Shown piece by piece: positions 1 through 64,000 of a stretch of DNA of 64,000 nucleotides. This DNA comes from Micromonospora coerulea (GTDB lineage: Bacteria; Actinomycetota; Actinomycetes; Mycobacteriales; Micromonosporaceae). How positions within the stretch are numbered: position 1 is the first letter of the stretch; every line of letters begins with the position of its first letter. The notes under the pieces are model-generated. The model saw only the letters and a program-made list of their open reading frames with translations. It made no database searches and was not told the origin of the DNA. The stretch spans positions 1-64,000 of the forward strand of contig NZ_JAEMUW010000007.1 of the NCBI RefSeq assembly GCF_016598485.1, given 5' to 3'. Both the position numbers and the translations under genes were made by a program.

Positions 1-3
1 CAG

Positions 4-43
4 CCCCCAACAGCAACCACCGACCCCCAACAGCAACCAGCGA
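4..43. repeat. Two copies of a 20-base direct repeat at the window edge
   Basis: Two adjacent 20-base units (4-23 and 24-43), each starting CCCCCAACAGCAACCA, differ at one base. They lie just beyond the sdhB stop codon. The array may continue to the left of the window. Function unknown; it is short, so it could be a chance duplication or the end of a longer minisatellite. Confidence 0.7.
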
Positions 44-45
44 AG

Positions 46-803
46 TCAGGAGCCCGGGGTGTCGCCCCGCTTGGCGGTGGCCGCGAGGTAGTCGCGGTTG
101 AGCCGGCCGATGGTGTTCAGCGGGATGCCCTTCGGGCAGACCGCGGTGCACTCACCGGTGTTGGTGCAGCCGCCGAAGCCGGCCTCGTCGTGCGCGTCGA
201 CCATGCCGATCACCCGGGTGTACCGCTCCGGCTGGCCCTGCGGCAGCAGCGAGAGCTGGGTGATCTTGGCGGCGGTAAAGAGCATGCCGGAGCCGTTCGG
301 GCAGGCCGCCACGCAGGCGCCGCAGCCGATGCAGGCGGCCGACTCGAAGGCGGCGTCCGCGTTGGCCTTGGCCACCGGCGTGGAGTGCGCCTCGGGGGCG
401 CTGCCGGTCGGTGCGGTGATGTACCCGCCGGCCGCGATGATCTTGTCGAAGGCGCTCCGGTTGACCACCAGGTCCTTGATGACCGGGAAGGCGCGCGCCC
501 GCCACGGCTCGATGTCGATCGTCTCGCCGTCGGAGAACTGCCGCATGTGCAGCTGGCACGCGGTGGTGCCGCGCTGCGGCCCGTGCGCGTCGCCGTTGAT
601 CATCAGGCCGCACATGCCGCAGATGCCCTCGCGGCAGTCGTGGTCGAAGGCCACCGGCTCCTCGCCGGCGAGGATCAGCCGCTCGTTGAGCACGTCGAGC
701 ATCTCCAGGAACGACATGTCCGGGGAGACGTCATCGACCTGGTAGGTCACCATCCGACCCTTGTCCTCAGGGCCGGACTGGCGCCAGATGCGCAGGGTCA
801 GGT

Positions 804-807
<4 letters not shown>
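46..807 (-). CDS. sdhB: Succinate dehydrogenase iron-sulfur subunit (SdhB)
   Basis: Iron-sulfur subunit of respiratory complex II, passing electrons from the flavoprotein to the membrane cytochrome and menaquinone on the inner face of the membrane. The 253-residue protein carries the three cluster motifs in the usual order: CREGICGMC plus a later Cys for the 2Fe-2S cluster, [12 protein letters not shown] for the 4Fe-4S cluster, and [12 protein letters not shown] for the 3Fe-4S cluster. Length is normal for the family. The GTG start overlaps the sdhA stop codon (sequence GTGA), so the two are translationally coupled. It is the last gene of the sdhCAB operon. Confidence 0.96.
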
Positions 808-2741
<1,934 letters not shown>

Positions 2742-2743
2742 GG

Positions 2744-3433
2744 TCAGGACACCAATCCGGTGAGTACGGCGAACGGGACCACCAGGTAGCCGGCGCAGAG
2801 CGCGACGGCCAGGACCAGCGCGCCGGTACGGGCGCGGCGCTCGCCCTTCGGCGACTGCTGGCCGAGGCTGCGGAACGCGCTGAAGGCGCCGTGGCGCAGG
2901 TGGAAGCCCACCGTGACGACGGCGAGGGTGTAGAAGAGCGTGACGTACCAGCGCTCCGGCGCGAAGTCGGCGACCACGTTGCCATACGGGTTGCTGGCGT
3001 CGCCTTGGGGGTTCAGGTGACCGGTGGTCAGGTCCAGGATGTGGTAGATCACGAAGAGCAGGATGATCACCCCACCCCAGCGCATCGTGCGCGCCGCGTA
3101 GCTGCCCTGGACCTTCTTGCGGTGGGCGTACTTCACCGGGCGGGCGGCGCGGGCGCGCCGGGCCAGCACGGTGGCGGCGACGATGTGCGCGACCACGGCG
3201 ACCGTGAGCACGGTCCGCTGGATCCACAGGTACCAGGTGTGGGGCAGCAGCGGCGCGCCGATGTCCCGCAGCCAGTGCGCGTAGTGGTCGAACGAGGTTT
3301 CCCCCGTGAAGATCTTCAGGTTCCCCAGCATGTGCACGATGAGGAAGAGCACCAGGAGGATGCCCGTCACCGCCATGACGGCCTTCAGGCCGACGTTCGA
3401 GCGAATGGGCGACCGAGTTTTCGTGATTACCAC
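2744..3433 (-). CDS. sdhC: Succinate dehydrogenase cytochrome b subunit (SdhC)
   Basis: Single membrane anchor and haem-binding subunit of complex II. The protein, 229 residues from this start, has about five hydrophobic segments beginning at [20 protein letters not shown], with His residues in or near them for haem. No separate sdhD is present, as in Bacillus-type complex II. I chose the GTG at 3433 because it sits eight bases after a TAGCGT -10 element (3441-3446) with TTGGAC at 3465-3470, which suggests a leaderless message. An upstream ATG at 3475 would add 14 residues and cannot be excluded. First gene of the operon, divergent from the LysR gene. Confidence 0.92.
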
Positions 3434-3440
3434 ATGACCG

Positions 3441-3470
3441 ACGCTAGGAGCAGTTTGATCAGTCGTCCAA
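3441..3470 (-). promoter_or_regulatory. Possible sdhCAB promoter
   Basis: Read on the minus strand, TTGGAC (3465-3470), an 18-base spacer and TAGCGT (3441-3446) resemble a housekeeping promoter. Transcription would begin at or next to the GTG at 3433, giving a leaderless mRNA, which is common in actinobacteria. Inferred by eye only. Confidence 0.4.
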
Positions 3471-3474
3471 TGCA

Positions 3475-3504
3475 TCGACCTCGCAGTCTTGATAGCCGTA
3501 GGCT
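3475..3504 (+). promoter_or_regulatory. Possible leaderless promoter of the LysR gene
   Basis: TCGACC (3475-3480), 18 bases, TAGGCT (3499-3504). The -10 ends six bases before the ATG at 3511 and there is no ribosome binding site, which fits a leaderless transcript. The -10 lies inside the palindrome at 3492-3506, so bound LysR protein would be expected to repress its own gene. Confidence 0.4.
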
Positions 3505-3506
3505 AT
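3492..3506. promoter_or_regulatory. LysR-type operator palindrome between sdhC and the regulator
   Basis: ATAGCC-GTA-GGCTAT is a perfect 6-3-6 inverted repeat. It contains the T-N11-A core expected of LysR-type binding sites (TAGCCGTAGGCTA) and has the ATAG-N7-CTAT form. It sits in the divergent region between sdhC and the lysR gene. That the neighbouring regulator binds here is inference from position. Confidence 0.65.
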
Positions 3507-3510
3507 GTAG

Positions 3511-4443
3511 ATGCAGCTCCATCAGCTCCGGTACTTCGTCGCGGTCGCAGAAGTACGACATTTCACCCAAGCTGCCGACCTGGTAGGCATAACCCAGCCC
3601 TCGTTGAGTAAGCAAATTCACGCCCTTGAGGCCGCCCTCGGGGCCCCGCTCTTCGAACGGGTAAGGGGCAACATCGCCCTCACCACGGCCGGCGAGGTGC
3701 TGCTCCCGTTGGCCAAGCGGATCCTCGCCGACGTCGACACCGCCAGCCGTGAGGTACAGGAACTGGTCGGGCTGCGCCGGGGCCGGGTCCGCCTCGGCGC
3801 CACCCCCAGCCTGGCCACCTCACTGGCTCCGCCGGTGCTGCGCCGGTTCCGCGACGCCCACCCCACCGTCGACCTCCGGGTGGAGGAGGGCGGCTCCCAG
3901 GACCTGGTCCGCGACCTGCTCCGGGGCGACCTCGACCTGGCGCTGATCATCATGCCGTCGGCGGGCGGCGACCCCGGTCTGCGCGCCGACCCGATCCTGC
4001 GGGAGAGCCTGGTGGTTGCCTCGGTGGACCCGGTGCCGGCCACCTCGGCCACCGGGGAGCTGCGCATCACCGACCTGCGCGACCAGCCCCTGGTGATGTT
4101 CCGTGAGGGCTACGACCTGCGCGACGCCACCCTGCAGGCGTGCCGGGACGCCGGCTTCGAGCCGACCCTGTCGGTGGACGGCGGCGAGATGGACGCCGTG
4201 CTCAGCTTCGTCGAGGCCGGGCTCGGCATCGCCCTGGTTCCCGGCATCGTGGTGGCCCGTCGCCCCGGCATCCGGGTCACCCGCCTCGCCCCGCCGGGCG
4301 TGCGCCGCACCATCGCGGTGGCCCGCCGCCGGGACGTGGTGCCCACCCACGCCGGCCGCGAACTGCGTCGCATCCTGTTGGACTACGTCCACTCCGCCAC
4401 CGCCTCCGACGAGCTGCCGCCCGGCGTGGAGCCGCTCTCCTAG
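3511..4443 (+). CDS. LysR-family transcriptional regulator
   Basis: 310-residue regulator with an N-terminal winged helix-turn-helix (MQLHQLRYFVAVAE start, then QAADLVGITQPSLSKQIHALE) and a C-terminal periplasmic-binding-protein-like effector domain from about residue 90. The start is the classic LysR N-terminus and directly follows a -10 element. It is divergent from sdhCAB across a palindrome matching the T-N11-A rule, so control of succinate dehydrogenase and autoregulation are the natural hypotheses; the effector is unknown. Its TAG stop overlaps the hrpA TAG stop on the other strand (shared bases 4441-4442). Confidence 0.92.
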   Translation: MQLHQLRYFVAVAEVRHFTQAADLVGITQPSLSKQIHALEAALGAPLFERVRGNIALTTAGEVLLPLAKRILADVDTASREVQELVGLRRGRVRLGATPSLATSLAPPVLRRFRDAHPTVDLRVEEGGSQDLVRDLLRGDLDLALIIMPSAGGDPGLRADPILRESLVVASVDPVPATSATGELRITDLRDQPLVMFREGYDLRDATLQACRDAGFEPTLSVDGGEMDAVLSFVEAGLGIALVPGIVVARRPGIRVTRLAPPGVRRTIAVARRRDVVPTHAGRELRRILLDYVHSATASDELPPGVEPLS

Positions 4444-7400
4444 CGCCCCTCGGCGTCGTCCATCGCCCGGTAGATCCGCTGCTCCGACACCGGGTACGGG
4501 GTGCCGAGAGCCTGGGCGAAGACGTTCACCCGCAGCTCCTCGATCATCCAGCGGATCTGCCGGACCGCCGCCGACTGCCGGCGGCTGGGCGGCAGCGCGG
4601 CCAGCATGTCCTGGTACTCCTTCTGCACCACCGCGACCCGGTCCTGCTGAGACTTGTCCCGCTGCGGGTTGCCCGCCAGCCGGTCCAGCCGGCGCTCGAT
4701 CGCGGTCAGATAGCGCAGCAGGTCGGGCAGGCGGGCGTAGCCGGTCTCGGTGATGAAGCCGGCGTGCACCAGCCCGGCGAGCTGCGCTCGGATGTCGGCG
4801 AGGGCGGCCACCACGGCCAGGTTCCGGGTCGCGCCGAGCCGCTGCTCCACCGCGTACGCGGCGGCGAGCACCCGGCGGACCCGATCCATCACGTCGACGA
4901 CCGTGTCCACCAGGTCGGCGCGGACCTTGTCGCGCAGCGCCGCGAAGCCCTCGGCGTCCCAGGCCGGGCCGCCCGCGTCGGCGATCAGCTTGTCGATCGC
5001 CGCGCCGGCCGCGTCCTCGATGAGCTGCTGCACCCCGCCGTGCGGGTTGCGGCTCAGCGCCAACTTCGCCTCGTTGGAGAGCCGCCCCTGAAGGAACTTC
5101 GCCGGCGACGGCACGGTCAGCCGGAGCAGCCGGCGGGTCCCCGCCCAGTGGGCGGCGGCCTGCTCGGCCTCCGAGTCGAAGACCTTCACCCCGACCGTGG
5201 TGCCCTCGTCCACCAGCGCCGGGTACGCGGTCACCGCGTACCCGGCGCGGACCTGCTCGATGGTGCGCGGCAGGGTGCCGATGCTCCACTGGGTCAGTCC
5301 GGTACGGGCCACCTCCGGCGCGGCGGCGGCGACGACCTGGCGTACCTCCTGGCGGAGCTGGCGTTGCAGGGTCGGCAGGTCCTTGCCCTCGGCGACCGGC
5401 TGGTCGTCCTCGCCGAGCACCCGGAAGGTCACCCGCAGGTGCGGCGGCAGCTTCGCCACGTCCCAGGCGTCCCGGGGAACGGTGACCCCGGTCATCCGGC
5501 GCAGCTGCCGGGTGAGCGCGTCGAGCAGCGGCTCCTCGCCGGCCGGCATCGCGGCCAGCGCCGCCCGGGCGTAGTCGGGCACCGGGACGAAGTTGCGCCG
5601 GATCGCCTTCGGCAGCGACCGGATCAGCGCGACCACCAGCTCCTCGCGCAGCCCCGGCACCTGCCAGTCGAAACTCTCGGCCGGCACCTGGTTGAGCATC
5701 GGCAGGGGGATGTCGACGGTCACCCCGTCGGTGGGGGTGCCCGGCTCGAAGCGGTAGGTCAGCGGCAGCGCCACCCCGTCGGCCCGCCACTCGTCCGGGT
5801 AGTCGGCCTCGTCCACCCCGCCGCGGCCGGCGTTGACCAGCAGCTCGCGGGTGAAGGTGAGCAGGTCGGGCCGCTCCCGGCGGGTCTTCTTCCACCAGGA
5901 GTCGAAGTGCCGGCCGGAGACCACGTCGGCGGGGATCCGCTCGTCGTAGAAGCCGAAGATCGTCTCGTCGTCGACCAGGATGTCCCGCCGCCGGGCCCGG
6001 CTCTCCAGCTCCTCGATCTCGGTCAGCAGCTTCTGGTTGTCCCGCCAGAACTGGTGGTGGGTCTGCCAGTCGCCCTCCACCAGGGCGTGCCGGATGAACA
6101 GCTCCCGGGACAGCACCGGGTCGATCCGGCCGAAGTTGACCTTGCGGGAGGTGACCAGCGGGATGCCGTACAGAGTGACCTTCTCGTAGGCCATCACCGC
6201 GGCCTGCTTCTTCTCCCAGTGCGGCTCGCTGTAGCTGCGCTTCACCAGGTGCTGCGCCAGGGGCTCGACCCACTCCGGCTCCACCCGCCCGGCCACCCGG
6301 CCCCAGAGCCGGGAGGTCTCCACCAGCTCGGCGGCCATCACCCAGCGCGGCGGCTTCCGGAACAGCGCCGAGCCGGGGAAGAGCGCGAACTTCGCCCCCC
6401 GCGCGCCCAGGTACTCGTGCTTCTGGGCGTCCTTGAGCCCGACGTGGGAGAGCAGGCCGGGCAGCAGGGACTGGTGCACCTTCGGGGTGTCGATCTCCTC
6501 CGGCAGGTCCGCGGCGGGGCCGCGCCGGCCGTCGCCGTCGCGCGCCGGTCGCCCTCCTTCCGGGGTACGCAGCACCTGGCGCAACTGGCTGACGATGTCC
6601 TGCCATTCGCGGACCCGCAGGTAGTTCAGGTATTCCGCCTTGCACATCCGGCGGAACGCGCTGGACGACAGCGCCCGCTGCTGCTCGCGCAGGTACCGCC
6701 AGAGGTTGAGGAAGGCGATGAAGTCCGACTCGGAGTCGGCGAACCGGGCGTGCGCCTGGTCGGCCTGGGCCTGCTTCTCCGCCGGCCGCTCGCGCGGGTC
6801 CTGGATGGACAGCGCTGCGGCGATCACCACCACCTCGGTCGCGCAGCCGTTGCGTTCGCCCTCCAGGACCATCCGGGCCAGCCGCGGGTCGACCGGAAGC
6901 TGGGCCAACCGCCGGCCCAGCGGGGTGAGTCGCTTCGCCGGGTCCGCCTCGGTCGGGTCGAGCGCGCCCAGCTCGTGCAGCAGGTTCACGCCGTCGGCGA
7001 CGTTGCGCCGGTCCGGCGGGTCGATGAACGGGAACGCCCCGATGTCGCCCAGCCCGATCGAGGTCATCTGGAGGATGACCGAGGCCAGGTTGGTCCGCAG
7101 GATCTCCGGGTCGGTGAACTCCGGCCGGGATTCGAAGTCCTGCTCGTCGTAGAGCCGGATGCAGATGCCGTCCGAGGTACGGCCACAGCGGCCCTTGCGC
7201 TGGTTGGCCGAGGCCTGCGAGACCGGCTCGATCGGCAGCCGCTGCACCTTGAGTCGGCTCGAGTAGCGGGAGATCCGCGCGGTGCCCGGGTCCACCACGT
7301 AACTGATGCCGGGGACGGTGAGCGAGGTCTCCGCCACGTTGGTGGCGAGCACCACCCGGCGCCCGGCGTGCGGGGCGAAGACCCGGTGCTGTTCGGCGGA

Positions 7401-8450
7401 GGAGAGGCGGGCGTACAGCGGCAGGATCTCGGTGCCCAGCAGCGACCGCTTCTTCTGCACCAGCTTGCCCAGCGCGTCGGCGGTGTCCCGGATCTCCCGT
7501 TCGCCGCTGAGGAAGACCAGGATGTCGCCGGGGCCCTCGGCGGCCAGCTCCTCGACCGCGTCGCCGATCGCCTGGATCTGGTCGCGGACGTTCTCCTCGT
7601 CGGCGTCCTCCTCCTCGGCCTCGGTCACCTCGACCAGCGGCCGGTACCGCACCTCCACCGGGTAGGTCCGCCCGGAGACCTCGACGATCGGCGCCGGCTG
7701 TCCCTCGGCGTCGGCGAAGTGCTGGGCGAAGCGGTCGGTCTCGATGGTCGCGGAGGTGATGATCACCTTGAGGTCGGGACGGCGGGGGAGGAGCTGGCGG
7801 AGGTAACCCAGGATGAAGTCGATGTTGAGGCTGCGCTCGTGCGCCTCGTCGATGATCAGCGTGTCGTACTGACGGAGCATCCGGTCGGTCTGCAGCTCGG
7901 CCAGGAGGATGCCGTCGGTCATCAGCTTGACCAGGCTGTTCTCGCCCACCTGATCGGTGAAGCGGACCTTGTAGCCCACCACGTCGCCCAGCTCGGTGCC
8001 GAGCTCCTCGGCGATCCGGTCCGCGACCGTCCGGGCGGCGAGCCGGCGGGGCTGGGTGTGCCCGATCAGCCCGCTGATCCCGCGCCCCAGCTCCAGGCAG
8101 ATCTTGGGCAGCTGGGTGGTCTTGCCGGAGCCGGTCTCGCCGGCCACGATCACCACCTGGTGGTCCCGAATCGCGGCCGAGATGTCGTCCCGGCGCTCGC
8201 TGACCGGCAACTGCGCCGGGTAGGTGATCGTCGGCACGGCGGCCCGCCGGCTCGCCAGCCGCGCCTCGGCCCGCGCCACGTCCGCGACGATCTCGGCGAG
8301 CGCCGCCTCACGGCGCTGCGGGTCGCGCAGCCTGCGGATCCCGTCCAGCCGCCGCTGGAGCCGACGCTCGTCGCGGAACATCAGAGCGGGGAGGCGGCGG
8401 TGCAGCTCGCGGACGGTGTCGGGCGCGGCGGGTACGGCTGGATTCTGCAT
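4440..8450 (-). CDS. hrpA: ATP-dependent RNA helicase HrpA
   Basis: DEAH-box superfamily 2 RNA helicase of 1336 residues, the usual length for HrpA. Visible motifs are Walker A GETGSGKTTQLP, DEAH in IIDEAHERSLNIDF, SAT in VIITSATIETD and motif VI QRKGRCGR, followed by the HA2, OB-fold and long C-terminal HrpA domain. HrpA homologues act on structured mRNA and on stalled ribosomes. It has its own ATG at 8450 and converges with the LysR gene with overlapping stops. The long antisense open frames over this gene are shadows caused by base composition. Confidence 0.95.
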   Translation of the reverse strand: MQNPAVPAAPDTVRELHRRLPALMFRDERRLQRRLDGIRRLRDPQRREAALAEIVADVARAEARLASRRAAVPTITYPAQLPVSERRDDISAAIRDHQVVIVAGETGSGKTTQLPKICLELGRGISGLIGHTQPRRLAARTVADRIAEELGTELGDVVGYKVRFTDQVGENSLVKLMTDGILLAELQTDRMLRQYDTLIIDEAHERSLNIDFILGYLRQLLPRRPDLKVIITSATIETDRFAQHFADAEGQPAPIVEVSGRTYPVEVRYRPLVEVTEAEEEDADEENVRDQIQAIGDAVEELAAEGPGDILVFLSGEREIRDTADALGKLVQKKRSLLGTEILPLYARLSSAEQHRVFAPHAGRRVVLATNVAETSLTVPGISYVVDPGTARISRYSSRLKVQRLPIEPVSQASANQRKGRCGRTSDGICIRLYDEQDFESRPEFTDPEILRTNLASVILQMTSIGLGDIGAFPFIDPPDRRNVADGVNLLHELGALDPTEADPAKRLTPLGRRLAQLPVDPRLARMVLEGERNGCATEVVVIAAALSIQDPRERPAEKQAQADQAHARFADSESDFIAFLNLWRYLREQQRALSSSAFRRMCKAEYLNYLRVREWQDIVSQLRQVLRTPEGGRPARDGDGRRGPAADLPEEIDTPKVHQSLLPGLLSHVGLKDAQKHEYLGARGAKFALFPGSALFRKPPRWVMAAELVETSRLWGRVAGRVEPEWVEPLAQHLVKRSYSEPHWEKKQAAVMAYEKVTLYGIPLVTSRKVNFGRIDPVLSRELFIRHALVEGDWQTHHQFWRDNQKLLTEIEELESRARRRDILVDDETIFGFYDERIPADVVSGRHFDSWWKKTRRERPDLLTFTRELLVNAGRGGVDEADYPDEWRADGVALPLTYRFEPGTPTDGVTVDIPLPMLNQVPAESFDWQVPGLREELVVALIRSLPKAIRRNFVPVPDYARAALAAMPAGEEPLLDALTRQLRRMTGVTVPRDAWDVAKLPPHLRVTFRVLGEDDQPVAEGKDLPTLQRQLRQEVRQVVAAAAPEVARTGLTQWSIGTLPRTIEQVRAGYAVTAYPALVDEGTTVGVKVFDSEAEQAAAHWAGTRRLLRLTVPSPAKFLQGRLSNEAKLALSRNPHGGVQQLIEDAAGAAIDKLIADAGGPAWDAEGFAALRDKVRADLVDTVVDVMDRVRRVLAAAYAVEQRLGATRNLAVVAALADIRAQLAGLVHAGFITETGYARLPDLLRYLTAIERRLDRLAGNPQRDKSQQDRVAVVQKEYQDMLAALPPSRRQSAAVRQIRWMIEELRVNVFAQALGTPYPVSEQRIYRAMDDAEGR

Positions 8451-8510
8451 GTCGTCGCCAAGAATAGGCAGCCGCGCGCCGAACCGCCGCCGGGTTACCG
8501 CTCGCCGGCC

Positions 8511-8541
8511 CCGCGGGCCCGGCTCGGCGCGCGGCCCGCGG
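8511..8541. repeat. Inverted repeat in the hrpA / deaminase divergent region
   Basis: CCGCGGGCC (8511-8519) and GGCCCGCGG (8533-8541) form a perfect 9-base inverted repeat with a 13-base loop, between the divergent starts of hrpA and the deaminase. It could be an operator or only reflect GC richness. The remainder of this 180-base gap shows nothing clear. Confidence 0.3.
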
Positions 8542-8632
8542 CGCCGGAGACCACGCCCGCGCGTGCCCTCCCAGGTCGGGGCCGTTCGGCGGGCTAGAGT
8601 GGCCGCCGACCGATGTGCTGGACGGGGACGGG

Positions 8633-9106
8633 ATGATCATGCGGGACACCGACCGGGCGCTCGTGCAGGCGGCCACCGCCGTCGCCAAGCTGCGCTGCCG
8701 CAGCGAGAACCACACCGTCGCCGCCGCCGCGCGGAGCGCCGACGGGCGGGTCTTCACCGGCGTGAACGTCTACCACTTCACCGGTGGTCCGTGCGCCGAG
8801 CTGGTGGCGATCGGTGCCGCGGCCACCCAGGGGGTGACCGAGCTGGAGACCATCGTCGCGGTGGGGGACCGGGGCCGCGGCGTCATCCCGCCCTGCGGCC
8901 GCTGCCGCCAGGTGCTGCTCGACTACTTCCCGTCAATCAAGGTGATCGTCGGGCCGGCGGACGAGCTGCGCGCGGTTCCGGTGGCCGACCTGCTGCCCGA
9001 GACGTACGTCTGGGCCGACCAGCAGGTGGAGCTGGCCACGGTGCCGCGGACCGGGGTCTGGCCGATGCCCGTGGTGCCCGGCAGCCGCCCCGCCGCCGAG
9101 GACTGA
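8633..9106 (+). CDS. Cytidine-deaminase-family protein
   Basis: Small zinc deaminase of the cytidine / blasticidin-S deaminase family. The active-site signature is present: CAE (Cys ligand and catalytic Glu, in GGPCAELVAIG) followed by PCGRCRQ (two Cys ligands), giving a three-Cys zinc site as in tetrameric enzymes. About 157 residues, somewhat longer than typical Cdd, with a C-terminal tail. I chose the ATG at 8633 because GGACGGGGACGGG precedes it; an in-frame GTG at 8615 and ATG at 8639 are alternatives. Substrate could be cytidine or a related base. It stands alone here, not beside nucleoside phosphorylase genes. Confidence 0.8.
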   Translation: MIMRDTDRALVQAATAVAKLRCRSENHTVAAAARSADGRVFTGVNVYHFTGGPCAELVAIGAAATQGVTELETIVAVGDRGRGVIPPCGRCRQVLLDYFPSIKVIVGPADELRAVPVADLLPETYVWADQQVELATVPRTGVWPMPVVPGSRPAAED

Positions 9107-9118
9107 CCGCGTCAGTCC
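9100..9118. terminator. Short hairpin over two convergent stop codons
   Basis: GGACTGAC (9100-9107), CGC, GTCAGTCC (9111-9118): a perfect 8-base stem containing the TGA of the deaminase gene and the TCA (TGA on the minus strand) of the YciI-like gene. No T-run follows, so it would be a hairpin-only terminator at best. Confidence 0.4.
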
Positions 9119-9468
9119 CCCGACGCCGCCTCCAGCATGGAGCGGGGAACCGGCACCTGCTCGAAGCGCACGTTGCCCTCCGGCACCATCCAGCTCATCA
9201 CCTGCGCGACCAGCCGCCCGGCCCGGACGGCCGGGTCGTTGGCGTACAGCTCGCGGGCCATCTCCGGGTCCACCGAGAGCACGGCGAAGCCGCGCAGCCG
9301 CTCGTCCTCGCCGAGGAACGGGCCGGCGGCGAGGAGCGCGCCCTGTTCCGCGAGGCCAGCCTGGTGCGCCAGGTGGGCGTTCTGCAGGCGGTCGATCGCA
9401 TCCAGCGGCAGCTCGGGCGGGTCCGTCGGGCGGACCAGGAGGACGACGGTGTGCTGGTCGAATCGCAT
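9112..9468 (-). CDS. YciI-like protein
   Basis: 118-residue soluble protein resembling the YciI (YCII) family: an N-terminal beta strand (QHTVVLLVRP), a helix with RLQNAHLAHQAGLAEQG, then GPFLGEDERLRGFAVLSVDPEMARELYANDPAV, the typical layout of this ferredoxin-like fold. YciI proteins are thought to be enzymes but few have known substrates. ATG at 9468. Converges with the deaminase gene; no operon partner is visible. Confidence 0.75.
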   Translation of the reverse strand: MRFDQHTVVLLVRPTDPPELPLDAIDRLQNAHLAHQAGLAEQGALLAAGPFLGEDERLRGFAVLSVDPEMARELYANDPAVRAGRLVAQVMSWMVPEGNVRFEQVPVPRSMLEAASGD

Positions 9469-9597
9469 ACCGCCAGCCTAGGGGGCGAAAACGCCCGGAT
9501 CGGCGGCTTGCGTCCGGTAATGGCCCCGTCCGGGGTGGATCCCGGGCCCGGGTCCCGGCCCGACCGGCCGCGACAACGCCCCATCGACGAATCCGAG

Positions 9598-9611
9598 TTA
9601 GGCCCGCCTAA
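9598..9611. promoter_or_regulatory. Partial second iron-box-like palindrome
   Basis: TTAGGCCCGCCTAA keeps the outer TTAGG/CCTAA of an IdeR/DmdR box but with a shorter centre. It lies ten bases upstream of the better box at 9622-9640 and may help cooperative binding, or be a relic. Confidence 0.4.
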
Positions 9612-9621
9612 CCGCCTCGGC

Positions 9622-9640
9622 TAAGGTAAGGCGATCCTAA
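9622..9640. promoter_or_regulatory. IdeR/DmdR iron box upstream of the siderophore importer
   Basis: TAAGGTAAGGCGATCCTAA matches the 19-base IdeR/DmdR consensus TTAGGTWAGSCTWACCTAA at about 16 positions. It lies 22 bases before the GTG of the first permease gene. Iron-loaded IdeR would be expected to bind here and shut off the operon. Confidence 0.8.
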
Positions 9641-9662
9641 GCCGAAAGGGCGGAGAACTGCC

Positions 9663-10709
9663 GTGACCACCGTCGCCACCCCAGCCGAGCGGGCCGTCGT
9701 ACCGGGCCGGCGGCGCGCCGGCCGCCGGACGGTGGTCACCGCGGCGGCGGCGCTGCTGCTGGTCGTGGCCCTGCTGGCCAGCCTCGCCCTGGGCAGCCGC
9801 CCGCTCGCCGTCGACCAGGTGTGGCAGGCGCTCACCGCCCCGGACGCCGGTGAGGCCACCACGATCGTCCGGGAGTTGCGGCTGCCGCGTACCGCCCTGG
9901 GGCTGGCCGTCGGGGTGGCGCTCGCCGTCGCCGGGGTGCTCTTCCAGGCCCTCACCCGCAACCCCCTCGCCGAACCGCGGATCCTCGGCATCAGCGCCGG
10001 CGCCTCGTTCGGCGTGGTCCTCGCCATCGCGGTCTTCGGCGTCGGCAGCCTCGCCGGATACGTCTGGTTCGGCATCGCCGGCGCACTCGCCGCCGGCGTG
10101 CTCGTCCTCGCCGTGGCCGGGGGGACCCGCGAGGGCGCCAGCCCGGTCACGCTCGCGCTGATCGGCGCGGCCCTCGACGCCAGCCTCGCCGCCGCGGTGT
10201 ACGCCCTGCTCAGCATCGACGCGCGCACCTTCGAGGAGTACCGCTTCTGGGTGGTCGGGGGACTCACCGGCCGGGACGTCGGCGTCGCCGCGCAGGTGCT
10301 CCCGTTCGTCCTCGCCGGGCTGGCGCTGGCCGTGCTGGTCGCCCGGGGCCTGGACGCGCTCGCCCTCGGCGACGACGTCGCCCGCGGCCTCGGTCACCGG
10401 GTCGGTTTGGTCCGCCTCGGCGGCGGCGCGGCCGCCGTGCTGCTCACCGGCGCCGCCGTGGCCGCCGCCGGACCGATCGCCTTCGTCGGGCTCGCCGTGC
10501 CGCACCTGGCCCGGGCCCTGGTCGGTGCCGACCACCGGTGGACGCTGGCGGTCTCCGCCCTGCTCGGGCCCGCCCTGCTGCTCGCCGCCGACGTCGTCGG
10601 CCGCCTGGTCGCCCCGCCCGGCGAGGTGCCGGCCGGGATCATCACCGCGCTGATCGGCGCCCCCCTGCTGGCGTACCTGGTCCGCCGGGCGAAGGTGGTG
10701 ACCGCGTGA
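9663..10709 (+). CDS. Iron-siderophore ABC transporter permease (FecCD family), first subunit
   Basis: 348-residue integral membrane permease of the FecCD/BtuC family with about nine or ten hydrophobic segments and the conserved segment RNPLAEPRILGISAGASFGV. It would pair with the next gene to form the channel for ferric siderophore uptake. The GTG at 9663 follows GGCGGAGAA and lies 22 bases after an iron box. Its TGA stop overlaps the next GTG. First gene of an importer operon in the order permease, permease, ATPase, binding protein. Confidence 0.93.
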   Translation: MTTVATPAERAVVPGRRRAGRRTVVTAAAALLLVVALLASLALGSRPLAVDQVWQALTAPDAGEATTIVRELRLPRTALGLAVGVALAVAGVLFQALTRNPLAEPRILGISAGASFGVVLAIAVFGVGSLAGYVWFGIAGALAAGVLVLAVAGGTREGASPVTLALIGAALDASLAAAVYALLSIDARTFEEYRFWVVGGLTGRDVGVAAQVLPFVLAGLALAVLVARGLDALALGDDVARGLGHRVGLVRLGGGAAAVLLTGAAVAAAGPIAFVGLAVPHLARALVGADHRWTLAVSALLGPALLLAADVVGRLVAPPGEVPAGIITALIGAPLLAYLVRRAKVVTA

Positions 10710-11770
10710 CCGCCGTTCAGTCGCCCCGCCCGACGTACGCCGGCCTGCCCGGTCGGACGCTGCTGCGGCTCGGGCCGGCCAGCGTGCAGGTGCGCCGCCG
10801 GGCGGTGCTCGTCGCCGCGGTGACGGCCGTGCTGCTCGCCGCCGCCGTGGTGCTCAGCCTCTCCCTCGGCACCCCGTACGTCGCCCCGGCCGACGTGCTC
10901 CGCTCGCTGTCCGGCGCCGGCACCCCGTACGACCTGGTGGTACGCGACCTGCGGCTGCCCCGGATCGTGCTGGCGGCGGTGGCCGGGGCGGCCTTCGGGA
11001 TCGCCGGCACGCTCATCCAGAGCGTGGCCCGCAACCCGCTCGCGAGCCCGGACGTCATCGGCATCACCCAGGGCGCCGGCCTGGCCGCCACCATTGCGAT
11101 CACCACCGGCGCCGCCGCCGTCGTGGTCGCCCCCGCGGCGCTGGTCGGCGGGCTGGGTGCCGCGCTGCTGCTGCTCGTCCTCGGCGCCCGGCACGGGCTG
11201 GCCGCCCAACGCTTCGTGCTGGCCGGGGTGGCCGTCGCGTTCGCCCTGCGGGCGCTGACCGAGGTGGTCATGCTCTCCGCCGACCCGATCGACGGGCTGC
11301 GCGCGCAGATCTGGCTGATCGGCACCCTGGCCGGCCGGGGCTGGTCCGAGACGCTCTGGATCGCGCTCACCCTCGCCGCCCTGCTGCCCGTGCTGGCCTG
11401 GGCCGGCTGGGCGCTCAACGGCACCGCACTGGACGACGACACCGCCCGGGGGATCGGACTGCGCCCGGTCGCCCGGCGGGTCGGCCTGGCCGCCACCGGC
11501 GTGGTGGTCGCCGCCACCGTCACCGCCCAGGTCGGCGCGGTCGACTTCGTCGCGCTGGTCGCCCCGCAGGTGGCCCGCCGGCTGGTCCGCGCCGAGCGAC
11601 CCCCGCTGGTCTGCGCCGCTCTGGTCGGTGCGCTTCTGCTGGTCCTGGCCGACCTGGCCGGCCGGCGGCTGTTCGCCCCCACCCAGCTGCCGGCGGGCGT
11701 GCTCACCGCGGCCATCGGTGGGCCGTACCTGATGTTCCTGCTGGTCCGACGTCGGCGGAGGTCCGCGTGA
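10706..11770 (+). CDS. Iron-siderophore ABC transporter permease (FecCD family), second subunit
   Basis: 354-residue FecCD-family permease with the family signature ARNPLASPDVIGITQGAGLAA and multiple membrane helices. The GTG overlaps the preceding stop (GTGA), so translation of the two channel halves is coupled. An upstream in-frame extension exists but lies inside the first permease gene and is not needed. It is expected to form a heterodimer with the first permease. Confidence 0.93.
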   Translation: MTAVQSPRPTYAGLPGRTLLRLGPASVQVRRRAVLVAAVTAVLLAAAVVLSLSLGTPYVAPADVLRSLSGAGTPYDLVVRDLRLPRIVLAAVAGAAFGIAGTLIQSVARNPLASPDVIGITQGAGLAATIAITTGAAAVVVAPAALVGGLGAALLLLVLGARHGLAAQRFVLAGVAVAFALRALTEVVMLSADPIDGLRAQIWLIGTLAGRGWSETLWIALTLAALLPVLAWAGWALNGTALDDDTARGIGLRPVARRVGLAATGVVVAATVTAQVGAVDFVALVAPQVARRLVRAERPPLVCAALVGALLLVLADLAGRRLFAPTQLPAGVLTAAIGGPYLMFLLVRRRRRSA

Positions 11771-12783
11771 ACCGCACCCCTGACACCCGAGGCGCGATGC
11801 TCTCGACCCGCGACCTGACGGTCGGCTACGACGAGCGGACGGTGCTGGACTCCCTCGACGTGGACCTGCCCGCCGACGCGTTCACCGTCATCGTCGGGCC
11901 GAACGCCTGCGGCAAGTCCACCCTGCTGCGCACCATGGCCCGGCTGCTCGCCCCGCGCCACGGCACCGTGCTGCTCGACGGGACCGCCATCCGCGACCTG
12001 CCCACCCGGGAGGTGGCCCGCCGCCTCGGCGTGCTGCCGCAGAGCCCGCTGGTGCCGGAGGGGGTCACCGTGGCCGACCTGGTCGGCCGGGGACGGCAGC
12101 CGTACCAGCGGTGGTGGCGGCAGTGGTCGGAGCAGGACTCCGCCGCCGTCGACCGGGCGATGGCCCAGGCCGACGTCGCCGGCCTGGCCGACCGTCCGGT
12201 GGACACCCTCTCCGGCGGGCAGCGGCAGCGGGTCTGGATCGCGATGACCCTGGCCCAGGACACCGAGGCGCTGTTGCTCGACGAGCCGACCACCTTCCTC
12301 GACCTGGCCCACCAGGTGGAGGTGCTGGACCTGCTGCACCGGCTGCGCGCCGAACGCGGCCGGACCGTGGTCGCCGTGCTGCACGACCTCAACCAGGCCG
12401 CCCGGTACGCCGACCACCTCATCGCCATGCGCGAGGGCCGGGTGGTGGCCGCCGGCCCGCCGCGCGAGATCCTCACCGCCGACCTGGTGCGCGACGTCTT
12501 CGGGCTCGACTGCGTGGTCGTGCCCTGCCCGGTGACCGGAGCGCCGCTCGTGGTGCCCGGCCTCACCGCCCCCTCGCTGGCCCGCCGTGCGGGCACCGTC
12601 GACGCGGCGCCGCCCGTCGACGCGGCGCCCGGCGTGGACTCCGCGCCGGGCGCCGGCTCGGCTCCCGGGGTGGCCGACCCGGCCCGCCCCGCCCCGGCGG
12701 ACCCGACCGTTCCGGCGGTCCGCCCCCACGCCGACGACGCGGGCGACCCGCGCGTCGGCTCGTACCCCTCGAAAGGACACTGA
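11767..12783 (+). CDS. Iron-siderophore ABC transporter ATP-binding protein
   Basis: ATPase of the siderophore importer. Walker A GPNACGKSTLL near residue 45, signature LSGGQRQRVWIAMTLAQ, Walker B LLLDEPTTFLDL and the H-loop VLHDLNQAARYADH match the FepC/FhuC type. The catalytic part ends near residue 265. The remaining 70 or so residues are a low-complexity Ala/Pro/Asp tail with repeats such as DAAPPVDAAPGVDSAPG, unusual for this family. GTG start overlaps the previous stop (GTGA); an internal ATG at MLSTRD is possible. The stop overlaps the ATG of the binding protein gene. Confidence 0.94.
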   Translation: MNRTPDTRGAMLSTRDLTVGYDERTVLDSLDVDLPADAFTVIVGPNACGKSTLLRTMARLLAPRHGTVLLDGTAIRDLPTREVARRLGVLPQSPLVPEGVTVADLVGRGRQPYQRWWRQWSEQDSAAVDRAMAQADVAGLADRPVDTLSGGQRQRVWIAMTLAQDTEALLLDEPTTFLDLAHQVEVLDLLHRLRAERGRTVVAVLHDLNQAARYADHLIAMREGRVVAAGPPREILTADLVRDVFGLDCVVVPCPVTGAPLVVPGLTAPSLARRAGTVDAAPPVDAAPGVDSAPGAGSAPGVADPARPAPADPTVPAVRPHADDAGDPRVGSYPSKGH

Positions 12784-13730
12784 TGCGTCGTCTCGCTGCC
12801 GCCCTCACCGCGGCCCTGGCTCTCGGCGTCGGCCTTACCGCCTGTGGCGAGAGCGACCCGGCTCCCGGCGCCGCCACCGGGGAGACCCGGGAGATCACCC
12901 ACGCCATGGGCACCACGAAGGTGCCGGCCGACCCGAAGCGGGTGGTCGTCCTCGACACCGACAAGATCGACACGGCGCTCTCGCTGGGCGTGACGCCGGT
13001 CGGCGCGGCGACCGCCGGTGAGGCGAAGAGCTGGCCGACCTACTTCGGTGCGGAGAAGCTGGCCGGCATCAAGGAGGTCGGGGTGCTCACCGAGCCCGAC
13101 CTGGAGGCGATCACGGCGCTCAAGCCGGACCTCATCCTCGGCAGCAAGTTCCGCCAGGAGAAGTTCTACGACGAACTCACCGCCATCGCCCCGACCGTCT
13201 TCACCGAGAAGGTCGGCATCACCTGGAAGGAGAACCTCCTCCTCGACGGCAAGGCCCTGGGCAAGGAGCAGCAGGCAAAGGACCTGCTCGCCACCTACGA
13301 GAAGCGGGCGAAGGACTTCGGCGCGAAGCTCGGCGACGCCGCCTCGCGGGAAATCTCCATCGTGCGCTTCATCCCGGGCAACATCCGGGTGTACGGCCCG
13401 GACTCGTTCTCCGGCATCGTCGTCGGCGACACCGGCCTGGGCCGGCCCGCGCGGCAGCGCCTCGACGGCAAGGAGGACAAGCGCTTCGACCTGGTCAGCC
13501 CGGAGCGGATCAACGAGGTCGACGGTGACGTCATCTTCGTGACCGCGTACGGCGAGAAGGCCGCCGCCGAGCAGGCCAAGGTCACCGGTGGCACCCTCTG
13601 GCAGGGCCTGTCCGCGGTCAAGGCCGGCAAGGCCCACGTCGTCTCCGACGAGGTCTGGATGACCGGCATCGGCGTCGGTGCCGCCAACAAGATCCTCGAC
13701 GACCTGGCGAAGTACCTCACCGCCGCCTGA
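12783..13730 (+). CDS. Iron-siderophore substrate-binding lipoprotein
   Basis: 315-residue extracytoplasmic binding protein of the FhuD/FepB type. It has a lipoprotein signal (MRRLAAALTAALALGVG) ending in the lipobox LTAC at about residue 21, then two alpha/beta lobes typical of the family: KRVVVLDTDKIDTALSLGV, LEAITALKPDLILGS, and a C-terminal AAEQAKVTGGTLWQGLSAVKAGKAHVV. Starts at the ATG of the TGATG overlap with the ATPase gene. Location directly before desABCD suggests ferrioxamine as ligand, an inference from context. A strong hairpin follows. Confidence 0.93.
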   Translation: MRRLAAALTAALALGVGLTACGESDPAPGAATGETREITHAMGTTKVPADPKRVVVLDTDKIDTALSLGVTPVGAATAGEAKSWPTYFGAEKLAGIKEVGVLTEPDLEAITALKPDLILGSKFRQEKFYDELTAIAPTVFTEKVGITWKENLLLDGKALGKEQQAKDLLATYEKRAKDFGAKLGDAASREISIVRFIPGNIRVYGPDSFSGIVVGDTGLGRPARQRLDGKEDKRFDLVSPERINEVDGDVIFVTAYGEKAAAEQAKVTGGTLWQGLSAVKAGKAHVVSDEVWMTGIGVGAANKILDDLAKYLTAA

Positions 13731-13765
13731 CCCCCCACCGCCGCGCGCCCGCCGCGCACCGCGCG

Positions 13766-13789
13766 CACTTTCAGAGAAAGAGTGGCTAT
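13766..13789 (+). repeat. 24-base dispersed element, copy 1
   Basis: A 24-base sequence beginning CACTTTCAGAG and ending GTGGCTAT is identical to 22756-22779. It also has internal near-palindromy (CACTTTC, AGA, GAAAGaGTG). In this copy most of it is followed by its own reverse complement, making the long hairpin at 13772-13819. Likely a species-level repeat placed at gene ends. Confidence 0.8.
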
Positions 13790-13819
13790 CCGACGAGTCG
13801 GATAGCCACTCTTTCTCTG
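13772..13819 (+). terminator. 23-base perfect hairpin after the importer operon
   Basis: The arms 13772-13794 and 13797-13819 are exact reverse complements over 23 bases with a two-base centre. It starts about 40 bases after the binding-protein stop and ends before the iron box of desA, so it separates the two iron operons. There is no clear T-run after it. Confidence 0.8.
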
Positions 13820-13893
13820 CATTTGCGGCCGCCAGGGTGGGGCGGGGCTGAGTCACGACGCGCCGGGCGGGCGCAGCATCTATTTGAGTGAAG

Positions 13894-13912
13894 TTAGGTT
13901 AGGGTAACCTAA
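13894..13912. promoter_or_regulatory. Near-perfect IdeR/DmdR iron box of the des operon
   Basis: TTAGGTTAGGGTAACCTAA matches the IdeR/DmdR consensus at all but one position. The palindrome extends outwards to 13886-13920 with 16-base perfect arms around a GGG centre. It lies 88 bases before the desA ATG. Iron-dependent repression of desABCD is expected, as established for des genes in Streptomyces. Confidence 0.9.
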
Positions 13913-14000
13913 CTTCACTCGATCAACTCGGGACCGCTGGGGACGCCGTACGTCGCCCCGTCCGCCCCGCAGTGTCCACTCTCGACCACTGAGGACTGCC

Positions 14001-15548
14001 ATGAGTCTGCCCGGAGCAACCGTTCAGGCCCTCCCGACCGGAGCCGTCCCCGGCCCGGCGGCCACCGAGCGGGCCCACCTGTTCACCGCCGGTTCCGTCG
14101 CGCACTACCGCCGGGTGCTGGCCGACGGGATCGACCGGGTGGCCGACCGGGTGGCCGCCACGGACCGCCCCTTCACCGGCGCCACACCGCAGGACCTCGC
14201 ACCCCGGATCGCCGGCATCGACCTGGACCGGCCGCTCGGCGACGCCGGGGCGGCGCTCGACGAACTCCACGACGTCTACCTGCGCGACGCGGTCTACTTC
14301 CACCACCCGCGCTACCTGGCGCACCTGAACTGCCCGGTGGTGATCCCGGCGCTGCTCGGGGAGGCGGTGCTCAGCGCGGTCAACTCCTCGATGGACACCT
14401 GGGACCAGAGTGCCGGCGGCACCCTGATCGAGCGTCGACTCATCGACTGGACGGTCGACCGGATCGGCCTGGGGCCCGCCGCGGACGGCGTCTTCAGCAG
14501 CGGCGGTACCCAGTCGAACCTGCAGGCGATGCTGTTGGCGCGGGAGGAGGCGCTCGCCCGGGCCGGCATCGGTCAGTCCCGTCCGGAGACGTTGTCCGGG
14601 CTGCGGATCCTGACCTCGGCGGCCGGCCACTTCAGCGTGCAGAAGGCGGCGAAGCTGCTCGGCCTCGGCCCGGAGGCGGTGATCACCGTGGGCACCGACG
14701 CCGACCGCCGGATGCGCACCGACGAACTGGCCCGGGAGATCGACCGCTGCCGGCGCGCCGGGCTGCGGGTGATGGCCGTGGTGGCCACTGCCGGCACCAC
14801 CGACTTCGGCAGCATCGACCCGCTGCCGGCGATCGCCGACAGCTGCGCGGTGGCCGGTGTCTGGCTGCACGTCGACGCGGCGTACGGCTGCGGGCTGCTG
14901 GTCTCGCCGACCCGCCGGCACCTGCTCGACGGCATCGAGCGGGCCGACTCGGTGACCGTGGACTACCACAAGTCGTTCTTCCAGCCGGTCAGCTCCAGCG
15001 CGCTGGTGGTACGCGACCGCCGGGTGCTGCGGCACGCCACCTGGCACGCCGACTACCTCAACCCGGCCCGCGCGGTCGAGCAGCGGATCCCCAACCAGGT
15101 CGACAAGAGCCTCCAGACCACCCGCCGCTTCGACGCGCTGAAGCTCTGGCTGACCCTGCGCATCATGGGGCCGAACGCGGTCGGGGCGCTCTTCGACGAG
15201 GTCGTCGACCGGGCCGACGCCGCCTGGCAGCTGCTCACCGAGGACCCCCGCTTCGAGGTGGTGACCCGGTCCCCGCTCAGCACGGTGGTCTTCCGCTACC
15301 TGCCGACCGGGCCCGGGCGGCAACTGGTGGACGAGGCCAACCTGTACGCCCGCGAGGCGCTGGCGACCTCCGGCGCGGCCCTCGTCGCGGGGACCACCGT
15401 GGACGGCGCCCACCACCTGAAGCTCACCCTGCTCAACCCGGAGACGACCGAGGACGACATCGCCCACGTCCTCGATCTCCTCGCCGAACACGCCGGTTGG
15501 TACGTGCGTACCCGCACGGCCGGCGAGCTGTCCTGCCCGGTCGGCTGA
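14001..15548 (+). CDS. desA: Lysine decarboxylase DesA (PLP-dependent, group II)
   Basis: First enzyme of desferrioxamine biosynthesis, decarboxylating L-lysine to cadaverine. The 515-residue protein belongs to the PLP-dependent group II decarboxylases: [17 protein letters not shown], a VHVDAAYG-like WLHVDAAYG (Asp to the PLP ring), and the Schiff-base lysine in [10 protein letters not shown] at about residue 324. The ATG follows GAGGA with a suitable spacing. Sequence alone does not exclude diaminobutyrate as substrate, but the three downstream genes are the des set, so lysine is favoured. First gene of an iron-box-controlled operon. Confidence 0.92.
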
Positions 15549-15568
15549 CCAGCGAACTGGAGGATCCC

Positions 15569-16861
15569 ATGTCGACCCACGACTTCATCGCCGTCGGACT
15601 GGGCCCGTACAACCTCGGCCTGGCCTGCCTGGCCGAGCCGATCGGCGACCTCGACGGCCTCTTCCTAGAGGCGCGCGACGAGTTCGCCTGGCATCCCGGC
15701 ATGCTGCTGGAGTCGGCCCGCCTGCAGACCCCGTTCCTCGCCGACCTGGTCACCCTGGCCGACCCCACCTCGCCGTACTCCTTCCTCAACTACCTCAAGG
15801 AGTCCGGGCGGCTGTACCCGTTCTACATCCGGGAGAGCTTCTTCCCGCTGCGCAACGAGTATCACGCCTACTGCCGGTGGGCGGCGGCGAAGCTTTCCAG
15901 CGTCCGCTTCGGCCACGAGGTCACCTCGATCGAGTACGACCCGGCCGACGAGCGGTACGTGGTGCACGCCACCGTCGCGGGCGAGCGGGTGAGCCACCGG
16001 GCCCGGCAGTTGGTGCTCGGCACCGGCACCCCGCCCGACCTGCCCGACGCGTGCCGGGAGCTCGGTGGCGACGCCATCCACAACTCCCGGTACCTGGACC
16101 ACCGGGCGGCGCTGCGGGCCAAGCGGAGCGTCACCGTCGTCGGCAGCGGGCAGAGCGCGGGGGAGATCTACCACGACCTGCTCGCGGACATCGACACCCA
16201 CGGCTACCAGCTCAACTGGGTGACCCGCTCACCGCGGTTCTTCCCGCTGGAGTACACCAAGCTCACCCTGGAGATGACCTCGCCGGACTACGTGGACCAC
16301 TTCCACGCCCTGCCGGAGGCGACCCGCTACCGGCTGGAGGCGGAACAAAAGGGCCTGTTCAAGGGCATCAACGCCGACCTGATCAACGACATCTTCGACC
16401 TGCTCTACGCGCACAGCCTGGCCGGCCCGGTGCCCTCCCGGCTGATGACCAACACGGTGCTGACCGCGGCCAGCCACGACGCGGCGAGCGGGACCTACAC
16501 GCTCGGCCTGCGCAACGTGGAGCAGGGCCGCGACTTCACGCTGACCACCGAGGGGCTGGTGCTGGCCACCGGCTACCGCTACCGGGTGCCCGAGTTCCTG
16601 GCGCCGATCCGCGACCGGCTCCGCTGGGACGCCCACGGCCGCTACGACGTCGCCCGCAACTACAGCATCGACCACACCGGTCGCGGTGTCTTCCTCCAGA
16701 ACGCCGGCACCCACACGCACAGCATCACCTCGCCGGACCTGGGCATGGGCGCGTACCGCAACTCCTGGATCATCCGGGAGCTGACCGGGCGTGAGCACTA
16801 CCCGATCGAGCGGCGGATCGCCTTCCAGGAGTTCGGTGCGCCGGTGGCGGTGCCGGCGTGA
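15569..16861 (+). CDS. desB: Cadaverine/lysine N-monooxygenase DesB
   Basis: Flavin-dependent N-hydroxylase that makes N-hydroxycadaverine for hydroxamate formation. The 430-residue protein has an FAD motif GLGPYNLGL at residue 10, an NADPH motif [16 protein letters not shown] near residue 190 and the C-terminal ATGYRY segment typical of IucD/SidA/PvdA enzymes. The ATG at 15569 follows CTGGAGG and lies 20 bases after desA; an upstream in-frame extension overlaps desA and is rejected. Its stop overlaps desC (GTGA). Confidence 0.93.
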
Positions 16862-17487
16862 GCGCGCGGTGTGAGCCGGTTCGGCGAGCCGCGCGGCCGC
16901 GTACCGGAGACGGCGCGGCGACGGTGTACCGCCGGGTGGACGACCGGCTCGGCGAGTTCGCCCTGCGTACCCTCGACCCGGACGGCGACGCGGCGCTGCT
17001 GCGCGGCTGGGTCACCGATCCCAAGGCCGCGTTCTGGCTGATGCAGGACGCCGACGAGGCCGCGGTGGCGCGGGAGTACCGGCGGATCGCCGCGCACCCG
17101 CACCACGACGCGTACCTCGGTTCGTGGCGGGGGTGGCCGGCCTTCCTCGCCGAGCGGTACGACCCGGCCCACGTCGAGCTCGTCGGCCGGTACGCCGCTG
17201 TCGACGGCGACGTGGGCATGCATTTCCTCTGCGCGCCCACCGACACCCCCGTGTCCGGCTTCACCCGGGCGGTGCTCACCACGGTCATGGCGTGGCTCTT
17301 CGCCGACCCCGCCACCCGCCGGGTGGTCGTCGAACCCGACGTGCGCAACACCGCGGTGCACGCGCTCAACGCGGCCGTCGGCTTCACCGTCGTCGGCCCG
17401 ATCACCCTGCCCGAGAAGACGGCCCTGCTCAGCGTCTGCACCCGCGAGAAGTTCCAGACCGCCACCGAAGGAGCCGTACCCGCGTGA
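16858..17487 (+). CDS. desC: Siderophore acyltransferase DesC (GNAT fold)
   Basis: Acyl-CoA-dependent N-acyltransferase that attaches succinyl or acetyl groups to N-hydroxycadaverine. The 209-residue protein belongs to the IucB/RhbD-type acetyltransferases: [39 protein letters not shown], then [21 protein letters not shown] and [13 protein letters not shown], the CoA-binding end of the fold. The GTG overlaps the desB stop. The first 25 residues are Arg-rich and weakly conserved-looking, so a later start is possible. Confidence 0.9.
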
Positions 17488-19274
17488 ACCCCGCCGCCCC
17501 CGTGGACCCCGCCGCGTCCGTGGACCACCTGACCCCGCGGCACTGGGCCGAGGCCAACCGACTGCTGGTCCGCAAGGCGCTCGCGGAGTTCGCCCACGAA
17601 CGACTGATCACCCCCGAGCCGGTGGGCGCGGACCGCTACCTGGTGCGCGGCGACGACGGCACGGTGGAGTACCGCTTCGCCGCCCGGGTGCTGGCCCTGG
17701 CCCACTGGCAGATCGACCCGGCCAGCATCACCCGGCACGCGGGTAGGCGGGAGCTGCCGCTGGACGCCGTGGACCTCTGCCTCGAGCTGCGTGGCGCGCT
17801 CGGGCTCACCGACGCGGTCCTGCCGGTCTACCTGGAGGAGATCACCGCCACGCTGGCCGGCGCCGCGTACAAGCTCGGCCGGCCGGAGCTGCCCGCGGCC
17901 GACCTGGTCCGGGCGGACTTCCAGGTCATCGAGACCCAGATGACCGAGGGCCACCCGTGCTTCGTGGCGAACAACGGCCGGCTCGGTTTCGGGGTGCACG
18001 AGTACCACCGCTACGCCCGGCCGGTCCGGCTGGTCTGGCTGGCCGCCCACCGCGACCACACCACCTTCACCTGCGCCGCGGACCTGGACTACGACACCCT
18101 CGTCCGGGCCGAGCTGGGCGACGAGGTGCTCGCCGGCTTCGCCGGGACGCTCACCGGGCTCGGTCTGGACCCGGCGGACTACCTGCTCCTGCCGGTGCAC
18201 CCGTGGCAGTGGTGGAACAAGCTGGCGGTCACCTTCGCCGGCGAGGTCGCCCGGCGCCGCCTGGTGCCGCTGGGCGAGGGACCGGACGAGTACCTGGCCC
18301 AGCAGTCGATCCGGACCTTCTTCAACGTCACCGCCCCGACCAGGCACTACGTGAAGACGGCCCTGTCGGTGCTCAACATGGGCTTCATGCGCGGGCTCTC
18401 CGCCGCGTACATGGAGCACACCCCGGCCATCAACGACTGGCTCGCCGGCCTGGTGGCCGGCGATCCGGTGTTCCGGCGGGCCGGGCTGTCGATCATCCGG
18501 GAGCGGGCCGCGATCGGCTACCGCCACCGACAGTACGAGGCCGCGACCGACCGGTACTCCCCGTACCGCAGGATGCTCGCCGCGCTCTGGCGGGAGAGCC
18601 CGGTCGCCGGGCTGGAGCCGGGCCGGCGACCGGCCACCATGGCCTCGCTGCTGCACGTCGACCGCGCGGGCCGCTCGGTCGCCGGCGTGCTGATCGCCGA
18701 GTCCGGGCTCGCGCCGGCGGTCTGGCTGCGCCGCTACCTCGACGCCTACCTCGTCCCGCTGCTGCACAGCCTCTACGCGTACGACCTGGTCTTCATGCCG
18801 CACGGGGAGAACGTCATCCTCGTCCTGCACGCCGGAGTGGTGGAACGGGTGATCTTCAAGGACATCGCGGAGGAGATCGCGGTGCTCGACCCGGACGCCG
18901 ACCTGCCCCCGCCGGTGCGCCGGATCCGGGTCGCCGTCCCGGACGAGGAGAAGATCCTGTCGATCTTCACCGATGTCCTGGACTGCTTCCTCCGCCATCT
19001 CAACGCCATCCTGGTCACCGAGGGCGTCCTCGCCGAGGAGACGTTCTGGCGCACCGTGGCCGAGTGCGCGTCGGACTACCACGACAGCGTCCCGCAACTG
19101 GCCGACCGGGTGCGCCGGCACGACCTGTTCGCCGCGGAGTTCCCGCTCTCCTGCCTGAACCGGCTGCAACTGCGCAACAACCAGCAGATGGTCGACCTGG
19201 CCGATCCGTCGGCCGCGTTGCAGTTCGCCGGCACCCTGGCCAATCCGCTCGCCCGCTTCGCCCCGCGGCCGTGA
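17484..19274 (+). CDS. desD: Desferrioxamine synthetase DesD (IucA/IucC NIS synthetase)
   Basis: NRPS-independent siderophore synthetase that uses ATP to condense and cyclise N-succinyl-N-hydroxycadaverine units into desferrioxamine E, or to make linear forms with acetylated units. The 596-residue length matches known DesD. Family features include EGHPCFVANNGRLGFG, PVHPWQWWNK, SIRTFFNV, TAPTRHYVKTALSVLNMGFMRG split by the active site, and EAHGENVI-like MPHGENVILVLH. The GTG start overlaps the desC stop. A weak hairpin spans the stop (19265-19284). Last gene of the operon. Confidence 0.94.
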   Translation: MNPAAPVDPAASVDHLTPRHWAEANRLLVRKALAEFAHERLITPEPVGADRYLVRGDDGTVEYRFAARVLALAHWQIDPASITRHAGRRELPLDAVDLCLELRGALGLTDAVLPVYLEEITATLAGAAYKLGRPELPAADLVRADFQVIETQMTEGHPCFVANNGRLGFGVHEYHRYARPVRLVWLAAHRDHTTFTCAADLDYDTLVRAELGDEVLAGFAGTLTGLGLDPADYLLLPVHPWQWWNKLAVTFAGEVARRRLVPLGEGPDEYLAQQSIRTFFNVTAPTRHYVKTALSVLNMGFMRGLSAAYMEHTPAINDWLAGLVAGDPVFRRAGLSIIRERAAIGYRHRQYEAATDRYSPYRRMLAALWRESPVAGLEPGRRPATMASLLHVDRAGRSVAGVLIAESGLAPAVWLRRYLDAYLVPLLHSLYAYDLVFMPHGENVILVLHAGVVERVIFKDIAEEIAVLDPDADLPPPVRRIRVAVPDEEKILSIFTDVLDCFLRHLNAILVTEGVLAEETFWRTVAECASDYHDSVPQLADRVRRHDLFAAEFPLSCLNRLQLRNNQQMVDLADPSAALQFAGTLANPLARFAPRP

Positions 19275-19292
19275 ACGCGGCCGCTCCGCCCG

Positions 19293-19320
19293 CCGGCGCG
19301 GTACGGGCCGGACGCGCCGG
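19293..19320. terminator. Possible terminator between desD and the convergent gene
   Basis: CCGGCGCG (19293-19300) and CGCGCCGG (19313-19320) form a perfect 8-base stem with a 12-base loop in the gap between two convergent genes. There is no T-run, so the call rests on position and symmetry. Confidence 0.4.
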
Positions 19321-19404
19321 TGGACCCGGCGGCCCGTCCGAACCCGTGCACCCACCCTTGGTCGTCGCGGCGGCGGTGGAGCGGCCCCGGACGGGACCGG
19401 CGGG

Positions 19405-20055
19405 TCAGGCGGCGGTGGACCAGATGGCGCGGAAGGCGGCGGCCTCGCCGGCCAGCCACTGCTCGACCTGGTCGGGCTTGACCGTGTCGGGCATGCGGTG
19501 GGTTGTGCCGCGGCGGACGTCGACCAGGACCGGTTCGGCGTGCGGGAGGACGGCGTCCATGTGCCGGGCCATCAGGTGCAGGGTGGCCAGGGCCGCCTCC
19601 TCGCTGGGCGGGGCCTCGTCGAAGTGCAGGCGGACCGCCTCGGCGCGACCGTCGGGGTACCGGACGCCGAAGTGGGGGTTGATCTTGACGGGCAGGTCAC
19701 CGAGCATGGCGAGGGCGTCGCGGGTCTGGGCGAGGTCGACGCCAGCCGGCTCGCCCAGCGACTCCAGCCAGGTCGTCGCGCCGGGGACGAGGGCCTGGTA
19801 GAGCGGGCGCCAGCGGGGCTTGACCAGATCGGCCACCTGGGCGAGGTGCGTGCCGCCGGTGTGGAACGCGATGTCGGCCTTGAGCGCCTTGACGAACTGC
19901 CCGTGCGGGTTGAAGCCGGAGCGGCTGGCCCGCTGCTTGCGCAGGCCCCCGACGAAGGTGGCCTTGGTCGGCCCGGTGCGGTCGACGTACCGGGTGAAGC
20001 CGAGGAGGGTGGCGTACGGCGTGAGGGGGGTGGAGATGGGCGCGGTCACGAGCAT
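19405..20055 (-). CDS. Conserved-looking protein of unknown function
   Basis: 216 residues, soluble, without signal peptide or membrane segment. I do not recognise the family. Features: N-terminal VTAPISTPLTPYATLLGFTRYVDRTG, a basic stretch (GGLRKQRASRSGFNPHG), PVKINPHFGVRYPDGRAEAVRLHFDE and a C-terminal helical part. ATG at 20055 preceded by GGGAGG with ideal spacing, so it is a real gene. It is monocistronic with a prominent inverted repeat just upstream (20073-20098), suggesting tight control, possibly by an unlinked regulator. The coding sequence has the same base composition as its surroundings. Confidence 0.75.
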   Translation of the reverse strand: MLVTAPISTPLTPYATLLGFTRYVDRTGPTKATFVGGLRKQRASRSGFNPHGQFVKALKADIAFHTGGTHLAQVADLVKPRWRPLYQALVPGATTWLESLGEPAGVDLAQTRDALAMLGDLPVKINPHFGVRYPDGRAEAVRLHFDEAPPSEEAALATLHLMARHMDAVLPHAEPVLVDVRRGTTHRMPDTVKPDQVEQWLAGEAAAFRAIWSTAA

Positions 20056-20072
20056 CCTCCCAGGTCAGGAAC

Positions 20073-20098
20073 TCGATTAGTACATACATTCTAATCGA
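20073..20098. promoter_or_regulatory. 26-base operator-like palindrome upstream of the unknown gene
   Basis: TCGATTAG, ten bases (TACATACATT), CTAATCGA: perfect 8-base arms in an AT-rich patch that contrasts with the GC-rich surroundings. On the minus strand it includes TAGAAT, a plausible -10 element about 30 bases upstream of the ATG at 20055. Its size and spacing suit a dimeric repressor. Confidence 0.65.
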
Positions 20099-20126
20099 CA
20101 GGTCTGACATCGCCCAGGGAACAAAA

Positions 20127-20155
20127 GGGGCCGTCCGGACGCACCGGACGGCCCC
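20127..20155 (-). terminator. Rho-independent terminator of the DUF3516 helicase gene
   Basis: GGGGCCGTCCGG (20127-20138), loop ACGCA, CCGGACGGCCCC (20144-20155): perfect 12-base stem. Read on the minus strand it is followed by TTTTGTT, giving a textbook intrinsic terminator 14 bases after the helicase stop. Confidence 0.9.
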
Positions 20156-20168
20156 TCGAAGCGAAAAT

Positions 20169-22682
20169 CTACAGCTGGCCCACGTCGGTGATCCGGATGA
20201 CCGCGGCGCCCACCTCGTCGGAGGCAGCCAGGTCGACCTCGGCGCTGATGCCCCAGTCGTGATCGCCCTCCGGGTCGTCCAGGACCTGCCGCACGGTCCA
20301 CCGCTCCCGGCCCTGCTCGATCATGAGCAGCGCCGGCCCGCGCGCGTCCGGGCCGACCCCGATTCCGTCGTACGACTCGAAGTACGGCTCCAGCGCGTCC
20401 GCCCACGCGTCGGCGTCCCAGCCGTCCGCCGCGTCGAGCTCCCCGAGCAGGTCCCAGCGGCGCAGCGCGGCCAGCTCGACCCGGCGGAAGAGGGCGTTGC
20501 GCACCAGCACCCGGAAGGCCCGGGCGTTGCGGGTGACCGCCGGCGGCCGATCGTCCAGGGCGGCGTGGGCCTGGGCCACCTCCGCGACGTCGGACGGGTT
20601 GCGCAGCCGCTCCCACTCGTCGATCAGGCTGGAGTCGACCTGGCGGACCAGCTCGCCCAGCCACTCGATGAGGTCGACCAGCTCCTCGGTCTTGGCGTCC
20701 TCCGGGACGGTCTGCCGCAGCGTCTTGTACGCGTCCGCGAGGTAGCGCAGGACCAGGCCCTCGGAGCGGGACAGCCCGTAGAAGCTGACGTACTCGGTGA
20801 AGGTCATCGCCCGCTCGTACATGTCCCGGACGACGGACTTGGGGGAAAGCTGGTGGTCGGCGACCCAGGGATGCCCCCGCCGGTACATCTCGTACGCGCC
20901 GTCCAGCAGCTCCGCCAGGGGCTTGGGCCAGGTCACCTCGTCGAGCAGCTCCAGGCGGGCCTCGTACTCGATGCCCTCGGCCTTCATCGCGGCGACCGCC
21001 TCGCCGCGCGCCTTGAACTGCTGCGCGGAGAGCACCTGGCGCGGGTCGTCGAGGATCGACTCGATCACCGAGAGCACGTCCAGGGCGTAGGACGGGGACT
21101 CCTGGTCCAGCAGCTCGATCGTCGCCAGGGCGAGGGGGGAGAGCGGCTGGTTGAGGGCGAAGTCGAGCTGGAGGTCGACGGTGAGCCGGACCCGCCGGCC
21201 GGTCTCGTCGGGCTCGGCGAGCTGTTCGACCACCCCGCCGGCCTTGAGCGCACGGTAGATGGCGATGGCCCGGCGGATGTGCCGGCGCTGGGCGGCGGCG
21301 TCCTCGTGGTTGTCGGTGAGCAGGTGCCGCATCGAGGCGAACGCGTCGCCGGGACGGCCGATCACGTTGAGCAGCATCGAGTGGCTGACCTGGAAGCTGG
21401 AGGTCAGCGGCTCCGGCTCGGCCTCGACCAGGCGCTGGAAGGTCGGCTCGCCCCAGCCGATCGAGCCCTCCGGCGGCTTCTTCTTGACCACCTTGCGGCG
21501 CTTCTTCGGGTCGTCGCCGGCCTTCGCGAGGGCCTTGAAGTTCTCGATGACGTGCTCGGGGGCCTGCACCACGACCCGGCCGAGGGTGTCGAAGCCGGCC
21601 CGGCCGGCCCGGCCGGCGATCTGGTGGAACTCGCGGGCCTTGAGCAGCCGGGTGCGGACCCCGTCGTACTTGGACAGGCCGGTGAAGAGCACGGTGCGGA
21701 TCGGCACGTTGATGCCGACGCCCAGGGTGTCGGTGCCGCAGATGACCTTGAGCAATCCGGCCTGGGCGAGGGTCTCCACCAGGCGGCGGTACTTGGGCAG
21801 CATGCCGGCGTGGTGCACGCCGATGCCGTGCCGGACCAGCCGGGACAGGGTCTTGCCGAAGCCGGAGGTGAACCGGAAGTTCCCGATCGCCTGGGCGATC
21901 ATGTCTTTCTCGGCGCGGGTGCAGACGTTGACGCTCATCAGCGCCTGCGCGCGTTCCAGCGCGGCGGCCTGGGTGAAGTGCACGACGTACACCGGGGCCT
22001 GCTTGGTCTGGAGCAGCTCCTCCAGGGTCTCGTGCAGCGGGGTCATCGCGTACGAGAACAGCAGCGGGACCGGCCGCTCGGCCGAGCGGACGACGGCGGT
22101 CGGCCGGCCGGTACGCCGGGTCAGGTCGTCGACGAACCGGGTGGTGTCGCCGAGCGTGGCGGACATCAGCACGAACTGCGCCTGCGGCAGCTCGATGATC
22201 GGCACCTGCCAGGCCCAGCCCCGGTCCGGTTCGGCGTAGAAGTGGAACTCGTCCATGATCACCTGGCCGACGTCGGCCAGGGCGCCCTCGCGCAGCGCCA
22301 GGTTGGCCAGGATCTCCGCGGTGCAGCAGATGATCGGGGCGTCGGCGTTGACGCTGGCGTCACCGGTGAGCATGCCGACGTTCTCGGCGCCGAAGACCTC
22401 GCAGAGGGCGAAGAACTTCTCCGAGACCAGCGCCTTGATCGGCGCGGTGTAGAAGGTGGTCCGGCTGTCGGCCAGGGCGGCGAAGTGGGCGGCGATCGCG
22501 ACCAGGCTCTTGCCCGAGCCGGTCGGCGTGTTCATGATCACGTTCGCGCCGGAGACGATCTCGATGACCGCCTCCTCCTGGTGGGGGTAGAGGTCGAGGC
22601 CGCGCTCCTTCGCCCAGCCGGCGAACGCGTCGAAGAGGGTGTCGGGGTCGGCGCGTCGAGGCAGCGCGGCAGTGAGCGTCAT
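20169..22682 (-). CDS. DEAD/DEAH-box helicase with C-terminal DUF3516
   Basis: 837-residue superfamily 2 helicase of the Ski2/HelY-like type common in actinobacteria. Motifs: Walker A TPTGSGKS near residue 50, variant motif II DEFH in VIMDEFHFYAE, SAT in LMSATLGDT, and motif VI HQIAGRAGRAGFD. The C-terminal 350 residues correspond to the DUF3516 region, starting with the basic KKRRKVVKKKPPEGSIGWGEPTFQRL. Role probably in RNA turnover or processing; not defined by sequence. ATG 22682 is preceded by GGGGGG; earlier in-frame ATGs exist. A strong terminator follows. Confidence 0.9.
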   Translation of the reverse strand: MTLTAALPRRADPDTLFDAFAGWAKERGLDLYPHQEEAVIEIVSGANVIMNTPTGSGKSLVAIAAHFAALADSRTTFYTAPIKALVSEKFFALCEVFGAENVGMLTGDASVNADAPIICCTAEILANLALREGALADVGQVIMDEFHFYAEPDRGWAWQVPIIELPQAQFVLMSATLGDTTRFVDDLTRRTGRPTAVVRSAERPVPLLFSYAMTPLHETLEELLQTKQAPVYVVHFTQAAALERAQALMSVNVCTRAEKDMIAQAIGNFRFTSGFGKTLSRLVRHGIGVHHAGMLPKYRRLVETLAQAGLLKVICGTDTLGVGINVPIRTVLFTGLSKYDGVRTRLLKAREFHQIAGRAGRAGFDTLGRVVVQAPEHVIENFKALAKAGDDPKKRRKVVKKKPPEGSIGWGEPTFQRLVEAEPEPLTSSFQVSHSMLLNVIGRPGDAFASMRHLLTDNHEDAAAQRRHIRRAIAIYRALKAGGVVEQLAEPDETGRRVRLTVDLQLDFALNQPLSPLALATIELLDQESPSYALDVLSVIESILDDPRQVLSAQQFKARGEAVAAMKAEGIEYEARLELLDEVTWPKPLAELLDGAYEMYRRGHPWVADHQLSPKSVVRDMYERAMTFTEYVSFYGLSRSEGLVLRYLADAYKTLRQTVPEDAKTEELVDLIEWLGELVRQVDSSLIDEWERLRNPSDVAEVAQAHAALDDRPPAVTRNARAFRVLVRNALFRRVELAALRRWDLLGELDAADGWDADAWADALEPYFESYDGIGVGPDARGPALLMIEQGRERWTVRQVLDDPEGDHDWGISAEVDLAASDEVGAAVIRITDVGQL

Positions 22683-22755
22683 AGCGCCCCCCATGGTGCC
22701 CGGATCATGGGCCCCCGCGCCAACCGGCCTCCGCACCCGTCCACCCCCTCTCGCC

Positions 22756-22779
22756 CACTTTCAGAGAAAGAGTGGCTAT
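22756..22779 (+). repeat. 24-base dispersed element, copy 2
   Basis: Identical over 24 bases to 13766-13789. Here the element is single, without the adjacent inverted half, and lies between the 3' end of trmB and the start of the helicase gene. Read on the minus strand, it lies after the hairpin at 22782-22817. Confidence 0.8.
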
Positions 22780-22781
22780 TC

Positions 22782-22817
22782 CCCGCCGGACAGCCCTGCC
22801 TTCTCGGAAAGGGCGGG
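22782..22817 (-). terminator. Possible terminator after trmB
   Basis: CCCGCC (22782-22787) and GGCGGG (22812-22817) can pair, with smaller inner pairings, just past the trmB stop at 22833. The stem is short and the loop long, so the call is weak; the adjacent 24-base element may be part of the same end signal. Confidence 0.35.
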
Positions 22818-22832
22818 TGGGTGGGGGAGGGG

Positions 22833-23543
22833 TCAGGGGCGGCGGTGGTGGATCAGGTCGAAGATGGGGCGGTCGGCGGTGAGGGCGCGGCGCTCGAACT
22901 TCGTGACCGGGCGGTGCGCGGGGCGGGGGGCGAAGCCGTCGTGCGGGTCGACCAGTTCCGGGTCGGCGATCAGCGTCTCCCGCATCGACTCGGCGTACTC
23001 GGCCCAGTCGGTGGCGCAGTGCAGCGTTCCGCCGGGGGCCAGCCGGGAGCGCAGCAGCGCCACGTGGGCCGGCTGGATCAGCCGCCGCTTGTGGTGCCGG
23101 GCCTTCGGCCACGGGTCGGGGAAGAAGGCGTGCACCGCGTCCAGTGAGCCCTGCGGCAGTGCCCGGACCAGATCCAGCGCGTCGCCCCGGGCCACCCGGA
23201 CGTTGTCCAGCCTGTGCCGTTGCACCAGGTCGAGGAGGTTCGCGATGCCCGGCGTGTGCACCTCAACCGCCAGATAGTGTCGGTCCGGGTCGGCCGCTGC
23301 CATCGCGGCGGTCGCGTCGCCCATGCCGGAACCGATCTCCAGCACCAGGGGCGCCGGCCGGCCGAACAGCGCCACCGGATCGCACGGCCCGTCGAGGTCG
23401 GCGATCTCCAGGCCGTACGCCGGCCAGAGCCGGGTCAGCGCGTCGCGCTGCCGGTCGCTCATCCGGCCCCGGCGGGGGTGGAAGGTGCGGATCCGGGCGA
23501 CGTGCGCCGGTGCGGCGGCGGGATTCTGGTGGGTGGAGGTCAC
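22833..23543 (-). CDS. trmB: tRNA (guanine-N7)-methyltransferase TrmB
   Basis: SAM-dependent enzyme that methylates G46 of many tRNAs. The 236-residue protein has the SAM motif LVLEIGSGMGDATAAMA, the acidic end of the second strand in YLAVEVHTPGIANLL, and the TrmB signature FFPDPWPKARHHKRRLIQP. GTG start at 23543 in MTSTHQNPAAAP; a later start near FHPRRGRMSDRQ is possible, because the N-terminus is variable. No partner genes are linked. Confidence 0.94.
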   Translation of the reverse strand: MTSTHQNPAAAPAHVARIRTFHPRRGRMSDRQRDALTRLWPAYGLEIADLDGPCDPVALFGRPAPLVLEIGSGMGDATAAMAAADPDRHYLAVEVHTPGIANLLDLVQRHRLDNVRVARGDALDLVRALPQGSLDAVHAFFPDPWPKARHHKRRLIQPAHVALLRSRLAPGGTLHCATDWAEYAESMRETLIADPELVDPHDGFAPRPAHRPVTKFERRALTADRPIFDLIHHRRP

Positions 23544-23673
23544 AGCGATCCGAGCGTACGCGACGGTTGCCGCGTATCGGATGTGATGTACGCCCGAGGG
23601 TGAGACGATTCATCCCGTACGGCAGGACGGGCGGACCGCTGCCCGGTACCGCCCTACGGCGCCGGGAGGGCTC

Positions 23674-24249
23674 ATGGTGTCAGTCACGCACCACGCGGCG
23701 CTGGTGGTCGCAGCCACCGCGCTCGCCGCCCCGCTGGTCGGGGCGGTTCCCGCACTGGCCGGTCCGGTGCCGGTCGCCGGGCCGGCGTCCGGCCAACCGG
23801 GGTCGGGACAGCCGCGGCCGGAAGACATGATCTTCGTGGAGGTCACCCCGAGCACCGTGGAACCCGGCTTCCTGGTCGGCATCCGGGCGAGCTGCCGGGA
23901 CAACTCGGTGCCGGCCACCGTGGTCTCGGACGCCTTCGGCCGGGTGCAGGTGCAGCCGCAGCGCGGGCTGCTGACCGCCTCGCCGATGGTCAAGGAGCGC
24001 ACCCGGCCCGGCAACTACCGGGTCAAGCTGGACTGCCCGAGCGGGCAGACCGCCTCGACGATGCTCCAGGTGGTCAAGCGGGTCGAGCCGAGCCGGGGCC
24101 CGGCGACCGGCTTCGGCGGCACGGCCGGCGGGATCGGCCTCGGCGGCCTGTTGGTGCCGGTGGGGCTGGCCCTGACCCTGGCCGGGGCGACCGTCGGCGT
24201 GGTGGCCGCGCGCCGGCCCCGCACGATCCGTGGCGCCGCCCGCCGCTGA
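23674..24249 (+). CDS. Secreted, membrane-anchored protein paired with a class F sortase
   Basis: 191-residue surface protein: a signal peptide (HHAALVVAATALAAPLVGAVPALAG), an Ig-like beta domain (about residues 50-135, starting MIFVEVTPSTVEPGFLVGIRASC, with one cysteine pair C73-type and LDCPSGQ), a Gly-rich spacer and a C-terminal transmembrane segment (GLLVPVGLALTLAGATVGVVAA) with a basic tail. No LPXTG-like motif is visible before the membrane segment. It sits five bases before the sortase gene, a common actinobacterial arrangement, so it may be a sortase partner rather than a normal substrate. Confidence 0.75.
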   Translation: MVSVTHHAALVVAATALAAPLVGAVPALAGPVPVAGPASGQPGSGQPRPEDMIFVEVTPSTVEPGFLVGIRASCRDNSVPATVVSDAFGRVQVQPQRGLLTASPMVKERTRPGNYRVKLDCPSGQTASTMLQVVKRVEPSRGPATGFGGTAGGIGLGGLLVPVGLALTLAGATVGVVAARRPRTIRGAARR

Positions 24250-24254
24250 GCACC

Positions 24255-24938
24255 ATGACGACCTCGCATCCCGCCCCGCAGCCGGCCAGCCGGCCGGCGC
24301 CGCGCGACCGCCGTACGGGGCGCAGCCCCTGGTCCGCGCCGCTGGCCGTGGTGCTGGTCCTGGTCGGGGTATTCGCCACCGGGGCGGGGCTCGGGCGCAC
24401 GGCCGGGCCGTTCGACTGGGCCGCCGACGGCGCGCGCCCGGCGGCGAGCGACGGGCAGCCGGCGGGCCGGCTGCCGGCGAGCCGCCCGGTGCGCCTGTCG
24501 GTGCCGGCGATCAAGGTCAGCGCGCCGGTGACCCCGGTCGGGCAGGCGAAGGACGGCTCGATCGACGTGCCGCCGCTGACCAAACACCACCAGACCGGCT
24601 GGTACGACCGGGGCCCGACCCCGGGGGAGCCGGGCCGGGCGATCATCGTCGGGCACGTGGACACCAAGCGCGGCCCGGCGGTCTTCTACGACCTCGGCAA
24701 GCTCAAGCCCGGCGACCGGATCGAGGTGACCCGGTCGGACCGGAGCGTGGTGACCTTCAAGGTCGACACGGTCGAGCACTTCGACAAGGCCGACCTGCCG
24801 GCCGACCGGGTGTACGGCGACGACGGTCCGCCCGGCCTGCGCCTGATCACCTGCGGTGGGGAGTGGCTGGGTGGCGGGACCGGCTACGCGGACAACGTGA
24901 TCGCGTTCGCCTCGTTGGTCGACTCCCGGGGGCCCTGA
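24255..24938 (+). CDS. Class F sortase
   Basis: 227-residue membrane-anchored transpeptidase-like protein. N-terminal cytoplasmic tail, one membrane segment (SAPLAVVLVLVGVFATGAGLG), then a sortase domain with catalytic His in VGHVDT (His134) and Cys in LRLITCGG (Cys200). No Arg occurs between Cys200 and the end strand NVIAFASLVD, where sortases normally carry their catalytic Arg; the only later Arg is Arg225 in the last residues. Cotranscribed with the preceding secreted protein. Its stop lies in a small hairpin (CTGAG 24935-24939, CTCAG 24944-24948) shared with the convergent gene. Confidence 0.88.
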   Translation: MTTSHPAPQPASRPAPRDRRTGRSPWSAPLAVVLVLVGVFATGAGLGRTAGPFDWAADGARPAASDGQPAGRLPASRPVRLSVPAIKVSAPVTPVGQAKDGSIDVPPLTKHHQTGWYDRGPTPGEPGRAIIVGHVDTKRGPAVFYDLGKLKPGDRIEVTRSDRSVVTFKVDTVEHFDKADLPADRVYGDDGPPGLRLITCGGEWLGGGTGYADNVIAFASLVDSRGP

Positions 24939-24944
24939 GCGGGC

Positions 24945-25265
24945 TCAGCCCTTGCCGGTCACCTGCTGGACCACCTCGAACTCCAGCAGCGTCGCGCCGC
25001 TGGCGACCGGCCGGCGCGGCTCGCCGCCCTCGCCGCCCGCGTGCGCGGCCCGGGACGGCCCCGCCGCCCACGCCTGGTACGCCTCCTCGGTCTCCCACCG
25101 GGTGTAGACGAAGTAGCGGTTCTCCCCGGCGACCGGGCGGAGCAGCTCGAAGCCGAGGAAGCCGGGAGAGTTCTCCACCGCGCCGGCCCGGGCCGCGAAC
25201 CGCTTCTCCAGCTCCGCGCCGGCGCCGGGCGGAACGTCGATCGCGTTGATCTTCACGACTGCCAT
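24945..25265 (-). CDS. Antibiotic biosynthesis monooxygenase (ABM) fold protein
   Basis: 106-residue protein of the dimeric ferredoxin-like ABM family: VVKINAIDVPPGAGAELEKRFAARAG, then PGFLGFELLRPV and RYFVYTRWETEEAYQAW. This pattern is shared with quinol monooxygenases and with haem-degrading MhuD/IsdG. I see no basis for choosing among them; the nearby siderophore genes are too distant to argue for a haem role. ATG at 25265. The C-terminal half is shorter and more Gly-rich than usual. Confidence 0.8.
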   Translation of the reverse strand: MAVVKINAIDVPPGAGAELEKRFAARAGAVENSPGFLGFELLRPVAGENRYFVYTRWETEEAYQAWAAGPSRAAHAGGEGGEPRRPVASGATLLEFEVVQQVTGKG

Positions 25266-25307
25266 GGCTTTACCCTAACCACGCGCCCGCGGGCCGGGCC
25301 GCCCGAC

Positions 25308-26105
25308 TCAGAACGGCTCGACGGTCGGCACCAGATCGGCGTCGACCACGATCGGGGCGTGGTCGGAGGGGCCCTTGCCCTTGCGGGCCTCCCGGTCGAC
25401 GTACGCGGCGCGGACGGTGCGGGCGAACGGCGCGGAGGCGTACACCAGGTCGATCCGCATGCCCTTGTTCTGGTGGAACATCCCGGCCCGGTAGTCCCAG
25501 TAGGTGAAGGGGTGCGGACCCTTCATCGGGGTGGGCACCACGTCGCTGAGCCCGAGGTCGCGCAGCGCGGCCAGGGCCGCCCGCTCGGCCGGGGTGACGT
25601 GGGTGGAGGCGACGAACAGCGCCGGGTCCCAGACGTCGGCGTCGGTCGGCGCGACGTTGAAGTCACCGCAGACCGCGAGGGGCAGCCCGGTGGTCAGCTC
25701 CGGTTCGAGGGCGTCGCGCAGCGCGGCGAACCAGGCCAGCTTGTAGGCGTAGTGCGGGTCGTCCGGCGCGCGGCCGTTGGGCACGTACACCGACCAGACC
25801 CGCAACCCGTCACAGGTGGCCGAGATGGCCCGGGCCTCCGGCTCGGGGAAGCCCGGCTCGCCGGGAAACCCGACGGCCACGTCGGCCAGCCCGACCCGGG
25901 ACAGCACGGCCACCCCGTTCCATCGGCCGTCGCTGTGGCTGGCCACCTCGTAGCCCAGCGCGCCCACCTCGGTGACCGGGAAGGCCCCGTCGGGGCACTT
26001 GGTCTCCTGGAGGCAGACGACGTCGGGCTTCGTGGTGGCCAGCCAGTCGAGCAGCCGGGGCAGGCGGGCCTTCACCGAGTTGACGTTCCACGTCGCCAGG
26101 CGCAT
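25308..26105 (-). CDS. xthA: Exodeoxyribonuclease III (Xth/ExoA)
   Basis: AP endonuclease and 3'-5' exonuclease of base excision repair. The 265-residue protein follows the family pattern: MRLATWNVNSVKARLPRLL, VVCLQETKCPD (metal-binding Glu), VYVPNG, CGDFNVAPTD and the catalytic end SDHAPIVVD. Start chosen at the MRLATWN methionine (26105); an upstream in-frame codon would add six residues and is not supported by family alignment knowledge. Single gene, same strand as its neighbours. Confidence 0.93.
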   Translation of the reverse strand: MRLATWNVNSVKARLPRLLDWLATTKPDVVCLQETKCPDGAFPVTEVGALGYEVASHSDGRWNGVAVLSRVGLADVAVGFPGEPGFPEPEARAISATCDGLRVWSVYVPNGRAPDDPHYAYKLAWFAALRDALEPELTTGLPLAVCGDFNVAPTDADVWDPALFVASTHVTPAERAALAALRDLGLSDVVPTPMKGPHPFTYWDYRAGMFHQNKGMRIDLVYASAPFARTVRAAYVDREARKGKGPSDHAPIVVDADLVPTVEPF

Positions 26106-26163
26106 GCCCTTAGCCTGCCGCATCCCACGCCGGCCCGCCGCTCAGCGCGTCGGGGTGTCGCAT

Positions 26164-26193
26164 CCGCGGGGCTGGTCCGGGCGGCACCCGCGG
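26164..26193 (-). terminator. Possible terminator after the PAC2 gene
   Basis: CCGCGGG (26164-26170) and CCCGCGG (26187-26193) form a perfect 7-base stem directly after the PAC2 stop at 26197, read on the minus strand. No T-run is present. Confidence 0.4.
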
Positions 26194-26196
26194 CGG

Positions 26197-27117
26197 TCAG
26201 GCGCCCGGGGTGTCACCCGGGCGGGTCTGCTCGGCCAGGAACCGTTCCAGCTCGGCGCCGAGCTCGTCGGCGGTCGGCAGCGGCCCGGTCTCGGGGGCGA
26301 GCAGGTTCTTCTCGCCGCGACCCCGGGCGAAGGCGTCGTACTGCTCCTCCAGGGCCTGGACCAGGGTGGCCGCCTCCTCGGTCTGGGCGACCTGGCGGTC
26401 GATCTCCACCCGGACCACCTCGGCGGCCGCGCGCAGCCCGTCGCGGGGCAGCAGCAGGCCGGTGCTGCGGGACACCGATGCGAGCAGCGCCTCGGCCGCG
26501 GCCGGGTACTCGGTCTGGGCGACGTAGTGCGGTACGTGCGCGGCGAAGCCGAGCGCGTCGCGGCCCTGCTCACCGAGGCGGTATTCGAGCAGGTGGCCCA
26601 CGCTGCCCGGCACCTGCACCCGCTGCAACCAGGGCTCGTAGCCGGCGATCAGTGCCGGCCGGGTGGCGTGCGCGGTGACCCCGGTGGGACGGGTGTGCGG
26701 CACCGCCATCGGGATGGAGTTGAGTCCCACGGTGAGCCGGACGTCCAGCCGGCTGGCCAGCCCGGCGACCGCGGCCACGAACCGCTCCCACTGCACATCC
26801 GGTTCGGGGCCGGTGAGCAGCAGGAAGGGGGTCTCGTCGTCGTCGTGCAGCAGGTGCAGCTCCAGCGCCGGGGCGTCGTAGTCGGCCCAGTGGTCCTCCA
26901 CGAAGGTCATCACCGGGCGGCGGGAGCGGTAGTCGAAGAGCTGGTCGACGTCGAACCGGGCGATCGGGCGCGCCTCCAGCGAGGTGAGCAGCTGCTCGCG
27001 GGCCAGCCGGGCGGCGCTGCCGGCGTCGACGAAGCCGGTGAGCGCCTGGATCAGCACCGGTTGACCGAGTTCGGGCAGCTCGTCGGTGAGTTCGTAGAGC
27101 TCGTGTGGGTCGAGCAC
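26197..27117 (-). CDS. PAC2 family protein (proteasome assembly chaperone-like)
   Basis: 306-residue member of the actinobacterial PAC2 family: start VLDPHELYEL, PVLIQALTGFVDAGSAARLA, PVMTFVEDHWADYDAPALELHLLHD, FLLLTGPEPDVQWERF and GLNSIPMAVPHTRP. In archaea and eukaryotes the fold is found in proteasome assembly chaperones; in actinobacteria the function is not settled. The GTG start at 27117 is preceded by GGGAGG at good spacing, and the long upstream frame is rejected. No proteasome genes are nearby. Confidence 0.85.
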   Translation of the reverse strand: MLDPHELYELTDELPELGQPVLIQALTGFVDAGSAARLAREQLLTSLEARPIARFDVDQLFDYRSRRPVMTFVEDHWADYDAPALELHLLHDDDETPFLLLTGPEPDVQWERFVAAVAGLASRLDVRLTVGLNSIPMAVPHTRPTGVTAHATRPALIAGYEPWLQRVQVPGSVGHLLEYRLGEQGRDALGFAAHVPHYVAQTEYPAAAEALLASVSRSTGLLLPRDGLRAAAEVVRVEIDRQVAQTEEAATLVQALEEQYDAFARGRGEKNLLAPETGPLPTADELGAELERFLAEQTRPGDTPGA

Positions 27118-27550
27118 CGGTCGGGACCTCCCTGGATACGCGCGTACGGGTGGCCGTGCGCGCACGGCACCCGGTTCGGGAAACGTACCCGCCGTCGCAA
27201 TCCATTCCGGCAGGACCCGGCTCGGCGGCCGCTGGATGATCACAATGCGGCACGCCGGATGATCAAATCGGGGCGAATACGCTGATCTTGCTCCGGTCAC
27301 CACCGAACGGGTGGCAAGCGTATGGGCCGAAAGGATGAGTTAGTTGTTCATGGGGCAGGGGTCCGCCGGACGCGTGTTACGTCCCCGGGTCGGCGCGACT
27401 CGTGGCCCGGCGGAGGTTTGACCGATCCGCGAAGATCCTCCCCGGCCGGGTGGCGGCCATCCCGCCGGTCCGGTTCCGCCGGCCACAAGTGTGGCAAGCG
27501 CCACTCGGTGACGCTGGGTGACCGGGCCTCGCTCCGCCTAGCCTCGTCGG
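27118..27550. other. 433-base divergent intergenic region
   Basis: Holds the promoters of the PAC2 gene (minus) and the lysozyme-like gene (plus). Seen: the sequence GTGGCAAGCG twice (27311-27320, 27491-27500), GGATGATCA twice around 27234 and 27257, and a minus-strand GGGTAC at 27185-27190 without a well-spaced -35. An open frame from 27322 lacks a ribosome binding site and is not called. I could not match it to a known riboswitch. Confidence 0.5.
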
Positions 27551-28438
27551 ATGCGTGACGACGGCACCCTCGACGACCAGTACGGCCTCGGCGGTTCGGC
27601 TGACCGTTCGGACGATACCCCCTCCACCGAACGGTCTACCAGCCTTCCCGAGCCCCCCGCTTCCCGGCTCTCCATCCTCGGCTCCCTCCGTACCCGCCTC
27701 GGCGGTCTCGCTAACCCCCTCGCCCCCCGGCCCGGCCGGACCCGGCTGGCGGTCGCCACCGGCGCGGTCTGCTGCCTGGGCCTGGTGGGCTTCTCCCAGG
27801 TCGGAGCCGGCGCCGTTGGCGGCGACCGGACGCCCGCCCAGCCGGCGGAGGTCGCCCAGCGGTCGACCCCGGACGCGGCCTCCCGTGGCGCCGCCCGCCC
27901 GACTCCCGCGCCGGGCGCGTCGACCGCCGACCCGGACGTCGCCCCCTCGGCGACGAAGAAGGCCGCCGCCAAGCCCAAGCCGAAGCCCAAGCCGAAGCGG
28001 ATCGCGCCGGTGGCCGGCCTGGACGAGGACCAGATGGACAACGCCAAGGCGATCGTGCGGGCCGGCCGGGACATGGGCGTGCCGCGCCGCGGCCTGGTCA
28101 TCGCGGTGGCCACCGCGATGCAGGAGAGCAACCTCTACAACTACGCCAGCGGGGTGCTGCCCGAGTCGCAGAACTACCCGCACCAGGCCATCGGCTGGGA
28201 CCACGACTCGGTCGGGCTGTTCCAGCAGCGCCCCAGCAGCGGCTGGGGGTCGGTGGAGGACCTGATGGACCCGAAGTTCGCCACCCGCCAGTTCCTTTCC
28301 GCGCTGGAGACGATCCCCGGCTGGCAGGACATGGCGCTGACCGATGCCGCTCAGGCCGTACAGGTCTCCGCCTTCCCCTGGGCGTACGCCCAGCACGAGT
28401 GGCGGGCCGAGCGGGTCGTCGACGCGATCCTCGGCTGA
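27551..28438 (+). CDS. Membrane-anchored lysozyme-like / transglycosylase-type protein
   Basis: 295 residues. A cytoplasmic acidic N-terminus, one membrane segment near residue 80 (VATGAVCCLGLVGFSQVGAGAVG), a Pro/Ala/Lys linker with KPKPKPKPK, then a lysozyme-like domain: AKAIVRAGRDMGVPRRGLVIAVATAMQESNLYNYAS (likely catalytic Glu in AMQES), DHDSVGLFQQRPSSGWG and FPWAYAQHE. The domain resembles secreted transglycosylases of actinobacteria and would cut cell-wall glycan. ATG at 27551, with no strong ribosome binding site in front. Exact activity unproven. Confidence 0.8.
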   Translation: MRDDGTLDDQYGLGGSADRSDDTPSTERSTSLPEPPASRLSILGSLRTRLGGLANPLAPRPGRTRLAVATGAVCCLGLVGFSQVGAGAVGGDRTPAQPAEVAQRSTPDAASRGAARPTPAPGASTADPDVAPSATKKAAAKPKPKPKPKRIAPVAGLDEDQMDNAKAIVRAGRDMGVPRRGLVIAVATAMQESNLYNYASGVLPESQNYPHQAIGWDHDSVGLFQQRPSSGWGSVEDLMDPKFATRQFLSALETIPGWQDMALTDAAQAVQVSAFPWAYAQHEWRAERVVDAILG

Positions 28439-28468
28439 CCGGGCCGCTGGCGCGGCCCATAGTGGAAG

Positions 28469-28493
28469 GCGTGCCGGTTGGCGGTGTGGGTAC
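28469..28493 (+). promoter_or_regulatory. SigB-like promoter before the 48-residue protein
   Basis: GCGT (28469-28472), 15 bases, GGGTAC (28488-28493) fits the actinobacterial SigB/SigF-type consensus GNNT-N14-16-GGGTAY. The start codon lies 55 bases downstream. Short motif in GC-rich DNA, so chance is possible. Confidence 0.35.
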
Positions 28494-28548
28494 CGGGGAT
28501 TGCCGGTCCCGGGTACACATGATGGGGGACCGCCGACAGGAGGACGAC

Positions 28549-28695
28549 ATGTCACTGGTGCAACGGATCCGCACGTTCCTGCGCTCGCCGCACGGCCAGC
28601 AGCTCGTCGAGCGGGGTCGGCGGGAGCTGGGCAAGCCGGAGAACCAGCGCAAGCTCAAGCAGCTCGCCGCCCGGCTGTCCAGCCGCCGGCGCTGA
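28549..28695 (+). CDS. Small basic protein, 48 residues
   Basis: MSLVQRIRTFLRSPHGQ start, then QQLVERGRRELGKPENQ and RKLKQLAARLSSRRR. Strongly basic, predicted mostly helical, with no membrane segment. A strong AGGAGG (28539-28544) five bases before the ATG supports it as a real gene; a longer in-frame reading from 28399 has no such site. No family recognised. It precedes the EcsC-like gene by 32 bases and is probably cotranscribed with it. A SigB-like promoter upstream hints at a stress role, which is inference. Confidence 0.75.
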   Translation: MSLVQRIRTFLRSPHGQQLVERGRRELGKPENQRKLKQLAARLSSRRR

Positions 28696-28727
28696 TCCCG
28701 TCCGCGACCCGACCACCGGGAGCCCAG

Positions 28728-29465
28728 GTGACCGACTCCGTGCCCGTCGACGGCGAGCCGCCCGTCCCCGTCCCGCCGACCGCGCCGGCCGACGCCCCCG
28801 AGGCGCCGCCGGCCACGCTGTGGGACCGGATGCGCGACGACCCGCAGTACGCCCCGGAGCACCTCGCCCTGGAGGCCGTCCGGCGGCTCGGGCCGGAGGC
28901 GGCGCGGTGGGTCGCCCGGGAGCGGGTGGCCCGCCCCGACGTGCCGGCTGACGAGCTGGCCGACCAGGCGGTCCGCCGGTTCCTCGGCCTGGCCCGGCTC
29001 TCCGGCGCGGTCTCCGGCGTGGCCGGGCTGCCCGGCGCGGTGATCGACGTGGGCGTGCTGGCCTGGACGCAGGCCCGGCTGGTGCTGCACGTCGCGGCGG
29101 CGTACGGGGTCGATCCGACGCATCCCGACCGGGCCACCGACCTGCTGGTGCTCCAGCGGGTGCACAAGGTCGCCGAGAGCGCCCGGCTCGCCCTCGGGGT
29201 GGCCGCCGGGCGGGAGCGCGCCGGGGCGCTGTTCGGCATGGCCGGGGAGCGCCCGCTGGGCCGGGTGATGCTCCAGCTCGGCGTGCGGCTGGCCCAGATG
29301 GCCGGGATGCGGGCGGCGAAGCGGGTCGTCGCCAAGGTCGTCCCGGGCGCGGCGATCGTGCTCGGCACCTGGGCCAACTCCTCGGCCACGACGGACCTCG
29401 CCGGGCGGGCCCGCGCCCTGTACCGGCACGGCCCGGACGCCCTGCCCCGGCAGCGCCGCCCCTGA
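28728..29465 (+). CDS. EcsC-like protein
   Basis: 245 residues. An acidic Pro-rich N-terminus, then APEHLALEAVRRLGPEAARWV, a hydrophobic helical region GLARLSGAVSGVAGLPGAVIDVGVLAWTQARLVLHVAAAYGVDP and a C-terminal RVMLQLGVRLAQMAGMRAAKRVVAKVVPGAAIVLGTWAN. This layout resembles EcsC-family proteins, which are membrane-associated and poorly understood. GTG at 28728 preceded by GGGAGCCCAG. Likely second gene of a small operon with the 48-residue protein. Confidence 0.65.
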   Translation: MTDSVPVDGEPPVPVPPTAPADAPEAPPATLWDRMRDDPQYAPEHLALEAVRRLGPEAARWVARERVARPDVPADELADQAVRRFLGLARLSGAVSGVAGLPGAVIDVGVLAWTQARLVLHVAAAYGVDPTHPDRATDLLVLQRVHKVAESARLALGVAAGRERAGALFGMAGERPLGRVMLQLGVRLAQMAGMRAAKRVVAKVVPGAAIVLGTWANSSATTDLAGRARALYRHGPDALPRQRRP

Positions 29466-29509
29466 CCCGTCCGCCCCGGACCCGCCCGGACGAGGGCGGC
29501 CCGGCACGA

Positions 29510-29544
29510 CCGGTCGCCGGGGCGGCCGGCCCGGCCGCGACCGG
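29510..29544. terminator. Bidirectional terminator candidate between EcsC-like and SGNH genes
   Basis: CCGGTCGC (29510-29517) and GCGACCGG (29537-29544) form a perfect 8-base stem with further G/C pairing inside, in the gap between convergent genes. No T-run. Confidence 0.4.
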
Positions 29545-29558
29545 CCGGCCGGCCCCGG

Positions 29559-30398
29559 TCAGTCCGACCAGCCGGCGGCCGGCCAGCTCACGTCGGCCAG
29601 CCGGTCCTGGCCGGAGGCGTTCGGGTGGAACCAGTCCAGGGTGTTCACCAGGTCCAGACCGAAGCGCAGCCGGTGCGCGGCCCCGCCGTCCCAGCGGCAC
29701 CGGGAGCCGTACGCCCGGCAGGCCGCGCGCAGCTGCGCGTTGTAGTCGTCGATCCGCTGCCGGAACCGGGTTCGCCGGGCCACCGCGGCGGGCGCCGTCG
29801 AGGTCGGGTCGGCCAGCAGCGCCGGACAGATGCCGTACGACCAGGCCCGGACCGCCCGGGGTTCGGTGTGCCCGACCTGCCAGAGCCGGTACAGGTCGGG
29901 GATGCTGACCACCAGCACCCGGGCCTTGGGACGGCCCTTGCGCAGCACCCGCAGGCCCCGGTCGACCTGGTTGCGGAAGGTGGCCACCGGGGTCATCGCG
30001 TCGATGCCACCGTGGCAGGCGTCATTGGCGCCGATCAGCACCGTGACGTAGTCCGCCCTGTCGCGGACCGCCGCGCCGGCCTGCCCGGCCAGCGCGGTCG
30101 CCCGGGCCCCCGGCGCCGCCCGGTCGTACGCCCGCAGTGCCGGGTTGCGCTCTCGCAGCCGCCGGTAGTGGCTCCGCACCCGCACGCCGTTCCCGGTGGA
30201 CCAGGAGTTGCGTTCGCAGGTGACCAGCACCAGGCAGGAGGCGAACCCGGTGGTGATGGAGTCGCCCAGCGCGGACATCACCGCCGGCGCGCCGGGGCGC
30301 GCGGAGTCCGAGGGTCGCGGGGAGGCGTCGGCCCCGTCACAGGCGATCGCGACCAGCGCCGCCAGGCAGGCGAGCGCGGCGACCCAGCGTCGAGGCAT
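29559..30398 (-). CDS. Secreted SGNH/GDSL-type hydrolase, probable lipoprotein
   Basis: 279-residue exported esterase or lipase of the SGNH family. N-terminal signal (PRRWVAALACLAALVAIAC) whose VAIAC may act as a lipobox. Catalytic blocks: block I ALGDSITTG (nucleophile Ser), block III GANDAC (Asn), and block V DWFHPNASGQ (Asp and His). Family members hydrolyse acyl esters of lipids or sugars; the substrate here is not evident. ATG at 30398. An inverted repeat lies 75-95 bases upstream. Confidence 0.88.
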   Translation of the reverse strand: MPRRWVAALACLAALVAIACDGADASPRPSDSARPGAPAVMSALGDSITTGFASCLVLVTCERNSWSTGNGVRVRSHYRRLRERNPALRAYDRAAPGARATALAGQAGAAVRDRADYVTVLIGANDACHGGIDAMTPVATFRNQVDRGLRVLRKGRPKARVLVVSIPDLYRLWQVGHTEPRAVRAWSYGICPALLADPTSTAPAAVARRTRFRQRIDDYNAQLRAACRAYGSRCRWDGGAAHRLRFGLDLVNTLDWFHPNASGQDRLADVSWPAAGWSD

Positions 30399-30471
30399 GA
30401 CGTCCCCCGTCCGGTGGCACAGAGCAACGGCACGGTGACCCTATGCGCGCGGTGTGGCGGGGGACGTCTCC

Positions 30472-30493
30472 TGTCAACTATCAGGCATTGACA
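30472..30493. promoter_or_regulatory. Inverted repeat TGTCAA-N10-TTGACA
   Basis: TGTCAA (30472-30477) and TTGACA (30488-30493) form a 6-base inverted repeat with a ten-base centre. Either arm reads as a -35 hexamer on one strand, but neither has a good -10 at 17-18 bases. It lies between two minus-strand genes and may be an operator for the SGNH hydrolase gene. Confidence 0.35.
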
Positions 30494-30506
30494 ACGGTCG
30501 TTAAAT

Positions 30507-31124
30507 TCAGCGTGGTACGCGAACCCGCCACGGGGCCCGCTGGCCGTGCAGCCACCAGTGCAGGGCCCGGGTGATCCGGGGCAGCACCAGATAGGTCATC
30601 AGCGGGGTCAGGCACAGTGTGATCAGCAGGGTCCGCACCCCCAACGGCACGTTGGCGATGAACCGGGCGGTGAGCAGGGTCGCGGTGAGGCTCAACGGGA
30701 AGAACGCCAGCCAGATCGTCACCGCCTGCTTCCACCGGGGCGGCGCGGGTGCCGCGGCGGCCTCGCCGCCGGTCGGCGCGAGCGTCTCCACCACATGGTC
30801 GACCGGCCGGTCGAACCAGCCCTCGATGCCGGTCCGCCGCTCGATCCCGGTGTGCTCGACGATGCCCTGGGCCGAGCTGAGCCACCAGTGCCGCTGCGGG
30901 GACTCCTCCCACCGGCGCAGCGTCGCGTCGTCGGCGAAGCGGTACATCACGTGCCAGTCGGGTGATCCCGGCGCCTGCTGAACGAAGCCGGCGCCCAGAA
31001 AGCCGGGAAAGCTCTCGGCCAACGCCGTGCCGGCCCGGATCCACGCCACCATCTCGTCGGTGCGCGCCGGATCCGCCCGCCGGGCGACGGCGACGGTCAC
31101 CGGCACCGCGTGGGTCATCGTCAT
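30507..31124 (-). CDS. ABM-domain protein with C-terminal membrane segments
   Basis: 205 residues. The N-terminal 95 residues form an antibiotic-biosynthesis-monooxygenase-type ferredoxin-like domain (VTVAVARRADPARTDEMVAW, PGFLGAGFVQQAPGSPDWHVMYRFADDATLRRWEESP). After a linker come two or three hydrophobic helices (AVTIWLAFFPLSLTATLLTA, TLLITLCLTPLMTYLVLP) and a basic end. Fusions of this domain with a membrane hairpin are found in many bacteria without known function. ATG 31124 preceded by GATGAGGAC. Divergent from the DUF6343-like gene. Confidence 0.78.
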   Translation of the reverse strand: MTMTHAVPVTVAVARRADPARTDEMVAWIRAGTALAESFPGFLGAGFVQQAPGSPDWHVMYRFADDATLRRWEESPQRHWWLSSAQGIVEHTGIERRTGIEGWFDRPVDHVVETLAPTGGEAAAAPAPPRWKQAVTIWLAFFPLSLTATLLTARFIANVPLGVRTLLITLCLTPLMTYLVLPRITRALHWWLHGQRAPWRVRVPR

Positions 31125-31296
31125 GTCCTCATCCTTCCCGCCCCCGCCGGGATCGGCCCGCTCGCGACCAACCGGTGTAACGCAACCCACCGGACGGTCG
31201 GATCCACCGGATACCCGCCCACTGGCCGGGATCACCGGCGGGCGCTGCCGGTGCGTCGGCTGGTTAGCGGAGCCCCTGCCGGGGTAGCCCGCAGGG

Positions 31297-31560
31297 ATGA
31301 CGAGATCGCAGCCCCGGCGTGCCCGCGGCACGGTCGGCCACGCGTACAGCGCGCTGAACCTCCGGCTCGCGCTTGCCCTGTTCGGCCTGATCAGCATGAC
31401 CGTCTTCGCGGTCCTGGCGTTCTGGGCCGGCGTGACCTGGCTGGGCGTGGTCTGCGCGGTCCTCGCCGTCGTGGCCGTGGTCGACCTGGTCGTCATCCAG
31501 CGCCGACGCGCGGCCCGCCGCCGCGAGGAGCCGGGCGCGCGGCACTCGCTGTTCGAGTGA
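31297..31560 (+). CDS. Small membrane protein, DUF6343-like
   Basis: 87 residues with a basic N-terminus, then two adjacent membrane helices (LRLALALFGLISMTVFAVLAFWAG and TWLGVVCAVLAVVAVVDLVVI) and an Arg-rich cytoplasmic tail. It resembles small actinobacterial membrane proteins annotated DUF6343, though I cannot confirm by search. It ends 12 bases before gabD and may share its transcript. Confidence 0.65.
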   Translation: MTRSQPRRARGTVGHAYSALNLRLALALFGLISMTVFAVLAFWAGVTWLGVVCAVLAVVAVVDLVVIQRRRAARRREEPGARHSLFE

Positions 31561-31572
31561 CAGGAGTACGAG

Positions 31573-32985
31573 ATGCCCATCGCCACCACCAACCCCGCCA
31601 CCGGACAGGTGCTCAAGACGTACGAGCCGATGTCGGACGAGCAGGTCGGCGCCGCCATCGAGCGCGCCGACCTCGCCTTCCGGGACCTGCACCGCACCAC
31701 CGTCGCCCAGCGGGCGCAGTGGATGAACGCCGCCGCCGACCTGCTCGACGCCGAACGCGACGACACCGCCCGGCTGATGACCACCGAGATGGGCAAGACG
31801 TACGCCGCGGCGCAGGCGGAGGTGACCAAGTGCGCCACCGCCTGCCGGTTCTACGCCGCCAACGCCGAGCGGATGCTCGCCGACGAGCCCGCCGACGCGC
31901 AGGCGGTGAAGGCGAAGCGGGCCGTCGTCCGCCACCAGCCGATCGGCCCGGTGCTCGCCGTGATGCCCTGGAACTTCCCGCTGTGGCAGGTGATGCGGTT
32001 CGCCGCGCCGGCCCTCATGGCCGGCAACACCGGTCTGCTCAAGCACGCCTCCAACGTGCCGCAGACCGCGCTCTACCTGGAGGACGTGTTCCGCCGGGCC
32101 GGCTTCCCGGAGGGCGCCTTCACCACCCTGCTGGTCGGCTCGGAGGCCGTCGACCGGATCCTCAGCGACCCCCGGGTCCGCGCCGCCACGCTGACCGGCA
32201 GCGAGAGCGCCGGCCGCTCGATCGGGCAGATCGCCGGCCGGGAGCTGAAGAAGACGGTGCTGGAGCTCGGCGGCAGCGACCCGTTCGTGGTGATGCCCTC
32301 GGCCGACCTGGACCGGGCCGCCGAGGTGGCCACCACCGCCCGCTGCCAGAACAACGGCCAGTCCTGCATCGCGGCGAAGCGGTTCATCGTGCACACCGAC
32401 GTGTTCGACGCCTTCGCGGAGAAGTTCGCCGCCAACATGGCGGCCCTGAAGGTCGGCGACCCGATGGACGAGAGCACCGACGTCGGCCCACTCGCCAGCG
32501 AGCGTGGCCGCGACGAGATACACGCCCAGGTGCGGGACGCCGTGGACCACGGCGCCACCCTGCTCTGCGGCGGCGAGAAGCCCGCCGGTGACGGCTGGTA
32601 CTACCCGCCGACCGTGGTCACCGACCTGACCCCGCAGATGCGGATGTGGTCGGAGGAGGTCTTCGGCCCGGTCGCCGGGCTGTACCGGGTCTCGTCGTAC
32701 GAGGAGGCGATCGAGGTGGCCAACGGCACCACGTTCGGCCTGGGCTCCAACGCCTGGACGATGGACCCGGCCGAGCAGGAGCGCTTCGCCACCGACCTGG
32801 ACGCCGGCAACGTCTTCATCAACGGGATGACCACGTCCTTTCCGGAGCTGCCGTTCGGCGGCGTGAAGAACTCCGGCTACGGCCGGGAGCTGTCCGCCAT
32901 CGGCATGCGGGAGTTCTGCAACACCAAGACCGTCTGGGTGGGGGAGGGCGCCGCCTCGGCCGGGGCGGGCGCGCACGCCGAGTAG
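31573..32985 (+). CDS. gabD: NADP-dependent succinic semialdehyde dehydrogenase
   Basis: 470-residue aldehyde dehydrogenase superfamily enzyme, most like GabD (succinate-semialdehyde dehydrogenase), which oxidises succinic semialdehyde to succinate. Motifs: VMPWNFPLWQVMRFAAPALMAGN, the catalytic Glu in ELGGSDPF, catalytic Cys in NNGQSCIAAKRF and the C-terminal FGGVKNSGYGRELS. ATG at 31573 after CAGGAGTACGAG. No gabT or transporter is adjacent, so the in vivo aldehyde is inferred from family resemblance. Confidence 0.9.
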   Translation: MPIATTNPATGQVLKTYEPMSDEQVGAAIERADLAFRDLHRTTVAQRAQWMNAAADLLDAERDDTARLMTTEMGKTYAAAQAEVTKCATACRFYAANAERMLADEPADAQAVKAKRAVVRHQPIGPVLAVMPWNFPLWQVMRFAAPALMAGNTGLLKHASNVPQTALYLEDVFRRAGFPEGAFTTLLVGSEAVDRILSDPRVRAATLTGSESAGRSIGQIAGRELKKTVLELGGSDPFVVMPSADLDRAAEVATTARCQNNGQSCIAAKRFIVHTDVFDAFAEKFAANMAALKVGDPMDESTDVGPLASERGRDEIHAQVRDAVDHGATLLCGGEKPAGDGWYYPPTVVTDLTPQMRMWSEEVFGPVAGLYRVSSYEEAIEVANGTTFGLGSNAWTMDPAEQERFATDLDAGNVFINGMTTSFPELPFGGVKNSGYGRELSAIGMREFCNTKTVWVGEGAASAGAGAHAE

Positions 32986-32996
32986 TCGCGATTGGT

Positions 32997-33039
32997 CGGA
33001 CACCGTCATGGGTAGGAGGTGCGCCCATGACGGTGTTCG
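32997..33039 (+). promoter_or_regulatory. Hairpin enclosing the ribosome binding site and start codon of the luciferase-fold gene
   Basis: The arms 33001-33012 (CACCGTCATGGG) and 33024-33035 (CCCATGACGGTG) are perfect reverse complements. Pairing extends to 32997-33039 with one G-U. The 11-base loop is TAGGAGGTGCG, the ribosome binding site, and the ATG (33027-33029) is inside the right arm. In mRNA this should hide the start codon. As DNA it is equally a long palindromic operator. Confidence 0.75.
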
Positions 33040-33992
33040 GCTTCCACGCGTCCCACGAGCAGATCCATCCCGCCCGGCTGCTGGAGGCGGTGGTACACGC
33101 CGAACGGGCGGGCTTCGGCGCCGCCATGTCGTCGGACCACTTCTCCCCGTGGAGCGCCCGGCAGGGCCACTCCGGCTTCGCCTGGTCCTGGCTCGGGGCG
33201 GCGCTCCAGGCCACCAACCTGTCCTTCGGCGTGGTCAACGCGCCCGGGCAGCGCTACCACCCGGCGATCATCGCGCAGGCCATCGGCACCCTCGGCGCGA
33301 TGTACCCGGGCCGGTTCTGGGCGGCGCTGGGCACCGGCGAGGCGAGCAACGAGCACATCACCGGCGACGGCTGGCCCCGCAAGGAGCTGCGCAACGCCCG
33401 GCTGCGCGAGTGCGTCGACGTCATCCGGGCGCTGCTCGCCGGCGAGGAGGTCAGCCACGACGGCCTGGTCACCGTGGACCGGGCGAAGCTGTGGACCCGC
33501 CCCGAGCAGCCACCCGCCCTGATCGGCGCCGCGGTCAGCGTGGCCACCGCCCGCTGGTGCGCCGAGTGGGCCGACGGCCTGATCACCGTCAACGCGCCCG
33601 TCGACCACCTGCGCCAGCTGATCGACGCGTACCGGGAGGCCGGCGGGCGGGGGCCGCTGCACCTCCAGGCGCACGTCAGCTGGGCGCCCGACCAGGCGGA
33701 GGCGGAGGCGATCGCGTACGACCAGTGGCGCAGCAACGTCTTCGCCCCGCCGGTCTGCTGGGACCTGGAGATGACCGAGCACTTCGACACGGTCAGCGCG
33801 GACGTCCCGCTGGAGAAGGTCACCTCCACCGTCAACGTCTCCGCCGACCTGGGCCGGCACGTCGGCTGGCTGGAGGAGTACGTGGCGCTCGGCTTCGACC
33901 AGATCGCCCTGCACCACGTCGGGCAGGAGCAGCGGCCGTTCATCGACACCTTCGGCGCCGAGGTGCTGCCCAAGCTGCATACGCCCGCCTGA
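33027..33992 (+). CDS. Luciferase-like (LLM class) flavin oxidoreductase, TIGR03885 type
   Basis: 321-residue TIM-barrel flavoenzyme of the bacterial luciferase superfamily. Its start MTVFGFHASHEQIHPARLL, SSDHFSPWSARQGHSGFAWSWLGAALQAT, GALGTGEASNEHITGDGWP-like LGTGEASNEHITGDGWP and LGFDQIALHHVGQEQ correspond to the TIGR03885 subgroup, annotated as probable non-F420 flavinoid oxidoreductases. Substrate unknown. The ATG follows TAGGAGGT with ideal spacing, but both lie in a strong hairpin. It is 41 bases downstream of gabD. Confidence 0.88.
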   Translation: MTVFGFHASHEQIHPARLLEAVVHAERAGFGAAMSSDHFSPWSARQGHSGFAWSWLGAALQATNLSFGVVNAPGQRYHPAIIAQAIGTLGAMYPGRFWAALGTGEASNEHITGDGWPRKELRNARLRECVDVIRALLAGEEVSHDGLVTVDRAKLWTRPEQPPALIGAAVSVATARWCAEWADGLITVNAPVDHLRQLIDAYREAGGRGPLHLQAHVSWAPDQAEAEAIAYDQWRSNVFAPPVCWDLEMTEHFDTVSADVPLEKVTSTVNVSADLGRHVGWLEEYVALGFDQIALHHVGQEQRPFIDTFGAEVLPKLHTPA

Positions 33993-34029
33993 GCGACGCC
34001 CGCGACCGCGACCCCTAGGCTCGTACCCC

Positions 34030-35610
34030 ATGGAAGCTCTGTTCGAGGTCGTGGTCTTCCTCGCGATCGCCACCTTCGGTGCGGCGCTGGCCCGCCGCCT
34101 GGGCCTGCTCGCGCCGATCCTGCTGGTCGTGCTCGGCCTCGCGCTCTCCTTCCTGCCGTTCTTCCCGCAGGTCCGGCTGAACCCGGAACTGGTGCTGGTG
34201 GGCATCCTGCCGCCGCTGCTCTACGTGGCGGCCCTGGAGACCTCGGTGCCGGCGTTCCGGCTGAACCTGCGGTCGATCCTGCTGCTCGCGGTGGGACTGG
34301 TGCTGTTCACCGCGTTCGTGGTCGGCACCGTCGTGCATTTGCTGCTGCCCGAGGTGCCGTACTCGATCTGCCTGGCCCTCGGCGCGGTGGTGGCGCCGCC
34401 GGACGCGGTCGCCGCCACCGCGGTGGCCCGGCGGGTCGGGCTGCCCCGCCGGATCGTCACGATCCTGGAGGGGGAGAGCCTGGTCAACGACGCCACCGCG
34501 CTGGTGCTGCTGCGGGTGGCGGTCGCCGCGGCCATCGCGGCCACCGGTGGCGTCGGGGTCGACTACGTGGCCCGCGAGGTGCTGGTCGCCACCGGCGGCG
34601 GCATCCTGGTCGGGCTGCTCGGCGTGGTCGTCTTCGGCTACCTGCACAAGCACACCACCGACGCGGTGCTGGACAACGCGCTGTCGCTGATCGTGCCGTT
34701 CGCGGTGGTCTTCGCCGCCGAGGAGATCCACGCCTCCGGGGTGGTCGCCGTGGTGGTGACCGGGCTGGGCATCGGCCACAAGCTGCCGCTGCTGATGTCG
34801 GCCGCCTCCCGGCTCCAGGTCGCCGCCTTCTGGCGGCTGATCCGGTTCCTGCTGGAAGGGCTGGTCTTCCTGCTGGTCGGCCTGCAACTGCGGGAGGTGG
34901 TCCGGGACCTGGACGAGCCCTTCGGCTTCCTCGCCGGGATCACCGCGGCGGTGCTGGCCGCCGTCTTCCTGACCCGGTTCGTCTGGCTCTTCCCGGCCAC
35001 CTACCTGGCCCGGCTGGTGCCCCGGGTCCGCCGCCGGGACCCGGCACCCCCGTTGCAGGTGCCGATCATCCTCGGCTGGGCCGGGATGCGCGGGGTGGTC
35101 ACCCTGGCCGCCGCGCTCGCCCTGCCGCTGACCCTGGCCGGCGGGCGGCCGTACCCGCGGCAGCTGTTCATCTGGCTGGCGTTCGCGGTGATCGTGGTGA
35201 CCCTGGTCGCGCAGGGCGCGACCCTGCCGGCCGTCGCCCGGCGGCTCAGGCTGCCGGCGGACGACCCGGTGCAGGACGCGCTCTCCGCGGCGGCCGTGCA
35301 GCAGGAGGCCAGCCGGGCCGCCCGGGAGCGCCTGGACGCGCTCGCCGACGGGGCGCCCCCGGCCGTGGTGGAGCGGCTGCGCGGGCTGGTGCAGAGCCGC
35401 ACCAACCTGGCCTGGGAACGGCTGGGGGGCGCTGAGCGGGAGACCCCGTCGCAGGCGTACGGTCGGCTTCGGCAGGAGATGATCGACGCCGAGCGGGAGG
35501 TGTACCGGGCCGCCCGCGACTCCGGGAGGATCCCGGAGGAGGTGCTGGTGCGCGCCTACCGCGACCTGGACCTGGAGGAGTCGTTGCTGCGTCAGGAGGC
35601 CGACGAGTGA
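34030..35610 (+). CDS. Na+/H+ antiporter, CPA1 (NhaP/YjcE-like) family
   Basis: 526-residue membrane antiporter with about twelve hydrophobic segments followed by a 130-residue cytoplasmic tail rich in Ala, Arg and Glu. The ion-binding helices are visible: GAVVAPPDAVAATAVARRVGLPRR and EGESLVNDATALVLLRVA (the conserved ND pair), plus GWAGMRGVVTLAAALALP. It exchanges Na+ (or K+) for protons. ATG at 34030. The UBP-type zinc finger gene follows 28 bases later and is likely cotranscribed. Confidence 0.9.
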   Translation: MEALFEVVVFLAIATFGAALARRLGLLAPILLVVLGLALSFLPFFPQVRLNPELVLVGILPPLLYVAALETSVPAFRLNLRSILLLAVGLVLFTAFVVGTVVHLLLPEVPYSICLALGAVVAPPDAVAATAVARRVGLPRRIVTILEGESLVNDATALVLLRVAVAAAIAATGGVGVDYVAREVLVATGGGILVGLLGVVVFGYLHKHTTDAVLDNALSLIVPFAVVFAAEEIHASGVVAVVVTGLGIGHKLPLLMSAASRLQVAAFWRLIRFLLEGLVFLLVGLQLREVVRDLDEPFGFLAGITAAVLAAVFLTRFVWLFPATYLARLVPRVRRRDPAPPLQVPIILGWAGMRGVVTLAAALALPLTLAGGRPYPRQLFIWLAFAVIVVTLVAQGATLPAVARRLRLPADDPVQDALSAAAVQQEASRAARERLDALADGAPPAVVERLRGLVQSRTNLAWERLGGAERETPSQAYGRLRQEMIDAEREVYRAARDSGRIPEEVLVRAYRDLDLEESLLRQEADE

Positions 35611-35638
35611 ACCGCCGGACCGAGCGGGAGGATGACCG

Positions 35639-35896
35639 ATGAGCTGCCAGCATCTGGCCGAGCCGGCCACGGCCGAACCGAAGACCACCGACGAGTGCCC
35701 CGATTGCGTGGCGGTCGGCAACCCCGACTGGGTGCACCTGCGGGGCTGCCTGACCTGCGGGCACGTCGGCTGCTGCGACTCGTCACCGTTGCAGCACGCG
35801 ACGAAGCACTTCGAGTCCACCGGTCACCCGGTGATGCGCTCGGTCCAGCCAGGGGAGACCTGGCGCTGGTGCTTCGTCGACGAGGAGATCGGCTGA
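35639..35896 (+). CDS. UBP-type zinc finger protein
   Basis: 85-residue protein with a ZnF-UBP domain: CxH at the N-terminus (SCQHL), ECPDC, LRGCLTCGHVGCCDSS, the two His of QHATKHFESTGHPVM and a C-terminal WRWCFVDEE. In eukaryotes this domain binds the free C-terminus of ubiquitin. In bacteria lacking ubiquitin it often follows Na+/H+ antiporter genes, as here, so a role in antiporter control is possible; this is inference from context. ATG preceded by GGGAGG. Confidence 0.85.
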   Translation: MSCQHLAEPATAEPKTTDECPDCVAVGNPDWVHLRGCLTCGHVGCCDSSPLQHATKHFESTGHPVMRSVQPGETWRWCFVDEEIG

Positions 35897-35969
35897 CCGG
35901 CCGCCGCACCGGCGTGAGACTGACGGAGGGCACCGTCCGGGCGTCCGCCGCCGGTCTCCGTGTGCGCGC

Positions 35970-36503
35970 TCAGTCGAGCCGGCGGGCGAGGACCTGGCCG
36001 GGCCACGGCTCCCGGCCCGGGCGCGCGACCGTGAACGGGTCGGTGGCGGTGAAACCGCAGCCCTCGTAGAAGCGGACCAGCGCCCGGTCGTCACCGCCGT
36101 AGCAGTCCACCCGCAGCAGCCCCACGCCCCGCGCGCGGGCCAGCTCGGCCGCGTGCTCCAGCAGCCGCGCGCCGATGCCCAGGCCGGCGTACGCCCGGGC
36201 GGTCACCAGCAGGTTGACGTACAGCTCCGGCTCGGTGGCCGCGGGCACGTAGTCGGTGGACGCGCCAACCACCAGTGCGCCGACCGGGACGTCGCCCAGC
36301 AGCGCCAGGTGCAGGCCGCCGCCGGCCGCCCACGCCTCGGCCTGGGCGATCCGCCGCGGATCGGTCGACGCCGGCTCGGTGCCCCACTGGCCGGTCCGGC
36401 CACGCGCCACCAGCCAGGCGGTGGCGCTGTCCAGCAGGCGCAGCACGGCGGGCGCGTCGTCCGGGCCGCCCGGCCGGATGGTGCAGATCTCCTGGTCCGT
36501 CAT
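35970..36503 (-). CDS. GNAT family N-acetyltransferase
   Basis: About 177 residues: CTIRPGGPDDAPAVLRLLDSATAWL at the N-terminus, LYVNLLVTARAYAGLGIGARLLEHAAELARARGVGLLRVDC (acetyl-CoA loop AGLGIGARLL) and YGGDDRALVRFYEGCGFTATDPF. Acceptor unknown. Two close ATGs (36503 and 36512); I use the first before TDQEICTI. Begins about a dozen bases after the MFS stop, so probably one transcript with that exporter. Confidence 0.85.
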   Translation of the reverse strand: MTDQEICTIRPGGPDDAPAVLRLLDSATAWLVARGRTGQWGTEPASTDPRRIAQAEAWAAGGGLHLALLGDVPVGALVVGASTDYVPAATEPELYVNLLVTARAYAGLGIGARLLEHAAELARARGVGLLRVDCYGGDDRALVRFYEGCGFTATDPFTVARPGREPWPGQVLARRLD

Positions 36504-36516
36504 ACCGGCCATGCTG

Positions 36517-37827
36517 CTACACCGGCGCGGATGGTCGATCATCGGACGGCTGCTCCCCGGCCACCGCCGCTGGCGCCGCCCGAGCGGACACCGCCCACCT
36601 GGTCAGCCTCGGCGTGGCCAGGCCGACCCCGGCGAAGAGCGCGGCCAGCCCCAGCCAGCCCGGCACCCCGCCGCCGAGGACCACCAGGGTCAGCAATCCC
36701 GGCCCGACCGCCCGCGCCAGCCCGGCGAGCAGCCCATCCGCCCCCTGGTACGCGCCGATGGCGTCCGGTGGGGCCAGGTCGTACGCCAGGCCCGCCCCGG
36801 CGGTGCCGTGCCACAGGTCCCCGACGCTGTAGACGGCGGTGGCCACCAGCAGCAGCACCACCGCCGTGACGGCGGACCGTCCGGCGCTGGCGGCGTAGAG
36901 CGGCATCGCCGCGGCCAGCACCAGGCCGGCTCGGCGCATCTTGCGGGCGGCCCGGCCGGCGTCGTCCGCGCCCCGACCGAGCCGCACCGCCAGCAGCACG
37001 GTGAGCACCGTGTTGGTCAGCAGCACCGCCGATACCACCGACGGTGGCGCATCCGCGCGGCGCACCGCCCACAGTGGCACGACCAGGGTCAGCACCGTCC
37101 AGTGCAGGGCGAGCAGCGCCGACGCCCCGCTGACCGCGAGGAACCGCCCGTCGCGCAGCGCCCGCCCCCGGCGCGGGACGGCCGCCGGGTCGCGCGGGGT
37201 CGGCGGGTAGGCCGGCAGCCGCAGCAGCAGCGCCGCCGACAGCAGATAGGTGACCGAGTTGCCGACCACCAGGATCTGGTACGCCACATGCGTCTCCGCG
37301 GCCAGCGCGATCCCGGCCAGTCCCGCACCCACCGCGATGCCCAGGTTCGCCACCGCCCGCAGCGTGGCGAAGGCGTGTACCCGTCCCTCGGGACCGCCGA
37401 CGGCGGCGACCAGGGCGGCGCGCACCGCCAGGTTGCCGGAGGTGAGCAGCGCGTCGAGCACCGCCGCCGCGAGGAACACCGGGAACGACCCCACCAGCAG
37501 GTACGACGCCGCTACCACCGCCTGGCCCAGTTGCAGGACCGCCCGCAGCGTCCGCGGGTCCCGCCGGTCGGCGAGGCCGCCGAGTGGCACGCTGGCGGTC
37601 AGCCCCACCAGCCCGGCGACGGTGAGCCCGGCGCCGACCTGGGCGGGAGAGAGCCCCACGTCCCGGGTGAGGTAGAGGGCCGCGCCGGTCAGCCAGAGGC
37701 CCGAGCCGACGGTGTTCGCCAGGGTGGCCAGGGACAGGGTGCGCAGCCGCCCGGGCGGCGGGATCGGCGACACGGCCGACCAGGCGCGGCCGCGCCCAAC
37801 CGGGGGTCGAGCTGGGGCGACGGCCAT
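36517..37827 (-). CDS. MFS transporter
   Basis: 436-residue major facilitator with about twelve membrane segments and the cytoplasmic loop GLADRRDPRTLRA (motif A-like G-x-L-A-D-R-x-x-x) after helix 2. Probably a drug or metabolite exporter; the substrate is unknown. ATG at 37827, only 32 bases from the divergent GNAT start at 37860. Cotranscribed with a downstream GNAT gene, an association sometimes seen for resistance or self-protection modules, but I see no specific drug signature. Confidence 0.88.
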   Translation of the reverse strand: MAVAPARPPVGRGRAWSAVSPIPPPGRLRTLSLATLANTVGSGLWLTGAALYLTRDVGLSPAQVGAGLTVAGLVGLTASVPLGGLADRRDPRTLRAVLQLGQAVVAASYLLVGSFPVFLAAAVLDALLTSGNLAVRAALVAAVGGPEGRVHAFATLRAVANLGIAVGAGLAGIALAAETHVAYQILVVGNSVTYLLSAALLLRLPAYPPTPRDPAAVPRRGRALRDGRFLAVSGASALLALHWTVLTLVVPLWAVRRADAPPSVVSAVLLTNTVLTVLLAVRLGRGADDAGRAARKMRRAGLVLAAAMPLYAASAGRSAVTAVVLLLVATAVYSVGDLWHGTAGAGLAYDLAPPDAIGAYQGADGLLAGLARAVGPGLLTLVVLGGGVPGWLGLAALFAGVGLATPRLTRWAVSARAAPAAVAGEQPSDDRPSAPV

Positions 37828-37859
37828 GCCACCGACCCTAGGACGGCCACCCCGCGCCG

Positions 37860-38465
37860 GTGCGCCACGACGACGCGACGCCGGTCACAGCGGAGCGGGC
37901 GAAATCCGCTCGCCGCACCAGGGCCGACCTGGTTGGGTCGGGGACCATCGAGCGGATCCCGGTACGGCCGGCACGGGCGGACGAAATGACCAGGCTGCAG
38001 CAGATCGAGGTGGCCTCCGGCAACCCGTTCCGGGAGATCGGCATGGCCGAAATCGCGGACATGCCATCGCTGCCGCTGGACGTCCTCGCCGGATGCCAGG
38101 AGGCGGGCCGGGCCTGGGTGGCGGTCGACGTCGCGGACCGGCCGGTCGCGTTCGCGGTGGCCGACCTGGTCGACGGCTGCGCCCACGTCCAGCAGCTCAG
38201 CGTCAATCCGTCGTACGCCCGCCGGGGCATCGGGCGAGGGCTGCTCGATCACGTGGCGGCCTGGGCTGCCGGTCGGGGGCTGCCGGCGTTGACGCTGACC
38301 ACGTTCCGGAGCGTGCCGTGGAACGGACCGTACTACGCCCGTTGCGGCTTTCGAGAGCTGCCGTCGACCGAGATCACCCCCGGCCTGATCGACGTGCTGG
38401 CCGCCGAGGTGGCGATCGGCCTGGACCCCGCCGACCGGGTGGCCATGCGCCGTCCCGCCAGTTGA
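37860..38465 (+). CDS. GNAT family N-acetyltransferase
   Basis: Acetyltransferase domain from about residue 33: [74 protein letters not shown] (acetyl-CoA loop RRGIGRGL) and [19 protein letters not shown]. Acceptor unknown. The start is uncertain: the GTG at 37860 gives 201 residues with a 30-residue Arg-rich lead, and a later start is possible because no clear ribosome binding site is seen. Divergent from the MFS gene. Confidence 0.82.
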
Positions 38466-38528
38466 CCCGCACGCCGGCACGTACGCGAGCGGCCGCGTCC
38501 ACCGCATTCGGTGGGCCGGCCCGTCGGG

Positions 38529-38849
38529 TCAGTGCGCGCCGCCGAGGTTGAGGACGACGACTCCGGCGATCACCAGGCCGGCGCCGATCACCTTGGTGAC
38601 GCTGAGCGGTTCGCCGAGGAAAACCGCACCGATGGCCACGATCGCCGCCGTGCCCAGCCCCGACCACACCGCGTACGCGACGCCGACGGGGATGTCGCGT
38701 ACCACCAGGGCGAGCAGGCCGAAGGCCGACAGGTACGCCACCACCAGGCCGACCGTGGGCCAGAGCCGGGTGAAGCCGTCCGTCGCCTTCAGCAGGCTGG
38801 TGCCGATCACCTCGGCGCTGATGGCGGCCAGCAGGAACAGGTAGGCCAC
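38529..38849 (-). CDS. Small multidrug resistance (SMR) family transporter
   Basis: 106-residue four-helix exporter of the EmrE/QacE type. The start VAYLFLLAAISAEVIGTSLLKAT includes the essential membrane Glu14. Then AYLSAFGLLALVVRDIPVGVAYAVWSGLGTAAIVAIGAVFLGEPLS and VIGAGLVIAGVVVLNL. Members expel cationic compounds in exchange for protons. The GTG at 38849 is preceded by GGGAGG; a longer upstream reading is rejected because it destroys the family N-terminus. Confidence 0.9.
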   Translation of the reverse strand: MAYLFLLAAISAEVIGTSLLKATDGFTRLWPTVGLVVAYLSAFGLLALVVRDIPVGVAYAVWSGLGTAAIVAIGAVFLGEPLSVTKVIGAGLVIAGVVVLNLGGAH

Positions 38850-38973
38850 GGTTTCCTCCCGGCGGGTACGTCCGGCCCCGAACCTACCGGGCGTGCAGTG
38901 GAAGCGGACCTGCCGTGTCAGCGGCATCGGCGACCGGCCTCCCGACGGGCACTGCCGCCGTTAGGTTCAGGGC

Positions 38974-40113
38974 ATGGTCCCGGTCCGTTGGCGCAGGGCG
39001 GACACCAGCCCCGCGGGCCGGGTGGCGCCGGTCGAGATCTTCTTCGACGTCGTCTTCGTCCTCACCCTGCTCCAGCTCACGCAGATACTGGAGGCGGACC
39101 TCTCCCTGGCGGCCTTCGGCCGGGTGGCCTTGATCTTCGCAGTGCTGTGGTTCATGTACACCGGTTACGCCTGGCTCACCAACCAGGTGCCACCGCGGCT
39201 GCCGTACCAGAAGGTGCTGCTTCTCGCGGGGATGGCCGGGTTCCTGCTGACCGCGGTGGGGCTACCGGACGCCGTCACCGGGACCGCAGTCTTCTTCGGC
39301 CTCGGTTACCTCCTGGTGGCCTGCGTCCACTTCGCCCTGTTCGCGCAGTTCGACATCCGCTTTGCCGTGCTTCTGGCGCCGTACAACCTCGGGTCGGCGC
39401 TGCTCATCCTCGTGGCCGGCTTCGTCGGGAGTTCCTGGGCCTACCTGCTGTGGGGGTTGGCCTTCCTGCTCCAGACCGTCATGCCGTACCTGCTGCCGAG
39501 ATGGTCCTGGGTGGGCCGGGCCGGGTTGTTCCACCTCAATGCGGAGCACTTCGTCGAGCGGCACAACCTGCTGGTGATCGTGGCGCTCGGCGAGTCCGTC
39601 GTGGCGATCGGGCTGGGTCTGCGGGGGGCGCACCTCACGGCGGGGACCGCGGTCGCGGTCCTGCTGGCCCTGGCCGTGCCCGCCGCCATGTGGTGGACCT
39701 ACTTCTCGAACACCTCGGCGGCGAGCCGGGTGCTGGCGGCCGCCGAGCCGGGGCTGCGGACGAGACTCGCCGCCCCGGTCTACCTCTTCGCGCACGTCCT
39801 CCTGCTGCTCGGCATCGTCGTCACCGCCGCCGGTATCCATGACACCGTCGCGCACCCCGGGGCGGCGGTGGAGCCGGCGACTGCAGTGGCGCTCTCCGGC
39901 GGCGTCGCCCTGTTCCTCGGCGGCATCGCCGTCGGCCTGCGAGTCCTTTCGGTCGGCTCCTGGCGGAACCGGCTGACCGCCGCCGTCGCCACCCTGGCCA
40001 CCATCCCGGTCGGCACGGCGGGGAGCGCGGCCCTGCACCTCTGCGCGGTGATCGGCGTACTGCTGGCGATGCTGGCGGCCGATCACTGGCGGGCGGCGCG
40101 GCGGCCCGCGTAG
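38974..40113 (+). CDS. Low temperature requirement protein A (LtrA) family membrane protein
   Basis: 379-residue polytopic protein with about eleven hydrophobic segments. The start region PVEIFFDVVFVLTLLQLTQIL and HFVERHNLLVIVALGESVVAIGLG are hallmarks of the LtrA family. The family is named from a Listeria gene needed for growth in the cold; the biochemical role is unknown. Single gene divergent from the SMR transporter. Confidence 0.88.
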   Translation: MVPVRWRRADTSPAGRVAPVEIFFDVVFVLTLLQLTQILEADLSLAAFGRVALIFAVLWFMYTGYAWLTNQVPPRLPYQKVLLLAGMAGFLLTAVGLPDAVTGTAVFFGLGYLLVACVHFALFAQFDIRFAVLLAPYNLGSALLILVAGFVGSSWAYLLWGLAFLLQTVMPYLLPRWSWVGRAGLFHLNAEHFVERHNLLVIVALGESVVAIGLGLRGAHLTAGTAVAVLLALAVPAAMWWTYFSNTSAASRVLAAAEPGLRTRLAAPVYLFAHVLLLLGIVVTAAGIHDTVAHPGAAVEPATAVALSGGVALFLGGIAVGLRVLSVGSWRNRLTAAVATLATIPVGTAGSAALHLCAVIGVLLAMLAADHWRAARRPA

Positions 40114-40317
40114 CGGTCCTGTTCGAGTTGCGGCGCCCGGCGGCACCCCGCCGGGCGGGCCAGCGGCAGGCCCCCGGCGCTCCGCTGACAACCGCAGCGC
40201 GCGATGACCTGATCGGGCGGTGGCTGGCGCGGGGGACAGTGAGATTCACCGCGCCACGCAGCCCGCTTCCTGATCTCCTAGAGACAACTGCGCCCTCCGC
40301 CTGGCAGGCTGCCTCCC

Positions 40318-41043
40318 ATGACCCTGAAGCTTCGTTCCGTGGGGGCGAGCGACCGTGGGCTGATCCGCAGCGGGAACCAGGACGCGCTCCACGCCGGCAG
40401 CTGGCTCGTCGCGGTCGCCGACGGCATGGGAGGCATGGCGGCCGGTGACCTGGCCAGCCGGATCGCGATCGACGCGGTCGGGCCACTGGACGTCGAGACC
40501 CCGGAGGACGCGCTGGTCGCCGCCCTGCAGAGCGGGATCGAGCTGGCCACCGCGCGGATCCGCCAGGCGGTGGAGGAGGATCCGGAACGCCAGGGCATGG
40601 GCACCACGCTGACCGCGCTGCTCTTCGCCCGCACCGGCAGCTGCCTGGCCCTGGCCCACATCGGCGACTCCCGGGCCTACCTGTTCCGCGACGGCGTGCT
40701 CAAGCAGGTCACCCGAGACGACACCTTCGTGCAGATGCTCGTCGACCAGGGCGTGATCACCGCCGACCAGGCCAGCAGCCATCCGCGCCGGGCGGTGGTC
40801 ACCCAGGCCCTCCAGGGCGACGACGTCTCCCCGTCGTACGCGACGATGGTGCCCTGGGCGGGCGACCGCTGGCTGCTGTGCAGCGACGGCCTGTCCAATG
40901 TCGTGCGTCCGGACACCCTCGCCGAGGTGCTGGCCGGCCAGCCCGACCGGGAGGCGTGCGCCCGCCAGCTGATCGACCTGGCCCTGCGGGCCGGCGGCCC
41001 GGACAACGTCACCGCGCTGATCGCCGACATCGTCGACGAGTAG
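40318..41043 (+). CDS. PP2C-family serine/threonine protein phosphatase
   Basis: 241-residue cytosolic PPM/PP2C phosphatase without extra domains. Metal-binding motifs in order: GLIRSGNQDAL, VADGMGGMAAGD, GMGTTLTALLF, HIGDSRAYLFRDG, TRDDTFVQMLVDQG, LCSDGLSNVV and GGPDNVTALIADI. Similar to stand-alone PstP-like phosphatases that oppose Ser/Thr kinases; no kinase gene is adjacent. The 200 bases upstream show no clear promoter. Converges with hrpB, with five bases between the stops. Confidence 0.92.
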   Translation: MTLKLRSVGASDRGLIRSGNQDALHAGSWLVAVADGMGGMAAGDLASRIAIDAVGPLDVETPEDALVAALQSGIELATARIRQAVEEDPERQGMGTTLTALLFARTGSCLALAHIGDSRAYLFRDGVLKQVTRDDTFVQMLVDQGVITADQASSHPRRAVVTQALQGDDVSPSYATMVPWAGDRWLLCSDGLSNVVRPDTLAEVLAGQPDREACARQLIDLALRAGGPDNVTALIADIVDE

Positions 41044-41048
41044 CCGGC

Positions 41049-43586
41049 TCAGCGCCGCCGGGGCGCGGCGCGGCGGGTGGGCTCGGCGCTGGTCGGGTCC
41101 TCCGGCCACGGGTGCCGTGGGTAGCGCCCCCGCAGCTCCGCGCGGACCTGTGGGTAGCCGGACCGCCAGAACGACGCCAGGTCGGCGGTGACCGCGACCG
41201 GCCGACCGGCGGGGGAGAGCAGGTGCAGCAGCACCGGCACCCGGCCGTCGGCGATCCGGGGCGCGTCCTGCCAGCCGAAGGTCTCCTGAAGCTTGACCGC
41301 CAGCACCGGTGCGGCGGGGTCGGCGTAGTCCACCCGGATCCGCGAGCCGCTCGGCACGGCCAGCCGCTCCGGGGCCACCTCGTCCAGCCGGGCGGCCTGC
41401 CGCCAGTCCAGCAGCCGGCGCAGCGCCGACGCAACGTCGACCCGGGCCAGGTCGGCCCGGCGGCGGGCCCGGGCCAGCTCCGGACCGAGCCAGCGCGGCG
41501 CCTCGGCCAGCAGCGCCGCGTCCGTCACGTCCGGCCACCCGTCGCCGAGCGCCTGCCGGCAGAAGGCCAGGCGTTCGCGCAGCGCGGTCGCCGTCGGCGT
41601 CCAGCTCAGCAGCCCCAGCCCGCCCTGGCGCAGCCCGGTCAGCACCGCCGCGGCGACCAGCTCCGGCGCCGGCGCCGCGAGGGGCCGGTCGACCAGCTCG
41701 ACCGCGCCGAGCCGGACCACCTCCCGGGCCACCACGTCGCCGCCGGACCAGCCCACCTCCCGCTCGGTGCGCAGCAGCGAGCCGCCCGCCTCGCGCGCGG
41801 TCGCTTCGTCCACCGGTGCGGCGAGCCGCACCCGGGCGGCCGGCGCGCCGGGGGAGCGGTCGGCCACCGCCACCGCCAGCCACGCCGTCCCGGCCAGCCC
41901 CGACCCGGGCGCCAGCTCCGCCGCCGTGCCGCCCGCCATCAGGTACGCCGACCCGCCGGGTCGCCGCGCCCGGGCCAGCCGTTCCGGGTACGCCAGCCCC
42001 ACCAGCAGCCCGGCCGCCAGGTCGTCGGGCAGCCGGTCGAGCGTCCTCGTGGCCCCCCGCGAACCGCCGGTCGGTGTTGCCTCGGGCAGGGCGCCGCGGA
42101 GCCGGCGTACCTCGGCGCGCCAGCGGGCGGTGGCGGCCGGATCGGCGTTCGTGCGCAGCCGGCGCCAGGCGGCCGTCAGGTCGTCGCCCGGGCCTGCCAC
42201 GGTCTCCTCGGCGAGGAGCGCGACCACCTCGGCGGCCCGGTCCGCGCCCACCTTCGCCGCCCCGTCGAGCAACGCCCGGGCCAGCCGGGGATGCGCGCCG
42301 ACCGACGCGATGACCCGGCCCCGGGCGGTGATCCGGCCGTCCGCGTCGACCGCACCGAGGGCGGTGAGGGTCTCCCGGGCGACCGCCATCGCGGCCGGCG
42401 GCGGGGGGTCGGGCAGGGCGAGCCCGGTGCCGTCCGGGTCGCCCCAGGCGGCCAGCTCCAGCGCGAAGCCGGTCAGATCGGCGGTGGCGATCTCCGGCTC
42501 CGGTTGCGCGGCCAGCCTGGCGTGCGTCGCCTCCGACCAGCACCGGTAGACCGCCCCCGGTGCCTCCCGGCCGGCCCGGCCGGCCCGCTGGGTCGCCGCC
42601 GCCCGGGACACCGGAACGGTCACCAGTGCGCCCAGCCCACGGGCCAGGTCGGTGCGGGCCACCCGGCTCAACCCCGCGTCCACCACTACCCGGACCCCGG
42701 GCACGGTCAGGCTGCTCTCCGCCACCGCGGTCGACAGCACCACCCGTCGCCGGTCGGCAGGACGCAGCGCCGCGTCCTGCGCCGCCCCGGGCAGCCGGCC
42801 GTGCAGCGGCAGCAGCGCGATCGAATCCCGCAGGTCGGCCAGCCGTCCGGTGACCGCGGCGATCTCCCCGGCCCCGGGCAGGAACACCAGCACGTCCCCG
42901 TCCCGCTCGCGCAGCGCCCGCCGGACGGTCGCCGCCACGTGGTCGAGCAGGGCCGGGTCGACCCGGCCCGCGCCGGGCGCGGCGACCGGCCGGGGCGGCG
43001 GCGCCCAGACCCGGGTTACCGGGTGCAGCGCGGCCTCCGCCCGGAGCACGGGCGCGGGCCGTCCGGCGCCGCCCAGCAGCGCGGCGAAGCGGTCCGCCTG
43101 CGGGGTGGCCGACATGGCCAGCAGCCACAGGTCGGGGCGGAGCGTGCCGCGGGCCTCCACCGCGAAGGCCAGCGCCAGGTCGGCGTCGAGCTGCCGCTCG
43201 TGGCACTCGTCGAGGAGTACCGCGCCGACCCCGGGCAGCTCCGGGTCGCGGTGCAGCCGGCGCAGCAGCAGGCCGGTGGTGACCACCTCGATCCGGGTCG
43301 CCGGGCCGACCCGGCGCTCGCCGCGCACCGCGTACCCGATCCGCTCGCCCACCCGCTCGCCGAGCAGGCCGGCCATCCGACGGGCGGCGGCCCGCGCGGC
43401 GACCCGGCGGGGCTGCGCGATCAACACCCGGCCGCCGACCTCGTCGGCCACCGCGAGCGGCGCCAGGGTGGTCTTGCCGGTGCCGGGCGGCGCGACGAGA
43501 ACCGCGTCGCCGGCCGACCGCAGCGCCCGGACCAGCGCCGGGAGCACCGGCCGGACGGGCAGGTCGAGGGGTACGTCGGAGAGCAC
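41049..43586 (-). CDS. hrpB: ATP-dependent helicase HrpB
   Basis: 845-residue DEAH-family helicase of the HrpB type. Motifs: Walker A APPGTGKTTLAP near residue 35, DECH in LLDECHERQLDAD, SAT in AMSATPQAD, and motif VI TQRAGRAGRE. The C-terminal HrpB domain ends with KLQETFGWQDAPRIADGRVPVLLHLLSPAGRPVAVTADLASFWRSGYPQVRAELRGRYPRHPWPEDP-type sequence, diagnostic of HrpB. The GTG at 43586 begins VLSDVPLDLPV; the longer open frame upstream runs into the neighbouring gene. Second HrpA/B-class helicase in the window. Confidence 0.93.
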   Translation of the reverse strand: MLSDVPLDLPVRPVLPALVRALRSAGDAVLVAPPGTGKTTLAPLAVADEVGGRVLIAQPRRVAARAAARRMAGLLGERVGERIGYAVRGERRVGPATRIEVVTTGLLLRRLHRDPELPGVGAVLLDECHERQLDADLALAFAVEARGTLRPDLWLLAMSATPQADRFAALLGGAGRPAPVLRAEAALHPVTRVWAPPPRPVAAPGAGRVDPALLDHVAATVRRALRERDGDVLVFLPGAGEIAAVTGRLADLRDSIALLPLHGRLPGAAQDAALRPADRRRVVLSTAVAESSLTVPGVRVVVDAGLSRVARTDLARGLGALVTVPVSRAAATQRAGRAGREAPGAVYRCWSEATHARLAAQPEPEIATADLTGFALELAAWGDPDGTGLALPDPPPPAAMAVARETLTALGAVDADGRITARGRVIASVGAHPRLARALLDGAAKVGADRAAEVVALLAEETVAGPGDDLTAAWRRLRTNADPAATARWRAEVRRLRGALPEATPTGGSRGATRTLDRLPDDLAAGLLVGLAYPERLARARRPGGSAYLMAGGTAAELAPGSGLAGTAWLAVAVADRSPGAPAARVRLAAPVDEATAREAGGSLLRTEREVGWSGGDVVAREVVRLGAVELVDRPLAAPAPELVAAAVLTGLRQGGLGLLSWTPTATALRERLAFCRQALGDGWPDVTDAALLAEAPRWLGPELARARRRADLARVDVASALRRLLDWRQAARLDEVAPERLAVPSGSRIRVDYADPAAPVLAVKLQETFGWQDAPRIADGRVPVLLHLLSPAGRPVAVTADLASFWRSGYPQVRAELRGRYPRHPWPEDPTSAEPTRRAAPRRR

Positions 43587-43609
43587 GGTCCCACTCTCGC
43601 ACCCGGGGC

Positions 43610-43810
43610 TCAGTCCGGGCGCACCCCGTCCACGCCGGTGACGAAGGCCGCCCAGGCGGTGGGCGGGAACACCAGCGCCGGACCGCCGCGGTCCTTGCTG
43701 TCCCGTACGGCGATCCGACCGCTCACCGCGGCGACCTCCACGCAGTTGCCGTTGCCACTGCTGCGCGTGCTGGTGCGCCAGTCCGCCCGGGACAGGTCGA
43801 GCGCGGTCAT
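43610..43810 (-). CDS. DUF397 small protein
   Basis: 66-residue protein of the DUF397 family: start MTALDLSRADWRTSTRSSGNG, then NCVEVAAVSGRIAVRDSKDR and FPPTAWAAFVTGV. DUF397 genes lie next to DUF5753 XRE regulators throughout Streptomyces and Micromonospora, as here. The small partner is thought to modulate the DNA-binding protein, by analogy with WhiJ-type pairs. ATG 43810 preceded by GAGAGG; 39 bases after the regulator gene. Confidence 0.9.
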   Translation of the reverse strand: MTALDLSRADWRTSTRSSGNGNCVEVAAVSGRIAVRDSKDRGGPALVFPPTAWAAFVTGVDGVRPD

Positions 43811-43849
43811 CCGGTACCTCTCGTCTTCCGTCGGCGCGCCGCCGAGCGG

Positions 43850-44692
43850 TCACGCAAAGTTACGAGAAGCGTCCTCCAGGCGGGTCAACGACGCCGCCGG
43901 ATCGAGTGCCATCCGGCACAGCTCCTCATGCAGCAGGCTATACCCGTGCACGTGAGCAACGTCCTCCAGAGCCAGTCCCATCGTGAGGTTTTCCAGGTAA
44001 ACCACGGAGGCGTCGGCGGCGTCGGCGAAACCGAGGATGACGTACGGGGTGCTCATCGCCGGATGTCCGCCGGCATTGAATGGAAGCACGTGAATGGTTA
44101 CGTTTGGTAGTTGAGCGAGTCGTGCCATGTGGCTGATCTGAGCGGCCATCACGGCCGGACCGCCGACCGCGCGCAGCAGCACCGCCTCGTTGAGCACCAC
44201 CGACAGCCGCACCGGGGCCTCCCGGTGCAGCACGTCCTGGCGGCGCAGCCGGGCGGCGACCTTGCGCTCGATGGCGTCCTCGCCGGCGGTGATCCGGTAG
44301 ATCTCCCGGGCGTACGCCTCGGTCTGCAGCAGCCCCGGCACCGACTCGGCCTCGTACGTGCGCAGGGTGGCCGCCTCGGCCTCCAGCCCGACGTAGAACT
44401 CGAACCATTCCGGCAGGACGTCGCTGTAGCTCTGCCACCAGCCGCGCTGCTGCGCGCCCCGGGCTATTTCGATCAGCGCCTCGGCATCGGCGCCGGTCAC
44501 CTGGTAGAGCGCGAGCGCGGCGCGCACGTCGCGGGGCTTGATGCCGATCTGCGCGTTCTCGATGCGAGAGAGGTTGCTCTTGGACATGTCCAACTGGCGC
44601 GCGGCCACATCGAGGGTCATCCCTGCGCGTTCGCGCAGCTGGCGGAGTTCCCGGGCGATGCGGCGGCGGCGGACGGTGGGACTGGCGGTCAC
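43850..44692 (-). CDS. XRE-family regulator with DUF5753 domain
   Basis: 280 residues. N-terminal helix-turn-helix (LRQLRERAGMTLDVAARQLDMSKSNLSRIENAQ) followed by the DUF5753 domain (ARGAQQRGWWQSYSDVLPEWFEFYVGLEAEA, YEAESVPGLLQTEAYAR, VLNEAVLLRAVGG, LPNVTIHVLPFNAG). Related to WhiJ-like developmental regulators of Streptomyces, many copies per genome. GTG start at 44692 with GGAGG almost touching it, so expression may be poor. Operon with the DUF397 gene. TGCA-containing repeats lie upstream. Confidence 0.9.
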   Translation of the reverse strand: MTASPTVRRRRIARELRQLRERAGMTLDVAARQLDMSKSNLSRIENAQIGIKPRDVRAALALYQVTGADAEALIEIARGAQQRGWWQSYSDVLPEWFEFYVGLEAEAATLRTYEAESVPGLLQTEAYAREIYRITAGEDAIERKVAARLRRQDVLHREAPVRLSVVLNEAVLLRAVGGPAVMAAQISHMARLAQLPNVTIHVLPFNAGGHPAMSTPYVILGFADAADASVVYLENLTMGLALEDVAHVHGYSLLHEELCRMALDPAASLTRLEDASRNFA

Positions 44693-44736
44693 CCTCCGAG
44701 TCTGTCACGACAAGATCCGCAGGTCGCGTCAGTACG

Positions 44737-44768
44737 GAGTGCAACCGCCAATTCCGGGAGTTGCATCC
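44737..44768. promoter_or_regulatory. Inverted repeat upstream of the XRE/DUF397 pair
   Basis: TGCAAC (44740-44745) and GTTGCA (44760-44765) form an inverted repeat with flanking GGA/TCC also able to pair, and a third related TGCATCC sequence follows near 44782. The site is between the divergent XRE and GPP34 genes, so it may be the operator of the XRE protein. Confidence 0.4.
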
Positions 44769-44829
44769 CGCGAGTGGAGGGTGCATCCTCGTCCGGTGCG
44801 GATCACTTGTGGACAGTCTGGAGGCTCGT

Positions 44830-45456
44830 TTGCTCATCGCTGACGAGTTCTTCCTGATCGCCCACAACGACAGTCGGGGCAAGGCCAGACTCCACCCGGC
44901 GGCGGCCGGGCTGGGACTCGCGGCCGGGCTGCTCGGCGAGCTGATCCTCTCCGGACGGATCACCGTCTCGGATGGACTGGTCATCGTGCTGGACCGCCGG
45001 CCGCCCGCCGACGCGCTCGCGCACACCGTGCTCGACCAGCTCATCGGAGAGCCCCAGCACCAGGCGATCCGAACCTGGCTCAGCTTCCTGGCCCGCACCG
45101 GCGTCACCTCCGTCGGCGAGCGGCTGGCCCGGGCCGGGGTGTTGCGCCGGCAGGAGACCCGCCGCCTGCTGCGCACCAGCCTGAGCTACCTGCCGGTCGA
45201 CCTCAACGCGACGGCCTGGCCGGCGACCCGGCTGCGGACCCTGCTGGAGCGCCCGGATCCCCCCACCGTGCCGGACGCCCTGCTGCTCGGCCTGGTCTCC
45301 GCCACCGGTCTCACCCGCGAGGTGCTCTGGAGCGCCGGGCCCCTGGCCCACCACCGGCTGAGCGTGCTCCTCCCGGCGCTCCCGGCCCCGCTGAAGGAAC
45401 TGGTCGGGCACACCGAGGCCGCCGTCGGCGCCGCGGTGCTGCGCGGCAACCCCTGA
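44830..45456 (+). CDS. GPP34 family phosphoprotein
   Basis: About 208 residues of the GPP34 (GOLPH3-like) family: LLIADEFFLIAHNDSRGKARLHPAAAGLGLAAGLLGELILSGRI at the N-terminus, DALLLGLVSATGLTREVLW and a helical C-terminus. Eukaryotic members bind phosphatidylinositol-4-phosphate; many actinobacteria have several copies of unknown role. I use the TTG at 44830 because GGAGG lies five bases before it and the family begins at this point; GTG at 44809 is the alternative. Divergent from the XRE gene. Confidence 0.85.
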   Translation: MLIADEFFLIAHNDSRGKARLHPAAAGLGLAAGLLGELILSGRITVSDGLVIVLDRRPPADALAHTVLDQLIGEPQHQAIRTWLSFLARTGVTSVGERLARAGVLRRQETRRLLRTSLSYLPVDLNATAWPATRLRTLLERPDPPTVPDALLLGLVSATGLTREVLWSAGPLAHHRLSVLLPALPAPLKELVGHTEAAVGAAVLRGNP

Positions 45457-45501
45457 CCTCCCGGTCACCCCCCATCCCTGCCCCGAACCGGAGCGTCCCC
45501 C

Positions 45502-47022
45502 ATGCCCCCTTCTGCCCCCGTCGAACGCCCCAGCAACGTCTCCGAGGCCCTGGCCCGCGGTCGGCTCGGCGTGCCGGCGGTCGTCTTCTTCGTGCTCTCC
45601 GCCGCCGCCCCGCTGACCGTGGTGGCCGGCGTGGTCACCACCGGGTACGCGGTCACCGGCGTCACCGGCATCCCGCTGGCGTTCCTCGTGGTCGCCGCGG
45701 TGCTCGCCCTCTTCTCGGTCGGCTACGTGGCGATGGCCCGCCGGTTGGCCAACGCCGGCGCGTTCTACGCGTACATCGCCCGCGGGCTCGGCCGGCCGGC
45801 CGGGGTGGGCGCGGCCTGGGTCGCGCTGATCGCGTACAACGCGCTCCAGGTGGGGCTCTACGGCGCGATCGGCGCCGCCGCCGAGCCGGTGCTCCAGCAG
45901 CTCTTCGGCGGCTCGCCCGCCTGGTGGGTGGTGGCGCTGGTGGCCTGGGCTCTGGTCGCCGTGCTGGGCCTGCTCCGGGTCGACGTGAACGGGCTGGTGC
46001 TGGCCGTGCTGCTGGTCGCCGAGATCCTGGTCATCGTCGTCTTCGACCTGGCGCAGCTCACCCACCCCGCCGGCGGGTCGGTCAGCTTCGCCACCCTCTC
46101 GCCGGACAACCTGCTGGTGCCGGGGGTCGGCGCGATCCTGGTGCTGGCCACCACCGGCTTCACCGGCTTCGAGTCGGCGGTGGTGTTCAGCGAGGAGAGC
46201 AGGGACCCGCAGCGGACCGTCCCGCGGGCCACCTACCTGTCGGTGGCCATCATCGCCGGGCTGTACGCCTTCTCGGCCTGGACGATGACCGTCGCCACCG
46301 GGCCGGACCGGATCGTCGACGAGTCCCGGGAGCAGAGCACGGGGCTGATCTTCAGCCTCGCCGGCGCGCACCTCGGCGACACCGCGGTGACCGTCGGCCA
46401 GGCGCTCTTCCTCACCTCACTGCTGGCGGCGATGATCGCGTTCCACAACACCACCGCGCGGTACGCCTTCGCGCTCGGCCGTGAGCGGGTGCTGCCGGCG
46501 CTGTTCGGGCAGACCTCCCCGCTCACCGGCGCGCCCCGGGTCGCCTCGCTGGCGCAGAGCGTCCTCGGGCTGGTGGTGATCGTGCTCTACGCCGTCGCCG
46601 GCTGGGACCCACTGGTGCAGCTGTTCTTCTGGGGCGGTACCGGCGGCGGGTTCGGCGTGCTGCTGCTGATCGCCACCACCTCGGTCGCGGTGATCGCCTT
46701 CTTCGCCCGGACCCGGACGCCGGAGACGCTGTGGCGGCGGGCGATCGCCCCCGGCCTCGCGGCGGTCGCGCTGACCGCGATCATCGTGATCGCGGTGGAC
46801 AACTTCGCCATCCTGCTCGGCGTCGCCCCGGACTCTCCGCTGCGCTGGGTGATCCCGGCGGTCTACCCGGTCGCGGCGCTGCTCGGGCTGCTCTGGGGGC
46901 TGGCGCTGCGCGGCAACCGACCCGACGTGTACGCCCGGATCGGGCTCGGCGCGGACAGCGCGGTCGCCGACGCGCCCCGCCCGGCCGGCGAACCGACGCC
47001 GGTCGGCGTGGAGGTGCCGTGA
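45502..47022 (+). CDS. APC family amino acid permease
   Basis: 506-residue membrane transporter with about twelve helices and the APC-family segments AAAPLTVVAGVVTTGYAVTG, TGFTGFESAVVFSEESRDPQRTVPRATYLSV and FHNTTARYAFALGRERVLP. Imports an amino acid or amine, substrate unknown. ATG at 45502. Its stop overlaps the ATG of the following GNAT gene (TGATG), so the two are translationally coupled; the pair may handle the same amine. Confidence 0.9.
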   Translation: MPPSAPVERPSNVSEALARGRLGVPAVVFFVLSAAAPLTVVAGVVTTGYAVTGVTGIPLAFLVVAAVLALFSVGYVAMARRLANAGAFYAYIARGLGRPAGVGAAWVALIAYNALQVGLYGAIGAAAEPVLQQLFGGSPAWWVVALVAWALVAVLGLLRVDVNGLVLAVLLVAEILVIVVFDLAQLTHPAGGSVSFATLSPDNLLVPGVGAILVLATTGFTGFESAVVFSEESRDPQRTVPRATYLSVAIIAGLYAFSAWTMTVATGPDRIVDESREQSTGLIFSLAGAHLGDTAVTVGQALFLTSLLAAMIAFHNTTARYAFALGRERVLPALFGQTSPLTGAPRVASLAQSVLGLVVIVLYAVAGWDPLVQLFFWGGTGGGFGVLLLIATTSVAVIAFFARTRTPETLWRRAIAPGLAAVALTAIIVIAVDNFAILLGVAPDSPLRWVIPAVYPVAALLGLLWGLALRGNRPDVYARIGLGADSAVADAPRPAGEPTPVGVEVP

Positions 47023-47612
47023 TGACCGAGGTGCCGATCGAGCGGCTGGGCCCGGGCGAGACCCGAGCGGTCGCCGAGCGGATCGCCGGCGCGTTCCACG
47101 TCCTCGCCGTCACCCGCTGGCTGGTGCCGGACGAGGCGAAGCGGGAGGCGTTGCTCGCCGACAACTTCGAGATCCTGGTCGAGCACGCGATGCGGCACGG
47201 GATCGTGCACGGCACCCCGGACCTTGCGGCGGTCGCCGTGTGGCTCCCGCAGACCGGCGAGCCGGCCCCGCCGCCGGCCGACTACGACGCCCGGCTCGCC
47301 GCCGCCTGCGGTGAGTGGACGCCCCGGTTCCAGCACCTCGACGAGCTGTTCGAGGCGCACCATCCGCACGGCGACCACCACCACCTGGTGTTCCTGGCGG
47401 TCGCGCCGCAGTGGCAGGGGCGGGGGCTGGGCAGCGCGCTGCTGCGGCACCACCACGCGGTGCTCGACGCCGAGGGCCTGCCCGGCTACCTGGAGGCGAG
47501 CAGCGAGCGCAGCCGGGAACTGTACGGCCGGCACGGCTACCGGGCCGCCGAGCCGTTCCGGCTGCCGGACGGCGCGGCGTTCCACCCGATGTGGCGGGAG
47601 CCGCGGGGCTGA
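47022..47612 (+). CDS. GNAT family N-acetyltransferase
   Basis: 196 residues: IERLGPGETRAVAERIAGAFH, VAVWLPQTGEP, HHHLVFLAVAPQWQGRGLGSALLRHHHAVLDAEG (acetyl-CoA loop QGRGLGSALL) and ASSERSRELYGRHGYRAAEPF. The His-rich stretch HHPHGDHHH is a notable local feature, perhaps metal binding. Acceptor unknown. Starts within the stop codon of the permease gene. Confidence 0.87.
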   Translation: MTEVPIERLGPGETRAVAERIAGAFHVLAVTRWLVPDEAKREALLADNFEILVEHAMRHGIVHGTPDLAAVAVWLPQTGEPAPPPADYDARLAAACGEWTPRFQHLDELFEAHHPHGDHHHLVFLAVAPQWQGRGLGSALLRHHHAVLDAEGLPGYLEASSERSRELYGRHGYRAAEPFRLPDGAAFHPMWREPRG

Positions 47613-47703
47613 CGGCGGGCGGCGGCCCCCGGTGTCCCTACCGGGGGTCGCTGTCGGCCTTCTCACCTTGACCGGCGTGCGCGGCGCCGCGTTGGCTGGC
47701 GGC

Positions 47704-48435
47704 ATGGCCCGCATCGCGTACGACGACCGCAGCGCCGCCGCCTTCGCGGCCACCCGGCACCTGGCCACCGACGGGCTGACGAGCTGGCGGGCGGCGGTCG
47801 CGCGGCATCTGCCCACCACCGCCGGCGCCCGGGTGCTCGACCTCGGGGCCGGCACCGCCACCTGGGCGGCCGCCTTCCGGGCCTGGTACGGCCTCGACGT
47901 GGTGGCGGTCGAGCCGTCGGCGGCCATGCGGGCCCGCGCCGGGTACGAGGCGATGGTCGGCGGCGACGCGGCGGCCCTGCCTCTCGCGGCGGCCAGCCTG
48001 GACGGCGCCTGGCTCTCCACGGTGATCCACCACCTGCCGGACCTGCCGGCGGTCGCCGCCGAGCTGCGCCGGACGCTGCGCGCCGGCGCGCCGGTACTGA
48101 TCCGCTCGGTGTTCCCCGGGCGGGCCGGCGGGATCAGCCTGTTCCGGTGGTTCCCGGAGGCGCTGCGGGTGGTGGCGAGCTATCCCTCGGTGGCGGAGGT
48201 CTGCGCGGCGTTCGAGCCGGCCGGCTTCGCGCCGGTGGCGCTGGAGCCGGTGCCACAGGTGAGTGCCCCGTCGCTGCGGACGGCCGCGGACGGGCTGCGT
48301 CGGTCGGCGCACACCCCGCTGCTGCTGCTCGACGACGCCGACTACGCGCGGGGGGTGCGGCGGATGCGCGCGGCGGCCGCAGGGACGCCGGACGTGCCGG
48401 TGGTCGACACGATGGACCTGCTGGTGCTGCGCTGA
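47704..48435 (+). CDS. Class I SAM-dependent methyltransferase
   Basis: 243 residues. The SAM fold is clear: VLDLGAGTATWAAAF (motif I), VVAVEPSAAMRARA (end of strand 2), VGGDAAALPLAAASLDGAWLSTVIHHLPDLPAVAAELRRTLRAGAPVLIRSVFPG. Resembles methyltransferases acting on small molecules or quinones, no specific substrate assigned. ATG at 47704, 91 bases after the GNAT gene; a longer frame upstream overlaps that gene and is rejected. Two hairpins follow the stop. Confidence 0.87.
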   Translation: MARIAYDDRSAAAFAATRHLATDGLTSWRAAVARHLPTTAGARVLDLGAGTATWAAAFRAWYGLDVVAVEPSAAMRARAGYEAMVGGDAAALPLAAASLDGAWLSTVIHHLPDLPAVAAELRRTLRAGAPVLIRSVFPGRAGGISLFRWFPEALRVVASYPSVAEVCAAFEPAGFAPVALEPVPQVSAPSLRTAADGLRRSAHTPLLLLDDADYARGVRRMRAAAAGTPDVPVVDTMDLLVLR

Positions 48436-48446
48436 GCGCACGGAAA

Positions 48447-48475
48447 GGCCCGGCCGGCGCACCGCCGACCGGGCC
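48447..48475 (+). terminator. First hairpin after the methyltransferase gene
   Basis: GGCCCGGCCGGCG (48447-48459), loop CAC, CGCCGACCGGGCC (48463-48475): 12 of 13 positions pair. It lies 11 bases after the stop. Confidence 0.6.
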
Positions 48476-48484
48476 CGTGGACGC

Positions 48485-48518
48485 GACGTTGGCCGGGCCC
48501 GCCGACCCGGCCAACGTC
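48485..48518. terminator. Bidirectional terminator between methyltransferase and sigma factor genes
   Basis: GACGTTGGCCGGG (48485-48497) and CCCGGCCAACGTC (48506-48518) form a perfect 13-base stem with an 8-base loop, 11 bases from the stop of the convergent sigma factor gene. Works for either strand. Confidence 0.8.
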
Positions 48519-48529
48519 TCCCACCCCCC

Positions 48530-49354
48530 TTAGTACGTTCCGTCGAGCTGCCCGCGCAGCTTCGTCAGCGCCCGGGCCAGCAGCCGGGACACGTGCATCT
48601 GCGAGACGCCGATCTGCTCGGCGATCTGGGACTGGGTCAGGTTGCCGTAGAAGCGCAGCGTGAGGATCTTCTGCTCGCGCTCGTCGAGGGTGGCCAGCGC
48701 CGGGCCGAGGGCGACCCGGAGCTCGGCCAGCTCGAACTCGCCGTCCTCGCCGCCGAGCATGTCGCCCAGCTCGGTGGCCCGGTCGCCGTCGCCGGTCGGG
48801 GTGGACAGCGACACCGCGTTGTAGGCGCGGGCGCCCTCCAGGCCCTCCAGGACCTCTTCCTCGGTCAGCGTGAGGTGGGCGGCGATGTCCGCGACGGTCG
48901 GGGAGCGGCCGAGGGTCTGCAGCAGGGTGCTGTTGGCGTCGGAGATGGCCAGCCGCAGCTCCTGGAGGCGACGCGGCACCCGGATGTCCCAGGTGCGGTC
49001 GCGGAAGTGCCGCTTGAGCTCGCCGATGATGGTCGGGATGGCGTAACCGGCGAAGTCGACGCCCCGGGAGGGGTCGAACTTGTCGATCGCCTTGATCAGG
49101 CCGACGGCGGCGGTCTGCGCCAGGTCGTCGGTGGGCTCGCCGCGGCCGCTGTAGCGGTGGGCCAGGTGGTTGGCGAGCGGCAGCCAGGCCTCGATCGCCT
49201 TGTCGCGCATCGCGGCGCGGGACGGGTGATTCGCGGGCAGCGCGGCCATCGCGTTGAGCAGGTCCGCGGCGCTGTCGGTGAGTGCGCGCGGGTCCAGCTT
49301 CTCGGTGGTGGACGGCGGTGTGGTCGCCTGCTCGCTGATCGTTGGCGCGGTCAT
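48530..49354 (-). CDS. RNA polymerase sigma factor, SigB/SigF/SigG type
   Basis: 274-residue group 3 sigma-70 factor. Region 2 (DLAQTAAVGLIKAIDKFDPSRGVDFAGYAIPTIIGELKRHFRD), region 3 (TVADIAAHLTLTEEEVLEGLE) and region 4 (LDEREQKILTLRFYGNLTQSQIAEQIGVSQMHVSRLLARAL) match the stress and sporulation sigma factors of actinobacteria. No anti-sigma gene is adjacent, so control probably comes from elsewhere. ATG at 49354 preceded by GGGAGG; an upstream in-frame start lies before this and is not favoured. May read the SigB-like promoters found elsewhere in the window. Confidence 0.9.
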   Translation of the reverse strand: MTAPTISEQATTPPSTTEKLDPRALTDSAADLLNAMAALPANHPSRAAMRDKAIEAWLPLANHLAHRYSGRGEPTDDLAQTAAVGLIKAIDKFDPSRGVDFAGYAIPTIIGELKRHFRDRTWDIRVPRRLQELRLAISDANSTLLQTLGRSPTVADIAAHLTLTEEEVLEGLEGARAYNAVSLSTPTGDGDRATELGDMLGGEDGEFELAELRVALGPALATLDEREQKILTLRFYGNLTQSQIAEQIGVSQMHVSRLLARALTKLRGQLDGTY

Positions 49355-49727
49355 GGGTGGTCCTCCCTGCACCTCGTCCGCGGACAAAAGACGTGACGCT
49401 TTGGTTTAGCTTCAAGTGGTCCGTTCGGGACTCACCTTAGCCTGATCGGTCCGGGGAAATCTAGCCGAAAGTACGATGTGCTTAAGTAATTTTCCGACAG
49501 GAAACGCCAGGAACCGACATAACGCCGGGGCTTTGTGATCACGATTACCGGGCCACCCGCCCGATCCGCCGCCGCCGGACGCGCCGCGGTGGTGACCACT
49601 CGGCCCACCGCTCCCATCGACCGGTCAACCAAGAAACCGACAAACGGTTCGCATTGTCGGCTTTCCGTCGTTGTCCCGTCGGCGGGACCGCCCGTAGCGT
49701 CCCTGAGTACACGTCTACGGAGGCACT
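49355..49727. other. 373-base divergent intergenic region
   Basis: Separates the sigma factor gene (minus) from the acetoacetate-decarboxylase-like gene (plus). It includes an AT-rich patch near 49460-49500 and a perfect GTGATCAC palindrome at 49535-49542. I see a promoter-like pair for the plus-strand gene (49671-49700) but no SigB-type promoter for the sigma gene itself. Confidence 0.5.
49671..49700 (+). promoter_or_regulatory. Possible promoter of the acetoacetate-decarboxylase-like gene
   Basis: TTGTCC (49671-49676), 18 bases, TAGCGT (49695-49700), followed after 27 bases by the GTG at 49728 with CGGAGG in between. Consistent with a housekeeping promoter; found by eye. Confidence 0.4.
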
Positions 49728-50477
49728 GTGCTCGATCCCGCCGCTCCGCAACTCGTCGTCAACGCCCGGGTGCTCCAGTTCAGCTGGCTGCCGGCGGACC
49801 CCGACGCGGTCGCGGCGATCCTGCCGGCCGGCTTGCAGGCCCGTTCGGACCGCCAGGTCTTCCTGTGCCAGTACGTGGTCGACGACGAGTGCCAGACCTC
49901 GGGCTTCGGGGCGTACTCGCTGACCTACCTGGGCCTCTCGCTGGTGGGCATGAACCCGCCGGACGGCGACACCCCGGGCGGGTGGTGGAGCCACTACCTC
50001 GCCTCCAGCCCCGTGGTCCGGCAGTACGCCGCTGCCCGGGGCGTGCCGGCGGCGGCCGGGCAGACCGTCCTCACCGTGCGCGGCGGGCAGCTCACGGCCG
50101 AGACCCGCGTCGACGGCCGGCCGATCATCCGGACCGTGGCCCGGGTCGGTCACACCGGACACGAGGTGCGCAGCGGCCACCACCGCTACCTCACCGGGTG
50201 CGGCGGGGAACTGACCAGCGCCGACTACCCGTACGTGGCCGAGCCGGTGAGCCCGTTCGAGATCGAGTCGGTGGAGTTCCTCGACCCCGACCACCCGGTC
50301 TACCCGCTACGCCCGGCGAATCCGCTCACCATCGGCTGGGGCTTCTACTCCCCGCGGGTGTCGTTCGCGTACCCGGCCGGGCCGCACGCCCTCGACGAGC
50401 CGCCGACCGCCGAGGCCGCGCCGGTTCACCAGGTGCCGGCCCGCCGGGCCCGCAGCGGCCTGCCGTCCGGGTCGTAG
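49728..50477 (+). CDS. Acetoacetate-decarboxylase-fold-like protein
   Basis: 249 residues. The pattern LQFSWLPADPDAVAAILPAGLQA, FLCQYVVDDECQTSGFGAYSLTYLGLSLVG, GGWWSHYLASSPVVRQYAAARGVPA and RGGQLTAETRVDGRPIIR resembles acetoacetate decarboxylase-like (ADC fold) proteins of unknown function. I cannot identify the catalytic Lys, so a decarboxylase activity should not be assumed. GTG at 49728 preceded by CGGAGG. Its last 52 bases overlap the 3' end of the convergent phospholipase D-like gene, so the C-terminal 17 residues are encoded antisense to it. Confidence 0.6.
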   Translation: MLDPAAPQLVVNARVLQFSWLPADPDAVAAILPAGLQARSDRQVFLCQYVVDDECQTSGFGAYSLTYLGLSLVGMNPPDGDTPGGWWSHYLASSPVVRQYAAARGVPAAAGQTVLTVRGGQLTAETRVDGRPIIRTVARVGHTGHEVRSGHHRYLTGCGGELTSADYPYVAEPVSPFEIESVEFLDPDHPVYPLRPANPLTIGWGFYSPRVSFAYPAGPHALDEPPTAEAAPVHQVPARRARSGLPSGS

Positions 50478-52015
50478 ACCAGCCGGTACGCGGGCAGCGC
50501 CCAGATCCGGGTACGCCAGGGCAACCGCTCCGGCTGGTGCGGGCGCAGCCGGCCCGGCGGGCGAGGGCCGACCCGGCCCGCATCGTGCCAGCGTTGCAAC
50601 GCGTCGGCCGCGGTGCTGATCGCCGCGACGGCCGCGGCCGGGTCCAGCAGGTCGCCGTCCTCGCCGCCGTCGGGGTCCCGGTCCAGGTGCTCGCGCCACA
50701 GTCGCAGCCGCAGGTCCCGGGCGAAGACCCGGGCGCCGTCGCCGAGCCCGGCCGGGTCGACCGGCGCCCGCTCGTCCCGGGTCTCGTCCAGCACCGCGCA
50801 GGACAGCTCGCTGTCGTGCGTCCAGGAGCGGCGGTTGAAGTTGTCGCTGCCCACGCTGGCCCAGACGTCGTCGACCACGCAGACCTTGGCGTGCACGTAG
50901 ACCGGGGTGCCCTCGTGGTTCTCCACGTCGAAGACGTGCACCCGGTCCCGGGCCGCCTGCTGGCAGAGCGAGAGCGCCTGCTCCCGGCCCACCATGTTCG
51001 GCGGCAGCGCGAGCCGGCCGTCCACGTCCGGGTGGCGCGGCACCACGGCGACCAGGTGCAGGTCCGGCTGCTCCCGCAGCGCCGTCGCGAACAGCTCGGC
51101 CACCTCGGTCGACCAGAGGTACTGGTCCTCCAGGTAGATCAGCCGGCGGGCCCGGCGGACCGCCTTGGTGTAGCCGCGGGCCACCGTCCGCTCGCCGTCG
51201 GGGGCGAACGAGTAGCGCGGGCGTACCGCCGGGTAGGTGCGCAGCACCTGGATCTGGTGCGGGCCGCAGGGCGGGGGATCGGCCGGCTGGTCGGGCAGCG
51301 GGTCGGGGCTCAGGTCCGCGCCGCGCAGCCGGTCCCGCAGGTAGGCCAGCGGATTCTCCGAGTCCAGCGGCATCGGGTCGGTCCACCGCTCGCGGAACGT
51401 CGTGTCGAGTGCGCCGACCACCGGGCCGCGGACCGCGAGCTGGACGTCGTGCCAGGGCGGGTGCGCGCCGTACCGCGCGGACATGGCCACGGCCTGCGGA
51501 TCCCCCCGGTGCTCGGCGTCGTCGCGCCGGCTGTGGCACAGGTCGATCCCGCCGACGAAGGCGATGTCCCGCTCCGGGGCGCCCGGGTGGCGCAGCACCA
51601 CGAGTTTCTGGTGATGCGAGCCGCCGCGCCGGACGCGCTGGTCCAGCAGCACCTCGCCGCCGGCCGCGCAGATCGCCTCGCTGAGGTCGCGGTTCTCCGC
51701 CTCGCTGTAGGAGAGCGCGTCGAGGTGGGACCGCCAGATCAACCCCTTGACCACCACGCCGCGCTGGGCGGCCTGCGCGAAGAGCTGCACCACCGTCGGG
51801 CCGTCCGGGCGCATCCGCTGGTCCGGGTCGCCCCGCCAGTCGGTGAAGAACAGGTGGTCGCCGGCCCTCAGCGCCTCGACCTCGCTGACCAGCCGGTCGA
51901 AGTACGCCGCGCCGTGAATCACCGGTTCGGCGAGGTTTCCCGTCGTCCAGACGGGTAACTCAGACACCGGGTTGGCACGTTCCTGCGCGGTGAGGAACCA
52001 GTCGCTCATCGCCAT
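50426..52015 (-). CDS. Phospholipase D-like protein
   Basis: 529 residues with two HKD-type catalytic motifs: GGSHHQKLVVLRHP with a following Asp, and VYVHAKVCVVDDVWASVGSDNFNRRS. The spacing fits bacterial PLD-like enzymes such as cardiolipin synthase-like or free phospholipase D. No signal peptide or membrane segment is visible, so it probably acts inside the cell on phospholipid or another phosphodiester. ATG at 52015 (MAMSDWFLTAQ) preceded by GGGGGG; 52009 is a near alternative. Divergent from a 42-residue membrane protein. Confidence 0.88.
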   Translation of the reverse strand: MAMSDWFLTAQERANPVSELPVWTTGNLAEPVIHGAAYFDRLVSEVEALRAGDHLFFTDWRGDPDQRMRPDGPTVVQLFAQAAQRGVVVKGLIWRSHLDALSYSEAENRDLSEAICAAGGEVLLDQRVRRGGSHHQKLVVLRHPGAPERDIAFVGGIDLCHSRRDDAEHRGDPQAVAMSARYGAHPPWHDVQLAVRGPVVGALDTTFRERWTDPMPLDSENPLAYLRDRLRGADLSPDPLPDQPADPPPCGPHQIQVLRTYPAVRPRYSFAPDGERTVARGYTKAVRRARRLIYLEDQYLWSTEVAELFATALREQPDLHLVAVVPRHPDVDGRLALPPNMVGREQALSLCQQAARDRVHVFDVENHEGTPVYVHAKVCVVDDVWASVGSDNFNRRSWTHDSELSCAVLDETRDERAPVDPAGLGDGARVFARDLRLRLWREHLDRDPDGGEDGDLLDPAAAVAAISTAADALQRWHDAGRVGPRPPGRLRPHQPERLPWRTRIWALPAYRLVYDPDGRPLRARRAGTW

Positions 52016-52147
52016 GTTCCAGCCCCCCGAGGTCGACAACGTCCTCACGGTAGGACCCCTGCGACGGGTACGCACGCCGGCCGCCCCTTCGGAGCCCGGC
52101 GTGGTGGCCGCCGCACCACGGACCGAGACAACCCAGGAGGCCGCAGC

Positions 52148-52276
52148 ATGCCCGCCGAGACGACGAACGCCGTGACCGAGTACCGCGAGCCCGCGGTCGA
52201 GAGCGAACGGGGCGCGGTGGTGGCGGTCTTGCTGATGGTGATCCTCGGGGTGGCCGGCATCTTTGCCGTGTCCTGA
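52148..52276 (+). CDS. 42-residue membrane protein
   Basis: Short gene: MPAETTNAVTEYREPAVES, ERGAVVAVLLMVILGVAGIF, AVS. One transmembrane helix preceded by an acidic cytoplasmic or extracellular tail. The AGGAGG seven bases before the ATG and the strong terminator after the stop support a real transcription unit. A GGGTAC at 52066-52071 lies 76 bases upstream with an imperfect SigB-type -35 (CGGT). No family recognised; function unknown, possibly stress or envelope related. Confidence 0.7.
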   Translation: MPAETTNAVTEYREPAVESERGAVVAVLLMVILGVAGIFAVS

Positions 52277-52307
52277 GCGCCCGACGGTCACCAACTCCCG
52301 ATCGGCA

Positions 52308-52340
52308 GATGGGCGCCCCGGCGGAACCGGGACGCCCATC
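52308..52340. terminator. Bidirectional terminator between small membrane protein and pirin genes
   Basis: GATGGGCGCCCCGG (52308-52321), loop CGGAA, CCGGGACGCCCATC (52327-52340): 13 of 14 pairs. Lies between convergent genes, about 30 bases from one stop and 13 from the other. Confidence 0.75.
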
Positions 52341-52353
52341 TCGTTCGGGTCGA

Positions 52354-53340
52354 TCAGGGACGCGGGCCCTGGCCGCCGGTGTGCGGCAGGCGCTCGGCGG
52401 GGATCACGCCGAGCTTGCCGGCCTGGAAGTCCTCGAACGCCTGGACCAGCTCGTCGCGGGTGTTCATCACGAACGGGCCGTAGTGCGCCACCGGCTCCCG
52501 GATGGGCTGACCGCCCATGAGGTAGAGCTCCAGGGCCGGGGTGTTGGCGTCCTGCTTCGCGTCGGCGGTCATCCGCAGCGCGTCGCCCGCGCCGTGCACG
52601 GCGAGCTGGCCGATGTGGATGGGGCGCTTGTCGGTGCCGACGGTGCCCCGGCCGGCCAGCACGTAGACCAGCGCGTTGAAGTCCGGCCGCCAGGGCAGGC
52701 TCAGCTCCGCGCCGGGCTGCAGCGTCACGTGCGCGATGGTGATCGGGGTGTGGGTCGAGCCCGGGCCGCGGTGCCCGGCGACCTCACCGGCGATCACCCG
52801 GATCAGCGCGCCGCCGTCCGGGGTGGTGATCAGCGCCGACTCCCGGCCGCGGATGTCCTGGTAACGCGGCGGGTTCATCTTGGCCACCTTGGGCAGGTTG
52901 ACCCAGAGCTGGAGGCCGTGGAAGAGGCCGCCGCTGGTGACCAGGTGCTCCGGCGGCGCCTCGATGTGCAGCAGGCCGCTGCCGGCGGTCATCCACTGGG
53001 TGTCGCCGTCGGTGATGGTGCCGCCGCCGCCCTGCGAGTCCTGGTGGTCCATGATCCCGTCGATCATGTAGGTCACCGTCTCGAAGCCGCGGTGCGGGTG
53101 CCACGGGGTGCCCTTCGGCTCGCCCGGGGCGTAGTCCACCTCGCCCATCTGGTCGAGGTGGATGAACGGGTCCAGCTCGGTTAGCGGGACGCCGGCGAAG
53201 GCCCGGCGGACCGGGAAGCCCTCGCCCTCGAAGCCGCTGGGCGCGGTGGTCAGTCGGCGGACCGGCCGGAAGCTGGTCGACTCGTCGAGCCGGGGCAGCC
53301 GGGGCAGGACGAGGACGTCGTCGACGGTGATGGCGGGCAT
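52354..53340 (-). CDS. Pirin family protein
   Basis: 328-residue bicupin of the pirin family. The metal-binding motif is visible: DPFIHLDQMGEVDYAPGEPKGTPWHPHRGFETVTYMIDG (His residues and the following Glu in this cupin), with HIEAPPEHL and a second cupin after residue 190. Bacterial pirins include quercetinases; the role here is not known. ATG at 53340 preceded by AAGGAG. Ten bases after the MarR gene, so MarR and pirin form an operon and are likely co-regulated. Confidence 0.9.
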   Translation of the reverse strand: MPAITVDDVLVLPRLPRLDESTSFRPVRRLTTAPSGFEGEGFPVRRAFAGVPLTELDPFIHLDQMGEVDYAPGEPKGTPWHPHRGFETVTYMIDGIMDHQDSQGGGGTITDGDTQWMTAGSGLLHIEAPPEHLVTSGGLFHGLQLWVNLPKVAKMNPPRYQDIRGRESALITTPDGGALIRVIAGEVAGHRGPGSTHTPITIAHVTLQPGAELSLPWRPDFNALVYVLAGRGTVGTDKRPIHIGQLAVHGAGDALRMTADAKQDANTPALELYLMGGQPIREPVAHYGPFVMNTRDELVQAFEDFQAGKLGVIPAERLPHTGGQGPRP

Positions 53341-53350
53341 CTCGGGCTCC

Positions 53351-53830
53351 TTAGTTGTCGGCCGGGGTGGACGACGCGTCGCGGGCGGCGTGCAGGCGCC
53401 GGCCGAGCCGCTCGAAGACCCGGGTGAGGCAGGCGACCTCGGCGTCGTCGAGATCGTCCATGAGGTGGGTGCGCACCGACGCCAGGTGGTGCGGCGCGGC
53501 GTCGCGGAGGGCGAGCAGGCCGGCGGCGGTGAGCACCGCCTCGCTGCCCCGGCGGTCGTCCGGGCAGGACTGCCGGGTGACCAGGCCGCGCCGCTGCATG
53601 GCCGAGATCTGGTACGTCAGCCGGCTGGGCGAGAAGACCAGCCGGCTGGCCAGCTCACCCATCCGCAGTCGCTGCCGTGGCGCCTCGGAGAGCAGCACCA
53701 GCACGTGGTAGTCGGCGAAGCTCAGCCCGTCCGCGCGGAGGTCTTCCTCGATCTGGGTGAACAACCGCTGGCTCGCCTCGATGTAGGCGCGCCAGCAAGC
53801 CATCCGCTCGGGGTCCAGGCTCTCGGTCAC
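53351..53830 (-). CDS. MarR family transcriptional regulator
   Basis: 159 residues with a winged helix: DYHVLVLLSEAPRQRLRMGELASRLVFSPSRLTYQISAMQRRGLVTRQSCPDDRRGSEAVLTAAG. The DDRRG wing is typical of MarR. It precedes the pirin gene by ten bases. Two AT-rich sites resembling MarR operators lie upstream (53851-53862 and 53918-53929). The sensed ligand is unknown; pirin and MarR together suggest response to phenolic or oxidative compounds, which is inference. GTG start at 53830. Confidence 0.9.
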   Translation of the reverse strand: MTESLDPERMACWRAYIEASQRLFTQIEEDLRADGLSFADYHVLVLLSEAPRQRLRMGELASRLVFSPSRLTYQISAMQRRGLVTRQSCPDDRRGSEAVLTAAGLLALRDAAPHHLASVRTHLMDDLDDAEVACLTRVFERLGRRLHAARDASSTPADN

Positions 53831-53850
53831 GGGTCCGAGAGTAGCACTAC

Positions 53851-53862
53851 TTAAAATTTCAA
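53851..53862. promoter_or_regulatory. MarR-operator-like site 1
   Basis: TTAAAATTTCAA has the symmetric form TTnAAATTTnAA. It is 20 bases upstream of the marR GTG and likely overlaps its promoter, consistent with autorepression. Confidence 0.5.
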
Positions 53863-53917
53863 AGAAGGACCGCTGAGCGTGACTTGGCGCTCATCAAGGC
53901 GCCGGTCGGACCGGATC

Positions 53918-53929
53918 TAAGAATTTGAA
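53918..53929. promoter_or_regulatory. MarR-operator-like site 2
   Basis: TAAGAATTTGAA matches the TTnAAATTTnAA pattern at 8 of 10 fixed positions. It is 56 bases upstream of the divergent DUF1684 gene, so the same regulator may control both directions. Confidence 0.4.
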
Positions 53930-53985
53930 AGAACGAGTCTCCGGGAGCCGGGTGGCGGCGGCCCGCCGCTGGCTAGGCTCGGGGG

Positions 53986-54573
53986 ATGGACGATCTCGAA
54001 CTGCTCGACTGGCGGGAGCGGATCGCCCGGCTCCACCTCTCCGGCCTCGACCTGGCCGGATTCCGGGCGGAACGGGACGAACTGTTCCGCCGGCACCCGC
54101 AGAGCCCGCTGCCGGTCGAGGACCGGCCCGGCTTCGCCGGGCTGCGCTACCACCCGGCGAACCCCGACGCCGTGGTCGAGGCGCCGCTGCGTCCCGCCTC
54201 CGGCACCGAGAGCATCGACACCGGTGGCCCGGACGGGGTGGTGCGCTACCGGCGGGTGGCGATCGCCGACACCCCGTGGGGTCCGCTGACCCTCTGGTGG
54301 ATCGAGGCGTACGGCGGCGGGCTGTTCGTGCCGCTGCGCGACGGGAGCTGCGGCAGTGAGAGCTACGGCGGCGGCCGCTACCTGACCGACACGGTCAAGG
54401 GCACCTTCGGCCGGGGACTGACGGTGCTGCCCGACCGGCGGGTCCGGCTCGACGCCAACTACCTCTACAACCCCAGCTGCGCCTACGACGATCGGTGGGC
54501 CTGCCCGCTCGCCCCGCCGGAGAACCGGGTGGACGTGCCGATCCGGGCCGGCGAGCTGGCGTACCACGGCTGA
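53986..54573 (+). CDS. DUF1684 protein
   Basis: 195-residue soluble protein of the DUF1684 family, recognised by DWRERIARLHLSGLDLAGFRAERDELFRRHPQSPLP, the GGRYL segment and the C-terminal LDANYLYNPSCAYDDRWACPLAPPENRVDVPIRAGE. Function unknown in all members I know. ATG at 53986. Divergent from the MarR-pirin operon and possibly under the same operators. Its stop codon lies in a perfect hairpin. Confidence 0.85.
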   Translation: MDDLELLDWRERIARLHLSGLDLAGFRAERDELFRRHPQSPLPVEDRPGFAGLRYHPANPDAVVEAPLRPASGTESIDTGGPDGVVRYRRVAIADTPWGPLTLWWIEAYGGGLFVPLRDGSCGSESYGGGRYLTDTVKGTFGRGLTVLPDRRVRLDANYLYNPSCAYDDRWACPLAPPENRVDVPIRAGELAYHG

Positions 54574-54605
54574 CGCCCCGGCGCGGCGGGGCGCCGGGGC
54601 GTCAG
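54570..54605. terminator. Hairpin containing the DUF1684 stop codon
   Basis: Arms 54570-54584 and 54591-54605 pair perfectly over 15 bases around the loop GGCGGG. The left arm includes the TGA stop. The convergent gene ends at 54615, so this can serve both directions. Confidence 0.75.
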
Positions 54606-54614
54606 GCGGTGCGG

Positions 54615-55202
54615 TCAGCGGGCGGTCGCGCCCGTCGGCGTCAGGTGCATCCGGCCGAGCAGCTGCCGTGCCTGATCGGCCAGGTCGACGTCCACGATCA
54701 CCGCGTACTGGCTGGCCCGCAGCGAACTGGCCGAGGTGAAGTCCCGCTGGCCGCCCGTCATGGCGTGCGCCACCGCGCCGAACACGGCCCCCCAGATCGC
54801 GCCGATCACCAGCCCGACCAGGATCACCGCCACCCAGTTGCCGGCGGTGAAGATGCCGAAGAGCAACCCGATGAAGAGCCCGAACCAGGCGCCGGTGCCC
54901 GCGCCGATCAGGGCGGCCCGGCCCGTGGTCATCCGGCCCATCACCGTCTCCACCAGGGTCAGGTTCGTGCCGACGATCGCGCTGCGTTCCACCGGGAACC
55001 GGTTGTCGGCCAGATAGTCCACCACCCGCTGTGCGGACGGATAGTCCGGGTACGTGCCGATCGTCACGGTCGGCGGGCCCGTCTGTGGACCGTGCCCGTC
55101 CCCGCTGGGCGCCGCCGGTCGGCCGGCCGGACCGGACGGGAGGTTGTCGCCACCCGGCATCCCGGGTCGCCAGGCCGCGGTCGGCGTCGAGGGTCTGGTC
55201 AT
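54615..55202 (-). CDS. General-stress-protein-17M-like membrane protein
   Basis: 195 residues. N-terminal Pro-rich region, then a domain like the N-terminus of general stress protein 17M (VTIGTYPDYPSAQRVVDYLADNRFPVERSAIVGTNL), followed by two Gly-rich membrane helices (ALIGAGTGAWFGLFIGLLFGIFTAG and WVAVILVGLVIGAIWGAVFGAVAHAM) and a cytoplasmic end. Function unknown, possibly stress linked. ATG at 55202, six bases after AGGAGG; the ATG at 55208 directly touches that site and is rejected. Confidence 0.8.
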   Translation of the reverse strand: MTRPSTPTAAWRPGMPGGDNLPSGPAGRPAAPSGDGHGPQTGPPTVTIGTYPDYPSAQRVVDYLADNRFPVERSAIVGTNLTLVETVMGRMTTGRAALIGAGTGAWFGLFIGLLFGIFTAGNWVAVILVGLVIGAIWGAVFGAVAHAMTGGQRDFTSASSLRASQYAVIVDVDLADQARQLLGRMHLTPTGATAR

Positions 55203-55408
55203 GAGCATCCTCCTTCGTCGACCCGTCGCGTTCCCGCCGCCGTCGGCGGGTAACACCGCCGGGCCGGCCGATGCCGACGCCGATGACGGGCCCGGTGGTG
55301 GTGTGCCGCCCGCCGCGCCGGGTAGCCACGGCCGCGGGCGCTCGCGGTGGCGGCTTGTGCCGGCGGGTCCGCCGGGACAGCGCGGGCCGCAGCGGGCAGG
55401 ATCGGGGG

Positions 55409-55909
55409 ATGCAGTTGGTGATCACCGCCGACACCCACGTACCGAAGCGCGCACGCGACCTGCCGGCCCCGCTGTGGGCCGCGATCGACGCCGCCGACGT
55501 GGTGCTGCACGCCGGGGACTGGGTGGACGTGTCGCTGCTGGACGCGCTGACCGCGCGGGCCAGGCGGCTGGTCGCCGTGTACGGCAACAACGACGGCCCG
55601 GACCTGCGCGCCCGGCTGCCCGAGGTGGCCCGGGTCGAACTCGCCGGGCTGCGGGTGGCGGTGGTGCACGAGACGGGGCCGAAGACCCGCCGCGAGGAGC
55701 GCTGCGCGGCCCGCTTCCCCGACTGCGACCTGCTGGTCTTCGGGCACTCCCACATCCCGTGGGACAGCGTCGCTCCGGGCGGGCTGCGGCTGCTCAACCC
55801 GGGCTCACCGACCGACCGGCGGGCCCAGCCGCACGCGACCTATCTGACCGCGCGGGTGGCGGCGGGGCGGCTCGACGAGGTCGAGCTGCACCGCCTGCCC
55901 CCGCGCTGA
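55409..55909 (+). CDS. Metallophosphoesterase, YfcE family
   Basis: 166-residue calcineurin-like phosphoesterase. Motifs: VITADTHVPK (D-x-H), LHAGDW (GD), VYGNND (GNND), VVHETGP and VFGHSHIPW (GHSH), matching the small YfcE/MJ0936 type that hydrolyses phosphodiesters. ATG at 55409 preceded by a GGGG stretch; an upstream in-frame extension is rejected because the domain begins exactly here. Stops abut with the DUF3072 gene on the other strand. Confidence 0.9.
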   Translation: MQLVITADTHVPKRARDLPAPLWAAIDAADVVLHAGDWVDVSLLDALTARARRLVAVYGNNDGPDLRARLPEVARVELAGLRVAVVHETGPKTRREERCAARFPDCDLLVFGHSHIPWDSVAPGGLRLLNPGSPTDRRAQPHATYLTARVAAGRLDEVELHRLPPR

Positions 55910-56125
55910 CTACTGCCCGCGCCCGGTCTCCGCCTGGAGCTCGTCGATCCGGCGGGACGCCTCCGCCTTGGTCAGCCCCTCCGGCACCTCCTCGCCGGCC
56001 TCCCGGGCGAGGGTGTGCAGGTACGACTCCTGGGCGGCGGTCGGCGGCTCCTCGCCGGTCACCCACTCGTCCGGGTCCTTGATAGCCGCCTGCGGGTTGG
56101 GCTTGCCGCTGTCGCGGTCGGTCAT
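55910..56125 (-). CDS. DUF3072 small protein
   Basis: 71-residue protein: MTDRDSGKPNPQAAIKDPDEWVTGEEPPTAAQ, then SYLHTLAREAGEEVPEGLTKAEASRRIDELQ. Acidic, helical, of the DUF3072 family, function unknown. The C-terminal part resembles a short helix-extended-helix. ATG 56125 preceded by GAGAGG at eight bases; the GTG at 56134 is too close to that site. A SigB-like promoter (56157-56182) lies 32 bases upstream. Confidence 0.85.
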   Translation of the reverse strand: MTDRDSGKPNPQAAIKDPDEWVTGEEPPTAAQESYLHTLAREAGEEVPEGLTKAEASRRIDELQAETGRGQ

Positions 56126-56156
56126 CTCGATCACCTCTCCTCGAACACCTGTGCCA

Positions 56157-56182
56157 GTACCCCCGGTCCGTGCGCTTCATGC
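56157..56182 (-). promoter_or_regulatory. SigB-like promoter before the DUF3072 gene
   Basis: Read on the minus strand: GCAT (56182-56179), 16 bases, GGGTAC (56162-56157), 32 bases before the ATG at 56125. Fits GNNT-N14-16-GGGTAY. Confidence 0.4.
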
Positions 56183-56214
56183 CGCCCGCCGCCCGGGCCG
56201 CATACGATCACCGG

Positions 56215-57174
56215 GTGACAGCGGACCGGACGGGCGTGGTGGTGGTCGGCGCCGGAATCGCCGGGGTGGCGTGCGCCGCCGAGCTGGCCCGGGCGGGCAT
56301 CCCGGTGCAGGTCCGCGAGCGGGCCAGGGTGACCGGCGGGCGGATGGCGAGCAGGCGCTTCGACGGCCGACCCGCCGACCTCGGCGCCGCCTACTTCACC
56401 GTCAGCCACCCCGACTTCGCCGGCGTGGCCGAGGAGTGGCGGGCGGCCGGGCTGGCCCGGGAATGGACCGACACCCTGGTCGCGTACGGGCCGGACGGCC
56501 GGCGTGAGCTGTCCGGGTCGACCCGCTGGTCCGCCCCGCGCGGACTGCGGTCGCTGGTCGAGCACCTGGCCCGGGAGCTGCCCGTGACGCATGATTGGCT
56601 GGTGCTCTCGGTCGAGCCCGGCCCACGGGTCGACGGCCGGGACTGCACCGCGGTCGCGCTGGCCATGCCGGGTCCGCAGGCGGCCCTGCTGCTCGACCCG
56701 GCGCTCGCCGCGGCAACCGGGGCGGTGACGGCCCAGCAGTGGTCCCCGGCGCTGGCCGCCGTGCTGCGCTTCCCGCAGCGCCGGTGGTCCGACTTCCGGG
56801 GCGCCTTCGTCAACGAGCACCCGGTGCTCGGCCTGATCTGCGACGACGGGGACCGGCGGGGGGACGCCGCGCCGGTGCTGGTCGCGCACACCACCGCGGA
56901 GTTCGCCGCCGGTCACCTGTTGCAGCCCACCGCCGCCGGCCCGGCCATCGAGCAGGCGGTGCGGGACCTGTTGGGCCTGCCCGAGCCGGCCGAGCTGGTG
57001 CACGTGCACCGCTGGACGTACGCGAAGCCCACCGCGGGCGGGGACGGGACGTACCACCTGGACGACGACGGGATCGGCCTCGCCGGGGACGCCTTCGGCA
57101 AGCCGCGGGTGCAGAGCGCCTGGCGCTCCGGGCGGGACCTCGGCCGGGCACTGGTCGGCCGGCTCGGCGGCTGA
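56215..57174 (+). CDS. FAD-dependent oxidoreductase, renalase-like
   Basis: 319 residues. FAD-binding motif VVVVGAGIAGVACAAELARAGIPVQVRERARVTGGRMASRRFDGRPADLGAAYFT at the N-terminus and the closing FAD motif GIGLAGDAFGKPRVQSAWRSGRDLG at the C-terminus. This matches the amine-oxidase-like NAD(P)-binding Rossmann proteins often called renalase-like. Substrate unknown. GTG at 56215, divergent from DUF3072. Its stop is inside a hairpin shared with the antiporter gene. Confidence 0.88.
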   Translation: MTADRTGVVVVGAGIAGVACAAELARAGIPVQVRERARVTGGRMASRRFDGRPADLGAAYFTVSHPDFAGVAEEWRAAGLAREWTDTLVAYGPDGRRELSGSTRWSAPRGLRSLVEHLARELPVTHDWLVLSVEPGPRVDGRDCTAVALAMPGPQAALLLDPALAAATGAVTAQQWSPALAAVLRFPQRRWSDFRGAFVNEHPVLGLICDDGDRRGDAAPVLVAHTTAEFAAGHLLQPTAAGPAIEQAVRDLLGLPEPAELVHVHRWTYAKPTAGGDGTYHLDDDGIGLAGDAFGKPRVQSAWRSGRDLGRALVGRLGG

Positions 57175-57193
57175 CCGGCGGCCCGGATCAGCC
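57169..57193. terminator. Hairpin over convergent stops of oxidoreductase and antiporter genes
   Basis: GGCTGACCGG (57169-57178), loop CGGC, CCGG-a-TCAGCC (57183-57193): ten pairs with one bulged A. It includes the TGA at 57172-57174 and the minus-strand stop at 57188-57190. Confidence 0.6.
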
Positions 57194-58471
57194 CAGCGCG
57201 GGTTCCTTCTCGCGGCCCCGCTCGGACGGGTCGCGGGTCCGCTCGCCCGCCCGGTCCAGCAGCTGCATGACCGGGGTGGCCGCGATCCCGTGCACCACCA
57301 CCGAGACGATCACCACCAGGCCGACCGTGGCCCAGATCAACTCGGCCTGCGGGAAGTCGGTCCTGCTGGTGGCGTACGCCAGGTAGTAGAACGAGCCAAC
57401 CCCCCGGATGCCGAAGAGCGCGATCACCCAGTGCTCGGCCGGTCTGCCGGGCGCCCCGCGCAGCGACAGCCAGCCGGTCAGTGGCCGGATCACGAAGACG
57501 AGCGACAGCCCGACCATTGCCGCCGGCCAGGTCAGCGGGGCGAGCAGGCCACCGATCACCGCGCCGCCGAACAGCAGCAGCAACAGCACGGTCAGCAGCC
57601 GCTCGATCTGCTCGGCGAAGTCGTGCAGCACCGAGTGGAACTCGTGGGTCCGCTCGGCGGCCCGGATCGCCCGGGCGGCCACGAAGACCGCCAGGAAGCC
57701 GTACCCGCCGACCACCTCCACCAGCCCGTACGCCAGGAAGGTGGCGGCCAGCGCGAGGAAGCCCTCGGCGTGCCGAGCCAGTCGCAGCTCGCTCGGCGCC
57801 CGGAAGAAGAGCTTGCCGAGCAGCCAGCCGATGAGCAGCCCACCCCCGACGCCGACGGCGAGTTTGTAGAGCACGTCGACGGTGAACCAGTGGGCCAGCC
57901 AGTCCGCCGGGGCGAGGCTGGTGGTGGCGATCGCGATGGCGGCGTACACGAACGGGAACGCCAGGCCGTCGTTCAGGCCGGCCTCCGAGGTGAGCGCGAA
58001 GCGCACCTCGTCCTCGGAGTCCTCCACGTCGGTCGGCTCACCCACCTGCACGTCGGCGGCGAGCACCGGATCGGTGGGGGCGAGCGCGGCGCCCAGCAGC
58101 AGCGCCGCCGCCGGTACCAGCCCGGCCCACCACCAGCCCAGCAGCGCCACCGCCGCGATGCACAGCGGCATCGCGATCGCCAGCAGCCGCCAGGTCGACG
58201 ACCAGCGTGCCCAGCTCAGCGGCCGGTCGATCTTCAGGCCGGCGCCCATCAGCGCCACGATCACCCCGACCTCGGTGAGATGGGTGGTGAGCTCGGGCCA
58301 GCGCAGCGGGTCCGGCGTGGGCAGCCCGGTCGGCAGCAGGAAGACCAGCATGCCGAGGCCGAGGAAGGCGATCGGCATGGACAGCGGGCGCCGCTCCAGC
58401 ACCCGCGGCAGGACGCCAGCCAGCAGCGCGCCCACACCCACCAGCGCGAACGCGACGTCCACCGGTTCCAC
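57188..58471 (-). CDS. Cation/proton antiporter, CPA1-type
   Basis: 427-residue membrane protein with about twelve helices. Ion-path helices: GAALAPTDPVLAADVQVGEP and DEVRFALTSEAGLNDGLAFPFVYAAIA (conserved ND). The GIRGVGSFYYLAYA segment matches NhaP-like exchangers. It lacks the long cytoplasmic tail of the first antiporter in this window and is clearly a different subgroup. GTG at 58471. Confidence 0.9.
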   Translation of the reverse strand: MEPVDVAFALVGVGALLAGVLPRVLERRPLSMPIAFLGLGMLVFLLPTGLPTPDPLRWPELTTHLTEVGVIVALMGAGLKIDRPLSWARWSSTWRLLAIAMPLCIAAVALLGWWWAGLVPAAALLLGAALAPTDPVLAADVQVGEPTDVEDSEDEVRFALTSEAGLNDGLAFPFVYAAIAIATTSLAPADWLAHWFTVDVLYKLAVGVGGGLLIGWLLGKLFFRAPSELRLARHAEGFLALAATFLAYGLVEVVGGYGFLAVFVAARAIRAAERTHEFHSVLHDFAEQIERLLTVLLLLLFGGAVIGGLLAPLTWPAAMVGLSLVFVIRPLTGWLSLRGAPGRPAEHWVIALFGIRGVGSFYYLAYATSRTDFPQAELIWATVGLVVIVSVVVHGIAATPVMQLLDRAGERTRDPSERGREKEPALG

Positions 58472-58620
58472 AGCACCACCCTTCCCGCCACCCGCGGCGC
58501 GGGTAGGTGGTCACCAGTGCCCCCTCCTGCCGCCGGCTATGCGTCGGTGTCCGGCTTGTCCTCACGTGAGGCGGGTCACGCGTCAGCCCACCGTGCCCGT
58601 GACCGGGCGGGCGCGCGGGC

Positions 58621-59298
58621 TCAGCGGAGGCCGGCGACGGCGCTTTCGCCGAGGCCGTCGAGCAGCGCGGCCGGGTCGTCGTAGACGGCCACCGCACCGG
58701 CGCCGGCCAGCTCGGCCCGGCTGGTGCCGCCGCAGGTCAGCCCGATGCAGGGGATCTTCAGCTTGCCGGCGGCGGCGACGTCCCAGACCGAGTCGCCGAC
58801 GAAGACCACCCGGTCCGGGGTGAGCCCGGACTGCGCCAGCGCGGCCTCCAGGATGTCCGGCGCCGGCTTGCTCTCCTCCGCGTCCGCCGAGGAGGTGACG
58901 GTGTCGATCACGTCGTCGGCGTCGAGGACGGCGCGCAGCGCGCCCACCTCGTGCTCGGCGGCCGAGGTGGCCAGCACCACCCGCAACCCGCGCGCCGCGC
59001 AGGCCCGCAGCAGCTCCGCGGCGCGGGGCAGCGGGGCCAACCGCTCCCAGTACTCGGCGTACAGGCTGTCGTGCGCGTCACGCAGCTTGCCGTCGCCGTC
59101 CCGGTCGCGTTCCGGACCGAGCAGATGGTCGAGCAGCTTGTCCGAGCCCATGCCGATCGATCGGTGGATCAGCGCCATGGGCACCCGGTGATCGGCCTGG
59201 CGCAGCGCCTCCCACCAGCTCACCGTGTGCAGATAGGTGGTGTCGACCAGGGTCCCGTCCACGTCGAAGAGGACGCCGCAGCGGTTGTCGGTAGGCAT
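58621..59298 (-). CDS. HAD family hydrolase (beta-phosphoglucomutase/phosphatase-like)
   Basis: 225 residues. HAD motifs: I VLFDVDGTLVDT (nucleophile Asp), II VVLATSA, III K in SADAEESKPAPDILEAAL, IV VVFVGDSVWDVAAA. The cap is alpha-helical (YLHTVSWWEALRQADHRVP), as in beta-phosphoglucomutase and phosphoglycolate phosphatases. Substrate unknown. ATG 59298 preceded by AAGGGAAG. It lies 41 bases downstream of the SpoIIE-type phosphatase gene on the same strand and may be cotranscribed. Confidence 0.88.
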   Translation of the reverse strand: MPTDNRCGVLFDVDGTLVDTTYLHTVSWWEALRQADHRVPMALIHRSIGMGSDKLLDHLLGPERDRDGDGKLRDAHDSLYAEYWERLAPLPRAAELLRACAARGLRVVLATSAAEHEVGALRAVLDADDVIDTVTSSADAEESKPAPDILEAALAQSGLTPDRVVFVGDSVWDVAAAGKLKIPCIGLTCGGTSRAELAGAGAVAVYDDPAALLDGLGESAVAGLR

Positions 59299-59339
59299 GG
59301 CTTCCCTTCTACCCGCCCCGGCGCGCGCCGACGCGCGAC

Positions 59340-61481
59340 TCACCCGACGGGGATGAGGATCTCGAACCAGACCGTCGAGCCGCGGACCGTCGGGTCGGTG
59401 CCCCAGGCGTCGCTCAGCTCCTCGATCAGCCCCAGGCCGCGGCCCCGGCTGCTCAGCGTGTCCGTCTGCGCCCGGGTCACCGTGCCGCGGGTGCCCGAGT
59501 CGGCGACCGACACCAGCAGCCGTTCCGCGCTGAGGTCGATCTCCACCCGGGCGGCCGTGCCGGCGTGCAGCAGCGCGTTGGTGGTCAGCTCGCTGGTGCA
59601 CAGCACCGCCGCGCCCACCACCGCCTCCGGCACCCGCCACTCGGACAGCTGCGCGGTCATCCAGTGCCGCACCCGGCTCGGTGCGGTCGGCTCCGCCGGC
59701 ACCTCCATGCTGGCCGACCGGCTCGGCTTCACCGCGTGCTCCACCGCCAGCACCGCGACGTCGTCCTCGGTGGCCCCCGGTACGGCGGCGGTGGCCACCG
59801 CGCACAGCGCCCGTGGGTCGCCGCTGCCGGCCGCGGTGACCGCCCGGGCCAGCCCGGACAGCCCGCTGGTCAGGTCCTGCCAGCGCCGCTCCACCACCCC
59901 GTCGCTGAACAGCAGCAGGGTGTCTCCGGGGCGGAACGGCACGGTGGCCGTCCGGGGCCGGCAGCCGAGTCCCAACGGGGCGCCGGGCGGCACGTCGACG
60001 TACTCGGCGGTGGGCTCGCCGGTCGGCGAGCAGCGCCGGATCAGCGGGGCGGGGTGGCCGGCGCTGGCCAACGTGATCCGCTCCCGGTCCGCCTCGATGA
60101 CGCCGAAGGCCACGGTCACGAAGAGCTCCTGCGTGCCGGCCTCGGCGCCCAGGCTGGACACCAACCGGTCCAGCCCGCCGAGCACCGCGTCCGGGCGGGG
60201 GTCGGTGAGCGCGAGCGCCCGCAGGGCGGCCCGCACCTGCCCCATTCGGGCGGCGGCCTGCACGTCGTGCCCGGCCACGTCGCCGAGGACCACCCCCAGT
60301 GCGCCGGTGGGCAGCAGGAAGGCGTCGTAGAAGTCGCCGCCGGCGGCGTTGCCGTCGACGCCCGGGTCGTACCGGGCGGCGATGCGCAGCCGGGGCAGGT
60401 CGGGTAGCTGTTCCGGGAGCATGCTGCGTTGCAGGAGCTGAGCGGTGCCGTGCTGGGTCTCGAACCGGCGGGCCCGCTCGGCCGCCTGGCCGACCAGCTC
60501 CGCGGAGGCGGTCAGCAGCGCCCGCTCGGCGGGGGACCAGGTGTGCGGCGCCTGGTAGCCGACCGACAGCGCGCCACGGACCACTGAGGAACGCAGCGGC
60601 AGTGCGGCCAGCGCCCGGATCTTCTGGTCGTGCCGGTCCACCGCGATGTCCCGCAGCGGCTGGCCGTCGCTGGTGTAGAAGGGCACGCCGCTGCGGGCGG
60701 TGACCACCATCGGCGCCGAGGAGTCGGCGGGGGCGCGCCGCCACAGCGGCGGTAGCCGCTCGTCGGCCTCGTCGAGCAGTTCGCCGCGGATCCGCCGGAC
60801 CAGCCGCCAGTTGCCGCCCTCGTCGACGGTGAAGTCGACCCGGTCGGCGTCGAACGATTCGATGGCGTACCCGAGGGTGACCCGGGCGACGTCGTCGAGG
60901 GTGAGAGTGCCGGACAGCGCGGCGGCGAAGTCGCTCAGGCTCTGCAACTGCTGGGTGAGCTGGGTGGTCTGCGCGGCGACGGTGAGCACGCCGATGATCC
61001 GGCCGGCGCTGTCGCGTACGGGGGAGTGGCCCCGGGTGAACACCGCCGGCTCGGCCGCGCCGACGAGGTGCGGGTCGGCGGGCAGCATCGCCTCCCGTTC
61101 GAGGAAGGACTCGCCCTGCCGGTACGCCCGCTCGAGCACGTCGCCGTTGCCCGGCTCGTGCCAGATGTCCGCGAAGACCTCGGCGGCCGGCCGGCCGAGC
61201 GCCGTCGGGTGCCGGGCGCCGATCAGCTCGGCGTACCCGTCGTTGTAGAGCAGCACCAGATCGTCGCCGTAGAGCAGGGCCATCGGCACCGGCGAGGCGA
61301 GGACCAGGTCGACCACGGCGCGTAGCGCCGGGCCCCATGCCTCGGGCGGGCCGAGCGGGGTGCCCGCCCACGGGTGGGCGAGCACGGCGGCCGCCGCGCC
61401 GCCGCTGCTGGCGCCGGAGCCCGCAGGTGCTCCCGGGACGGGGGCTGATGGCGTGGGGACTCGCCCGACCGTGCCTGGCAT
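59340..61481 (-). CDS. PAS-GAF-SpoIIE-HATPase serine phosphatase / anti-sigma-type regulator
   Basis: 713 residues with four modules: a PAS domain (about 35-165, ending GIIGVLTVAAQ-like RIIGVLTVAAQT), a GAF domain (about 185-340), a SpoIIE/RsbU PP2C phosphatase (about 360-560, with ARYDPGVDGNAAGGDFYDAF, VLGDVAGHDVQAAARM and LLLFSDGVVERR) and a C-terminal HATPase domain (about 600-713, with ELTTNALLHAGTAA and RGLGLIEELSDAWG). Such proteins in Streptomyces and Micromonospora regulate anti-sigma factor antagonists, often of SigB/F systems. No partner anti-sigma gene is adjacent. Confidence 0.9.
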   Translation of the reverse strand: MPGTVGRVPTPSAPVPGAPAGSGASSGGAAAAVLAHPWAGTPLGPPEAWGPALRAVVDLVLASPVPMALLYGDDLVLLYNDGYAELIGARHPTALGRPAAEVFADIWHEPGNGDVLERAYRQGESFLEREAMLPADPHLVGAAEPAVFTRGHSPVRDSAGRIIGVLTVAAQTTQLTQQLQSLSDFAAALSGTLTLDDVARVTLGYAIESFDADRVDFTVDEGGNWRLVRRIRGELLDEADERLPPLWRRAPADSSAPMVVTARSGVPFYTSDGQPLRDIAVDRHDQKIRALAALPLRSSVVRGALSVGYQAPHTWSPAERALLTASAELVGQAAERARRFETQHGTAQLLQRSMLPEQLPDLPRLRIAARYDPGVDGNAAGGDFYDAFLLPTGALGVVLGDVAGHDVQAAARMGQVRAALRALALTDPRPDAVLGGLDRLVSSLGAEAGTQELFVTVAFGVIEADRERITLASAGHPAPLIRRCSPTGEPTAEYVDVPPGAPLGLGCRPRTATVPFRPGDTLLLFSDGVVERRWQDLTSGLSGLARAVTAAGSGDPRALCAVATAAVPGATEDDVAVLAVEHAVKPSRSASMEVPAEPTAPSRVRHWMTAQLSEWRVPEAVVGAAVLCTSELTTNALLHAGTAARVEIDLSAERLLVSVADSGTRGTVTRAQTDTLSSRGRGLGLIEELSDAWGTDPTVRGSTVWFEILIPVG

Positions 61482-61621
61482 GACCGCAGCCTAACCGGAG
61501 CGTGACGTGGAGGTTCCGATCATGCGTCCGGGCGCGCCTCGGGTGCCCGCCGGGCCGGCCGTTCCGGCAGGTGAGGGTGCTTTCCGGGAGAGATGTCGGG
61601 AAATTGGCGACCCGTGGCGCG

Positions 61622-61646
61622 GCGTGCCCCGGGGGTGACCGGGTAT
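61622..61646 (+). promoter_or_regulatory. SigB-like promoter of the MscS-type gene
   Basis: GCGT (61622-61625), 15 bases, GGGTAT (61641-61646), 35 bases before the ATG at 61682. Fits GNNT-N14-16-GGGTAY, the SigB consensus described for Streptomyces. Confidence 0.5.
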
Positions 61647-61681
61647 GCGGGCGGCGCAGTTCACGCGACAGGAGGGACATC

Positions 61682-62551
61682 ATGCTGAAAACCCTCGCGG
61701 CCGGGCAGGCCGACATCGGTGACGCCGTGGCCGACACCTGGAGGTCGGTGCTGCTCTTCATTCCGCGGGCCGTCGCGTTCATCGCGATCCTCGTGGTGGG
61801 CTGGCTCATCGCCCGAGCCGTCCTGAAGCTCGTGGACGCGGCACTGGAACGGGTGGGCTTCGACCGGGCCGTCGAACGGGGCGGGATCAAACGCGCGCTC
61901 GAAAGAACGAAGTACGACGCCAGTGACATCCTGGCCAAACTGGGCTACTACGCCGTCCTGCTGTTCACCTTGCAGTTCGCCTTCGGCGTCTGGGGACCGA
62001 ACGCGATCAGCGACCTGATCCGGGGTGTGGTCTCCTGGCTGCCGCGGGCCTTCGTGGCGATCGTGATCGTGGTGGTCGCGGCGGCCATCGCCAACGCGGT
62101 CCGGGATCTGGTCACCGGCGCGCTGGGTGGGCTGTCGTACGGCAAGATCCTCGGCGACCTGGCGGCGATCTTCATCCTGGCGCTCGGTGTGATCGCCGCG
62201 CTCAACCAGGTGGGCATCGCCACCACGGTGACCACGCCGGTGCTGATCGCGGTGCTCGCCACGGTGGCCGGCATCCTGATCGTCGGTGTCGGCGGTGGTC
62301 TGGTGAAGCCGATGCAGAGCCGCTGGGACGGCTGGCTCGACCGGGCCGCGGAGGAGTCCCGCGCGATCCGGGAGCAGCGTTCGGCGCAGGGCGCCGGTCG
62401 CAGCGACTACGAGCGGCAGATGGCCGACCGGGCCGGCGCCGAGCGTACCCGGGTGGCCCGGGAACAACAGGCGATGTCCGGCGCCCCGGGCACGTACCAG
62501 CCGGGGACCGTGGGCGACGAGACTCAGCAGATCCGCCGCCCGGGCGGCTAG
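61682..62551 (+). CDS. MscS-related membrane protein (CmpX-like, conserved TM helix)
   Basis: 289 residues. Five hydrophobic helices, the first being VLLFIPRAVAFIAILVVGWLIARAVLKLVDAAL and later VVSWLPRAFVAIVIVVVAAAIANAVRDLV, which are the repeated conserved TM-helix segments found in CmpX and upstream of MscS channels, but the MscS beta domain is missing. Then a 90-residue polar, charged C-terminus. Probably an osmotic or envelope-stress membrane protein. ATG 61682 after AGGAGGG and a SigB-like promoter. Confidence 0.82.
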   Translation: MLKTLAAGQADIGDAVADTWRSVLLFIPRAVAFIAILVVGWLIARAVLKLVDAALERVGFDRAVERGGIKRALERTKYDASDILAKLGYYAVLLFTLQFAFGVWGPNAISDLIRGVVSWLPRAFVAIVIVVVAAAIANAVRDLVTGALGGLSYGKILGDLAAIFILALGVIAALNQVGIATTVTTPVLIAVLATVAGILIVGVGGGLVKPMQSRWDGWLDRAAEESRAIREQRSAQGAGRSDYERQMADRAGAERTRVAREQQAMSGAPGTYQPGTVGDETQQIRRPGG

Positions 62552-62608
62552 CGCCGATGGCGGCAGGGGAGGGTGTCCGCGGGGCGATCGCGGCGCCCTC
62601 CGCCGCAT

Positions 62609-62971
62609 TCAGGCCAGGTGTCGGGGATCCAGCGAGCGGGCGAGGGCGCAGACCGCCAGCAGGCGGGTGTGCAGCCAGTCCGGCCCCGACCAGTCGGTCG
62701 GCTCCGCGGTCGGCTGCCAGCCGTGGTCGAGGGCGGCGGCGCGGATGCCCTCGGCGTACCCGGCGAGCGCGGCGACGGTCAGCGGCCGGCGGTCGCCGTC
62801 CAGGCTGTCGCGGACGGCCGCGGCGTGCTGGTCGACCAGAGCGAGCAGCCCGGGGCTGGCGGCGGCCGCGGCCAGCCCGGCGGTGCCGACGGACGCGGTG
62901 AGCGCGACCAGGGCGGATCGCGCGGAGCCGGCGGCGGAGCGGGTCGCGACCCGATTGTTCGGCACACGCAT
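62609..62971 (-). CDS. Small hypothetical protein
   Basis: 120 residues: MRVPNNRVATRSAAGSARSALVALTASVGTAGLAAAAASPGLLALV, then QHAAAVRDSLDGDRRPLTVAALAGYAEGIRAAALDHGWQP and a C-terminal Trp-rich SGPDWLHTRLLAVCALARSLDP. Mostly helical with no clear signal peptide. No family recognised. The ATG at 62971 lacks an obvious ribosome binding site, so it is less certain than its neighbours. Confidence 0.55.
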   Translation of the reverse strand: MRVPNNRVATRSAAGSARSALVALTASVGTAGLAAAAASPGLLALVDQHAAAVRDSLDGDRRPLTVAALAGYAEGIRAAALDHGWQPTAEPTDWSGPDWLHTRLLAVCALARSLDPRHLA

Positions 62972-63135
62972 GGGAACCGAGGCTAATCACGCCGTGACCG
63001 GGTCGACCTCGGCCGACCGGCTGACTGCCCGTCGGCCGGGCGGTGGCCAGGTTCCTCCGCCGGGATTGACCCGGGCGGGACCGGGCAGAAGGAGAACCGC
63101 GCGAACCGGCGCAGGGAGCCCCGCGGAGGAACGGA

Positions 63136-63585
63136 ATGGGACAGCACGTGGACGGACCGGAGGAGCGGCACCGGCGCCCGGCCGGTGTGAGTGACGACAC
63201 GGTCGAGGCGCTCGGCAAGCTCAGCGAGGCCCTGGAGACCGTCGAGCGGGCCCGCGGGCACCTCTACTCGCTGCACCAACTGATCGGCCACGCCGACCTC
63301 ATGCTCGACGACGCGGTCGAGCTGTTCCGCAGCGCCGGGCACGGTGAGATCGCCGACCGGATCGACCGGGACCTGCTGGGCCGCAACGTGATCGCCGGAC
63401 GCTGGACGTTCCAGATCGTCGAGGACTTCGACGACGGCTACTACGCGCTCTTCCGGGAGCTGGACCGCCGGGCCCGGGACGAGCTGGCCGGCGGCCGACG
63501 GCACCTCTACGAGGCGGAGATGAAGGAGCGCCGCCGCACCCGTGGGCGGCCCGGACACGAGGCGCGCCCCGGCGCGCAGGGCTAG
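63136..63585 (+). CDS. Conserved-looking hypothetical protein
   Basis: 149 residues. The central part is helical and acidic: TVEALGKLSEALETVERARGHLYSLHQLIGHADLMLDDAVELFRSAGHGEIADRIDRDLLGRNVIAGRWTFQIVEDFDDGYYALFRELDRRARDELAGGRRHLYEAEMKERRR, with a basic Pro-rich end. It resembles small proteins found in many actinobacteria but I cannot name the family. ATG at 63136 preceded by GGAGGA. Its TAG stop overlaps the stop of the gene on the opposite strand. Confidence 0.75.
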   Translation: MGQHVDGPEERHRRPAGVSDDTVEALGKLSEALETVERARGHLYSLHQLIGHADLMLDDAVELFRSAGHGEIADRIDRDLLGRNVIAGRWTFQIVEDFDDGYYALFRELDRRARDELAGGRRHLYEAEMKERRRTRGRPGHEARPGAQG

Positions 63586-63794
63586 TCCGACGAGGCGGCG
63601 CCCGCCGGGCGGCGCCGGGCCGCGTCGTCGGCGATGATCACGGTGGCCACCATCAGCGCGACGCAGAGGCTGAACAGCCAGGAGTCGTCGGCGACGAGTT
63701 TCGCCGCGATGGGCGCCTGGATGGCGGCGAGCAGAAAGCCCAGCCAAGCCAGGCGGCGCTGACGTGGGGTGAGGATGCCGGAGCCCTGTTGCAT
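63582..63794 (-). CDS. Small two-helix membrane protein
   Basis: 70 residues from the ATG at 63794: MQQGSGILTPRQRRLAWLGFLLAAIQAPIAAKLV, then LFSLCVALMVATVIIADDAARRRP. Two membrane helices with a basic loop and tail. The longer frame from 63875 has an odd charged lead and no good start signal. No family recognised. Stop overlaps the convergent gene. Confidence 0.6.
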   Translation of the reverse strand: MQQGSGILTPRQRRLAWLGFLLAAIQAPIAAKLVADDSWLFSLCVALMVATVIIADDAARRRPAGAASSD

Positions 63795-63956
63795 CCCGAA
63801 AGTCTGACGCGGGACCCGGCCATTGCCGTCACCCGTTCGGCCGATTCTGGACGACCTGTCCGGTTCCTCGACCATCCGGTTCGTACTTTTTGTCCTTTCG
63901 GGGGACCGGGTCGGGCGCCACTGACCGTCCCGCCGGATGCGGCAGGATGACCCACC

Positions 63957-64000
63957 GTGTCGACCACCACCACCACGCCCCGGGCGTCCCTGCTCCTGCT
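63957..64000 (+). CDS. Start of a gene cut off by the window edge
   Basis: A GTG at 63957 opens MSTTTTTPRASLLLL and remains open to the last base. The hydrophobic LLLL at the end suggests a signal peptide or membrane protein. Too short to identify; called mainly from position and codon pattern. Confidence 0.35.
   Translation, partial: MSTTTTTPRASLLL

Follow-up and report, generated by a model that had tools for sequence, protein, structure and literature searches.

Results

An inverted repeat overlaps the start of an oxidoreductase gene

The window, by which we mean the whole 64,000-nucleotide stretch of DNA analyzed here, comes from a Micromonospora genome of 6.8 Mb in 136 contigs, and its nearest named loci, among the best 80 of 403, are those of Micromonospora species. 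On the forward strand, a gabD-like gene for an NADP-dependent succinic semialdehyde dehydrogenase (31573 to 32985, with its TAG stop codon at 32983 to 32985; NF006915, 854.7 bits against a cut-off of 730) is followed by a gene for a luciferase-like, FMN-dependent LLM class oxidoreductase of 321 amino acids (33027 to 33992; TIGR03885, 479.2 bits against a cut-off of 398.7). The ATG of the oxidoreductase gene lies 41 nt past the end of gabD on the same strand, and a Na+/H+ antiporter gene lies downstream. Elsewhere in the window, the reverse strand encodes a sigma factor of the SigB/SigF/SigG family (48533 to 49354; TIGR02980, 283.9 bits against a cut-off of 234.35). A perfect 13-bp inverted repeat at 48485 to 48518, directly past the stop codon of this sigma gene, is perhaps its terminator.

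An inverted-repeat search finds, around the start of the oxidoreductase gene, two 16-nt arms that are 94% complementary and 11 nt apart. The left arm occupies positions 32997 to 33012, and the right arm, 33024 to 33039, contains the start codon (33027 to 33029), as the initial annotation had placed it. That annotation described a perfect repeat of 12 bases extendable to 16 pairs. RNA versions of the arms would form 16 pairs, including one G-U pair that corresponds to the single DNA mismatch, and the perfect core proves to be 13 bp (33000 to 33012 with 33024 to 33036) rather than 12. Between the arms is the loop TAGGAGGTGCG (33013 to 33023), which carries a Shine-Dalgarno-like AGGAGG at 33014 to 33019.

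The 75 nt from 32986 to 33060 are predicted to fold as RNA with an energy of -43.0 kcal/mol, compared with -27.0 +/- 3.4 for dinucleotide shuffles (z = -4.7), and none of 200 shuffles matches this value. For a wider segment (32960 to 33080) the z score is -3.2, and one of 200 shuffles folds equally well. The window as a whole contains eight perfect inverted repeats with arms of at least 12 nt and loops of 3 to 30 nt, against 0, 0, 2, 1, and 1 in five Markov controls. Thus, the repeat at the start codon exceeds chance expectation, yet it is not the sole such repeat in the window. The longest two of the eight lie near each other at 13772 to 13819 (22 bp, 4-nt loop) and 13886 to 13920 (16 bp, 3-nt loop).

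A probable stress promoter lies within the repeat

To compare the start region among orthologues, we drew on the 134 of 151 genus genomes that matched the oxidoreductase, 30 of which supplied loci and 100 of the remaining 104 sequence stretches, and on the best 80 of 403 loci in a collection of named genomes, some of which lie outside the genus and many of which duplicate genus genomes. The 211 loci yielded 143 distinct upstream sequences, a count from which genomes G001, G040, G059, and G089 and, for a few genomes, an additional copy of lower similarity are absent. In a survey in which G040 and G089 do appear, a fixed-spacing pattern with TTC as codon 4 already matches 111 of the 160 genomes of the genus, and the sample is therefore nearly exhausted. 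Two orthologues show possible decay or sequencing error, one (G040, C323:30488-31440) being represented by two overlapping matches and the other (G016, C76:4051-5007) carrying an in-frame TGA.

In all 143 sequences, the motif GGGTA lies no more than 25 nt from the start codon, whereas a 25-nt control window located 76 to 100 nt upstream includes it in only 1 of 141. The first base of the motif is at -17 in 133 sequences, which places 12 nt between GGGTA and ATG, at -16 in eight, and at -15 in two; the ten with other GGGTA-ATG distances were omitted from the fixed-spacing table. The motif GNNT precedes GGGTA by 14 to 17 nt in 142 of the 143 sequences, and by exactly 16 nt in 122. At the locus studied here, these elements correspond to GATT at 32990 to 32993, a 16-nt spacer at 32994 to 33009 that holds most of the left arm, and GGGTA at 33010 to 33014, whose GGG closes the stem and whose TA opens the loop.

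This arrangement matches promoters described for SigB/SigF-type sigma factors. The consensus in B. subtilis is GTTTAA-N12-14-GGG(A/T)A(A/T), SigB-type promoters of S. coelicolor combine GNNT or GTTT with GGG..A, and the GGG and A of the -10 element are nearly invariant (PMC8346170). The SigF motif of M. smegmatis is GTTT-N14-19-GGGTA (PMC4694148; PMC6448022), and in several SigF genes of that species it lies 8 to 11 nt from the start codon (PMC4694148). The -35 element, the -10 element, and their spacing at the oxidoreductase start all agree with this promoter type, and five genes in the genome score above the curated cut-off as SigBFG-family sigma factors. The sigma gene in the window is one candidate among these five for the reader of the promoter. 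The site thus resembles the general stress promoters of other actinobacteria, with GNNT or GTTT followed after about 14 to 19 nt by GGGTA, and differs from them in that its spacer doubles as a hairpin arm and in that its sigma factor and start are predicted ones.

A regulon, in the sense of motif enrichment or of copies at the sigma operons, was treated as supportive rather than defining for this promoter type. In a crude genome-wide test, the strict motif GNTT-N15..17-TGGGTA was not enriched, with 17 matches (this site counted) against 17 in a reversed control. A similarly crude search for GTTN-N14..17-GGG(T/C)A at the five sigma loci yielded no GGGTA-type match; its three matches, two of them overlapping, are all GGGCA and all at one locus (L275), with none at the other four. 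The promoter is therefore identified by how well its motif is conserved and what the motif is, and not through a regulon; on these grounds we regard the conserved motif over the oxidoreductase start, with high confidence, as a SigB/SigF-type stress promoter. A second GNNT-N16-GGGTA is present in the window at 59334 to 59310 on the reverse strand, 11 nt before the ATG of a HAD-family hydrolase gene (59298 to 58624, reverse strand).

Beyond the genus, a search of the phylum recovered a TIGR03885 member above the cut-off in 19 of 246 genomes, two of which are Micromonospora. GGGTA stands 15 to 18 nt before the start in five (L305, L307, L308, L315, and L318) of the 17 upstream regions from outside the genus, whose start codons were extrapolated from the alignment, and the promoter is therefore not universal in the family.

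These findings change how the loop should be viewed. The initial annotation had taken it as the holder of a ribosome binding site, but the border of stem and loop is primarily a -10 element. GGAGG occurs upstream of 20 of the 143 orthologues, and any of AGGA, GGAG, or GAGG in 94.

The hairpin is retained in one large lineage of Micromonospora

A tree was computed with FastTree from the gabD and oxidoreductase genes for 146 distinct rows representing 157 loci, with the first eight codons excluded and gabD present in 135 rows. Group A comprises the 96 ingroup tips that remain when tips with ATC as codon 4, tips whose spacer starts with AC, and five basal tips are removed; group B comprises the other 41 ingroup tips, and nine outgroup tips belong to neither. 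This rule is independent of pairing, yet it was devised after the sequences had been inspected. An initial hairpin set of 97 of the 146 tips had been picked by pairing, which biases counts of conservation and wobble pairs, and these counts were therefore redone with the A/B rule, on which we rely.

At least eight of ten pairs (columns 5 to 14, G-U counted) are kept in 85 of the 96 group A tips, compared with one of the 41 in group B. Thus, the loss of left-arm complementarity among orthologues, which the initial annotation would have read as evidence against the structure, is the rule in group B, whereas pairing persists through most of group A. A hairpin over the start codon thus characterizes much of the genus. 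Micromonospora lupini (L070) and a further locus (L150) carry a perfect 16-pair version that differs in sequence, AACGACGTCAT against ATGACGTCGTT. Parsimony places 18 changes in hairpin presence on the 137 ingroup tips, with a tree that is weak at deep nodes.

Other arrangements were seen at some loci. In some that are without the start-codon hairpin (L101, L253, L245, and L031), GGGTA is flanked by different short arms, which reach to just before the ATG, as in L101 with GCCGGCCT GGGTAGGG AGGCCGGC. A small clade (L231, L234, and L236) has the left arm GGGTGGTGTTGTGGG. G-U pairs account for about half of its pairing with the right arm, with which it also directly shares GGTGTT.

In several Micromonospora lineages, gabD is separated from the promoter by an intergenic palindrome (about GGCGTTAACAGGGGGCCCCTGCTTACA); its carriers include L021, L027, L031, L046, L048, L050, L212, L231, and others. 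The GCTTAC end of this repeat occupies the -35 position in many of them, and its pattern, allowing up to two mismatches, has no match in the genome from which the window derives. Among 115 ingroup tips whose codon 4 is not ATC, the hairpin is missing in 12 of the 15 with the inserted repeat versus 17 of the 100 without it, a comparison that ignores kinship. This loss fits relief from read-through of gabD, and it also fits the plain overwriting of the -35 element and spacer by the insertion.

The same association bears on the idea that the hairpin is a terminator, or a stabilizer of the 3′ end of the gabD mRNA, that overlaps the start of the next gene by chance. The repeat is by far the strongest in the stretch directly past gabD, and its disappearance where other DNA has been inserted would be in keeping with such a role, although the contrast takes no account of phylogeny and the arm may simply have been overwritten. 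The right arm is followed by no run of T residues and the loop is 11 nt long, and we consider this explanation highly unlikely.

The start codon is predicted to be hidden only in RNA that enters from gabD

We next consider where transcripts from the promoter would begin. Table 2 of PMC8346170 mostly prints 8 to 11 nt after the -10 element, and we took the printed sequence to end at the mapped start. By this measure the oxidoreductase transcript would start at about 33023 to 33026, and we allow 33021 to 33027, which corresponds to a leader of 0 to 6 nt. An mRNA from the gene's own promoter would thus be near-leaderless. Leaders of at most 5 nt are found on 24% of transcripts in M. smegmatis, a related actinobacterium (PMC6448022). 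A message that starts in this zone would be without the left arm, so that the hairpin could form only in RNA entering from gabD. In 147 of the 157 loci gabD is the same-strand neighbor, making it a possible source of such read-through RNA; the distance from its last sense codon to the ATG, stop codon included, is 34 to 238 nt, and 44 nt in the window. The gene was not found at that place in ten loci, two of which (L056 and L092) are explained by contig ends.

Start-codon accessibility was computed for read-through RNA, for read-through RNA with a shuffled spacer, and for the gene's own mRNA, modelled with its first nucleotide 12 nt past the first G of GGGTA. For the window sequence, the predicted probability that the AUG is unpaired is 0.0005 in read-through RNA, 0.76 when the spacer is shuffled, and 0.83 in the own mRNA. 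Group A gives mean values of 0.144, 0.645, and 0.564, respectively, and group B gives 0.668, 0.710, and 0.472. In group A, the probability falls below 0.1 for 69 read-through and 8 own-mRNA folds, out of 96 each; in group B, it does so for 4 and 2, out of 41 each. For group A, the folding model hence predicts that the start codon is sequestered, as the initial annotation envisaged, in RNA that carries both arms, such as RNA reading through from gabD.

The accompanying proposal, that translation stays off until heat, a helicase, or a ligand unfolds the structure, fares less well. The AUG is indeed covered by the stem, as it would be in an RNA thermometer, a riboswitch, or a helicase-opened leader on the gene's own mRNA. 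However, that mRNA would be without the left arm, and a switch of this kind would have nothing to act on. In addition, a fold of -43 kcal/mol in 75 nt would be too stable for sensing temperature in the growth range. A search of positions 32800 to 33300 against Rfam gave RF02342 as its sole match, at 27.8 bits versus a gathering score of 60 and on the opposite strand. A temperature sensor or riboswitch was rejected on the grounds that a conserved promoter motif lies inside the structure and that no Rfam match exceeds the gathering score, and we regard this class of explanation as scarcely credible and the least likely of the rivals. Unfolding by coupling with gabD translation, also suggested in the initial annotation, is unlikely as well because the 11 nt between the gabD stop codon and the left arm would be about the reach of the ribosome.

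Conservation and covariation of the left arm

Pairwise identity was compared in five bins of tree distance, the last spanning distances of 0.20 to 0.26. Group A spacers (columns 5 to 16) are identical at fractions of 0.92, 0.85, 0.70, 0.72, and 0.76 of positions, close to the fourfold sites of the same group (0.90, 0.85, 0.78, 0.75, and 0.72). The 20 nt upstream give 0.80, 0.59, 0.48, 0.46, and 0.40 in group A, and the spacers of group B give 0.56, 0.63, 0.57, 0.53, and 0.51, with each bin holding 3 to 116 pairs.

We also simulated neutral decay from the hairpin of the window. At rates of 1, 1.5, and 2, the observed retention of 85 of 96 was reached in 44, 3, and 0 of 300 runs, and the mean pair number of group A in 1, 0, and 0. 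Rates estimated by hand are about 1.5 from the fourfold sites of group A and about 3.7 from the spacers of group B; at about 3.7, none of 300 runs reached the retention of group A. Adding 14 in-clade tips with AC spacers changes the observed count to 86 of 110, which 119, 43, and 15 of 300 runs reach at the three lower rates; the observed mean pair number is then reached in 86, 18, and 2. Neutral retention of the hairpin is therefore excluded under some settings only.

The kind of change is also informative. Among left-arm changes from a paired state in group A, transitions and transversions number 56 and 44 where a wobble pair is possible, and 5 and 14 where it is not (Fisher one-sided p = 0.016). 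Group B leans the same way, with 16 and 31 against 3 and 13 (p = 0.20). Direct tests of covariation, which the initial annotation had put forward as the proof of RNA pairing, were not significant. With G-U counted as a pair, own partners exceeded swapped partners by 6 to 3 with four ties among the 97 tips chosen by pairing, and by 10 to 9 with nine ties among all 146. At codon 3, an A in the left arm stands opposite T in the right arm in 24 of 51 cases and opposite C in 0 of 40 (91 of the 96 tips being usable), and independent pairs give a median sign-test p of 0.25. The covariation signal is weak. On the evidence of spacer conservation and wobble-type bias, the left arm is likely to be under constraint in group A, and the constraint may act through RNA pairing.

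These data bear most directly on the possibility that the promoter is real but the left arm is a relic, namely, an inverted copy of the gene start that was made in the ancestor of some Micromonospora lineages, perhaps through template switching within a hairpin, and that has since been decaying without function. The confinement of the hairpin to part of the genus, its 18 parsimony changes on a tree with poorly supported deep nodes, the lack of a significant result in any covariation test, and the neutral runs that reach the observed count once in-clade losers are included (119 and 43 of 300 at rates 1 and 1.5) are in keeping with such a history. It is harder to reconcile with spacers that, in all five bins, are more alike in group A than the 20 nt upstream or the spacers of group B and that lie near the fourfold sites, with retention in group A alone, a level attained by 3 of 300 neutral runs at rate 1.5 and by none at rate 2, and with the wobble-type bias. 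We judge a functionless relic to be unlikely, if by no means negligible.

Conservation of the left arm in group A, together with the near-perfect dyad inside the promoter, would also be expected of a DNA operator at which a dimeric regulator, bound to both arms across the spacer and the start codon, would repress or activate the promoter. An operator lying across the start codon had likewise been raised in the initial annotation. The core dyad CCGTCAT-N14..19-ATGACGG occurs only once in the 6.8 Mb genome, however, and a regulon-wide operator was rejected for its single copy. The centers of the arms are 27 bp apart, which would be a wide spacing for such a site, and at column 14, 81 of the 97 tips picked by pairing have a left-arm G facing a T, which breaks the symmetry of the DNA but makes a pair in RNA. 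An operator is retained here as a decidedly unlikely rival.

Discussion

A proposed read-through filter built into a promoter

The function that we infer for the hairpin is that of a filter against read-through. A stress promoter would fire within the hairpin itself, with its -35 element just past the gabD stop codon, its spacer serving as the left arm, and its -10 GGGTA closing the stem and opening the loop. The message that begins at about 33021 to 33027 would be near-leaderless and without the left arm, leaving the AUG free. RNA derived from gabD, by comparison, would carry both arms and would fold into the 16-pair hairpin over the AUG, so that no oxidoreductase would be made from it. In this way the hairpin would filter out read-through, and protein output would be tied to the stress sigma factor as the switch.

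The closest parallels known to us from the literature are phage genes. Gene e (lysozyme), soc, gene 49, and I-TevI of T4, as well as mobE of Aeh1, have hairpins that inhibit the translation of read-through RNA and that contain a late promoter; late-promoter transcripts of gene e and I-TevI start within the helix, are without its 5′ arm, and are translated, and these promoters need another sigma factor, gp55 (PMC3014915; PMC2988022). In Micromonospora, likewise, folding predictions have the start region hidden in the long transcript, and RNA made from the inner promoter would be without the 5′ arm, judging from the conserved position of the -35 and -10 elements. Unlike the T4 examples, the gene is a chromosomal one in a free-living actinobacterium, the promoter is of the SigB/SigF type, the product mRNA would be near-leaderless, the left arm is built into the promoter spacer, and the system is known from its sequence alone. 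Of the explanations considered, the likeliest is that the Micromonospora layout works like the device of T4 gene e, a likeness that falls short of membership. Transposase genes of IS10 and IS50 offer a related case, in which transcripts entering the element form a hairpin from an inverted repeat that covers the ribosome binding site, and transcripts of the inner promoter do not. Those hairpins sit at the ends of mobile elements, whereas the Micromonospora hairpin precedes a host metabolic gene.

Among the matches listed in our literature search for a chromosomal precedent, which covered parts of the sources, were the phage cases; we recognized no gene on a bacterial chromosome with such an arrangement, which is no proof of absence, and the matches listed include no study of SigB promoters in Micromonospora.

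Taken as a whole, the model of a SigB/SigF-type promoter combined with a hairpin that silences read-through, in the manner of the T4 lysozyme gene, seems to us about evenly poised between right and wrong. A broader proposal is possible but more tentative: that such a filter operates on the chromosome in much of Micromonospora, where a promoter spacer evolved into the complement of the start region, where the choice of promoter sets whether the RNA is translatable or silent, and where the arm is lost once an insertion has moved the two genes apart and the filter is no longer needed.

Implications

Even if the hairpin had no function, the conserved motif suggests that, across Micromonospora, this TIGR03885 oxidoreductase is part of a SigB/SigF-type regulon. 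If the model is correct, an ordinary bacterial chromosome would use a phage-style means of insulating a gene from its neighbor's transcription, and about 50 bases would pack together an overlapping promoter spacer, -10 box, loop, and start codon. Compact actinobacterial genomes that are rich in leaderless genes would thereby gain a cheap, terminator-free way of separating stress genes from upstream operons, and similar overlaps are predicted to be findable by scanning leaderless stress genes.
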